Virus record (IMG/VR): IMGVR_UViG_3300028115_000044 | Location: 1 to 41,777 of that record | DNA: 41,777 nt | Reading direction: 5' to 3' (one strand) | From: a virus | Part shown: positions 1 to 41,777 of the stretch, piece after piece | Layout: the number at the start of each line of letters is the position of its first letter | How positions within the stretch are numbered: position 1 is the first letter of the stretch | Position numbers and translations under genes: made by a program | The notes under the pieces: generated by a model | The model's input: only the letters and a program-made list of their open reading frames with translations | Database searches by the model: none | Told to the model about the DNA's origin: nothing

Positions 1-1895
1 GCTTCTGGAAGAACTGCGTGTACATCCTGTGCGCTAACACCAGTAGAAATACTACCGTCTGCAATACGCTCAAATGTAATACCACGAAGTGCCATTACTT
101 TATCTAGACCATTTTCAATTTCATGAACGTTAGTCTTTAGACGATCATCTGAGTAAGCAGTTACGTCGCCAGCAGCATAAATTGCTCCGCCAACGCCTAA
201 ACCACCACTGATTTTAACAGCACCAGTTGTTGCTGATGTTGCAGCAGTTGTATTACTAAATGTATAGATACCACTTGCTGTGTCATTAGCATTTGAAGTA
301 ATGTAGTTACTGTGTGAGTGACTATCATTTGCCACTGTAGCAGTTAGTGTAGCACTACCTAAGTTAGTAAATGTAGCACTACCACTTACATCACCACTTA
401 ATGTTAGTGATGGACTCTGGTTTTGTTTAGCAAGTTGTACCCAACTACCACTGTGAGCAAAATACGCTGCGCCTTCACCGTGAACGTGAGCAAACATACC
501 GTGATATGAACTTGCTGATGGTAAGTCACCAGTTGTAGCATAAACGTTTGAGAACAATACTTTGTTTGTTCCCATATCAAGGTCTTGACCTTCAATATGG
601 TTTCTAACTTTAGTATTTGTATAATACTCATTGGTTGAACCTTCTGCTAGGTTGTCAGTTGTGTTTGCACTTAGGTCAAACGAACCGCCGCCACCTAGAG
701 CTAGATTTGAACCACTGGCACTTAGCGTTGCGCCACCAAGTTTAATTGTGCTACCACTTAGATATAGGTCACGCCATGCCAGCGAACTTGAACCCAAGTC
801 ATATGTAACATCTGTTTCTGGTAACATGTGACCAGATCTTAAAGGTTGACCACTTGTTGTCCATTGATCATTTGTTTCATTCCAAACAAAACTTACGTTT
901 GAACTTGAACCACGCTCAACTTCAATACCGCCGTTTTCTGTCGGAGAACCAGTTGCATTAGAGTTAACAAGGATAACGTTGTCTGCTAGGTTAATAGTTT
1001 CAGTATTAACTGTAGTTGTTGTTCCTGAAACTGTTAGGTTACCACCAACTGTTACATCACCAGTTGTAGTAACTGCTGCTGCTGTAACTGCTGCTGCTGT
1101 AGTAGTACCAGTAAATGTTGGACTTGTGAACATTGTTGCCTTTGATTCGTTAGTAACATTTCCTAATCCAACGTGTGATGCTGAAACACCACTTACTGTA
1201 CCAGTAAATGTTGGACTTGCGAACATTGTTGCTTTTGATTCATTAGTAACGTTTCCTAGTCCAACCATTGATGCTGATACACCACTTACTGTTCCAGTAA
1301 ATGTTGGGTTTGCTGTAGGTGCTTTAGTGTTGATCTGTGTTTGAACATTACTTGTAACACCGTCCATGTAGTTTAGTTCTGCTGTAGAAAGTGTAGCACC
1401 ATCTAGGATGTTTAGTTCTGCTGTAGAAACTGTAGCACCATCTAGGATGTTTAGTTCTGCTGCAGAAACTGTAGCACCATCTAGGATGTTTAACTCATCA
1501 CCAGTAGCAGTAACAGTTTTACTAGCAATCTTTAATGTACCAGCATCTACTGTACCTGCTGTTGCATCAATAGTTGTTTTAACTAACATTGTGTCATCAA
1601 AACGTGTATCACTTTTAAAACGCACTGATTCAGTAAATTTATCAGGATAACTTGAGTCATCACCGTCAGTCGCGTTACCGTCAGTTGTTTTTAATTGTGC
1701 TGCCAGGATAGAAATGTTACGTTCTAGGTCAGCGATACGTCTTAGGTTAGATTTACTACCACTAAAAACGATATCTGTATCGCCTGGTTCACCAGTAAAT
1801 TCTGTAAGTGTACCAGCCGCATTATATTTGTATTTCTTGGTTCTGTCTAGAGAACTAGCACTAGTTGAACCGCCACTTCTTAATTTTCTTGCCAT
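1..1895 (-). CDS. Tail fibre protein with C-terminal S74 chaperone domain (partial, runs off left edge)
   Basis: The frame stays open from an ATG at 1895, preceded by a GGGGAGAG ribosome binding site, to the window edge, giving 631 residues without a stop. The N-terminal part is built of repeats with the ELNILDGAT motif (period 13 residues) and a TFTGTVSG module (period 31 residues), both common in marine T4-like fibre proteins. A middle module with GGIEVERGS and WNETNDQW is shared in kind with the 1709-residue fibre protein upstream. Near the visible end, residues about 575-631 carry SDDRLK, then ENGLDKVMALRGITF and GVSAQDVHAVLPE. This is the signature of the peptidase S74 intramolecular chaperone that trimerises and cleaves itself off fibres; S582 and K587 match its Ser/Lys dyad. 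The rest of that domain lies outside the window. A receptor-binding role is inferred from domain type and from its place after other fibre genes. Confidence 0.85.
   Translation of the reverse strand, partial: MARKLRSGGSTSASSLDRTKKYKYNAAGTLTEFTGEPGDTDIVFSGSKSNLRRIADLERNISILAAQLKTTDGNATDGDDSSYPDKFTESVRFKSDTRFDDTMLVKTTIDATAGTVDAGTLKIASKTVTATGDELNILDGATVSAAELNILDGATVSTAELNILDGATLSTAELNYMDGVTSNVQTQINTKAPTANPTFTGTVSGVSASMVGLGNVTNESKATMFASPTFTGTVSGVSASHVGLGNVTNESKATMFTSPTFTGTTTAAAVTAAAVTTTGDVTVGGNLTVSGTTTTVNTETINLADNVILVNSNATGSPTENGGIEVERGSSSNVSFVWNETNDQWTTSGQPLRSGHMLPETDVTYDLGSSSLAWRDLYLSGSTIKLGGATLSASGSNLALGGGGSFDLSANTTDNLAEGSTNEYYTNTKVRNHIEGQDLDMGTNKVLFSNVYATTGDLPSASSYHGMFAHVHGEGAAYFAHSGSWVQLAKQNQSPSLTLSGDVSGSATFTNLGSATLTATVANDSHSHSNYITSNANDTASGIYTFSNTTAATSATTGAVKISGGLGVGGAIYAAGDVTAYSDDRLKTNVHEIENGLDKVMALRGITFERIADGSISTGVSAQDVHAVLPE
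1108..1303 (-). repeat. 93-bp in-frame direct repeat in the fibre gene
   Basis: The stretch beginning CCAGTAAATGTTGG recurs at 1108, 1201 and 1294. That is a 93-bp (31-residue) unit present twice plus the start of a third copy. The copies differ by a few substitutions, mostly at third codon positions, so the protein repeat is being maintained. The unit encodes TFTGTVSGVS...GLGNVTNESKA, a frequent phage-fibre shaft module. Confidence 0.85.
1371..1493 (-). repeat. 39-bp in-frame tandem repeat in the fibre gene
   Basis: GTTTAGTTCT or a close variant begins at 1371, 1410, 1449 and 1488, giving an exact 39-bp period (13 residues, ELNILDGATVSAA type). The three inner units are nearly identical at DNA level, so copy number could change by slippage or recombination. 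Confidence 0.85.
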
Positions 1896-1963
1896 TTTAA
1901 TCTCTCCCCTTAGAGTTTAACTACCACGAGACAGTAACTCAGTTACCGCAAACCGTTTCCGGC

Positions 1964-1989
1964 ACCTAGGGGGTTGGCTCCCCCTAGGT
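1964..1989. other. Perfect 10-bp GC-rich hairpin between fibre genes
   Basis: ACCTAGGGGG (1964-1973) and CCCCCTAGGT (1980-1989) pair perfectly around the loop TTGGCT. It sits 15 bp after the stop of the 1709-residue fibre gene and 69 bp before the next start. There is no T tract on either strand, so it is not a canonical intrinsic terminator. mRNA 3'-end protection, pausing or processing are alternatives. No late-promoter motif was seen between 1896 and 2004, so the downstream fibre gene may depend on read-through. Confidence 0.7.
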
Positions 1990-2004
1990 TTGGATAGTTA
2001 TATT

Positions 2005-5000
2005 TTAAGCATTAGTATGCTTTAGTCCTGTTACTTCAAGTTCATCGTTTTCTTCTAGAACACCAGTACTAATGGTTAATGTTGAACCACTAACTGAATA
2101 CTCTGTTGGACGAAGTAACTGTCTGTTCAAGAACACTTGATATGTCAACGCTGTTGACAGATCGCTAAATGTATATGCTTGTGTTCCTGAAGCGTTAGCA
2201 GTTGCTTCACCACTAGAAACCACAGTTACTGAACTATGGAAGTGTGCAAAGTCTGAAAGTTCCTGTAGAGAACCATATAGGTTATCTGCATAAACATTTG
2301 CATACCTTGTTGCTGTAGCACCAATATCACGTGTACCATCAGCATCTGGAATCATGTTACTAGCAACATCTGCGCTAAACGCAACAGTGTCACTAGCCGC
2401 ATCACCAAATGTTAGGTTACCAGAAATAGTAGCATTACCAGTAACTGTTAGGTTACCAGCAATATTGACATCACTATCTGCTGTCAATGTGCTTGTAACG
2501 TCTAGTGTACCAGCAATGTCAATGTTTGTTTCAAGTTTAGCACTTGTTACAGCATTGTTCTGGATCTCACCTGTACCAACACCATTAGTTGGAACATATG
2601 GAACCGCACTACTATCAGCACTTACAACCACAGCACTTGTGCCTGTTGGCATAGTGTCTGTAAATGTAATTGTCTGGTTAGAAGCATTAAACGAGTAGTG
2701 TGTACTTGGATCCTGGATAATACCACCAACGAACACAAGTGTTCCGCTGTTTGGTGTAAATCCTAGACTAAATGTTGTTGCACTACCGTCACCGTTTAGT
2801 GTTACACGGTTTTGTGTACTAAACGAAACTGTAGCAGGGTCAACAAGTTCAAATCCACTAGCATCTGCTTTAACCTGTAGTAGGTAATCGCCTTTACCAG
2901 TTAGAGTTGTATCGTCAACGTCTGCTAGATCAATAACGTTAAAGTACTTAGTAGCATTTACCCATGCACTACCATTCCACTCTAGTTGCTGACCTGCTGT
3001 AGCACTTGTGATTGTTACATCACCTAGGCCACTTAGGTTGTGGTTACTGATGTCACTTACTGTACCAGTTACGTTACCAGTTAAGGCACCACTAAATCCA
3101 CCGTTACCAGTAATTAGACCAGTTGCAGTTGTTGCACCTGTAATATCTAATGTACCACCAATTGTAGAATTGCCAGTTGCATCAAATGTACCACCAACAG
3201 TTACGTTGCTTGAGAACGCACCAGTTGTAGCACCGCTTAGAGCACCTGCTGTAAATGATGCAGTACCATCAGTTAGTGTACCACCAGTAATTGTACCAGA
3301 AGCATCAATAGCACCTGTTACATCTAATGTACTACCATCAAATGTTAGGTTACCACTATCTTCTAGAGAACCACTAGTACCTGCTAATACAACACGACCA
3401 GCAGTTAGATCGCTAACTGTAGCACTTGCTAGAGTTGCTTCACCAGTAATACCTGTTGTACCACCAATTGTTACGTTATTAGTAACACTAATGCCACCAA
3501 ATGTAACGTTAGCAGTTGTAGCAACATCCTGACCAATAGCAATTTCAACATCGTTATCAGTAATAGTTGTCGCAACACCTGTACCACCACTAAATGTTAG
3601 TGTGTCAGTACCTAGACTTACGCTGTCTGTACCTGTATCACCAGCAATAGCCTGTGTAATGTCAATAGCTGCTGTTCCGGCTGCTGTTAGGCGGCCTTTT
3701 GCATCTACAGTAAATGTAGCAACGTTTTGACCGTCACCATATGAACTTGCAGTTACACCAGTTGATGCTAGTGTAGTTGCGATTGTAGCAGTATCACCAG
3801 ACTGTACAAATGTAGCAGAACCAGTTGCATCACCGCTTAGTCCCACTGTGACTGCACTTGACAATGCATCTGCATAATCAGCAGTACCAGTTAAGTCACC
3901 AGTTACATCACCAGTAAATGTAGCATCTGTGCCGTCTGTGCCGTTTTCAAGTACCTTAGTACCGTCTGCAGCTAGAACGTCACCAGTTACATTACCAGTT
4001 GCATTACCAGTTAGGTTACCACTAATTGTACCACTAGATGTAATACCTGTTACTGTTAGCGCACCAAATTCTGCATCAGCAGCAGTACCAGTAAATGCTT
4101 CACCTGAGTTAGTAGCATCAGCGTAGAATACAAATGATTCTGCACTCTGATCCCAACCCATAAAGCCGACTTTAGCAGCTGAGGCGTTACCATCATACCA
4201 GTTAAACTCAATACCTCTATCGGCTGAGTCTACAGCACTAGGAGCAGTATCGCCACCTAATGTAAATACTGGATCATCAATTGTTACAGTAGTAGAGTTA
4301 ACTGTAGTAGTTGTACCACTAACAGTTAGGTTACCACTAATTGTTGCATTACCAGCAACAGTAACGTTTGTAGATGTAATGTCATCTGATGTTAGTGTAC
4401 CACTTACAGTCACATCGTTAAATGTAACGTTGTCAGATGTACCAACAGCCTGGCCAATGTCAATAGTGATTTCATTGTCTGAAACTGTTGTAGCAACACC
4501 TGTACCACCTGTAAATGTTAGAACATCACTTGCAAGTAGGACTGTGTCTTGTGTACCAGTATCAGCAGCCATTGTTAGAACTGAACCAGAGGTTGCAGTT
4601 GAAACGCCTGTGATTTGACCTTGTGCGTTGAATGTAATTACAGGAATAGCAGTTGAACTACCAACTGTACCAGCAGTTACGCCTGTGTTACTTAGTGTAA
4701 CTGTAATTGTATCACTTGCAGCAGCAGTTTCAATACCTGTGCCACCAGCGATTGTAAATGTATCTGTACCAACAGCAATGCTTTCAGTACCAGTGTCACC
4801 AGCAACAGATGTGCTTAGAGCAATCGCTGTATCAGAAGCACTTGTGATACGACCTTGTGCGTCAATTGCGATTGTAGCAACGGCTGTACTTGAACCATAT
4901 GTACCAGCAGTTACCGAAGTGTTGTCTAGGCTAAATGCAACCTGGTTAGCAGTTACAGCACTTGTTAAACCTGTACCACCAGCAAATGTTAGTGTTTCGG

Positions 5001-7134
5001 TTGAAGTAACAAGAGTGTCACTACCACTGTCACCTTGATAGCTCATTGAAACGCTTGGTGTTGCAACAGTTGTACCTGTAATACGACCTTTTGCGTCGAT
5101 TGTTAGTACAGGAATCTGTGTAGCACTACCAACTGTGCCAGCAGTTACACCAGAGTTAGCAAGTGTAAGTGTAGCACTCTTGTTTTGAGAACCATCAAAG
5201 CCAACTATTGTAGCAGTTGCGTCACCAGTTAGACTTAGGTCACGAGCTGTTGCTAATTTAGTTGCTGTATCAGCGTTACCAGTTAAGGAACCAGTTAAGT
5301 CACCAGATGCCATACCTGTTGTAGCGTTGATTGTAAAGTTGTTGTTGATGTTTAAATCACCAGTCATTGTTAGTGTTGTTACACCAGAAACTGCACCACC
5401 TGTTATTGTAGCAGTACCATCTGTAATTTCTGTTACTGTTACTGTGTCAAATGTTACATCATCAGTTGTTCCAACAGCCTGACCAATGCTTAGTGTAACT
5501 TGATTATCTGTTACTGCTGAAGTAACACCAGTTCCACCTGCGAAAGTTAGTGTATCTGTACCAACAACCACAGAATCACTTGCTGCACCATCACTAATTG
5601 TTAGTGAAGCACCACTGTTTGCTAGAGTGACTGCTGTTATACGACCTTTACTGTCAACAGTAATAACTGGAATTTGTGTTGTACTACCGTATGAACCAGC
5701 AGTAACACCACTGTTTGATAGTGTTGAACTTAGAGCAACGTTACCTGTACCATCAAAACTAATTGCTGGAGCAGTTACGTCACCTGTAATGCTAAAGTTA
5801 CGAGCACTTGCTAGAGCAGTTGCTGAACTTGCATTACCTGTTACACTACCAGTAAATGTTGCGTCTGTACCGTCTGTACCAGCATCTAGTACTAAAGTAC
5901 CATCAGCAGCTAAAACGTCACCATTTAGGTTACCAGTTACGTTACCAGTTACTGAACCGGTGTAGCCACCAGAAGCAGTAATAGTTGTAAATGCACCTGT
6001 TGATGTTGCTGAAGAACCAATTGGTGTACCATCAATATTACCACCGTTCACATCAATAGTTGTGAATGATGTTGTACCAGTGAATGAACTTGTACCAGAT
6101 GAAGTAATGTTACCATTTACGTCACCATTTACGTCACCAGTGTAGCCACCAGAAGCAGTAATAGTTGTAAATGCACCTGTGCTAGGTGTAGTTGCACCAA
6201 CTGTACCGTTATGAGCACCTGTAGTGTCACCAGTTACATCACCAGTAAATGTAGCATCTGTGCCGTCTGTGCCAGCGTCTAGTACTAAAGTACCGTCTGC
6301 AGCTAAAACGTCACCGTTTAGGTTACCAGTAAATGTTGTTGCAGAAATATCTGCCATAGCAACGTCAGCAAGAATCCAACCACTTGTGCCTGAATCATAA
6401 ACTTGTGCTGCCCACTGATCATTTGTTTCGTCCCAAATGAATCTTGCATTATCTGCTGATCCACGCTCAATTTCGATACCAGCGTCCTGTGAAGGAGCAC
6501 CAGTTTCATCTGCGTTAAGAACAATAATGTTGTCGCCGATAGCAACGTCTGTGCTTGAAACACTAATTGTTGTACCTTGGACTGTTAAGTCACCAGTAAT
6601 GGTTACGTTACCACTGGCGTCAATTGTTGTAAAGTTACCTGCTGCAGCCGTTGTACCACCAATAACTGTGCCATCGATTGCACCGCCATTAATGTCAACT
6701 GTAGCAAATGTTGATGTACCAGTTGATGTAACGTCACCGTTAACATCACCTGTTAGATCTGCTGTTACTGTAGCGAAAGTTACGTTAGCAGTTGTTCCGA
6801 CGTCTTGACCAATGCTAATATTTCCACTTGCAATAGTTACTCCGGTACCACCGACTAAGTAACTATCAATTTCTGTATCTACTCTTGCTTCTGTGAAGAA
6901 TCTGTTAGTCGAGCCTTCTTGTAGATTATCAGTTGTAATACTATCTTCGATAATATTAGCAATAGTAATCTTACGTAGGGCCGAGTTAGCACTATCATAC
7001 ACAAGAATAGCGTCGTTATCGATGTCAGGTAGAACGCTGATCGCAGTTTGACTGTCGATCGAGGATACGTTCAGTTTGTCTTCGGTAACTGCACTAGTTG
7101 CAATAGCAGGAGTTTTAATTTGTCTAAAAGCCAT
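2005..7134 (-). CDS. Giant repeat-built tail fibre / adhesin protein (1709 aa)
   Basis: The start is taken as the ATG at 7134 (MAFRQIKTPAIATSAVTEDK), with GGGGAA nine bases upstream. The open frame extends 18 codons further, to an ATG at 7188 that lacks a comparable site. The protein is almost entirely Gly/Thr/Ala/Asp-rich repeats. A DNLQEGSTNRFFTEARV module lies near residue 70 and an AGIEIERGS...WDETNDQW module near 195-245. GDVLAADGT units occur near 276, 406 and 1051. Five VTAG-YGS...GRIT units lie between about 480 and 1130, and several GTDTLTFAGGTG units are present. The C-terminus ends in an LNRQLLRPTEYSVSGSTLTI segment, a motif common at the ends of phage fibre modules. No enzymatic motif was seen. 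It is probably a distal or long tail fibre subunit. It is the first gene after a weak late-promoter match and is followed by a strong hairpin. Confidence 0.85.
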   Translation of the reverse strand: MAFRQIKTPAIATSAVTEDKLNVSSIDSQTAISVLPDIDNDAILVYDSANSALRKITIANIIEDSITTDNLQEGSTNRFFTEARVDTEIDSYLVGGTGVTIASGNISIGQDVGTTANVTFATVTADLTGDVNGDVTSTGTSTFATVDINGGAIDGTVIGGTTAAAGNFTTIDASGNVTITGDLTVQGTTISVSSTDVAIGDNIIVLNADETGAPSQDAGIEIERGSADNARFIWDETNDQWAAQVYDSGTSGWILADVAMADISATTFTGNLNGDVLAADGTLVLDAGTDGTDATFTGDVTGDTTGAHNGTVGATTPSTGAFTTITASGGYTGDVNGDVNGNITSSGTSSFTGTTSFTTIDVNGGNIDGTPIGSSATSTGAFTTITASGGYTGSVTGNVTGNLNGDVLAADGTLVLDAGTDGTDATFTGSVTGNASSATALASARNFSITGDVTAPAISFDGTGNVALSSTLSNSGVTAGSYGSTTQIPVITVDSKGRITAVTLANSGASLTISDGAASDSVVVGTDTLTFAGGTGVTSAVTDNQVTLSIGQAVGTTDDVTFDTVTVTEITDGTATITGGAVSGVTTLTMTGDLNINNNFTINATTGMASGDLTGSLTGNADTATKLATARDLSLTGDATATIVGFDGSQNKSATLTLANSGVTAGTVGSATQIPVLTIDAKGRITGTTVATPSVSMSYQGDSGSDTLVTSTETLTFAGGTGLTSAVTANQVAFSLDNTSVTAGTYGSSTAVATIAIDAQGRITSASDTAIALSTSVAGDTGTESIAVGTDTFTIAGGTGIETAAASDTITVTLSNTGVTAGTVGSSTAIPVITFNAQGQITGVSTATSGSVLTMAADTGTQDTVLLASDVLTFTGGTGVATTVSDNEITIDIGQAVGTSDNVTFNDVTVSGTLTSDDITSTNVTVAGNATISGNLTVSGTTTTVNSTTVTIDDPVFTLGGDTAPSAVDSADRGIEFNWYDGNASAAKVGFMGWDQSAESFVFYADATNSGEAFTGTAADAEFGALTVTGITSSGTISGNLTGNATGNVTGDVLAADGTKVLENGTDGTDATFTGDVTGDLTGTADYADALSSAVTVGLSGDATGSATFVQSGDTATIATTLASTGVTASSYGDGQNVATFTVDAKGRLTAAGTAAIDITQAIAGDTGTDSVSLGTDTLTFSGGTGVATTITDNDVEIAIGQDVATTANVTFGGISVTNNVTIGGTTGITGEATLASATVSDLTAGRVVLAGTSGSLEDSGNLTFDGSTLDVTGAIDASGTITGGTLTDGTASFTAGALSGATTGAFSSNVTVGGTFDATGNSTIGGTLDITGATTATGLITGNGGFSGALTGNVTGTVSDISNHNLSGLGDVTITSATAGQQLEWNGSAWVNATKYFNVIDLADVDDTTLTGKGDYLLQVKADASGFELVDPATVSFSTQNRVTLNGDGSATTFSLGFTPNSGTLVFVGGIIQDPSTHYSFNASNQTITFTDTMPTGTSAVVVSADSSAVPYVPTNGVGTGEIQNNAVTSAKLETNIDIAGTLDVTSTLTADSDVNIAGNLTVTGNATISGNLTFGDAASDTVAFSADVASNMIPDADGTRDIGATATRYANVYADNLYGSLQELSDFAHFHSSVTVVSSGEATANASGTQAYTFSDLSTALTYQVFLNRQLLRPTEYSVSGSTLTISTGVLEENDELEVTGLKHTNA
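5961..6180 (-). repeat. Identical 40-bp direct repeat in the giant fibre gene (5961-6000 and 6141-6180)
   Basis: The two 40-bp stretches, each beginning TGTAGCCACCAGAAGCAGTA, are identical and 180 bp apart (60 codons). They encode the TGAFTTITASGGYTG module. Identity at silent positions points to recent duplication or gene conversion. Confidence 0.85.
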
Positions 7135-7215
7135 TTTTAGATTTCCCCATTTCAATATATTGAAACGGCCTATAATCGAATAGACCATTATATAGAGCCA
7201 TAGACTCTACATCCT

Positions 7216-7223
7216 TATTTACC
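7216..7223 (-). promoter_or_regulatory. Possible late promoter (GGTAAATA) for the giant fibre gene
   Basis: On the minus strand this reads GGTAAATA, 82 bp upstream of the ATG at 7134 and just past the stop of the preceding gene. It keeps the TAAATA core shared by the better candidates here but has atypical flanking bases. Confidence 0.4.
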
Positions 7224-7250
7224 TATTTGTTGAAGTTATTAAGTAGCCAG

Positions 7251-8528
7251 TTAAACCGGCATATAGCGGAAAATTACCACATCATTTAGTGCTGGCGCAG
7301 TGCCAAATGTTAGTGTAGAACCTGAAATACTGTAGTCATTTGTTGAGACTATCAGTCCATTTACAAACACTAAAACGCTGTGTACTGTGTGGTCTGCTTG
7401 ACAAGTGAAGTCGGTTGTACTACCGTCACCGGTGTATTCGTGACTTGTGTAAACAAGATTGAGGGTTTGATTTGTAACACTACCTGCTTGAAGTTGTGTA
7501 ACTGTGGCGTGTGCTGAACGATGTTTTATAATTACTTCACCGCCTTGCGGTACAGCATCGTTCAATGATAAAATATTATTAAGTACTGTATAGTTTTCAG
7601 TTAATCCAGGAACCTGTATAACACCGTTAACATATACATCTATAGACTCTGCATCAGCGGGCGTTGTTGACAGTGTAAAACTACTCTGCGAACTTACTGT
7701 TACTTGAAATGCTTCAGTTGATGGTACTGTACCATTAATTAATGTATTGGCAAATGTAAATCCACCAGCACCATCAGTTGTTAAAAATTGTCCGGCTAAG
7801 CCATCAGATATACTTAAATCTGTTAAACTTGTAGGTACATCTGTGATTTCAACTAAAACACTACCAGAGCCTTCATCTGTTAATTGGAATCCATTGGTAG
7901 TATTAAATTTAATAACAGATGCATTTGAAACATTTACATTTGTAGGACTATCATTGACTTCTAAAATACTCAAACCTGCTGTAGCAGATGCGCTTAGTCC
8001 AAATGTGCCAGTGTATACTGCGCCGCTTATGTAAACACTTTTACCAGTAAAACTTTTTCCATTAGGTAAGTTATCACCAATGAAGTTTAATGTGCCTGCT
8101 TGATAATCAAAATACCATTCATCATTATTACCAGAACCAGTAATAAACACTTGGTTACTTAAACTTCCTGCTCCGGCTGCATCACCACTTGTATGAATAT
8201 AAACTTTAACTAGGTATGTAGATCCAAATTCTGGCGGAATCCAATCTGTATATCCTGTTTTCCAAGTTCTATCAGCAGTTGCCGTAACATCTGGTGTACA
8301 TTCAATTGGCGCACTGGTAGGATATACATTAACAACACCGGATGATGTTGAAGGCATAACACTTGGAATAGTACTTGCATCAGTTAATAATTTATCAGCA
8401 CGAAGTAATAACGGACTAACAATACTTTCATTAGCCGCTAATTTTTGGTCGTTAGTATCAGTTTTAGCAACACCGTAACCTAACTTTTTCCATAAGTAGT
8501 CAAGTTTCTGATTATCTGAAACTGCCAT
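7251..8528 (-). CDS. Virion structural protein, tail-fibre associated (425 aa)
   Basis: The start ATG at 8528 overlaps the stop of the preceding gene in a TAATG junction, so translation is probably coupled. The N-terminus (NQKLDYLWKKLGYGVAKTD) is helical. The body looks like beta-rich virion protein sequence, including a WIPPEFGSTYLVKVYIHTSG segment. The C-terminal third contains two copies of a fibre-end motif, VDVYVNGVIQVPGLTENYTV and VLVFVNGLIVSTNDYSISGS, of the same type as the C-terminus of the giant fibre protein. No catalytic motif is visible. I infer a fibre-attachment or baseplate-peripheral protein from context; the exact role is unknown. Confidence 0.75.
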   Translation of the reverse strand: MAVSDNQKLDYLWKKLGYGVAKTDTNDQKLAANESIVSPLLLRADKLLTDASTIPSVMPSTSSGVVNVYPTSAPIECTPDVTATADRTWKTGYTDWIPPEFGSTYLVKVYIHTSGDAAGAGSLSNQVFITGSGNNDEWYFDYQAGTLNFIGDNLPNGKSFTGKSVYISGAVYTGTFGLSASATAGLSILEVNDSPTNVNVSNASVIKFNTTNGFQLTDEGSGSVLVEITDVPTSLTDLSISDGLAGQFLTTDGAGGFTFANTLINGTVPSTEAFQVTVSSQSSFTLSTTPADAESIDVYVNGVIQVPGLTENYTVLNNILSLNDAVPQGGEVIIKHRSAHATVTQLQAGSVTNQTLNLVYTSHEYTGDGSTTDFTCQADHTVHSVLVFVNGLIVSTNDYSISGSTLTFGTAPALNDVVIFRYMPV

Positions 8529-11500
8529 TAGCTCGCCACTCCTACACTAATAGAGTTTAGTGTTTGGAATCCATCTAAACCTATACGAACTAGTACAACA
8601 TTACCTGTTGCATTACTCATATTCTCACTTCCTAATGTAAGTGTATAACTTCCGTTAATACTTGATCCTGTAGGTACAATATCTGCACCCGTTAACGCAC
8701 AACCATCACTACCGTTACCACCACTACCAGTGTTAGCACCTGGGACACCAACACCTAAATATTGCGCTGTTGCATCTAACCAACCGTTTGATCCACTAGC
8801 ACCATCAATGGTTGTTCCTGGTGCTGCGATCCAAAGTCCGGCAATACCTGTACTACTATTAATTGCTATATCAAAGTTAGCAACAACCGTTCTCTTAAAT
8901 GCAAAAGTTATATACTGTCTACCTGAACGCCCGGTATTTAAGTCAGGGCCTGCTGGTAAAAATCCAGTTGAATAATCAACTGTATGATGTCTCATTAAAC
9001 CCCAACGGAAAATTGCTTCTTGTGTACCTGCTACTGTCATAGCACCAGTCCACGCTTGGTTTGCATAATAATCTATTGCTGAATTGTAACTCGGAGTGTC
9101 ACTGCCTGCGCCAAATCCATAAACTCGTTTACCGTTGCCAAGATTGGCAGCGCCTAGTGAACTGGCCACCGGTATATCTTCTTCATCAAATCCAATTACT
9201 CCGCCGTCATAAATTTGTAATGCTTTATCTGTAATATCTATCTGCGTACTATTTCCATTACAGTTATAAACTACTGGTCCTATATAATGTACTTCTCTAC
9301 CATATCCGTTACCAGTAAACTCTAAGTCACCCAAATCATACGCTGATCCTACGCCAATATTAACATTAGGAATACCACCAGTCAACATGGAAACTGCTCC
9401 ATCCATATCAGCATAATCATAAGCATGACTATCCATCAGTCTGCCTGATTTTCCTGTGGCGGTTCCTTCTAATCTAGTACCAGCATATAAATTAATAATT
9501 ACGTTTGAATCTCTATATGCCTGTCCTGTTAGATTGTTTACCTTTAAGCCTGAAATTGTAAAAACAGCATCAGTGCCAGATGCAGGAGCATAATAAGGAA
9601 CACCTGAAATATATTTCATTGCTCCAGGTGTTTTTTCTGTTATTGTAGCACTGCTTACATCAATTGAAGGAAGGCTAGTCATATCATCATACACTACTGA
9701 AACATAATTTGTTGGACCTGTTACAGTGTGTTCCATTGCTTGATCGTTTACACCAACACTATATGTGCTGGTTAAAGCACCTGTAATTTTTGCGTCAAAT
9801 GTTTGATAAAAACCTGTAGGATATGTTGCTGCACTAATTGTATCATGAACATCTCCTTGCCCACTAATAATAAGTTTATCAAATGTTCCGTTTTCATTTA
9901 ATGTTGTAGTAAATGTTTTATTACCGCTGTCTACACCATTGATATATGCTGTTACTGTTCCGCTTGCGCCGTCATAAACATTGTTAAGGACATTTGTGTC
10001 AATAGTTCCACTAGTATAACGTCTAGCAGTTGTTGTTTGTAGACTATCGCCTGCGCTCAGTGGATTACTATCACTGTTGTCTGTAAACCCTGCAGCGAGT
10101 CTTGGGCTTGTACCTTGATACGCATCTGCTAATGAAAGAGGTTGTAATCTCATCTGATTAGTAATAGGCGCACTTGGCACATTGTTAACTTGTACTGTAA
10201 TACTATTATCCGTATCTGTTTGAGCTGTAATATCAGGTGTGCCCGTTGCTGTAAATGTTAAATTATAGTTACCAGCAGTAATACTTGAGTCATTAAAGTC
10301 TAATTCTAAATCAGTTCCCACATAACCAGGTGCACCTACTGTATTAGGAAAATTAGCAAATGGAACTGGTAACGGCCAAGTATAACTAAAACTATCAGCG
10401 TTTTGTGATGTATTTGTTAAACGAAATAGGCCTCTGTTATTACCATTATAATCTGTTCCTTTATAAACATCATACTGGTTATCTCCACTCTTATTACTTG
10501 TATTAACTGCTGTTCCACTAATATTTGCTCTAACATCTGGCTCTAAGTGTACTGTAAAATCAGATGTTACAAAAGGACTACTTCCATGTGAAGTAGTAAG
10601 TGTTAATCTACCTGTATAATCTTTCGCGGTACCATTCGCCTGTTCGGATGAGGTTAATGTATATTTGTGTGTAATTGTTCTGCCATGATCACCTGATTGG
10701 TTGGTTCCAGCGTTAACTGTTGAAGTTGTTCCATCGCCCCATGTATAAACATATTGACTACCATGTGTACTATAATTACCCACGGTAGTTTCTGTATTAT
10801 TTGTAAATGTTACTGTTAAACCAGCAGATGATTCTTCATTAATTCCAGTTGTAATATCTTGTGAAATTTCAGGAGTATGATCATCGTATATTTTATATGT
10901 AATACTATCACTAAGTGGTACTACCCCAGGTGTTGCAGTGGAGTGGCTATCTAATGTTAATGTAACTACTTTAGTAATATCTGCTTCATTGCTTGCAGCA
11001 AATACATGTGCAAATCTACCACCACCTACACCGCCTGCTTGACTGTCTGCTGTAATTGTTGCTGTAGTTCCATCATTAAAATTCCATGTATATTGTACTG
11101 ATGCGCCATTAGTATAAGTTGTTGTATTTTCAAAATATACAGTATCGCCATCGTCCCACTGTGTAATAGGACTTCCGCCTGTTGGGTTTGCATACGCCGC
11201 AAAACTGACTTCTGGATCTGGAGTATAAACTGTAACGTATGATTGTCTTTCCCTACTAGCAGTACTTCCACTGCCTGTGCCGCCATCATTATATGCTGTT
11301 ACTGTGACGTCAAAAGGACTTCCTGTATTAGTGCTATATGTATGTGAAGGTGTTGTACTTGTTGTTGCAGTAGTTGTTGATCCATCACCCCAATCAATTG
11401 TATATCTATTAGGATTTCCTACAGATGTAATAGTTAAATTAACTGTAATACCTGCGCCGCCAACCAGTGGCGTGCCTGTAAAATCTACACTTTTAACAAA

Positions 11501-11818
11501 TGTGTTATTACGAATATTTTCTATTGTTTCGTTTAGATCATCAATAGCATCTGTAATTGTTTGACCCGTGGAAAATTGCGTATAAGCGCCGTCACCAAAT
11601 GTCCCATCTGCAGGTGTTCCTAAAGAAAGATTTCCACCACTTCCTGATTGTGAATCTACATACGCTTTAGTGGTTAAATCTTGAGGATCGGTTGGATCAC
11701 TGGCATTCTTAACCTGCTTTGCAGATACATCGACATTTCCTGTAGACCCTGCATCCAGTACTAGATCATTATCGTCTGCTTTTAATGTGTTATTTGCATG
11801 GTTTATATTAATCGGCAA
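8528..11818 (-). CDS. PKD-domain virion structural protein (1096 aa)
   Basis: The first codon is TTG at 11818; the frame has no ATG near it, and a GAGGA box lies nine bases upstream. The N-terminal 60 residues (NDLVLDAGSTGNVDVSAKQ, then LTTKAYVDS) are a typical fibre/adhesin opening. Residues about 125-190 form a PKD-type Ig-like domain (YTIDWGDGSTTT...SHTYS). Two more PKD-like units follow with YTWNFNDGTTATI and YVYTWGDGTTSTV. The C-terminal half is beta-rich without a recognised motif and ends with Gly/Ser-rich sequence. PKD domains mediate surface and carbohydrate contacts in many extracellular proteins, so a host-attachment role is likely but inferred. A late promoter lies just upstream, and the 3' end is coupled to the next gene. 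Confidence 0.8.
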   Translation of the reverse strand: MPININHANNTLKADDNDLVLDAGSTGNVDVSAKQVKNASDPTDPQDLTTKAYVDSQSGSGGNLSLGTPADGTFGDGAYTQFSTGQTITDAIDDLNETIENIRNNTFVKSVDFTGTPLVGGAGITVNLTITSVGNPNRYTIDWGDGSTTTATTSTTPSHTYSTNTGSPFDVTVTAYNDGGTGSGSTASRERQSYVTVYTPDPEVSFAAYANPTGGSPITQWDDGDTVYFENTTTYTNGASVQYTWNFNDGTTATITADSQAGGVGGGRFAHVFAASNEADITKVVTLTLDSHSTATPGVVPLSDSITYKIYDDHTPEISQDITTGINEESSAGLTVTFTNNTETTVGNYSTHGSQYVYTWGDGTTSTVNAGTNQSGDHGRTITHKYTLTSSEQANGTAKDYTGRLTLTTSHGSSPFVTSDFTVHLEPDVRANISGTAVNTSNKSGDNQYDVYKGTDYNGNNRGLFRLTNTSQNADSFSYTWPLPVPFANFPNTVGAPGYVGTDLELDFNDSSITAGNYNLTFTATGTPDITAQTDTDNSITVQVNNVPSAPITNQMRLQPLSLADAYQGTSPRLAAGFTDNSDSNPLSAGDSLQTTTARRYTSGTIDTNVLNNVYDGASGTVTAYINGVDSGNKTFTTTLNENGTFDKLIISGQGDVHDTISAATYPTGFYQTFDAKITGALTSTYSVGVNDQAMEHTVTGPTNYVSVVYDDMTSLPSIDVSSATITEKTPGAMKYISGVPYYAPASGTDAVFTISGLKVNNLTGQAYRDSNVIINLYAGTRLEGTATGKSGRLMDSHAYDYADMDGAVSMLTGGIPNVNIGVGSAYDLGDLEFTGNGYGREVHYIGPVVYNCNGNSTQIDITDKALQIYDGGVIGFDEEDIPVASSLGAANLGNGKRVYGFGAGSDTPSYNSAIDYYANQAWTGAMTVAGTQEAIFRWGLMRHHTVDYSTGFLPAGPDLNTGRSGRQYITFAFKRTVVANFDIAINSSTGIAGLWIAAPGTTIDGASGSNGWLDATAQYLGVGVPGANTGSGGNGSDGCALTGADIVPTGSSINGSYTLTLGSENMSNATGNVVLVRIGLDGFQTLNSISVGVAS

Positions 11819-11850
11819 CTTATAAAATCCTCGTAATTTTCTATACTAGT

Positions 11851-11860
11851 TGTATTTAGT
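11851..11860 (-). promoter_or_regulatory. Late promoter (ACTAAATACA)
   Basis: The minus-strand decamer ACTAAATACA is 33 bp upstream of the TTG start at 11818. It matches the T4 late consensus TATAAATA in its TAAATA core and is identical to the decamer at 12541-12550. Confidence 0.7.
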
Positions 11861-12511
11861 TTATATCACTGTTGTTCTAAAAACAGAAATTATATGCCAA
11901 CCTGTTGAATGATATATCAATTGGGCACTATCTCCTATATTAGTAAATCTAATACTGGTGAAACCAACAGCATTAGTTGGCGTCACTGTAACAGGTGAAC
12001 TTGGTGACGAAATTGTTATAAAATTTTTAACAAATCCATTTTCAGCATCTGCTAACGAAATAGTTGCATTCGTAGCAGTTTGAATCATATCAGTTTGATA
12101 ATCTAAACTTGCTGATGTTATACAATCTATAAATTGAGGTGATATTACATTTTTTGTGTAAATTTTATTCCAAGTCGACGATACTGAGCCGAGGTTATAT
12201 GTTTCTGTTGTGCTAGGTATTACGTCACTACTGACGTTTGCACCAAGTGTCAAACTGCCACTTGCATTACCTAAAGTTACAACGTCTCCGTTTGCAATAA
12301 ATGTTCCACCCACATACGAGTTACCTGCAACGTAACTGCCACCAGCAACATTTAATGCTACATCGGAAAGCGCATAATTAGGTGGAATTGCTGTTAAATT
12401 AATATCATCCGTATTATCAATTCTAACTTTTCCTAATTCTAAGTTACCATCTGCTGATATTGAACCATTGACAATAAATTCTCCATTATCCGGATTAATC
12501 ACTGTAGCCAT
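11861..12511 (-). CDS. Small fibre-like virion protein (216 aa)
   Basis: The ATG at 12511 follows TTTGGAGATTTATA. The N-terminal half is fibre-module sequence: INPDNGEFIVNGSISADGNL, then a Gly-rich VAGGSYVAGNSYVGGTF stretch and IPSTTETYNLGSVSSTWNKI. That last segment is the same type of unit as PDADGTRDIGATATRYANVY in the giant fibre. The C-terminal half is beta-rich, with no known motif. It has its own late promoter upstream and another downstream, so it may be a single-gene unit. It is probably a short fibre, fibre tip or head decoration; the sequence does not decide. Confidence 0.7.
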   Translation of the reverse strand: MATVINPDNGEFIVNGSISADGNLELGKVRIDNTDDINLTAIPPNYALSDVALNVAGGSYVAGNSYVGGTFIANGDVVTLGNASGSLTLGANVSSDVIPSTTETYNLGSVSSTWNKIYTKNVISPQFIDCITSASLDYQTDMIQTATNATISLADAENGFVKNFITISSPSSPVTVTPTNAVGFTSIRFTNIGDSAQLIYHSTGWHIISVFRTTVI

Positions 12512-12540
12512 TATAAATCTCCAAATATATACAATTATAA

Positions 12541-12550
12541 TGTATTTAGT
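12541..12550 (-). promoter_or_regulatory. Late promoter (ACTAAATACA)
   Basis: This minus-strand ACTAAATACA is 30 bp upstream of the ATG at 12511 and directly after the gp23 terminator, so it restarts transcription for the fibre-like gene. Confidence 0.75.
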
Positions 12551-12563
12551 TAAATGTACTCAT

Positions 12564-12593
12564 AAAAAAACAGGGTGCGGAGCACCCTGTTTT
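12564..12593 (-). terminator. Intrinsic terminator after gp23
   Basis: AAAACAGGGTGC (12567-12578) and GCACCCTGTTTT (12582-12593) form a 12-bp perfect stem with a three-base loop. On the minus strand the stem runs into seven T residues (12564-12570 as A on plus). It lies 21 bp after the gp23 stop, as expected for a highly expressed capsid gene. Confidence 0.9.
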
Positions 12594-12614
12594 CTAATTT
12601 ATATTAAGCAAATC

Positions 12615-13778
12615 TTACTGGAATGACAATGCGCCAGAGTTAACAGCAATCTTGCTTAGGTAGTCAGCAGCATTACCAAGAGATGAAGCCTGGTTGCTTA
12701 GTTCAACATAACCATAACGTGTCATGAATGATACGACTGGTTCGAATGTTGATGGATCTAGTACTGTGCCAGATGACATTAGTGGAATGTATGGGCAATA
12801 GAATGCTGCCGCATCAATTTCACCTTCGCCCTTGTAACCAACAAGAACGTTTGCGCTATCTGAAGCGTACTGGTTAACGAATACTTTCATTGTACCGTTT
12901 AGTGTACCAACGAATTTAGTATTTGTTGGAGCCTCGAAAGGACCTTCAGTTGTTCTTGCGAACGCTGAAGTTGTTGCACTTTGTAGTACTGTTAGAATTG
13001 TTGGTGAAACAACAACCCAGTTACCAGCGCCACGACGTGTTCTAGCAGCAATTAAGTTTGCTGAACGGTTGATTAGAACCGCTAGAGCTGCGTGTTGGTC
13101 ACCAACGAATGTTGGAGTACCTGAAACTGTACCTTGGTTGTATGTATCAGTTGCTGTACCAGCAAGTGTATCTAGGCTACTTAGGATTTCCTGATCGATT
13201 TCAGCAGTAATTTCCTGAGCTAGTGCTTGCATGATTTCTGCTTCAACATCTAGACCATGCATAGACTGTGCGTCTTGTGCAGCTTCGAAAGTCCAACGTG
13301 CTGATAGTTTGCGTGTCTTCGCTTCTACTGTCTGCTTTAGAACCTGGATGCTCATTGCACGACCACCGTCTGCTTCATATGCTGAAGTAGAGTCTGCCTT
13401 ACCAGATGATGCATTACCAGAATAACCGTTTGCAATAGCAAATGGTGATAGTGCTTCGTCACCAGCTGCAACACCTGCTGCTGATTCACTGTAGCGAACA
13501 CGTAGAGTGTGAATTTGTCCTACTGGACCTTGCATTGGCTGAACGCCAACTAGTTCGTTAGCGATGACTGTTGGCATCACACGACGAATTACTGGAAGGA
13601 TAACTTTGTTAAGTGTAGCAATGTTACCTGCCATTGTTGTGCCTGAGGCTGCTGTTTCTGTTAGGTAGCTCTTTGTATTTTCAAGAACTGATTCCATAAC
13701 CTGCTTTTTGCTGCCTGTAAGACCATCTGTTAGGGCAGTTTTAGTTACGTCCCAATTTTCAAATAGTTTCTGTGACAT
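12615..13778 (-). CDS. gp23: Major capsid protein gp23
   Basis: This is the T4-type major capsid protein. The segment GNIATLNKVILPVIRRVMPT, followed by VIANELVGVQPMQGPVGQIH and TLRVRYSE, is diagnostic of gp23. At 387 residues it is shorter than T4 gp23 (521). An L-T-E site at residues 39-41, just before a small-residue stretch, matches the (I/L)-x-E cleavage rule of the gp21 protease, so the mature protein probably starts at T42. A strong AAGGAG site precedes the ATG at 13778. The gene lies directly after scaffold gp22 and before a strong terminator. It forms the hexameric shell of the head. No separate vertex protein (gp24) gene was seen in this window. Confidence 0.95.
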   Translation of the reverse strand: MSQKLFENWDVTKTALTDGLTGSKKQVMESVLENTKSYLTETAASGTTMAGNIATLNKVILPVIRRVMPTVIANELVGVQPMQGPVGQIHTLRVRYSESAAGVAAGDEALSPFAIANGYSGNASSGKADSTSAYEADGGRAMSIQVLKQTVEAKTRKLSARWTFEAAQDAQSMHGLDVEAEIMQALAQEITAEIDQEILSSLDTLAGTATDTYNQGTVSGTPTFVGDQHAALAVLINRSANLIAARTRRGAGNWVVVSPTILTVLQSATTSAFARTTEGPFEAPTNTKFVGTLNGTMKVFVNQYASDSANVLVGYKGEGEIDAAAFYCPYIPLMSSGTVLDPSTFEPVVSFMTRYGYVELSNQASSLGNAADYLSKIAVNSGALSFQ

Positions 13779-13794
13779 TTTGGTATACTCCTTA

Positions 13795-14889
13795 TTAATT
13801 GATACCTGCTAATTTTTTAAGGTTAATAATTTCAGCATCGCTCTCAGAATTCTGTGTGCGAGCCTTGTTACCTGTAATCTCAGTCTTCTGAGATTCATTT
13901 AGTGTTTGCGCTTTTGATTCTTTAACTGATTCATTTAGAACAGTTGGTAGATACTTGTTATATGCTACTTTCAGTTTATCTGTTTTCACACTCTCAAGTA
14001 AATTACTCATCAATTCACGCTTATCTTTTGCAAGTGGACTTAAAAGATCTGCAAGGACATAAGCACGTTCGTTTGCTTCAGCAATACGACTTGCTTTCTT
14101 CTCTGCTTTTTCAATTAATTCCTGCTTCTCAGCAATTTGGTTAGTTGATTCTTCTAATTTAATAGTTAAATCTTTAACCTGCTGAGAAAGTTTAGAAACT
14201 TGTGTACCGTCTGCTAAGTGAGAGCCCATGAACTCAGTTGCAAAAGTTTCGAAGATCTTACGACCAAACATATTTTCTTTTGCTTTCTGAATATCTTCTT
14301 TCAAAGTACCTAGTTCTTTTGTTAATGTTTCATCAACAATATTTGCTAGTTTTGTAGAAGCCTTTTCAATAAACTTCGCTTTAGCCTCGGCAATCATTTC
14401 CTTACCTTCTTTCACCAATTTGACTTTCTGCTCTAGAAGGTCTTTTTTGTCTTGGTGGAAATCATTAAGTTCTGATGTTAGTTGCTCCATAACAAAGCCT
14501 TCTAACATTTCAAAGTTGCTTTCTTGTAACTTACGATCATCACGTAATTCTTGGATTTCCTTTTTAAGGGTTTCCATTACAAATTGATCTAAAAGTTTTG
14601 CATGTTCTGCAATTTGTGCTTGATAATGAACTTTTGCAGCAACGGCAGCTTTTTTATCTTCACTAAATTCCTCTAGTTCAGATTTAATGGTATCACCTAG
14701 CATTGCATCTAGTGCTTCTACCATCTGCTCTTTGTCTGTTTCATATCTTTGTGCAAATTCTTCACGAAGTTCAAATGTAATTTCTTCGCGAGCTTCTGCT
14801 AATTTTGCTTCCCATGCTTCAGTAAGAGTGCTACGCACTTCTTCTGAAAGCACTTCTGAACTTAGGAGTTGTTCGATTGCATGAGCCAT
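13795..14889 (-). CDS. gp22: Prohead scaffolding core protein gp22
   Basis: The 364-residue protein is almost wholly helical and rich in Glu, Lys and Gln, with heptad-like coiled-coil patterns from about residue 20 to 290 (for example SQQVKDLTIKLEESTNQIAE). It lacks cysteine and any catalytic motif. Identification as gp22 rests on composition and on the canonical order protease-scaffold-capsid. It ends with INLKKLAGIN. It assembles the prohead core and is degraded by gp21 before packaging. The start follows TTAGGAG and abuts the gp21 stop by one base. Confidence 0.88.
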   Translation of the reverse strand: MAHAIEQLLSSEVLSEEVRSTLTEAWEAKLAEAREEITFELREEFAQRYETDKEQMVEALDAMLGDTIKSELEEFSEDKKAAVAAKVHYQAQIAEHAKLLDQFVMETLKKEIQELRDDRKLQESNFEMLEGFVMEQLTSELNDFHQDKKDLLEQKVKLVKEGKEMIAEAKAKFIEKASTKLANIVDETLTKELGTLKEDIQKAKENMFGRKIFETFATEFMGSHLADGTQVSKLSQQVKDLTIKLEESTNQIAEKQELIEKAEKKASRIAEANERAYVLADLLSPLAKDKRELMSNLLESVKTDKLKVAYNKYLPTVLNESVKESKAQTLNESQKTEITGNKARTQNSESDAEIINLKKLAGIN

Positions 14890-15534
14890 TTACGTTCTCC
14901 TAATATTTAGGTTATTAATTAATCTAAGTACCTCTTCTTGAAGATACTTTTGTGCTTTAGTGTCATGGTTAGTAGCCTTAGCCACGTCCATTAAAATATT
15001 TCCACGCTTACCATTCATAATCGCTTCATATAATGGATCTGGATAAGCATCCGGAGCACTAGGGTTAGCAACGATATCCACTGTTTGGATTTCGAAACCA
15101 CTAACATTTCCACTTCCGTCTACTTCACCGCTACCTCTACTTGACACACCAAGCCTACACTTGTTTTCCAATAAGGTTTTGCAAATATTACCCATTGGGG
15201 TTGGTAGTAGTCTGAGGCGTCCCAAACCATCACTACCGTTCATCCACATTTTTTCAATAATGTGACTAACACGGTCTAGATTTACTTGTAAATCATCTGG
15301 ATGATCCGCTTCACCTAATACTGAATATCCCTCATCAATTCGTGACTGAATATTTTTAACAGCCTTTGTAATTTCGTTTACAGGATATACACGTTGGTTT
15401 TGATTACGCTTATCTCCTTGCACAAAGATGCCTTCCATGAACAAGTTTTTGTTACCGTTTCCATCATCCTTAGACTCAACGACACAATTTGCTTGATCAA
15501 ATGAAAGTTTTTCTACAAGGGTTTTAGTAGCCAT
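14890..15534 (-). CDS. gp21: Prohead core protease gp21
   Basis: The 214-residue protein matches the T4 gp21 family of assemblin-like serine proteases. GEADHPDD places the catalytic His at residue 78, and GVSSRGSGEV places the catalytic Ser at 131 or 132. The QNQRVYPVNEI segment near residues 45-55 is also typical. It cleaves scaffold, capsid and internal proteins after (I/L)-x-E during head maturation. It lies between the acidic core protein and the scaffold, as in T4. The preceding stop is six bases upstream, so all four head genes are likely on one late transcript. Confidence 0.92.
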   Translation of the reverse strand: MATKTLVEKLSFDQANCVVESKDDGNGNKNLFMEGIFVQGDKRNQNQRVYPVNEITKAVKNIQSRIDEGYSVLGEADHPDDLQVNLDRVSHIIEKMWMNGSDGLGRLRLLPTPMGNICKTLLENKCRLGVSSRGSGEVDGSGNVSGFEIQTVDIVANPSAPDAYPDPLYEAIMNGKRGNILMDVAKATNHDTKAQKYLQEEVLRLINNLNIRRT

Positions 15535-15540
15535 AATCTA

Positions 15541-16326
15541 TTATCCTTTTGCCTTTGGCGCAGGTTTTAGATCTTTGACATCTTGTGGGTTGACTGCTTC
15601 CATCTTCTTTGCAGCTGGAGCCTTGCCACCCTTTTCAGCGCCGCCTTTAGACATCATATCATCACCTGATTTTTCACTGTCAACATGAGAGAACGGATCT
15701 TTCATACCAGGGCCTACAGGACCTGCTTTACCGTCTGTGTTGTCAGGATGTGAAACAGAAACAGCAGAAAGTTTTGCTTCTTCTTCTAGAGTTTCCTCTT
15801 CAGATTCTTCAATTTCTTCATCTGCACTTTCAAAAGCAACTTCTTCTTCCATGTCATCTTCCATGTCCATGTCCATGTCGTCGCCTTCTTCGTCACCCAT
15901 AATGTCAGCAAATGCTGCTTTTAGATCTGCCAATGCATCTTCAACATTTTGCATTGCTTCTTCAGCGTCAGGTGCTTCTTCATCACCTTCTTCTTCGCCG
16001 TCGATGGCTAATTCAATTTCAGCATCATCCATATCTAGTTCACCTTCGTCTTCGTCTTCGGCTTCACCAAATGCTTCTTCTGCTTCAATTTCATCTTCAT
16101 CTTCTTCAATGTCATCTAGGAAGTCGCCGGCTTCTTCATCACCGATTGCTTCTTCTAGATCTTCTTCTGCGATTTCGTCTTCAACGATTTCGTCTTGCTC
16201 TACGAGATCTGACCAGATATCGCGAGCTTTCTCAACAAAAGCCTCATGTAATAGTGCAGATGCTTCATCTTTTTCACCATTAACTAGAGACTCAATTATT
16301 TGTCTATAACGATCTTGAGCACTCAT
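15541..16326 (-). CDS. gp67: Acidic prohead core protein, gp67-like (261 aa)
   Basis: The N-terminal 45 residues (YRQIIESLVNGEKDEASALL, then HEAFVEKARDIWSDL) are helical and resemble the start of T4 gp67. Residues about 45-195 are extraordinarily acidic, with long runs of Glu, Asp and Met-Asp repeats. The last 60 residues are basic and Pro/Gly/Lys-rich. T4 gp67 is only about 80 residues with a short acidic tail, so this version is strongly expanded. Position before gp21 supports a prohead-core role. An I-I-E site near residue 12 could be a gp21 target. The ATG follows AAAAGGAG, and a late promoter and a terminator lie upstream. Confidence 0.75.
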   Translation of the reverse strand: MSAQDRYRQIIESLVNGEKDEASALLHEAFVEKARDIWSDLVEQDEIVEDEIAEEDLEEAIGDEEAGDFLDDIEEDEDEIEAEEAFGEAEDEDEGELDMDDAEIELAIDGEEEGDEEAPDAEEAMQNVEDALADLKAAFADIMGDEEGDDMDMDMEDDMEEEVAFESADEEIEESEEETLEEEAKLSAVSVSHPDNTDGKAGPVGPGMKDPFSHVDSEKSGDDMMSKGGAEKGGKAPAAKKMEAVNPQDVKDLKPAPKAKG

Positions 16327-16360
16327 AATAATCTCCTTTTAATAGATAGGTTATAACATA

Positions 16361-16370
16361 TGTATTTAAG
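16361..16370 (-). promoter_or_regulatory. Late promoter (CTTAAATACA) for the core-protease-scaffold-capsid unit
   Basis: This minus-strand CTTAAATACA is 35 bp upstream of the gp67-like ATG and just downstream of a terminator. It probably drives the transcript from the gp67-like gene to gp23. Confidence 0.6.
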
Positions 16371-16392
16371 ATGTATTGGTTACAAATAAGGC

Positions 16393-16416
16393 AAAACGCG
16401 GTTAAAACCGCGTTTT
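16393..16416. terminator. Bidirectional-looking terminator hairpin
   Basis: AAAACGCGGT (16393-16402) pairs with ACCGCGTTTT (16407-16416) around a four-base loop. It follows the stop of the small gene after gp20 by 29 bp and ends in T residues on either strand. Confidence 0.8.
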
Positions 16417-16444
16417 CGGTAGAAAATTTCTGTTTTGGTATATT

Positions 16445-16648
16445 TTATTCTTGAGGCGATGCGTTTCCGGCACCATATTGAATCTTCCACTGTTTTACTT
16501 GTTCAATATGTTCTACTTTAGCGATTTCTCGCATTCCACGCATTTTATTCAAATGTTTAAGTGTAAGTTTAGGGCGTCTTGTATCATCAATTTCCCACTT
16601 ATTGTATTCATCATTTTCTGCACTCTGTGCTATTTCACCAAATCTCAT
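16445..16648 (-). CDS. Small conserved-type protein downstream of gp20 (67 aa)
   Basis: A 67-residue, Lys/Arg/Glu-rich protein whose ATG overlaps the gp20 stop in an ATGA junction. It contains a helical segment PKLTLKHLNKMRGMREIAKV. I do not know a function. Small proteins of this kind sit at this position, between the portal and the prohead-core gene, in marine T4-like phages. Coupling to gp20 and the terminator after it suggest a role linked to portal or prohead initiation, but that is inference. Confidence 0.65.
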   Translation of the reverse strand: MRFGEIAQSAENDEYNKWEIDDTRRPKLTLKHLNKMRGMREIAKVEHIEQVKQWKIQYGAGNASPQE

Positions 16649-18318
16649 TGTTGTCCCTCCTCAGGCGGTGCTCCACTAATTGGAGATTGGGCACCATCAG
16701 CAGTGCCTCCTGCATCTACATCAGGTACACCGTCGCCATCTGCATCAACAGCATCTACATCAGTAGGTTCAAAACCTTCCACGTCGCCGCTTCTCAAGCC
16801 CAAACCACCTAAATTTCCTTTAGAATCAATTTCTGGTTCGCTGAACATGTCATTTTCATCTCGCCACATACGTTCATTTTCCACCAACTCATCTTCAGAA
16901 AGTCCAAGATATTTCTTGAGGATAAATCGTCTGCTAAGATATGGAACACCCTCAAGGTTACCAAATAATGCCGCTCTGCTATTATCTAATTCAATTTCTC
17001 TATATTGACTAAAACTCTGTGGTTCGCTAAACTGTAAGTCAAATAAACTACTAGGAACTTCAATCCCTCTATGTTTTAAAAATAGTTTAAATTCTTTGTC
17101 TAACTCAGATTGTAGCATACTTTGAATACGTTCACAATATTTACTAAAACGATATTCTTGTATCAATGCTGTGCCTACTCGACCATCATTATATGTAGCA
17201 GTACCATCTTCTGATCCTGTAGGCAAATAACTACTCGGAATACGCAATCCACGCATTAATTTATTATTAAAATATTTTAGATCGTCAATCTCACCTAAGT
17301 TTTCACCACCTTGTAATACTTCAACTTTAGAACCACGTCCTTCTGCTGTTTGTGCAAAAAAGTAATCTTCCATAATAGAAAGAGGATTATAAGCAGCATC
17401 CATAATGTTAGTGCCGCCACCAGTCTTATTAGGAATACGAGTTTGGTGTACTTCGTTTTTGACACGCTCAACAAAACTCATTGCTTTGTGCGCTGGCATA
17501 TTACCAACATCAATGTAGAATACACGTCTTTCTGGCGCACGTTGTACACGGTAGATAATAATACTATCTTCTAGTAATTCTTTTTGTTTGTAAACTTTAA
17601 ATACTGCTTCAAGAATACTTGTACCAAATGGCCATCCAGCATTCATACCATCAGTTAGCGCAATATGAATAACATTACTTGCATCTACAGCATATTCTGT
17701 ATTAGAATTGTTGAAATTTCCATGTACAACACCAGCATTATTTGTAGGTGTGGCATACGTTGTTGCTCCTGATGTTCCAGTATTTTGTAATTTTTTTGTA
17801 TCTGTTGCTACTAAATCTTTTAAGTTAAGGCTAATATTTTTAATAATGTATTGATCAATCTCTTTTCCAGTACTTTCATTAACAATCGCCTTTGTAACAT
17901 CACGTGGTTCTACCCAAATAAGTTTATATGTTTCAGGATCACGAATAAAAAATTGATCACCATACTTAATTGTATTACGAAATATACCAAATATTCTTTT
18001 TTCTAAATTATTAATACTACACCACTGTTTCAAACCAGTTTGAAGAGCGTTTACTTCACTTTCAGTTGCTTCATCTTTAAAATTAATACTGAAAGGTAAA
18101 TTTGAGTCAACATCTGCTTGTGTACTAAATTCAGCAATAGTATCTAATGCAGCGTTAATTTCACTGTCTTGATCCATTTGATCATATTGAATATATCGTT
18201 CAGTACGATTAGGTTGACCACTATATACCTCTGGTAGCCAACTTTGCCAACGGTTTGCTTTTGCTCTAGGGCCATCGCCAGCACCGTCATATCTTGTAAA
18301 ATGTTTTTTCCAACTCAT
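16645..18318 (-). CDS. gp20: Portal vertex protein gp20
   Basis: The 557-residue protein matches T4 gp20. MSWKKHFTRYDGAGDGPRAK is followed by the conserved DSEINAALDTIAEFSTQAD and then KYGDQFFIRDPETYKLIWVE. Further typical segments are RVQRAPERRVFYIDVGNMP and GLRIPSSYLPTGSEDGTATY. The length is close to T4 gp20 (524). The Asp/Gly-rich C-terminus (DVDAVDADGDGVPDVDAGG) is an acidic extension resembling a Ca-binding DxDxDG loop. It forms the dodecameric packaging portal and nucleates the prohead. The start ATG at 18318 has a late promoter 27 bp upstream. Confidence 0.95.
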   Translation of the reverse strand: MSWKKHFTRYDGAGDGPRAKANRWQSWLPEVYSGQPNRTERYIQYDQMDQDSEINAALDTIAEFSTQADVDSNLPFSINFKDEATESEVNALQTGLKQWCSINNLEKRIFGIFRNTIKYGDQFFIRDPETYKLIWVEPRDVTKAIVNESTGKEIDQYIIKNISLNLKDLVATDTKKLQNTGTSGATTYATPTNNAGVVHGNFNNSNTEYAVDASNVIHIALTDGMNAGWPFGTSILEAVFKVYKQKELLEDSIIIYRVQRAPERRVFYIDVGNMPAHKAMSFVERVKNEVHQTRIPNKTGGGTNIMDAAYNPLSIMEDYFFAQTAEGRGSKVEVLQGGENLGEIDDLKYFNNKLMRGLRIPSSYLPTGSEDGTATYNDGRVGTALIQEYRFSKYCERIQSMLQSELDKEFKLFLKHRGIEVPSSLFDLQFSEPQSFSQYREIELDNSRAALFGNLEGVPYLSRRFILKKYLGLSEDELVENERMWRDENDMFSEPEIDSKGNLGGLGLRSGDVEGFEPTDVDAVDADGDGVPDVDAGGTADGAQSPISGAPPEEGQQ

Positions 18319-18344
18319 GATTGTTATATGCCTTTATAATATAG

Positions 18345-18352
18345 TATTTATG
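18345..18352 (-). promoter_or_regulatory. Late promoter (CATAAATA) for gp20
   Basis: The minus-strand CATAAATA overlaps the last codons and stop of the preceding gene and lies 27 bp upstream of the gp20 ATG. Confidence 0.7.
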
Positions 18353-20852
18353 TATTGTACATACTATCCATAACTCTACGATTTTGTGAATTATTAGACC
18401 AGTTATCAATTAATGCTTTAAACTCTTTCCATAAGTTTAACTGATTTTCTGTATTTTGTAAAGAACTTTCTTCAAATTCTCCATCTTTTTGTGTATTTGT
18501 TTTCACCATTGGATCAGTTTCCATTGATGAAGTCTTTAATTTTTCTACATCATTACGAATTCCATCTTTTGAATCTTTAAATGATGCTAACGTAGATGTT
18601 TGAGGCTGATTTGGTTGTGCAGGCGGTTTGCCTATTTCTGCCGCTTTAATTTTAAATTGCGCTATTTGGTTTTCTATCTCTAAAAGTCTGTTCTTATCTT
18701 GTTCGTTTTGATCCCTTGTTTTTTTATTTTTTCTAGGGCCGCTATTAAACTTTTCCATTCTCATTTGGATTTCTTCACGTTCAATATCATATTCCATTAT
18801 TTTGTCATTTATAAGTTCTAACATTTTTTCTGGATTATTCTTTTCCATTACTGCAACAGCATTATTCATTTTTTTAATCATATTATTTGCTACTGGTGGC
18901 AGTTTAGGCTTTTCTTCAGTTTGTGTATCTTTATCATAACCAAAAAAGTTCATTATTTTATCTAAAATAGATTCATCATCCTTTGGTTTTTCTAATACTT
19001 CAGGCTTAGCATTATTTTTTAACTCTTCTTTTCGTTGTTTTACTTCTTCTCTTCTTTGTAGAGCTCTACTACGCCAATTATTGCCATCTTTGTTATTACC
19101 CGCTTCAGTTACTTCAGAAAGACTAGGGCCAGGTTGTGCAGGAACTGTTCCTGAGCTACTACCAGTAATAACTGTTCTTCCAGGTTCTCCCGATCGTATA
19201 ATTTTCTGTTGTTTCTGCGTCATTGTTTTTTCAGGACCTGATTCGCCTCCTAAAAATTTTGTAGTACTGGAAAGCACATTTGAAAAGGTTGACATATTAA
19301 TTGTCATCATATCTTGAACCTTTAGAAAACCTTCTTCCATATCATTTAGGCTTCGTGTCATTTGTCCCGAATCACCTAACTGTTTTTTGTACTGATTTTC
19401 TCTTGCTTTCTTTTCTTCGTCAGTCATATTCGCTGCTTTTTCAGTAGCAATGGAAAGTCTTCTAGATTCTGCTTGCATATTTTTCAATGCGCCCAATGGA
19501 CCATCCATCTGTCCTGCTGTGACTTGTATATTTTTACTTGATTCAGAAAATTTAACCATACTATTCATTATTAGGTCTTGAGCTGTCTTAAAATCTCCAG
19601 ATCTCACTGCTGTATTAATATCTTGAAGTAATGTACTTCCACCTTGTTTTAAAGCAGTTACTAAATCTTGACCACCATTAGCCATCATAAATGGTACAAT
19701 ATCAAAACCTGAAGCATTATTACCCATAGCGTTTACTGCTTGGCTAAAGGCCTGTGTTAAGGGTTTTGCTAAACTTGGAACTCCAATTTTTTCATCTTGA
19801 AGTGCAAATAAACTTTTACCTAATGCTTCAATTGTTTTTGCGCCGTCTTCATCTCCTAATCTACGTCGTCTAGCGGCCGCAGCATTCATACCTTGATCTT
19901 CAGCCATTTGTTTTTGTGCATCTAATAACTGTTTTCTACTAAATGCAGTAGCACTAGCAAGCGACCCTTGTTCAATCATTAATTCTTGATAACCAGAAAC
20001 TAACTTATCACCAAAATTTGCTTGATTTCTGTCTACATTACCCAAAAGTCTCTGTGTCTCAACATACTGTGCAAAACCTTCAGTTAGTTGTTCATTAGTC
20101 ATACCAAAATCACCAAACTGATCGCTTGTTTCATTTAGTTTTTCAGCAAGTCTAGCAAACTGTACTGTTCCATTTGATGTATTTCCACCCAAAGCAGTCA
20201 TCGCAGGTCCAAAATTACCAACAACTTCAGTTAATTTTAGATATGTTATACCTGCATCAAAAGAGGCTTGACGTAGATCTTCAAAAGCCTGAGAACTGTC
20301 AAACATAATAGCACCAGAATCAATCATCTGTTGTTGTGCTTGTGCAAATTGCTCTGCTCGGCCAGCCATATAACCTGCCCAAACGGTGGCAACCTCACCA
20401 CTTACACCAAGAGCACCACCGAATGTGTCCATAAAGCCGCCCATTTTTTCTGCAGCTTTTTTCTGTAAGTTGCTACCCCATTTAGAGTTGGCTGCCATAT
20501 CTTTGGCACCTTTAGCGATATCTTCTCCAAAATTGACTAAACTAGTAAGAGGTTTACTTGTGTCATTAAATCTACCAGCAGCAGTAGAGAGAACTGTACC
20601 AAGTCTTTTTGCATAGTCTTTACTATTATTTTCGTTTTGTGCCTGTACTGCATCATCGACATTACCCAATTCTGAAATCTTATTAGATATAGCATTGATA
20701 TCTTTGGTGCCATTATCCATTAAATCACTAATGATATCAACTGCTTGCCCGTTTTTGCGTAAAATTGTTCCTAGATTGTTTAAAGTAGCATCTTTAGCCC
20801 ACTCAGGTAAAGGAATTTGGCCTACACCGGGTATATTGATATTATCTGCCAT
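18348..20852 (-). CDS. Tape-measure-like virion protein B (834 aa)
   Basis: A long, mostly helical protein with a Met/Gln/Lys-rich coiled C-terminal half (from about residue 560) that contains long charged helices and proline-rich linkers. Residues 16-24 (PEWAKDATL) and about 176-271 (QMIDSGAIMFDSSQAFEDLR onward) align with residues 17-25 and 175-275 of the gene upstream, so the two are paralogs. A glycine-rich amphipathic stretch at about 135-165 (GGFMDTFGGALGVSGEVATV) resembles the apolar segments of tape-measure proteins. T4 gp29, the tape measure, is 590 residues; identification here is by type and context, next to gp26, and not by a specific motif. It overlaps the upstream gene by 11 bp. 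Confidence 0.6.
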   Translation of the reverse strand: MADNINIPGVGQIPLPEWAKDATLNNLGTILRKNGQAVDIISDLMDNGTKDINAISNKISELGNVDDAVQAQNENNSKDYAKRLGTVLSTAAGRFNDTSKPLTSLVNFGEDIAKGAKDMAANSKWGSNLQKKAAEKMGGFMDTFGGALGVSGEVATVWAGYMAGRAEQFAQAQQQMIDSGAIMFDSSQAFEDLRQASFDAGITYLKLTEVVGNFGPAMTALGGNTSNGTVQFARLAEKLNETSDQFGDFGMTNEQLTEGFAQYVETQRLLGNVDRNQANFGDKLVSGYQELMIEQGSLASATAFSRKQLLDAQKQMAEDQGMNAAAARRRRLGDEDGAKTIEALGKSLFALQDEKIGVPSLAKPLTQAFSQAVNAMGNNASGFDIVPFMMANGGQDLVTALKQGGSTLLQDINTAVRSGDFKTAQDLIMNSMVKFSESSKNIQVTAGQMDGPLGALKNMQAESRRLSIATEKAANMTDEEKKARENQYKKQLGDSGQMTRSLNDMEEGFLKVQDMMTINMSTFSNVLSSTTKFLGGESGPEKTMTQKQQKIIRSGEPGRTVITGSSSGTVPAQPGPSLSEVTEAGNNKDGNNWRSRALQRREEVKQRKEELKNNAKPEVLEKPKDDESILDKIMNFFGYDKDTQTEEKPKLPPVANNMIKKMNNAVAVMEKNNPEKMLELINDKIMEYDIEREEIQMRMEKFNSGPRKNKKTRDQNEQDKNRLLEIENQIAQFKIKAAEIGKPPAQPNQPQTSTLASFKDSKDGIRNDVEKLKTSSMETDPMVKTNTQKDGEFEESSLQNTENQLNLWKEFKALIDNWSNNSQNRRVMDSMYNT

Positions 20853-23181
20853 CTGAAATTACCTCTTTGATGTTTTCTTTTACCATTGTAGAATTCACAC
20901 TTTTCATAATTTGTATCATTTCTTTTACCATTGATTCATATTTTGCTTTTGCTTCCCATTTCTTGGTACCTACGCTTGTTTCATATTCAGTTTTTAATTC
21001 TTTATATGTTTCGATCATTTGTTTTGCTTTTACTTCTATATTATCCTGTGATGAAGTAACAGTAATTGGTTTTTTATTGTTATCCAATGGTATAGACTTA
21101 CTATCTAAATCTTTAAAATTTTTAGGAACAAATTTTGGTTCTGGTTCTTCAGGACCGAACAACCATTCCATTAGTCCGTCCCAAGAATTTTGTATAAAAC
21201 TGCTATCTTTAATCATAGAACCAACACCATGTGTTACTTCAAATGGTTTAGGATCCATTACCGGTGCAGACAAGCCACCTGCTTCAACATTTTTAGAATC
21301 AGAAATAGCATCAACATTAAATCCTGCAAATCTCTTTTCAGTTAAACTTGCAATTCTTGCTCTTTCAGCATCGGCAAATTCTTTACTTAATGTCCCTGTT
21401 AAGTTTGCGCCTTCAAGATCTTGTTTATAAGTTTCCATAATCATTTTTCTTAATCCAGGAGGTGCTTTTTCTAAATTTTTTCCATATGCTTCTATTGCTT
21501 CATTTAGTTTTTCTTCTGCCTCTTTATTTCTTTCATCTCTCTTTTGATAATATTCTTCAACTGCATTTAAATCAAAATCAAAGCCCATTGCTTTACCGAA
21601 TTCGGAAACACTTCCTGATAGCGTATCAAACAATTCACCAGTAGTTTTTAGAGCAGGTGTCATGGTAGCATATGTATTACGAAATCCTTTACTAACATCG
21701 TCTAAACCATCTTGCATATTGTCTGCGCTTTCCGCAGCTTTTTTTGTATTATTAACCCCTTTAATAAAATCACTTATTGGTTGATCTAAGTTAGGAACAA
21801 TGTTTGCTTCTGCAACCAATTCATTAACTTTCTTAGACATCTCATCAGGACCAGACCTAACATCGATATCACGAGTATATTTTTGAATTTCACGAACAGC
21901 AATAGGTGCATCTACACCTTCCATTCTAGTAGAAAATGTATTTTTAACTAAATTAACCATTTTTTTAGCCAACTCTGGATCCGCGACCATTAATTTTTCA
22001 TATGCTTCCGAGCTAAATGACAAAACTGCATTTTCACCATTAACTCTAAAGTCCTGTGCATAGTTTGCTATTGCTTCATTATACATTTTTTGTAAAGTGG
22101 GAGTCGATGCGAGTGCTGCTGTTGTGAATCGTACATTTGCTTGAATCTGATTAGCGGCGCCTTCTCCATATTTTTCTTCAATATACTCTTTATTCTGCGT
22201 TAGGCTGTGTTGAAAATTAGCATCTTTAACAACTGCATCGCCTTGTGCAAGTAATTCACTTTTTCGTTGCCCAGTATAGGAAGCCATACCTCCTAAAATC
22301 ATTTCAATATTTTCAAAGTTTTTATAAACTCTACCTTTTACTTGCAAATCACTATCTCTTAAATCATTTAGTTCGTATAGGTATTCTGCTTCTTCCCTCA
22401 TACGATTAGAAAGTTGTTGGGCACTATATCCAAAATCACTAATACCCCCTCTTCCTCCCATATTCATTCTTTCTATTTCAGCAGTAAATTTATAAAATTT
22501 ATCAGCGCCGCCTAATATGTTATCACCTAATGAAGCAAACATACCCTGTGATTGTGCTATTTGTTGAGTTGCTTCAACTAAACTCATACCTGTATCAGCA
22601 ACATTTTTTCTGAAACCTTCTATCTGATCGCCAACTCCTACGGCACCAACTTCTATCATAGCCCTATAATCTTTTTCGAGTGTCATTATAATAGCACCAG
22701 ATGCCGCTGTAAAACTACTTAGAGCCTTTGCCGCTTTTAGTCCGCCGCCTGCAACTTTATCAATTCCCTCAACCACCGCTTTAGAGTAAGGATTTTTACC
22801 ACCAACCTTATCCATGAAGCCGATACTTTTACCAATTGCCTTCAGGCTTCCAGATCCAACGGTTCCCATTGTTGAAATAGCAGTCGCCATTCCAGTAATA
22901 GGATTACCTCCACCTCGTACTAAAACATCAACAGAGGACATAACATTCTTTTTAAAGGATCTGGTTTTTCTTAATTGTTTGTGTTTTTGTTTTATCTGTT
23001 CTTGGACTGATACCATAACTGGTTCAAAACCAAAGGTTTTAGAGAGTTTATTTAATCTAGTTAAATTACGCTGAAATGCAGAATCACTAGATGCTGTGAT
23101 GGCTTGAAGTGTAGATTCTTTAACCCAACCAGGCGCTGATGCTATTATAGATTGTAATTCTTGAATTCCAAGTTCTGCCAT
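20842..23181 (-). CDS. Tape-measure-like virion protein A (779 aa)
   Basis: This is the first gene of a two-gene unit behind a late promoter. The protein is helical. A basic segment lies at about 61-80 (QKHKQLRKTRSFKKN), and a Gly/Ala-rich apolar stretch at about 88-170 includes GGGNPITGMATAISTMGTVG. The tape-measure-like core follows at about 175-275 (MIEVGAVGVGDQIEGFRKNV), and the remainder is long charged helices. It is a paralog of the following gene. The pairing with divergent gp26, a hub-assembly protein, supports a role in tail hub or tube-length determination. It could instead be an internal virion protein; the sequence alone does not settle this. Confidence 0.6.
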   Translation of the reverse strand: MAELGIQELQSIIASAPGWVKESTLQAITASSDSAFQRNLTRLNKLSKTFGFEPVMVSVQEQIKQKHKQLRKTRSFKKNVMSSVDVLVRGGGNPITGMATAISTMGTVGSGSLKAIGKSIGFMDKVGGKNPYSKAVVEGIDKVAGGGLKAAKALSSFTAASGAIIMTLEKDYRAMIEVGAVGVGDQIEGFRKNVADTGMSLVEATQQIAQSQGMFASLGDNILGGADKFYKFTAEIERMNMGGRGGISDFGYSAQQLSNRMREEAEYLYELNDLRDSDLQVKGRVYKNFENIEMILGGMASYTGQRKSELLAQGDAVVKDANFQHSLTQNKEYIEEKYGEGAANQIQANVRFTTAALASTPTLQKMYNEAIANYAQDFRVNGENAVLSFSSEAYEKLMVADPELAKKMVNLVKNTFSTRMEGVDAPIAVREIQKYTRDIDVRSGPDEMSKKVNELVAEANIVPNLDQPISDFIKGVNNTKKAAESADNMQDGLDDVSKGFRNTYATMTPALKTTGELFDTLSGSVSEFGKAMGFDFDLNAVEEYYQKRDERNKEAEEKLNEAIEAYGKNLEKAPPGLRKMIMETYKQDLEGANLTGTLSKEFADAERARIASLTEKRFAGFNVDAISDSKNVEAGGLSAPVMDPKPFEVTHGVGSMIKDSSFIQNSWDGLMEWLFGPEEPEPKFVPKNFKDLDSKSIPLDNNKKPITVTSSQDNIEVKAKQMIETYKELKTEYETSVGTKKWEAKAKYESMVKEMIQIMKSVNSTMVKENIKEVISDGR

Positions 23182-23202
23182 AATTAACTACTATTTTAAT
23201 TG

Positions 23203-23210
23203 TATAAATA
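23203..23210 (+). promoter_or_regulatory. Late promoter (TATAAATA) for gp26
   Basis: An exact T4 late-promoter consensus, 46 bp upstream of the gp26 ATG. It faces the opposite way from, and lies within 22 bp of, the late promoter for the tape-measure-like genes. Confidence 0.85.
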
Positions 23211-23232
23211 CGATAGACGCATTTACTAATTG

Positions 23233-23240
23233 TATTTATT
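23233..23240 (-). promoter_or_regulatory. Late promoter (AATAAATA) for the tape-measure-like genes
   Basis: Minus-strand AATAAATA, 52 bp upstream of the ATG at 23181. Together with 23203-23210 it forms a crossed divergent pair: each promoter lies inside the other's leader. Confidence 0.75.
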
Positions 23241-23255
23241 TGGAGAAAATACCCT

Positions 23256-24089
23256 ATGAGCAATAATCCACTAATTCAGGCATATAAAAAGCCTGCCGTG
23301 TTTGTATCTTTACCTAGTAAAGGTAAATGGTATGAACCAAAGCCAAATTTAAGCGTTGATGGTGAAATCGCTGTATATCCAATGAGTGCTAAGGATGAAC
23401 TTATTACAAAAACACCCGATGCATTATTCAACGGAGAAGCAACAGTTTCATTATTGCAGAGTTGTTGTCCGGATATCGAAAATCCTAGACAAATCCCAGT
23501 AAGCGATCTACTTGTATTGATGATTGCTATTAGACAAGCAAGTTATGGAAATAAATTAGACATTGATCTTAATTGCCCTGAGTGCAATATGCTCAATCAA
23601 CTTGCTATTGATAGCTCAAGATTGCTTGCATCTGCTAAACCAGTATCCTCTGATGATGTAATTACATTATCTAACGATTTTAGAATCAAAGTCAAACCAT
23701 ACAATCTAGAAGATAGAACATTACTGCAACTACAAAGTATTAAACAACAAAAAATGTTGAGACAACTTTCAGACGAAAACCTTTCTGATGAGCAAAGAGC
23801 AAAACAGTTTGGTGAAACATTTGTAGGAATAGCAGAATTAACTGTTCAACTTATATCAAATTGTGTTATAAGTGTAAGTCCTCCTGATTCAGAGCCAGTA
23901 GTAGATAAAGAGCTTATTTTAGAGTGGCTACAAAGTATTACTAAAAAAGATTACGATTCTATCAGAGACAGAGTAGATGAACTTAGCGATCCAGGAATTG
24001 ATAATAATTTCAATGCTAAGTGCCAAGACTGTCAACACGAATGGGCTACTGAAATTGAATTGGATTTGGCAAATTTTTTCGCAGGCTGA
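23256..24089 (+). CDS. gp26: Baseplate hub assembly protein gp26
   Basis: The 277-residue protein matches the gp26 baseplate family of T4-like phages. It opens with a PAVFVSLPSKGKWY motif and then YPMSAKDELITKTPDALFNG. Two CxxC pairs (C107/C110 in NCPEC and C256/C259 in KCQDC) can form a zinc ribbon. In T4, gp26 acts with gp51 and gp28 in assembling the central hub. The start has a TTTGGAG site. The last codons form a run, A AAT TTT TTC, followed by a hairpin containing the TGA stop, and the next open frame lies at -1 without a usable start codon. See the frameshift entries: a fraction of ribosomes may make a longer fusion of about 349 residues. Confidence 0.88.
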   Translation: MSNNPLIQAYKKPAVFVSLPSKGKWYEPKPNLSVDGEIAVYPMSAKDELITKTPDALFNGEATVSLLQSCCPDIENPRQIPVSDLLVLMIAIRQASYGNKLDIDLNCPECNMLNQLAIDSSRLLASAKPVSSDDVITLSNDFRIKVKPYNLEDRTLLQLQSIKQQKMLRQLSDENLSDEQRAKQFGETFVGIAELTVQLISNCVISVSPPDSEPVVDKELILEWLQSITKKDYDSIRDRVDELSDPGIDNNFNAKCQDCQHEWATEIELDLANFFAG

Positions 24090-24105
24090 TCGCCACTAGT
24101 CAGCC
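24071..24105 (+). promoter_or_regulatory. Candidate programmed -1 frameshift signal at the end of gp26
   Basis: In the gp26 frame the sequence reads GCA AAT TTT TTC. It contains two overlapping canonical slippery heptamers, A AAT TTT (24071-24077) and T TTT TTC (24074-24080). Six bases after the first, GGCTGA (24084-24089) pairs with TCAGCC (24100-24105), extended by one G-T pair, around an eight-base loop. The gp26 stop TGA (24087-24089) lies in the 5' arm. Slippery site, spacer and hairpin match the usual layout of a bacterial -1 signal. Function is inferred. Confidence 0.7.
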
Positions 24106-24304
24106 GCAAGAAGTTTTAGAACATGTTGAAAGGTATGATGTACAAAGAAAAGATCTAGAAGCATCATATATGGATATAATACTCTACAGTGGCGGAGCAG
24201 TTGGTTATAATGATATTATGACCATGCCTGTTCCATCTATTCAAATTTTGGTAGATCAAATGAATAAAAAAGCAGAAGAAACTAAAAAGGCTATGCGCCG
24301 GTGA
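24077..24304 (+). CDS. -1-frame extension of gp26, positional gp51 equivalent (75 residues)
   Basis: An open frame in -1 relative to gp26 runs from 24059 to a TGA at 24302-24304. It encodes FRRLIATSQPQEVLEHVERY, then DVQRKDLEASYMDIILYSGG, and ends EETKKAMRR. Codon use and composition look like a real protein. No ATG, GTG or TTG occurs in frame before an ATG at 24170, which would leave only 44 residues and has no ribosome site. I therefore propose expression by frameshift as the C-terminal part of a gp26 fusion. Its position after gp26 is that of gene 51 in T4, but I cannot confirm sequence homology. It overlaps the convergent minus-strand gene by 14 bp. Confidence 0.65.
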   Translation, partial: FRRLIATSQPQEVLEHVERYDVQRKDLEASYMDIILYSGGAVGYNDIMTMPVPSIQILVDQMNKKAEETKKAMRR

Positions 24305-24734
24305 TTGATTTATAATACCATTCAGGCCAGTTTTCATAATATTTTGTTGTATGTAGATACTTTCGCTTTTCCATTATGTCGTCATATAGTTGAATGAATA
24401 TACAATTAGTAAAGTTTTTAGCAAAATATCCTGAATCAGTAGTGCTTATAAAATATAACAAGTCTTTATTTTTATTTCTAAGTCTATCTAAAGCATAATC
24501 AACGATACGCATGTTAACATCTTCACCTATCCATGCTATACCTATTTCAAAACTATTTTTATCAAACGTTTCAAGTGATTCATACACTTCATCTGTGGCA
24601 TTAATAAACTGTATCTTGTTTTGCAGTCTTGCTTTTCTTGCAAACGGACATATAGGGAATCCATCATCTTTTTTTGCTTCAATAACTTCTTCAGTCCATT
24701 TTAGAAAGGTATCTTGGAAATCTTGGAATGTCAT
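24291..24734 (-). CDS. Hypothetical protein (147 aa)
   Basis: I take the start as the ATG at 24734 (MTFQDFQDTFLKWTEEVIEA). The frame stays open 19 codons further upstream to 24791, but that part is Arg-rich, contains a leader hairpin and does not look like protein. A PICPFARKARLQ motif sits near residue 30, followed by alternating helices and strands and a Trp/Tyr-rich C-terminus (YYENWPEWYYKSITGA). I do not recognise the family. The CPFA motif recalls, but does not prove, kinship with small CPFA-containing proteins of unknown function. It is transcribed alone, behind a late-type promoter. Confidence 0.65.
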   Translation of the reverse strand: MTFQDFQDTFLKWTEEVIEAKKDDGFPICPFARKARLQNKIQFINATDEVYESLETFDKNSFEIGIAWIGEDVNMRIVDYALDRLRNKNKDLLYFISTTDSGYFAKNFTNCIFIQLYDDIMEKRKYLHTTKYYENWPEWYYKSITGA

Positions 24735-24758
24735 TTTTCTCTTTCGGGGGTTATTAAC

Positions 24759-24776
24759 AGATGCCTTACGGCATCT
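24759..24776 (-). other. GNRA-capped leader hairpin
   Basis: On the minus strand AGATGCC-GTAA-GGCATCT forms a seven-base-pair stem with a GTAA (GNRA) tetraloop, 24 bp upstream of the ATG at 24734. It could affect stability or translation of that mRNA. Confidence 0.6.
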
Positions 24777-24863
24777 TCGTCTTCGTATCACTTCGTTATA
24801 CTCGACGAATTATTTAAAATATCGAATTTTTTATATTGTTCGAATTGATTAGTATTGTAATCT

Positions 24864-24871
24864 TATTTATT
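24864..24871 (-). promoter_or_regulatory. Late-type promoter (AATAAATA)
   Basis: Minus-strand AATAAATA, 130 bp upstream of the ATG at 24734. It is the only late-type motif seen ahead of that gene. Confidence 0.5.
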
Positions 24872-24879
24872 AGTACTTT

Positions 24880-25226
24880 TCCTTAATCTGTCATTCACAC
24901 TTAGCCTGATTAGGCCAAGTGCAAATTCAACTTTTCCCGTCAAAGTCAAACACATCGTTATAGTAAAACCTTTTTACAGGGAGACGCGGTTACGCTAAAC
25001 GTCTTTACTTACTGCTTATAAACGCTGGAACACACATTGCCTAACGACGACTTTGTGCTACCTGTGAGTTGTAATGGTCCAACAGAGCTCACTCATTATT
25101 TAAATCTTTTGCACACCAGATCTGTCGGCTACAACTCTCGTTGGCAGACCTCAAGGTGAGTCGAGCAACCTCGACCAAACTGAGCATGTTAGCCTATATT
25201 AGTAATATATTAGAATTGTATTAGTA
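24880..25226. other. Gene-free, structured intergenic region (candidate ncRNA or vestigial gene)
   Basis: About 350 bp without a credible gene on either strand, with G+C near 43% over its central part, which looks higher than its flanks. It holds several hairpins. CACTTAGCCT pairs with AGGCCAAGTG (one mismatch) near 24898-24921. AGAC-GCG-GTTA-CGC-GTCT is nested near 24982-25004. GTGAG pairs with CTCAC around 25064-25092, and GTCGAG-CAAC-CTCGAC is perfect near 25159-25174. The right end carries AT-rich ATTAGTA repeats. Short open stretches exist but lack starts. No tRNA or tmRNA hallmark was found. Confidence 0.5.
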
Positions 25227-25239
25227 AGAGATGGTCTCT
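25227..25239 (-). terminator. Possible weak terminator hairpin after the gp46 operon
   Basis: AGAGA-TGG-TCTCT lies directly after the GIY-YIG gene stop. The stem is only five base pairs and no T run follows, so the call is tentative. Confidence 0.3.
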
Positions 25240-25240
25240 A

Positions 25241-25660
25241 TTAGCCCTCTTTTAGAATATGAGAGCCGTGTACTTTGATTTGAATGATGCCGTTGTAGTA
25301 TTCTTTTGTTTCAAGAACTTTTCTTTCAAATTGTTCTCTTGCTTCTATATAACTACATTCTGCCTTTGATTTGCCGTAATATAATATTTCTCGGGTAAAT
25401 TGTTCTGTGCCTAGTTCTTCTACGTCAGCCTTTAATTCGTCGTTTGATCCCCAATAATCACGCCAATCTGATTCTACTGTATAACGTCTTTTTCTAGTTT
25501 TGCCTTTGAGTGGTGGTCTTGATCTTTTAAAACGAGCCAGTTTTTTGCCAATATATTTTCTGCCATTAGTAGTATTCGTGATTAGATATACGAAGCCTAT
25601 ACAGTCTTCCGGAAGTTCTGTAACAATATTGCCTTCATAAATCCAATCATTGTGATTCAT
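25241..25660 (-). CDS. GIY-YIG nuclease-fold protein (139 aa)
   Basis: Residues 22-38 carry the two GIY-YIG strands, GFVYLI (22-27) and KYIGKK (35-40). A basic loop follows (ARFKRSRPPLKGKTRKRRYT), and a glutamate at 106 in YIEAREQFE is well placed as the metal-binding residue. An N-terminal WIYEGNIV segment precedes the domain. The family includes phage homing endonucleases such as I-TevI and T4 Seg proteins, but this short form lacks a DNA-binding tail, so a standalone cut-and-repair role is as likely. Its ATG overlaps the preceding gene by 14 bp, and it is last in the gp55-gp47-gp46 unit. Confidence 0.78.
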   Translation of the reverse strand: MNHNDWIYEGNIVTELPEDCIGFVYLITNTTNGRKYIGKKLARFKRSRPPLKGKTRKRRYTVESDWRDYWGSNDELKADVEELGTEQFTREILYYGKSKAECSYIEAREQFERKVLETKEYYNGIIQIKVHGSHILKEG

Positions 25661-25841
25661 TAATTATTTTCCTAAGACCCTGAACTACATCAATACCTAA
25701 ACCCTCTTTTACAGATTTAGATTCTAGATCAGGATACTTAGTAAAAATAGATGCACCGACTATATCTTTATCACTTAAGGTTATATTAATACTGTTACCA
25801 TGCATATCCATATCCCAAGTAATATTATCTGTATCGTTCAT
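25647..25841 (-). CDS. Small hypothetical protein after gp46 (64 aa)
   Basis: The ATG overlaps the gp46 stop in a TAATG junction, indicating translational coupling. The protein is acidic at the N-terminus (MNDTDNITWDMDMHGNSINI) and ends in a helix (VVQGLRKIINE). I recognise no motif. Context suggests a partner or regulator of the gp46/47 nuclease, but nothing in the sequence proves it. Confidence 0.6.
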   Translation of the reverse strand: MNDTDNITWDMDMHGNSINITLSDKDIVGASIFTKYPDLESKSVKEGLGIDVVQGLRKIINESQ

Positions 25842-27610
25842 TATGCATCCACAATTTCAACCTCTGTATTAAAGGTTGTAAATCCATTTTCTTTCGTTAC
25901 TTGTAGAACGTTATTAACACGCCCTACGAGTTCATCACGGTGTGAAATAAGTAAAATGTTTTTGTGACGTTCACGTTCCATTTTCTTTAATACGCCTAGT
26001 GCGCTTTCAACACCTATTGTATCCATACCACTATCAACTAACTCATCAATACATATTAGATTAACAGGATGATTCATACTTTCAAACACATCACGGAATG
26101 CCCAACTTAAACCAAGTATAAGTCTATTGCGTTCTCCACGTGATAAATTATCAAAATCTAAATCCTGTCCTAATTGTATGATACTAACTGTTAGATCTGG
26201 TTGGAATTGAACCTCGTGCGGTAACCCTAATCTAGTAATATAGTATTCCAGTCTTGTATTCAAGAACTGTAAGTTTTGTTCAATAATACGTTTGCGAATA
26301 AAACTATCTTTATTAGTAAGAAGTTTAAGCAAGAAATCCTGATGATCTTTTAGTTCAGTCAAACGATTTACTTCGTTCCAATCGACTTCTTGTAAGCCAG
26401 TATTGCGAAGTGTCTCAATTTGTTCTGCGTATGGATCTGTTTCTTGTTGCCTACGATTAATCTCACCTGTTACATTTGTAATACTATTTTGATGCTCATA
26501 CGCTTCTTGAACAGTATTATAGTGTAACTTAGGAGCAACACCGAGTTCGCCAAGCTCTTTCAATGCGCTCTTATAATCATTTATCATCTGTGTATCAGAA
26601 CCAATATGTCTTACCGACTCTTCTACTAATTCTGTCTTTTGAGCAACAATTTTATCATGTTGCTCGTCATGAATCTCTTGTCCACAAGCATAACATTTGT
26701 GTTCCAGTGTAGCATCTAAATCTGCTTGTGCTTTATCTAGGCGTTTTTGTTCGCGTTCTACACTTGTTATTAATCTAGCAATTTCACTGTTTATTGTATC
26801 AATTTGTTGTTTTTTAGAATTAAATTCTACAAATCTTGCATGTGCTTGTAGTTCTAATTGAATATCAACCAATTGTAAATTTGAAAGTTCTTGTTGTAAA
26901 TTTTCAATATCAGAATCTTTTTTGTTATACCATACTCTTTGACGTCTTTCTAAATCTTTAATGCTATCGCCTATGCGATCATTAGCCTCTTCTATACCTT
27001 TAATTTTGTATGTTTCTTCTTGAATACTATCACGGGTTTGTTTAGTTAAATCTTTTAGAATTTCAGCCTTTTCGCTAAGTTGCGTAATACCCAATAATTG
27101 CTCAATAAGTTCACGCTGATCATTTGCTCGCATACTCAAGAAGGGTTCAGTGTATGTGTTTAGTGCAACAATGTGTTTGAACATTGTGTGACTCATACCC
27201 AACACACGCTCAATTACTCGCTGACTTTCACGACCCTCGCCCTGCATTTCATCAGTGCCGGCAGTGTCTGAATCATTAACAATGAAGCGAAACAAATTTG
27301 GCTTACGACCACGTTCAATGCGATAACTTTGTCCGTCTTTCTCAAAGTCAACAGTAACTAGCATTTGTTTGTTGTTTGTTTTGTTGACCAAGTTATCTTT
27401 TTTAATATTGTATAATGCATTACCATACAATGCATAACTTAATGCATTGACAATAGTAGTCTTACCAGTACCATTACGACTACCATCTCCGCCTAAATCA
27501 ATATTATTACCTAAGACTAAGGTTAGCCCTGCATTGTCAAATTGAACTGCTTGGGTAACATTACCCACACTCATAAAATTCTTTACAGTTATATTTTTAA
27601 TTTTAAGCAT
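25841..27610 (-). CDS. gp46: Recombination nuclease subunit gp46 (SbcC/Rad50-like)
   Basis: A 589-residue ATPase of the SMC/Rad50 type. The Walker A motif GSRNGTGKT is at 43-51. Long coiled coils flank a zinc hook CYAC (C306, C309), the ABC signature LSRGE is at 489-493, and Walker B LICIDE ends near 523, followed by a LLISHRDEL switch-His motif. With gp47 it resects double-strand ends to give 3' single strands for recombination-dependent replication and degrades host DNA. The start codon overlaps the gp47 stop by eight bases. All catalytic motifs are intact. Confidence 0.95.
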   Translation of the reverse strand: MLKIKNITVKNFMSVGNVTQAVQFDNAGLTLVLGNNIDLGGDGSRNGTGKTTIVNALSYALYGNALYNIKKDNLVNKTNNKQMLVTVDFEKDGQSYRIERGRKPNLFRFIVNDSDTAGTDEMQGEGRESQRVIERVLGMSHTMFKHIVALNTYTEPFLSMRANDQRELIEQLLGITQLSEKAEILKDLTKQTRDSIQEETYKIKGIEEANDRIGDSIKDLERRQRVWYNKKDSDIENLQQELSNLQLVDIQLELQAHARFVEFNSKKQQIDTINSEIARLITSVEREQKRLDKAQADLDATLEHKCYACGQEIHDEQHDKIVAQKTELVEESVRHIGSDTQMINDYKSALKELGELGVAPKLHYNTVQEAYEHQNSITNVTGEINRRQQETDPYAEQIETLRNTGLQEVDWNEVNRLTELKDHQDFLLKLLTNKDSFIRKRIIEQNLQFLNTRLEYYITRLGLPHEVQFQPDLTVSIIQLGQDLDFDNLSRGERNRLILGLSWAFRDVFESMNHPVNLICIDELVDSGMDTIGVESALGVLKKMERERHKNILLISHRDELVGRVNNVLQVTKENGFTTFNTEVEIVDA

Positions 27611-28634
27611 TAATATTCAAACCGTTATATATTTCAACTAATACCTGAGTTTTTATTGTATCACTTTGGATGCTTTGTAATTGACTAAGAACTATTTGAT
27701 CGACATTTTCAACTTCAACCTCCACACCCATATTCCAATCCTGTGTATGTTCTTCTTTTTTGCTAGGCATGAGAGCAATTTCACGAAGATTATATTGTGC
27801 AGCAAATGTTTCCTTAATGAAGTTTGCCTCTTCATATGTAATAGGAACATCTAGAGTAATTCTACAGTGTGTCTTATTAGACAACACTTCTTCAGGTTTG
27901 TCAATTAATTTAGACAAAGAAATTGTTCTATATCGTGGAGCATCAGGCCAATTCACAAACTCAGGCTTTCCTCCCCATTTAAGGAACATAATACCACGAT
28001 CATCGTCCCAGGCATCACTATAGTTGTGTGGGAAACAATTACCAGGATAGATGATATTGCCACGTTCCTGCCTTTTATGGAAATGTCCGCTAAAAACCAT
28101 CTCTGGTTTTTGTAAGTCATCTGCTTTCAAACCATGTCCATGATCGGGCATCTGTACCATAGCGTTCATGTAAAAGTTGGGGAGTTCAAAATGGCCAAAC
28201 ATATATTTACATTTGATATCTTTTACACGTTTCCATTCATCGTCAACTAGCCACGGAACAATAGCAATATCATCTTTTACCAATATCCCATCGTTGACTA
28301 CTGTGATATTGGGATATTCCAATGCCATTGGAATACTGTTGATCTCACGTTTTTCTCTGTAATAGAGATCGTGATTTCCCATAATCATGTAAGTTTCTTC
28401 AAACGCATCATTAATTCTGCGTAGATTACTTACAGTGTAATTAAGTGTACTAACATTAATGCTGGCACGATGATGGTGCCAGTCACCCATAAAAATACAT
28501 TTTGTGATGTTACGTTTTTTCGCTTCATCAATCATCCATACAATAAAATCTTCACAATCCTGATTATGGGCACGACTGTTATTTTTCATGCCGAAATGGA
28601 TGTCTGTGAAGACTACTACTTCATCAAAAAACAA
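27603..28634 (-). CDS. gp47: Recombination nuclease subunit gp47 (SbcD/Mre11-like)
   Basis: A 343-residue metallophosphoesterase. Metal ligands are visible in order: D11 and H13 (FTDIHFG), D51 (GDWHHH), N87/H88 (GNHDLYY), then GHFELP and SGHFHKR. It is the Mn-dependent nuclease partner of gp46. Translation starts at a TTG (28634), with GAGGAA contributed by the last codons of gp55; no ATG is available nearby. The three-base gap after the gp55 stop implies coupling. Confidence 0.95.
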   Translation of the reverse strand: MFFDEVVVFTDIHFGMKNNSRAHNQDCEDFIVWMIDEAKKRNITKCIFMGDWHHHRASINVSTLNYTVSNLRRINDAFEETYMIMGNHDLYYREKREINSIPMALEYPNITVVNDGILVKDDIAIVPWLVDDEWKRVKDIKCKYMFGHFELPNFYMNAMVQMPDHGHGLKADDLQKPEMVFSGHFHKRQERGNIIYPGNCFPHNYSDAWDDDRGIMFLKWGGKPEFVNWPDAPRYRTISLSKLIDKPEEVLSNKTHCRITLDVPITYEEANFIKETFAAQYNLREIALMPSKKEEHTQDWNMGVEVEVENVDQIVLSQLQSIQSDTIKTQVLVEIYNGLNINA

Positions 28635-28637
28635 ATT

Positions 28638-29474
28638 TTATTCCTCTGCGTTAGATTGTTGTTGTTCCCATTCAGCATTGAATGTACGAGTAAAACTTGG
28701 GTTTAACCCTTCTTCTTCAAGTAAATCGTCTCTGATATTTTGATTTCTTTTTTCTAAGTTAAGAACTCTTGTAAAACTATTGTTGATTGCGGCTGTATAA
28801 TATGCAAATGGATTCTGACTCTTTGCTTCATTAAACTGTAAACCAATTTGTGTTAACTGAAGTAATGCTTGTCCTCTCATTTCATCTACATATGTATAAC
28901 CTCGCCAGTTACCTCGCATACTGTATCTAGAACAAAGCATTAGATACATTTTTGCTAATCTTTCGCTAGTCTTACCATGAGTTGTGCTAAAGAATCCGTT
29001 ACTTGGCGATCCTTGCCAATGACTTCTAGCAACCTCAGAAAGTTCACCTTCAATAAAAGAATAATGTTGAAAGGGTGGAAAATTGCATCTTGCATGATGA
29101 TCTGCTATTGTTTTTGGATTTGTTTTTCTGCCAGGCTCTTCTGGTATATGTTGAAAAGACATTACACGAATAACAATATCTTCATCATTGATGGTTTTTG
29201 GATCAACAACAAACTCTGAAGCACGTGGCTTTGTTTTTTTCTGTAATTCACCTTGTTCCCATCTTAACACTTCCGCTTCATGTGCTTCTTTTTGTAGTCT
29301 AGATGCTCTGTTTTCTTTTGCTTCTTTTATTTTTTTCTTTGTTAATTCTTTTAAATCTTCTATAATAATATCATATTTTGAGTATTTTTCATCCATTACC
29401 CAACTGTATGACATCTTTGATTTATGTATTTCTTTTAATAATTCTTTATTTGAAAGATAGTGATTTCTCGCCAT
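28638..29474 (-). CDS. gp55: Late-transcription sigma factor gp55
   Basis: A 278-residue protein with the gp55 core at about 168-250: SERLAKMYLMLCSRYSMRGN, then YVDEMRGQALLQ and NPFAYYTAAINNSFTRVLNL EKRN. This region corresponds to sigma70 region 2, which reads the -10-like TATAAATA element of late promoters. T4 gp55 is 185 residues; the extra length is an N-terminal helical, Lys/Glu-rich extension (about 35-85). I cannot point to a clear clamp-binding tail. The gene is headed by a perfect host-type promoter, so it is expressed before the late genes it controls. Confidence 0.9.
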   Translation of the reverse strand: MARNHYLSNKELLKEIHKSKMSYSWVMDEKYSKYDIIIEDLKELTKKKIKEAKENRASRLQKEAHEAEVLRWEQGELQKKTKPRASEFVVDPKTINDEDIVIRVMSFQHIPEEPGRKTNPKTIADHHARCNFPPFQHYSFIEGELSEVARSHWQGSPSNGFFSTTHGKTSERLAKMYLMLCSRYSMRGNWRGYTYVDEMRGQALLQLTQIGLQFNEAKSQNPFAYYTAAINNSFTRVLNLEKRNQNIRDDLLEEEGLNPSFTRTFNAEWEQQQSNAEE

Positions 29475-29497
29475 ATTTGTTCCTTTATACTAGATAC

Positions 29498-29526
29498 ATT
29501 ATAAACATTAACTATTTGTTTGTCAA
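29498..29526 (-). promoter_or_regulatory. Perfect sigma70 promoter for gp55-gp47-gp46
   Basis: On the minus strand TTGACA (29526-29521) is followed by a 17-bp spacer and TATAAT (29503-29498). Both hexamers and the spacing are exact consensus. The -10 box is 23 bp from the gp55 ATG, leaving a short leader with an AAAGGAAC ribosome site. This is the only perfect sigma70 promoter I noticed in the window. Confidence 0.92.
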
Positions 29527-29539
29527 GCGGTTTTTTTCA

Positions 29540-29549
29540 ACTAAATACT
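29540..29549 (+). promoter_or_regulatory. Late promoter (ACTAAATACT) for the baseplate operon
   Basis: Plus-strand ACTAAATACT, continuing into ATTATTA as in the extended T4 late consensus, 21 bp upstream of the ATG at 29571. A CGGAGAA ribosome site lies between. It is back-to-back with the gp55 sigma70 promoter. Confidence 0.8.
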
Positions 29550-29570
29550 ATTATTACGGAGAACGACTGA

Positions 29571-30152
29571 ATGCGAATTACTGACATCATAACAGAAGCA
29601 CCCACTACCGACTTAATAGTGTTCTATGGCGGAAGATTCCAGCCCATGCATAATGGTCATTACCAAGTGTATCAGGATTTGGTCCAGAAGTTTGGTAGTA
29701 ACAATGTATTTATCAGCACTATGGTGGGCAAGAACGCAGAGCCAGAGCGTGATCCGTTCACGTTTGATGAGAAAGCAATGCTAATGACACAAATGTTTGG
29801 CATACCATCAGATCATATTATTAACACTCATCCGTACAATGTTGACATGACTAAAGCAGGTCGTGATCCCAAGAAAACAGCACTAGTACTAGTTTATGGT
29901 GAAAAAGACGCCAACAGATTGAAGATGGGATATTTGCGTTGGTGGAAAGACGGTGAGCCACTTGTAACAGCAGATGAGGCTGGTTATGTTTACACTGTGC
30001 CTATTAAAGATGCGGGCCGTAGTGCTACGGATTTCCGTAATACAATGCGTAGTGACGCTCCTGAAGACGACAAGAAGAAAGTTTTCACTGATTTCTTTGG
30101 TAAGTTTGATCAACAAGTTTATGACTTTATTAAAGGTAGGTTAAGAATATGA
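29571..30152 (+). CDS. HIGH-type nucleotidyltransferase with putative capsid-targeting N-terminus
   Basis: A 193-residue nucleotidyltransferase of the cytidylyl/NMN-adenylyltransferase superfamily. GGRFQPMHNGHYQVY carries the HxGH motif (H27, H30), and GRSATDFRNTMR near residues 158-169 matches the second, (I/R)SxTxxR-type motif. The substrate cannot be told from sequence; NMN, CTP-linked or phosphopantetheine-like substrates are all possible. Residues 1-10 (MRITDIITEA) resemble the T4 internal-protein leader, such as MKTYQEFIAE of IPIII, ending in I-T-E before Ala: the (I/L)-x-E rule of gp21. I infer packaging in the head and cleavage after E9. It is the first gene of a late structural operon, and its stop overlaps the next start. 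Confidence 0.85.
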   Translation: MRITDIITEAPTTDLIVFYGGRFQPMHNGHYQVYQDLVQKFGSNNVFISTMVGKNAEPERDPFTFDEKAMLMTQMFGIPSDHIINTHPYNVDMTKAGRDPKKTALVLVYGEKDANRLKMGYLRWWKDGEPLVTADEAGYVYTVPIKDAGRSATDFRNTMRSDAPEDDKKKVFTDFFGKFDQQVYDFIKGRLRI

Positions 30153-31291
30153 CAGTTGAAAATGGAAATCCTAACACCGAAAATATATTGGGTCAAGAAT
30201 ATAGCCTGGAAGAATTATTAGATGAACCCGTAATGGACAAAAATGCTGCGGCCAAGGGTGAAAAGAAAGTTTTAAAATCATCACTCAAGAATAAGGCGAA
30301 AACGAAAATCAGAATGCAACAAAACGCAGTTAAAAAAGGTAATTGGCCTCCATCTAGTAGTGAAAGTACTGATGTAGAAGGAAACACTGTTCCAGTAAAC
30401 GATCCAGCCGCCACTGTTGAGTTTGAAGATGGTAGTACCTATGATGAATTACCAGAAACACTCACAGCAACAGTTGAAAAACCAGTGTCTCCTAACACTA
30501 ATAAGAAATTTCCTAGTGATACAAATAGGAACGGCTTTGAGGGTATAAACAGCCAACACAAAGTAAAATTGGTAAGTGTTAATCCTGAAACAAAAGTTTT
30601 AATGGAAAACGGAATTATGAGGCCATTATCTAAAACTGAAAATGGTATTATTTTTCCTTATACACCGACTATTATGTGGGGATATGCAGCAAATTATGGA
30701 TCTTATGATATGATCCATGGCCAGTATCAACAAAATTATTATCAGAATACCCCTAGCCCTACTGTGCAAGTAACAGCGACATTTACATCAGGAACAGCGG
30801 AAGAGGGATATTATACATTAGCCGCATTACATTTTTTAAAATGGGCCACTAAAGGAGATTTTGGTGCATATGATTCAAGTGGTGAAAAAAGAAATGCAAC
30901 AGCGGGTGCACCTCCACCTATCTTAAGATTTAGTGCATATGGACATGCCGGTGCTAAAAATCTTCCTGTTGTTGTGAGATCTATAAACTATACATATCCT
31001 GAAGATATTGACTATATTACATTACAGCCACCTAAAGGCGGCAGGGTAATTAATGGAATATACTATTCTTATAATGAAATTGAAGAGATGAATTATCAAG
31101 CAACTGAATTTAACGAAGGTGAATATGGTGCTGTTAGATATCCTGAATATAAAGAAGATGCAACAATACCTTCTCAGTTACTTGTTACTTTAGATCTAGC
31201 AATACAAATTCCTCCTCAAAGAGTAAGAGACTATTTTAATGTTAAAGAATATGCTCTAGGTAAAACACTAACAGATAAAGGATTTATTTAA
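30149..31291 (+). CDS. Baseplate tail-tube initiator-like protein (gp48/gp54 type)
   Basis: A 380-residue protein. The first 130 residues are low-complexity and Lys/Pro/Thr-rich. The folded part carries IIFPYTPTIMWGYAANYGSY, then TLAALHFLKWATKGDFGAYD and YTYPEDIDYITLQPPKGGR, a layout seen in tail-tube-like proteins that cap or start the tube. The C-terminus (LLVTLDLAIQIPPQRVRDYF) resembles the end of T4 gp48. Its ATG overlaps the upstream stop (ATGA), and it is directly followed by gp53. I favour gp48/gp54, but I cannot tell which of the two. Confidence 0.65.
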   Translation: MTVENGNPNTENILGQEYSLEELLDEPVMDKNAAAKGEKKVLKSSLKNKAKTKIRMQQNAVKKGNWPPSSSESTDVEGNTVPVNDPAATVEFEDGSTYDELPETLTATVEKPVSPNTNKKFPSDTNRNGFEGINSQHKVKLVSVNPETKVLMENGIMRPLSKTENGIIFPYTPTIMWGYAANYGSYDMIHGQYQQNYYQNTPSPTVQVTATFTSGTAEEGYYTLAALHFLKWATKGDFGAYDSSGEKRNATAGAPPPILRFSAYGHAGAKNLPVVVRSINYTYPEDIDYITLQPPKGGRVINGIYYSYNEIEEMNYQATEFNEGEYGAVRYPEYKEDATIPSQLLVTLDLAIQIPPQRVRDYFNVKEYALGKTLTDKGFI

Positions 31292-31581
31292 TGGCAAAAG
31301 TTACATATAGATCAGATAGTTTATACAGAAGCACACCAATTATAAAGAACAAGTTTTTAGATATTCTTCAATCTAGTATTTCAAACAAAGAAGAAATACT
31401 AACTAGATCTTTTATTGTTGAGTCTAAATACGATCATAAGCCAGATAAACTAGCATATGACTTGTATGGCAATGCAAAGTTATGGTGGGTATTTGCTGAA
31501 TTCAATCCTGACACGTTAAAAGATCCTATTATAGATTTTGTATCTGGATTAGAAATTCAGGTTCCAGTAACATTTAGTTAA
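31291..31581 (+). CDS. gp53: Baseplate wedge protein gp53
   Basis: A 96-residue protein with KLAYDLYGNAKLWWVFAEFN, the conserved core of gp53, in which YGN-x-x-LWW matches T4 gp53. T4 gp53 is 196 residues; short forms of about 100 residues occur in marine relatives. LEIQVPVTF at the end resembles LysM-like baseplate proteins. It clamps adjacent wedges. The start overlaps the preceding stop. Confidence 0.8.
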   Translation: MAKVTYRSDSLYRSTPIIKNKFLDILQSSISNKEEILTRSFIVESKYDHKPDKLAYDLYGNAKLWWVFAEFNPDTLKDPIIDFVSGLEIQVPVTFS

Positions 31582-31588
31582 AAATATT

Positions 31589-33538
31589 ATGGCGAGAAAA
31601 GTTCAAATTACCGATAATTGGATGAGCACTGTGAGTAGCCCGACATATAAATTGTCGCTATATCTTGTGCATCCTGATGTTTGGAATGAACCACTTACAC
31701 TAATGCAATACACTGATGATTTAAGTGATCTGAGACGAGGTGGCAAGGCGGTTTTAATTGCAGAAAATGGTGTAACTACAGAATATGCTATTGATAATTT
31801 AACTATAATGAGTTTTTATGGACCTAGTCCAGATTCAGGTTCAGTACAGAGTGGTGTATTTCAATTTAATTTAACTGAGCCATTAGGATTTAAATTATTA
31901 AATAGAATTCTAAGATATTCAACAGCATTTAACTTTAAAACAATACAACATGCACTATATGTTTTAAAAGTAGAATTTATGGCAAGAGATCCTGAAACGA
32001 GCAGACCAATCAAATATCCCGGTGAATTTTTCTATAGTTTACAAATAAAACAAATTCAAGCACAAGTTACAGAAATGGGAACACGTTATAATATTATTGC
32101 TCATAACGTTCCTAAAACTGCTTCCAGTTTATGTACTTTGAAAATGCCTGTAAAAATTCCTAATGTAAAAAAAGTTAATGATTTATTAACATCATTAGAA
32201 AAAGCATGTAATGAAGCAGAAGTAAAATTAAGAAAAGATGCAAAGATTCAAGATCCAAAGAGTAATCACAAATGGAAATTTGTATTAGATGATAGTGTAA
32301 AATTTACAGTAACACAAAGAATTGATATACCACAAAATCCCGACGGGTCTGGACATAAAATATTCAGTGAAAAGTTTGATTTAGGTTCTCAAAGTTATGC
32401 ATCAACAGGTAATTCGGGTAGTGCAGGTGGACAAAATAGAAAATTATCTGACGAAACATCTGTTGATGAGTTTATTACTGTAGGGTCTAATGTTGTAGAC
32501 TGGCTACAACAAGAACTTACAAAAAACGTTCCTGCGTTTGCTCAACTTAATAAAAAACAAAGGCAAGCAACAGATAATATTTTAAAATCACACATAACTG
32601 TTACTCCTAATGTAACATATGGATCTGCAACTGATCAATACACAAACACTCAAGAGCGAGTAATTACTGTAACAGTAGGTATAGGCAATACATATGCTAC
32701 TCCACAAACTACACCAAAAGCACAGGAAGAAAAAGTTAATAATAGAGAAAATCAAAAGAAATGGTTTGCAGAAATGCCTATTACTAAAAGATATGATTAT
32801 CTTTACAGTGGATTAAACACAGAAATTTTAAGTTTTAATATGAATATTGAAGCAATGTTATATTCTGCGATGGATCCAGCAGCTGGATTAAATTACGCAT
32901 CTGAAAAGGAATCTAAAGTTCCTACTAATCCTACTCCTGTTACAGTCGGTAGCGCAGAAAGGTTAACGAACCAAGATGGAATCCCTACAACAGATTATAG
33001 AGAAAGAAAAGGAAATACAAGAGGGTTTGCTACATTCCTAAGTGAAATACCTGCTTCTAATCAACAAATGTTTGAAAACATGGCATATACATATCAAATG
33101 TCATCAGCATCATCTCAGCAATTAAACGAAGCTCAAGGCAAAGATACTGGAAGTTTAGATGCTTTAGCAGATTTAGAATTTAAACACAGGGATTTAGATT
33201 TTCAACAAATTGAATTAAAAATTAAAGGTGATCCGTTTTGGATGGGTACACCTGGTGTAAAAAGAACAGAATCTGTCATTGCAGCGGATGCATATTTAAT
33301 GACTGATAGTCTAATTCTATTAACAAACTATATGCCAACACAGGTTACTGGTAGGAATTTTACTTATGAATATCAAGGAAAAGGCGAGTTTGACATTGCT
33401 GCCAGCGGAGTATATGAAGTAAGATCAATACAAACCGAGATGAGTGGTGGTGAATTTATACAAACTTTAAAATGTTTTAGAAACAGAAATATTAGTTCTT
33501 ATCTTTTACAAAATGAAATGGAGGTTAGAAGATCATGA
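31589..33538 (+). CDS. Baseplate hub protein, gp27-like by position (649 aa)
   Basis: The protein lies directly before gp5, with an ATGA overlap, which is where the spike's hub partner is expected. The N-terminal part (MARKVQITDNWMSTVSSPTY onward) and GVFQFNLTEPLGFKLLNRIL look like hub beta domains. A Ser/Gly/Asn linker occurs near residues 270-290. The C-terminal part carries LEFKHRDLDFQQIELKIKGD PFWMGTPG, a segment typical of hub proteins that bind the spike. There is no enzymatic motif. Identification as the gp27 counterpart rests on context and fold-like features, not on clear sequence identity. Confidence 0.65.
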   Translation: MARKVQITDNWMSTVSSPTYKLSLYLVHPDVWNEPLTLMQYTDDLSDLRRGGKAVLIAENGVTTEYAIDNLTIMSFYGPSPDSGSVQSGVFQFNLTEPLGFKLLNRILRYSTAFNFKTIQHALYVLKVEFMARDPETSRPIKYPGEFFYSLQIKQIQAQVTEMGTRYNIIAHNVPKTASSLCTLKMPVKIPNVKKVNDLLTSLEKACNEAEVKLRKDAKIQDPKSNHKWKFVLDDSVKFTVTQRIDIPQNPDGSGHKIFSEKFDLGSQSYASTGNSGSAGGQNRKLSDETSVDEFITVGSNVVDWLQQELTKNVPAFAQLNKKQRQATDNILKSHITVTPNVTYGSATDQYTNTQERVITVTVGIGNTYATPQTTPKAQEEKVNNRENQKKWFAEMPITKRYDYLYSGLNTEILSFNMNIEAMLYSAMDPAAGLNYASEKESKVPTNPTPVTVGSAERLTNQDGIPTTDYRERKGNTRGFATFLSEIPASNQQMFENMAYTYQMSSASSQQLNEAQGKDTGSLDALADLEFKHRDLDFQQIELKIKGDPFWMGTPGVKRTESVIAADAYLMTDSLILLTNYMPTQVTGRNFTYEYQGKGEFDIAASGVYEVRSIQTEMSGGEFIQTLKCFRNRNISSYLLQNEMEVRRS

Positions 33539-34752
33539 GCTATACTATACAAACCGGCGGTAAACGAATTCAAAGCAATGTTAAACAAAGTGATACCACT
33601 GGTAGAAATATTATCACTGGAAATTATGTAGGAACTGTTTCAGAGCATTATGATTCATTACATACTGGAAGAATAGGTGTGGTTATTCCTGAATTTGGCA
33701 CTGATGATTCAGTTATTGTTTTATTAGTAACACCATTTGGTGGTGTTACAGAAGCATTAGATTCCGGAAAACAACCGGATGTGTTTGGTAATGATGAAGA
33801 AGGATCCGGCGGTACTCCTAAAAGTTATGGTATGTGGCCACAACCTCCTGCGATCGGTACAGAAGTTCTTGTTGCGTTCACAGCAAGTAGACGTGAGGGA
33901 TTTTTAATTGGTAGTTTTATAAGCAAAGATAGAAATCATATGATGGGAGGTCGTGCTAGTGCTGAAAGTTTCGATGGAACTATCCAACCAGTTGGTGAAA
34001 AAAATCCTTATGACCTAACAGGTGGAACAATCAAACCAAAAGACGAAGTATTTGCTGATACATTAAAAACACAAGGATTAGAAGAAGATTACAGCCGTGG
34101 TCATAGTGGAAGTAGTGCAAGGCGAGAAACACCGAGCCGTGTTTTTGGAATTACAACAAGGGGCGGACACGTCTTCACAATGGATGATGGAACAGCCGAA
34201 GATGCACTAAGTCGTAATATTAGAATCAGAAGTCGCGGCGGCGCACAGATACTAATTGATGACACCAATGAATTTGTATTCATAACTAATCATAAAGGTA
34301 ATGCTTGGATTGAAATAGATGCGGATGGTCGAATTGACGTGTACAGTCAAAATGATATTAGTTATCATTCTGAAGGTGATTTTAATGTACACGCCAAGGG
34401 AAGAATTAATATGGAAAGTGATATTGGTATTAATATTAGAAGTACCGGTAGTGATGGTGTCAAAGTCGATGCAACTACTGCAGACGTTGATGTGTTCGCT
34501 GGTAATGATTTTCAAATACAAGCGGCAGTAAACGGAAATGTAAAGGCGGGAGGCAACTATAAAGAAACTGCTAACCGTATTGATATGAATGGTCCACCCG
34601 CCACTGATGCCAGTAGAATTATTACAAAAGAATTAGTCGGAAATAAAAATATATTAAAGAGTGCAGCTACCCGAGTTCCTGAACATCATCCTTGGAAAGG
34701 TGCAAGTACCATAGAAGAAACATTTGAGACAGCAAAAGGTAATACTGCATAA
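33535..34752 (+). CDS. gp5: Baseplate central spike protein gp5 (without lysozyme domain)
   Basis: A 405-residue spike. An OB-fold occupies about residues 28-135 (GNYVGTVSEHYDSLHTGRIG ... GTEVLVAFTASRREGFLIGS). A linker follows, then repeated beta-helix strands at about 225-350 (ARGRIDV-, INMESDIGINI- and GSDGVKVDA-type octets). T4 gp5 carries a lysozyme domain between OB-fold and beta-helix; here that space holds only about 80 residues with no lysozyme motif. The gene after it encodes a lysozyme-like protein. It trimerises to puncture the outer membrane. Confidence 0.88.
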   Translation: MSYTIQTGGKRIQSNVKQSDTTGRNIITGNYVGTVSEHYDSLHTGRIGVVIPEFGTDDSVIVLLVTPFGGVTEALDSGKQPDVFGNDEEGSGGTPKSYGMWPQPPAIGTEVLVAFTASRREGFLIGSFISKDRNHMMGGRASAESFDGTIQPVGEKNPYDLTGGTIKPKDEVFADTLKTQGLEEDYSRGHSGSSARRETPSRVFGITTRGGHVFTMDDGTAEDALSRNIRIRSRGGAQILIDDTNEFVFITNHKGNAWIEIDADGRIDVYSQNDISYHSEGDFNVHAKGRINMESDIGINIRSTGSDGVKVDATTADVDVFAGNDFQIQAAVNGNVKAGGNYKETANRIDMNGPPATDASRIITKELVGNKNILKSAATRVPEHHPWKGASTIEETFETAKGNTA

Positions 34753-35486
34753 TGGCAACTTATAATCTTCCTAATACAATAAGAGATAAAGATTTAATTG
34801 AGTTTGATCTGTTTACAGTAAAAGACTCGAGCTTGGTTAACGATAAGAAAATTTTACAAAATCTTGAAGCAAGTTCTAGTTTAATTAATACGATTCTAAG
34901 AGAAAAAAAGTGGCGAGGCTACTCTTATATAGAAAATGGTGTTAGAAAAATTGGATATGGATTAACAGCGGGCGCCGAATCAGACGGGTTATCAGAAATT
35001 CAATCATATGGTTATTTTATAGAAGATTTCAAACAAAAAGAAAGAAACTTTAAAAAGTTATTACCGCTTAACTATATTTCACAATCATGCTATGATGCAT
35101 TATTAAGTTTATATTATTATACAGGAACAATAAAAACTATTGGATCTAAATCTAGACGTTTTGATATCAATGATTATGTGATAAATGAAAAATGGCAATA
35201 TATTGCTAGTATACTTGTATTAACGAATGATAATAGAACTATTAGACAATTAGAGGCAAGTATAATGATGCTCGCTGATTATGGAAGTCAAAAAGACAGA
35301 ACTACTATTAGATCGCAAGGCATTCAAGAAATAAGAACATTATATCCGAATAGATTTGATGATACCCTTTCTTTAAAACAAGCAGAATATATCTATTATA
35401 AGGAAACGAAAAGATTTTTACCTCTCATGACGCAAAGTAGAAAGCGCCAAATTGTGAATCAAATAAACAGTGAAATAGATGACTAA
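34752..35486 (+). CDS. Lysozyme-like protein adjacent to gp5 (244 aa)
   Basis: Residues about 44-125 resemble the GH24 (T4 lysozyme) fold. LREKKWRGYSYIENG and RKIGYG (66-70) correspond to the glutamate helix and the first beta-sheet of T4 lysozyme, and YDALLSLYYYTG corresponds to its helical bundle. E51 could be the general acid and E61 would take the place of D20, but the T26 position seems to be Lys or Arg. Activity may therefore be altered or lost. The N-terminal 40 residues and the C-terminal 110 have no motif I recognise. The ATG overlaps the gp5 stop. A role as the detached tail lysozyme is inferred; a structural hub protein is the alternative. Confidence 0.6.
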   Translation: MATYNLPNTIRDKDLIEFDLFTVKDSSLVNDKKILQNLEASSSLINTILREKKWRGYSYIENGVRKIGYGLTAGAESDGLSEIQSYGYFIEDFKQKERNFKKLLPLNYISQSCYDALLSLYYYTGTIKTIGSKSRRFDINDYVINEKWQYIASILVLTNDNRTIRQLEASIMMLADYGSQKDRTTIRSQGIQEIRTLYPNRFDDTLSLKQAEYIYYKETKRFLPLMTQSRKRQIVNQINSEIDD

Positions 35487-35490
35487 ATAT
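35481..35490 (+). promoter_or_regulatory. Late-type promoter (GACTAAATAT) 4 bp before the HNH ATG
   Basis: GACTAAATAT overlaps the stop of the preceding gene and is four bases from the ATG at 35495. The 13-mer ATGACTAAATATT recurs, with identical spacing, before gp25. If used, transcripts would be leaderless or nearly so. Confidence 0.55.
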
Positions 35491-35494
35491 TTGC

Positions 35495-36046
35495 ATGAGT
35501 GTTTTACTTCTTAATGCCGACGGGCAACCATTAAGTCTATTACCGCTAAGTACAATATCTTGGCAATCAGCGGTTAAGGCATTGTTTCAAGACAAAGTTA
35601 GAGTTGTTAAAGAGCATGAAACTCGTGTTCTCCATAGCCCTAGTTTTGAAATGCCACTTCCAACTATTGTTATGTTAAAGCAGTGGCATAGAATGCCTGA
35701 TAAAGCAAAATTTACCCGGCGAAATTTGTTTCTTCGGGATAATTTTCAATGTCAGTATTGCTTTACAGAATTCCGGCAATGTGATTTAACCATAGATCAT
35801 GTATTACCCCGGAGCCACGGTGGCAGAACAAATTGGACAAACTGTACCACCGCATGTAGGAAATGTAATACTGCAAAGTCCAACAACCCAAATGTAAAAC
35901 CAGCAACCCTTCCCGCACAACCAACATACTATCAACTCAATAAAAAATGTTCAAAATTTTTAAAATTTGAAAAAATTCATCCAGATTGGACTCCATATCT
36001 CGCAATTCCTCAAGATATAAAATATTTTGAATCAGAAGTAGCCTAA
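35495..36046 (+). CDS. HNH endonuclease inside the baseplate operon (183 aa)
   Basis: A single-domain HNH nuclease. CQYC (C86, C89) and CRKC (C121, C124) bind zinc, IDHVLPRSHGG gives the catalytic H102, and TNWTNC supplies the conserved Asn. The N-terminal LLNADGQPLSLLPLSTISWQ and KFTRRNLFLRDNFQCQYC segments match the widespread bacterial HNH family, not intron-type homing enzymes. It sits between the lysozyme-like gene and gp25 with its own late-type promoter, and no ribosome site is visible. An AAAAA/TTTTTT stem lies just after its stop (about 36049-36066). Possible roles are late DNA processing or selfish insertion. Confidence 0.88.
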   Translation: MSVLLLNADGQPLSLLPLSTISWQSAVKALFQDKVRVVKEHETRVLHSPSFEMPLPTIVMLKQWHRMPDKAKFTRRNLFLRDNFQCQYCFTEFRQCDLTIDHVLPRSHGGRTNWTNCTTACRKCNTAKSNNPNVKPATLPAQPTYYQLNKKCSKFLKFEKIHPDWTPYLAIPQDIKYFESEVA

Positions 36047-36068
36047 TCCAAAAAGGGCGATTTTTTAT

Positions 36069-36078
36069 GACTAAATAT
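36069..36078 (+). promoter_or_regulatory. Late-type promoter (GACTAAATAT) 4 bp before the gp25 ATG
   Basis: Same decamer and same four-base spacing to the ATG as at 35481-35490. No Shine-Dalgarno sequence is present between it and the start, so gp25 mRNA from this promoter would be leaderless. Confidence 0.6.
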
Positions 36079-36082
36079 TAGT

Positions 36083-36454
36083 ATGAACAAAATAATTGGA
36101 TATACCACACAAAAATCAAATAGAAGTGCAACCATATTAAGTGGATTGGAACTTGCTAAACAGGATCTTCATAACCATTTTAATATCCGTAAGGGTGAAA
36201 AATGGACTAATCCTGATTTTGGTAGTGACTTGCCTTTATATGTGTTTCAACCATTAGATGAGACAACAATACAGTTGATAGAAGAGGACGTCTACAATGT
36301 AGTAAGTTATGATCCTAGATTTGATTTAATTGATAGAAATGTAAGGGTATCAGAAGATGAGCATAGCATCACAGTTAGAATCCAATTACTGTATTTGCCA
36401 ACTACAACAGAAACTGCATTACAGTTAAAGTTTGATAAGGAATTTGATAGGTAA
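36083..36454 (+). CDS. gp25: Baseplate wedge protein gp25
   Basis: A 123-residue gp25/W family wedge protein. LAKQDLHNHFNIRKGEKWTN followed by PDFGSDLPLYVFQPLD is the conserved core, including the (I/V)xxxxGEW/K..P.(F/Y)G pattern of the family. The length matches T4 gp25 (132), which initiates sheath polymerisation. It is followed after five bases by gp6, its wedge partner. Confidence 0.92.
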   Translation: MNKIIGYTTQKSNRSATILSGLELAKQDLHNHFNIRKGEKWTNPDFGSDLPLYVFQPLDETTIQLIEEDVYNVVSYDPRFDLIDRNVRVSEDEHSITVRIQLLYLPTTTETALQLKFDKEFDR

Positions 36455-36459
36455 TAGAA

Positions 36460-39400
36460 ATGGCACAACTAGCAAGACAAAGCAGATTATTCGCTGCAGA
36501 AGATTATACAGCAGTATATGAATCTTATGTAAATGCAAATTTTCAAGCATATGATTTTGATACTATTAGAACATCAATGATCGATTATATTAGAATTAAT
36601 TATGCTGAAAGTTATAACGATTGGGTAGAGAGCGCAGAGTTTGTAGCACTCCTCGATGTTATTGCTATGTTTGGACATAACCTAGCATATCGTATAGATT
36701 TAAATAGCCGCAATAGTTTTTTAAGCACTGCTGAAAGACAAGATAGCGTTTTTAAACTAGCAGAATTTTTAGGTTACCAACCACGCAGAAATATTCCTGC
36801 ATTCGGAAATCTCAAAATCACAAGTGTAAAAACAAACGAGGATGTAATAGGTTCTGCAGGAACTTCATTGGGCGGTAAAGAAATACGTTATGATAACAGT
36901 AATGGAGATGACAATATTGATAACTTTATTACTATTTTGAATAGTATGTTTAATGCTAATTCACAATTCGGTAGCCCATTACAACGCACTAAAATTAATA
37001 ATTCAACTGTAGATTTTTATGGACTTAATAACGTTGCAGATCAAATAACATTTTCATTTACAGGATTTGCCCAAGGAACAAATGTCGATTTTAACGCTGT
37101 TAATGTAAAATTAGATACTACATTAAACGCCATTACGGAACGAAATCCTGATCCTAATGGAAGTTTTACTTTGATGTATAAAAATGATGGCGGCGGCATA
37201 AACTCTAATAATAACGGATTCTTTTTTGGATTTAAGCAAGGCCAATTAGCATTCAAAGACTTTTTAATTGAAGAGCCACTAAGCGGAATGACACTTGATA
37301 TTACTGAAGAAAATATTAACAATTCTGATGTGTGGGTCCAAACAGTCAGTAACGACGGGTCAGTTACAACAGAATGGAAACAAGTTGAATCTTCATATGG
37401 TCATAATATTATCTATAATTATTTAGATCAAAAGGAAAGAAATATCTACGCTGTAAAGTCTAGAGAAAACAATCAAATTAGTATTCAATTTGCAGATGAA
37501 AGTTTTGGTAATCTTCCAACTGGTGTAATTCGTGTATGGTATAGAACAAGTGAAAATATAACTTATGTTTTAAGACCAGATGATATCGGAACAAAGAGAA
37601 TTAATATTAATTATGTTGGATCAGATGGAAATGCATATATTGCCACGTTTGGAGTTCAATTAAAAGAAAATGTTATCAACGCTAGTGCAAGTGAAAGTTT
37701 GGACGATATTAAAACAAATGCGCCACGCATTTATGCAAGCCAGGACCGCATGATCACTGCAGATGATTATAATAGTTATTTGTACACACAAAGCGATAAT
37801 ATTAGAAAAATTAAAGGTACTAACAGGACACACAGTGGACATAGTCGTTATGTTGAACTTCGTGATCCTACTGGTGCATACAAAAACTTAAATTTATTTG
37901 GAACAGATGGAAAACTTTATAAAACGAAAAGAGTAAAAACTTCATTTGCTACTGATATTTCATCAGCATCTGTATTTGAAAATTATATTAAACCTGCCAT
38001 ATCGGATGATGAATTAACAAATCTATATTATAGTGAATTCCAATCTACTTTTGATGATATAGCAAATACTCAAGCAAGGAACGTTGGTTGGATTGAAGAT
38101 ATAATTAACATAACATCGAATTCACCTGCAAGAATTACTACAGACACTTCACATAATTTTCAAACAGGACACATAGTTACTTTTGCAGGTGTTGTTGGTA
38201 TGACTGAACTAAACGGTAATTCTTATTATGTAAGAAGAACAGGCTCAACTAGTTTTGAAATATATTCTGATCCAGCGGCAACATCATCCCCAGTAGATAG
38301 TACAGTCTTTACACCATATACAAGTGGTGGAACTGTCACCAGTGACAACACAAAATATAAATGGCAGCAAATAGGTACATCAACTACAGGATATATTATT
38401 GATACCTCGGGTGATATTAAAAGAATTGGTGCCACAGTATCTGGGTTTTTAAAATATCTACAAGTAGGATGTTTGATTAAATTTAAGACACCAACAGGTG
38501 TTTATATATGGGCAAAATTAAGTAAAAGTTTTGCATATGGATTGGGCGTTGATGGTGTTGATGGTAACCCTACAGGATTAACTGCTGATGGAAACTATGG
38601 TGCAGTTAGTTTAGATAATATAATACCTAATAACAGTACCATTGAAGTAGTATATCCTGCATACGCAAGACAATTTACTTCATTAGAGAGAACACAAATT
38701 ATTAACTTTTTAGAAGCAAAACAAAACTTTGCTTTAAAGTATGATTACATTAACTTAGGTTGGGATATTATTGATAGCGATCCATTACCAACTGACAGTA
38801 ATTATGCATTTCCTAGTGTTTTTGACTATTCAACAACGATAGATCATGATAGCGACCCAGCAACTCCTAACAGAGATAACAACTGGTTAATATATGTATC
38901 ATATGATACATCTAGTCCTACTGATAAATGGGATATTTCAACAAGAACAATCAGGTATAAACTACAGAGCAACCAAATTGATTTTGGTAATATTACTAAT
39001 GAATTACAACTTAATGAAAAGTCTGGTAAATCTCAAAGAGATGTAATTAAAATCAGTAACCTTAATGTTGAAAGTTTACCAAGTTCGGATTTCTACATCT
39101 ACGGATATGAATTTGAAACTAATGGTGATCAAAGTGGTATATATGTGAGTGATACTGTGATATTAGCAATGGTTGATAATAACTCTGATGCTAGACCTGA
39201 CAATCCTAATAGTTATAACGCGGTGGTAACTTCGCCGGTTGCAGATACTACATCTACATATGGCGGTTCATATGGTGATAAACTACGCTTTGAATGGACT
39301 CATATTCCATCTGAAGATGAAATTATTGATCCTAGTTTTACAAATATAATCGATGTTTATGTTTTAACAAGAACATATGATACAGAATATAGATCGTGGC

Positions 39401-39897
39401 TAACTACTAGTAGATTAGATTTAGAGATGCCTGAAGTACCTACTATCAATGAATTGAATAGTTCATTCAAGCAACAAACAAATAGAAAAGCAATGAGCGA
39501 TAGTATAATTTATAGACCTGTAAAATATAAAGTGGTGTTTGGTGATAAAGCAAGCACTGAATTCCAAGCAAAGTTTAGGGTCATCAAAGTTCCTGAAACA
39601 GTATATACTGATAATGAAATCAGAGACAAGGTTGTTAATAGTATTACTAATTTCTTTAATATTGATAATTGGGATTTTGGTGAAACTTTTTATTTTACAG
39701 AACTTGCAGCATATGTACATAAGGAACTAGCAGGAATTGTTAGTAGTTTTGTCATAGTCCCTCAGGGGTCTGATAGTGTGTTTGGTGATCTTTTCCAAAT
39801 TACACCAAACAGCGACGAATTATTGATTCCAGATGTGGATGTAAACGATATTGATATTATTGATAGTATCACAAGAACAAATATTAGGCAAGCATAA
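36460..39897 (+). CDS. gp6: Baseplate wedge protein gp6, enlarged (1145 aa)
   Basis: The N-terminal 120 residues (YIRINYAESYNDWVESAEFV, then NLAYRIDLNSRNSFLSTAER) and the C-terminus (FRVIKVPETVYTDNEIRDKV ... FYFTELAAYVHKELAGI) are typical gp6. T4 gp6 has 660 residues, so nearly 500 are extra. Residues about 548-612 form an inserted beta domain (ITSNSPARITTDTSHNFQTG ... ELNGNSYYVRRTGSTSFEIY) of the type found in many phage baseplate and fibre proteins and annotated as E1-FCCH-like. The wedge dimer connects the hub to the rim. There is no catalytic motif. Confidence 0.9.
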   Translation: MAQLARQSRLFAAEDYTAVYESYVNANFQAYDFDTIRTSMIDYIRINYAESYNDWVESAEFVALLDVIAMFGHNLAYRIDLNSRNSFLSTAERQDSVFKLAEFLGYQPRRNIPAFGNLKITSVKTNEDVIGSAGTSLGGKEIRYDNSNGDDNIDNFITILNSMFNANSQFGSPLQRTKINNSTVDFYGLNNVADQITFSFTGFAQGTNVDFNAVNVKLDTTLNAITERNPDPNGSFTLMYKNDGGGINSNNNGFFFGFKQGQLAFKDFLIEEPLSGMTLDITEENINNSDVWVQTVSNDGSVTTEWKQVESSYGHNIIYNYLDQKERNIYAVKSRENNQISIQFADESFGNLPTGVIRVWYRTSENITYVLRPDDIGTKRININYVGSDGNAYIATFGVQLKENVINASASESLDDIKTNAPRIYASQDRMITADDYNSYLYTQSDNIRKIKGTNRTHSGHSRYVELRDPTGAYKNLNLFGTDGKLYKTKRVKTSFATDISSASVFENYIKPAISDDELTNLYYSEFQSTFDDIANTQARNVGWIEDIINITSNSPARITTDTSHNFQTGHIVTFAGVVGMTELNGNSYYVRRTGSTSFEIYSDPAATSSPVDSTVFTPYTSGGTVTSDNTKYKWQQIGTSTTGYIIDTSGDIKRIGATVSGFLKYLQVGCLIKFKTPTGVYIWAKLSKSFAYGLGVDGVDGNPTGLTADGNYGAVSLDNIIPNNSTIEVVYPAYARQFTSLERTQIINFLEAKQNFALKYDYINLGWDIIDSDPLPTDSNYAFPSVFDYSTTIDHDSDPATPNRDNNWLIYVSYDTSSPTDKWDISTRTIRYKLQSNQIDFGNITNELQLNEKSGKSQRDVIKISNLNVESLPSSDFYIYGYEFETNGDQSGIYVSDTVILAMVDNNSDARPDNPNSYNAVVTSPVADTTSTYGGSYGDKLRFEWTHIPSEDEIIDPSFTNIIDVYVLTRTYDTEYRSWLTTSRLDLEMPEVPTINELNSSFKQQTNRKAMSDSIIYRPVKYKVVFGDKASTEFQAKFRVIKVPETVYTDNEIRDKVVNSITNFFNIDNWDFGETFYFTELAAYVHKELAGIVSSFVIVPQGSDSVFGDLFQITPNSDELLIPDVDVNDIDIIDSITRTNIRQA

Positions 39898-39907
39898 GGT
39901 ACATTAA

Positions 39908-41777
39908 ATGTCAGAATTTGAATCAAAAAATCAGAAGGTTCCAAATAAAAAACTTAGAGCCGGTGATTATCCAACTAGAAAAATTAAAACATCAAGTTAT
40001 ATTCCAGCAGTTTTTGAAACAGAACAAAATAAAAAATGGCTAGATTCAACTTTGGATCAACTAGTCAGCAAAGCTGCATTAGAAGATATTGATGGTTATA
40101 TAGGTGACAAATCTGGTAAATCAAGATTAAAAGATGATGTATATGTAACTGAAAGATTTCATAAAAATAATAGACAGGAAAAACAACTAGAACCTGCGAT
40201 CGTCAATAAAGACTTAAACGGAAATATTCAAGATAGATTAAGTGTTGATGATATTGCTAATAGTGTTGCTTTAAATTTTGATACATACGCATATAGCCCT
40301 GCCTATAACAGCCAGGCTTATGTAATGTCGCCACCAATTGATTTTGATAAATTTGTTAATCATAACTCATATTATTGGATGTATGATATGCCTATATATA
40401 CATCTAATAACTTAGGTGAATATGTGTTAAAAGGCGATGGTAATAAATTATCATATTCTTTTAGCGATAATAGACCAATAACAGGAGTTGGTTTAAACGG
40501 CGTAACACAAACAAATGGCGTAGACTACAATTTTAGCTCTGGTGGTACAGTAATTACATTTCTTGTTGCTCCTGGTGTAAACGATACTATTAAATTATTT
40601 GGCAATCAAGTATCATATGGATCATCAAATATTGTTGACGTTATTAATAATGCTGAATATCCTACATACATATTTTCTGATGATGATAATCAATTTGAAT
40701 TACAAAATGGTATTATTATTCGATTTGGCGATGGTTATCCTGCAGAAATATCTAAAAGTGTTTATATTGTAACTGGCGTTGGTACTACTATAACGCTTAG
40801 ATTATATAATAAATTTGAAACCTCAAGTCAAAGAAATATACCATGGTGGGTAGATTATAGCACATATAAAAAAGTGGTTTCAGATTTTTGGGACTTTACA
40901 TCAATAGTATGTTGGGATTATAAACTGCACGGTGTGCCTGACAGTCGACCATTATCGTGGGGTATTCCAGCAAGCCCAAGCTCAATTATTGCAGAGTATA
41001 ATAAAAGAAGATCAGCGCCTGCATGGATTTCAGGAACTAGTTATGTTACAGGTGATTATGTAATATATAATGGAATTGTATATTCTTGTTTAACACCAAA
41101 CTCTGATGCAACATTCACTATTGCTAACTGGACAGTCCTTGGTGAAAACAGTGCTATGTGCCGTTGGTATAATGGCAGCCTTCATAAAACATCGTATCTA
41201 ACTGATGGTCAGATAATTAGAATTGGCAGTGAATGGCCTAGTTTAGGACCTGCCGATCCTTATCAAGTTTATTATGTGGAAGTAGATCAGAATACAGGAC
41301 TGGTTTCATTTACAACTATTATTGGAGCAAGAGTAAAAGAAAATATTTCTAACATTACACAAGCAAATCCAGCAGTAGTAACAACAGTATCACCACACGG
41401 ATTAAACTCTGGCGACTTTATAAGATTTGATAATGTCGGTGGAATGGCTGTTTTAAACGGTAATAAAAAATATTATGTGAAGGTAACTGGTGTAGATACT
41501 TTTGAATTGTATGATGATTTAATACTAGCCACAACTGTAGATACAACATCCGAACCAGCATACACTGGTGGCGGTTATGTATATAATGTACCTGATGGAA
41601 ATGAAATTGAACAGTTTATTGCAAACGGACTTACACAGACGCAACTTGATATAGCAAATACTGTCATTGGTGAATGGGATACAGAAGTTTGGGATAGAAG
41701 ATTTCTTGCTGAAGATACAAAAGATTACCATGTAATCAGTACTAATGATCCAATTGCGACACAGTGGAGTAGAGGAA
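39908..41777 (+). CDS. gp7: Baseplate wedge protein gp7 (partial, runs off right edge)
   Basis: Open from an ATG at 39908 to the window end, 623 codons without a stop. The position right after gp6 and the segment FDKFVNHNSYYWMYDMPIYT (about 145-170) match gp7 of marine T4-like phages; T4 gp7 has 1032 residues. Two inserted modules are visible. Residues about 371-413 (PAWISGTSYVTGDYVIYNGI VYSCLTPN) are a carbohydrate-binding module of the chitin-binding 5/12 type, with W373 and the aromatic pattern intact. Residues about 478-540 (ITQANPAVVTTVSPHGLNSG ... LNGNKKYYVKVTGVDTFELY) are the same FCCH-like domain as in gp6. Confidence 0.82.
   Translation, partial: MSEFESKNQKVPNKKLRAGDYPTRKIKTSSYIPAVFETEQNKKWLDSTLDQLVSKAALEDIDGYIGDKSGKSRLKDDVYVTERFHKNNRQEKQLEPAIVNKDLNGNIQDRLSVDDIANSVALNFDTYAYSPAYNSQAYVMSPPIDFDKFVNHNSYYWMYDMPIYTSNNLGEYVLKGDGNKLSYSFSDNRPITGVGLNGVTQTNGVDYNFSSGGTVITFLVAPGVNDTIKLFGNQVSYGSSNIVDVINNAEYPTYIFSDDDNQFELQNGIIIRFGDGYPAEISKSVYIVTGVGTTITLRLYNKFETSSQRNIPWWVDYSTYKKVVSDFWDFTSIVCWDYKLHGVPDSRPLSWGIPASPSSIIAEYNKRRSAPAWISGTSYVTGDYVIYNGIVYSCLTPNSDATFTIANWTVLGENSAMCRWYNGSLHKTSYLTDGQIIRIGSEWPSLGPADPYQVYYVEVDQNTGLVSFTTIIGARVKENISNITQANPAVVTTVSPHGLNSGDFIRFDNVGGMAVLNGNKKYYVKVTGVDTFELYDDLILATTVDTTSEPAYTGGGYVYNVPDGNEIEQFIANGLTQTQLDIANTVIGEWDTEVWDRRFLAEDTKDYHVISTNDPIATQWSRG

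Follow-up and report, generated by a model that had tools for sequence, protein, structure and literature searches.

Why would a giant protein of the baseplate wedge region carry a domain with the signature of chitin-binding modules, and does such a domain grip a sugar of the host? This question is raised by the last stretch of the viral record IMGVR_UViG_3300028115_000044 (41,777 nucleotides, all of which we call the window), where a first-pass annotation had placed a carbohydrate-binding module inside baseplate wedge protein gp7. The features that frame it, with the related environmental contig L004 used for comparison, are as follows.

36083..36454, plus strand: gp25-like wedge protein (PF04965; phrog_43, phrog_261)
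36460..39897, plus strand: gp6-like wedge protein of 1145 aa, directly upstream of the giant gene (phrog_10646, E 1.3e-270; phrog_219)
39908..41776, plus strand: first 623 aa of a giant protein of the wedge region, in the position of T4 gene 7 (open reading frame; 99% identical to the L004 ORF; phrog_10938 via the L004 copy)

The reading frame opens with an ATG and is still open at the end of the window, and because the 99% identical copy on L004 (one of two environmental contigs with such copies) extends beyond 2453 aa before running off its contig, the window protein is incomplete. That longer copy on L004 hits phrog_10938, the 3324-position profile of a giant structural protein of the virion, at E 7.9e-115, and by tblastn the relatives of the giant are jumbo phages of the PA5oct, Atu_ph07, SCTP-2, RaK2, 121Q and GAP32 kinds; the major capsid protein of the window is up to 69% identical to those of the PA5oct/RaK2-type jumbo phage group. 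Judged by its sequence the window ORF is a member of the giant wedge-region protein family of these PA5oct/RaK2-type phages, which is supported by homology along the protein, with blastp blocks to 12 of the 12 named members compared, and by its place after gp6. Among the named genomes with annotation to inspect, the giant gene follows gp6 in all but SCTP-2, where gp6 lies elsewhere, and gp6 is present in 75 of the 80 best loci (out of at least 581 relatives), ending at or near the start of the giant ORF. The protein is part of the virion mass spectra according to the PA5oct and fENko-Kae01 records, and a 381.88 kDa virion protein, listed beside a baseplate wedge in the portion of the phAPEC6 report available, is probably the orthologue. 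In relatives L072 (9989-23595) and L075 (9947-24675), and perhaps in L068 too, the giant is divided between two ORFs that adjoin or overlap. A megablast of positions 38000-41777 against phages gave no match, and the accessible parts of the RaK2-type phage literature searched contain nothing on domains of the giant protein.

The name gp7 is not supported by sequence and comes from gene position only: the giant gene is the one that immediately follows gp6 in its cluster with gp25, and T4 likewise has gene 6 followed by gene 7. Alignment by hhalign of 12 giants (L004's 2453 columns) with seven T4-like gp7 proteins gave a best probability of 0.2% (E 0.39) and hmmsearch a best E of 0.19 among the giants, on which we rejected the identification as gp7 by sequence; that as gp8 was rejected likewise (E 0.2). 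Because no sequence relation to T4-like gp7 was seen we treat the label as positional, and since the L004 ORF at 2453 aa still runs off its contig, the giant is not a gp7 of T4 size (1032 aa). The two may still be related in structure; the model of the whole 623 aa (61 sequences) has a mean pLDDT of 43.9, too poor for a fold search or for judging whether the module is exposed on the baseplate rim. Two cyanophages, L025 (4573-17001, NC_027130) and L026 (3344-14308), also have giant proteins directly after gp6, of about 6420 and 3654 aa by annotation; against T4 gp7 one shows a weak local match at E 3.8e-6 and the other only 0.027, and neither matches our giants (best E 0.065). The window also encodes a lysozyme-like protein, as a separate gene, and an HNH endonuclease between the gp5-like hub and gp25 (34752-36046).

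Within this protein and its gp6 neighbour the following domains and blocks could be delimited.

38101..38340, plus strand: E1_FCCH-like domain in gp6, residues 548-627 (PF16190, 51.8 bits; position from the same-length L004 copy)
39983..40798, plus strand: N-terminal block conserved across the giant family, residues about 26-297 (blastp blocks; conserved columns of alignment A2)
40979..41686, plus strand: stretch that close relatives lack, residues about 358-593 with approximate edges (L031 HSPs; Phosso comparison)
41021..41146, plus strand: ChtBD3-fold (CBM5/12-like) module, residues 372-413 (PF02839, 31.3 bits; AlphaFold2 pLDDT 77-86 over most of it; PDB fold matches)
41345..41590, plus strand: E1_FCCH-like beta domain sharing that stretch with the module, residues 480-561 (PF16190, 45.1 bits over 487-561; own profile at 480-559 in L004)
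41687..41776, plus strand: opening of the following conserved block, in which the WSRxNxWVH motif begins, residues 594-623 (invariant W620 and S621 in alignment A1)

The W...Y..GD.V.Y.G..Y pattern that the first-pass annotation had read in residues about 371-413 is real and lies where it was placed, with W373, Y379, G382-D383, V385, Y387, G389, Y392 and C394 followed by F403 and W408. Pfam PF02839 (CBM_5_12) matches residues 372-399 over profile positions 1-28 of 44 at 31.3 bits (E 2.1e-7), above the curated cut-off of 26.2 bits, and the 56-residue piece alone reaches 34.4 bits (E 2.2e-8); no other PF02839 match turns up in the window at E 1 or below, and the L004 giant has a second match near its contig end (28.2 bits). 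We rejected a chance match, as a family profile iterated from the two module copies of the window lineage finds 142 domains in the family proteins (135 at a stricter count) in the set built on the best 80 of at least 581 relatives, and none in reversed or shuffled proteins. AlphaFold2, given the 56-residue segment with 103 family segments, predicted the expected fold with a mean pLDDT of 75 (77-86 over segment residues 11-50), and the unrelated fold against which the first-pass annotation had staked its claim did not appear. A CBM5/12-type domain on a protein of the baseplate wedge region, and not on a fibre, is likewise supported.

What the domain does is less readily read from its fold. In chitinase A1 the fold core consists of Trp656, Tyr662, Tyr670, Tyr675 and Trp696 with Val668, Cys677 and Leu695, and the surface residue Trp687 binds chitin (PMC3701571), while CBM5 domains use an aromatic pair for binding (PMC8449059). 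The window copy retains the aromatic fold core of CBM5/12 (W373, Y379, V385, Y387, Y392, C394 and W408), so that W656, Y662, V668, Y670, Y675, C677 and W696 of the chitinase A1 domain are all kept; it differs from that domain, however, in having F403 at the Trp687 column, a shortened loop around that residue, Asn in place of Leu695, no YW/WW pair of the CBM5 kind and a Pfam match that stops at position 28 of 44. Across the 135 family domains the core is similarly kept (W656 in 120, Y662 in 120, V668 in 119, Y675 in 114), the ligand position 687 is Phe in 108 and Trp in 0, and a simple pattern finds the CBM5 pair in none. With Trp687 replaced by Phe, the loop shortened and the aromatic pair absent, the sugar binding that the first-pass annotation attributed to the domain is, as far as these residues indicate, possible but unsupported; other residues of the module could bind a different sugar.

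An alternative in which the module binds a polysaccharide of the host surface, and would thereby provide a second contact between baseplate and cell, does have precedents. The wedge protein Gp119 of phage Vp4 carries CBM folds and decorates Bacillus cereus cells, whereas its homologue without CBMs does not (PMC11406892), and Alg11 of AlgoCIS has two CBM-like modules in the baseplate cage (PMC8894135). The window copy itself also speaks for this alternative, in that its Pfam score is the highest of the seven phage sequences scored, except for gp6 of Vibrio phage 2.275, and in that it is nearer to the chitinase domain 1ED7 (38% over 39 columns) than to any member of its own family (35% at most), which makes it the most chitinase-like of the set. 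That gp6 has three tandem CBM5/12-like domains at residues 694-830 (L011, 4950-8813). The precedents, however, belong to other CBM families, and Vp4 Gp119, although like the window protein in bearing a CBM fold on a wedge protein, differs in its CBM family, in its Gram-positive host and in that its cell binding was shown experimentally (PMC11406892). In phage A-1(L), moreover, a CBM on the neck fibre did not bind the host (PMC10966104). Together with the Phe at the chitin-contact position, the shortened loop and the missing CBM5 pair, these points leave binding of a host polysaccharide rather doubtful in our estimation.

Comparison with known structures leads elsewhere. Foldseek matched the model to chitinases, chitin deacetylases, Milano spike chains, the 7-7-1 fibre and an Anabaena injection-system baseplate protein, with probabilities of 0.97-1.00 and E values of 0.014 to 0.13 among the 50 matches listed and none at E 0.001 or better. 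VIA-align ranked Milano spike 8fqc_P1 (Z 7.5) and 7-7-1 fibre 9rkv_M (Z 7.2) ahead of deacetylases (6.6) and 1ED7 (4.2), differences in Z below 1 being ties and a best Z below 8 being middling; its fold matches include the tailspike receptor-binding domain 7eea (Z 5.3), which is not an anchoring place. When PDB sequences are instead ordered by E value against the family profile, chitin-oligosaccharide deacetylases lead at 4.3e-13 (best stretch at profile positions 4-37, a second deacetylase stretch at 4-47), followed by the 7-7-1 tail fibre 9rkv_M (1.9e-10, 7-49, two stretches), the Milano tail spike gp124 8fqc_P1 (8.4e-9, 7-47, two stretches), ChiA1 (1e-8, 9-44) and chitodextrinase 9x9r (6.2e-5, 4-55). 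Weaker matches are a long-tail-fibre proximal subunit (0.033, 3-49), the F2-pyocin tail fibre (0.045, at fibre residues 861-908, far from its N-terminus) and chitinase B (0.055-0.12, 7-47). The module thus matches as the spike and fibre anchoring modules of ChtBD3 fold do, with the profile running through the F...W ending, and the strongest matches that run through this ending are phage anchoring modules; the ending is not exclusive to those, however, and is no mark of phages alone, because chitodextrinase, chitinase B and the second deacetylase stretch reach it too.

In Milano the N-terminal domains of the spike are wedged between BW2 and BW3, and a segment with PFDPANWQ contacts BW3 (PMC10811340); from the aligned ranges and the 7-7-1 alignment we equate its PFDPANW motif with F403-W408. 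In the 7-7-1 fibre residues 1-120 are the baseplate anchor (PMC12796354). Both tail-binding modules share with ours the profile match (7-47 and 7-49), the best structural Z and the F...W ending, but they are paired and sit on a spike or fibre, whereas the window module is on a wedge-region protein. Head domain D2 of CBA120 TSP1 has a published fold like 1ED7, although its authors deem the resemblance to the chitin-binding domain of unknown significance (PMC3966878); N-terminal domains mediate tailspike assembly (PMC10253068), and chitin is not mentioned in the available portions of the literature on its TSP4. With moderate confidence we favour the reading that the module is a genuine ChtBD3 fold in a variable N-terminal segment, most likely serving baseplate docking or stiffening and not the binding of chitin or sugar. 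It would act as a small protein-docking or stiffening part of the baseplate, comparable to the modules by which some contractile-tail spikes are anchored at their N-termini, and the window copy might contact another protein, conceivably of the baseplate or of a fibre. Docking is more likely than binding of a host sugar because the chitin-gripping residue is missing and relatives reuse the fold in the giant protein.

A third reading sees in the module passive filler with no partner, a small and stable fold shuffled into the length-variable segments of very large tail proteins. The N-terminal part of the giant is indeed variable. By pairwise blastp (a 12-row MAFFT alignment misplaced the region) all 12 named relatives can be aligned inside residues 24-297, in many cases no further than about 157, and in 4 of the 12 a further aligned block starts between 537 and 620. 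Phosso has about 11 aa in place of window residues 298-604 (307 aa), and residues of about 358-593 appear to be missing in L031, because its blocks matching 15-357 and 594-681 overlap there, the first of them weak at its end. Contrary to a clean insertion, weak alignments run from the end block back to 386-549 in six relatives (L053, L069, L089, L099, L101 and L108), and FCCH-like matches occur elsewhere in the giants of L050, L052, L053, L063 and L094. These alignments place both domains, the CBM-like and the FCCH-like, in a stretch absent from close relatives; some of it may be shared sequence that has diverged. Three FCCH-type domains that closely resemble one another occur in the window lineage, where gp6 has one and the giant the other two (the third seen only in L004, residues 684-766), suggesting that an FCCH module was copied between neighbouring wedge genes.

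Passive filling would suit a segment that is a length hotspot, the WSR motif being preceded by anywhere from 261 to 856 aa among 64 relatives, and in which unrelated domains occur: Pfam finds CBM_5_12 in 4, DUF2460 in 4, FCCH in 3, YHYH in 1 and Kelch in 1 of 61 N-terminal segments, three of the four CBM_5_12 matches presumably being the window and its two near-identical copies. An N-terminal module copy is also present in only 3 of 77 giants, and the copy of the window lineage has counterparts only in L074 and L091, in the set with the best 80 of at least 581 relatives.

Elsewhere in the giants, however, the module recurs in a more orderly manner. From the scan of viral contigs with its at least 581 relatives the best 80 loci were kept, including fragments, split ORFs and near-duplicates, and the window protein, L003, PAC2 and the window's gp6 were removed as near-duplicates before domains were counted. 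In this set 75 of 96 giants and 5 of 88 gp6 proteins bear the module, as do 61 of 79 clusters defined by shared 5-mers and 43 of 56 among ORFs closed at both ends, and it is absent from the remaining ORFs of 100 aa or more in these loci, which are centred on this region. The two landmarks needed to fix positions could both be placed in only 29 of the 96 giants of the set; near-duplicates included, 15 of the 29 have a copy between the landmarks (14 of them 77-79 aa before the second) and 16 of the 29 have one 178-179 aa after the second landmark. Such near-constant spacing at two sites in environmental contigs, one of which also holds in PA5oct, argues against passive insertion, which would not keep spacing, and we therefore consider filler without a partner unlikely. 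The giants of PA5oct, Atu_ph07, RaK2, 121Q and GAP32 (phrog_10938) belong to one protein family with the window protein and directly follow gp6, but differ from it in that the CBM-like domain is elsewhere or absent: PA5oct has a copy near residues 1596-1631, and no copy was found in the six RaK2-type members of the set (RaK2, 121Q, GAP32, XaC1, fENko-Kae01 and Hallingskeid), nor in XacN1. With a looser profile, further weak copies show up in Atu_ph07 and Phosso, also in gp6; these are not part of the stricter count.

Returning to docking, several of these observations also weaken it. The Milano module sits on a spike and not on a wedge; the window copy is the most chitinase-like and deacetylases lead the PDB matches by E; the matches to 7eea and the F2-pyocin fibre are not at anchoring places; and Foldseek gave no match at E 0.001, the best Z is below 8 and 4 of the 7 phage sequences fall below the Pfam cut-off, which the other 3 pass. 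In all seven the best PF02839 stretch starts at position 1 or 2 and ends at 24-29, compared with 1-44 in 1ED7. A docking or structural role nevertheless fits the family evidence better than a sugar role, our confidence being reduced because chitin-active proteins reach the end of the profile and because the pyocin fibre match lies away from the N-terminus. More tentatively, and with some doubt on our part, the ligand-less chitin-binding fold might be a standard plug of contractile tails that is found on spikes and, in jumbo phages, in one to four copies per giant wedge protein, often at set sites, where copy number and place would set fibre attachment.

Taken together, our finding is a variant of something known, since a cell-binding CBM on a wedge is already known from Vp4 (PMC11406892), and the domain is already labelled in some public records, PP408249 and Vibrio phage 2.275, where such proteins are named as binders of chitin or carbohydrate. 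The apparently new element is that a site-less fold recurs in a giant wedge protein, no report of the module in jumbo phage wedge proteins having been found in the literature searched. If the fold is a docking module without a sugar site, those public labels would mislead inferences of host range, and if docking is true, the repeats would mark the attachment points of fibres or partner proteins on the baseplate in a large family of jumbo phages.
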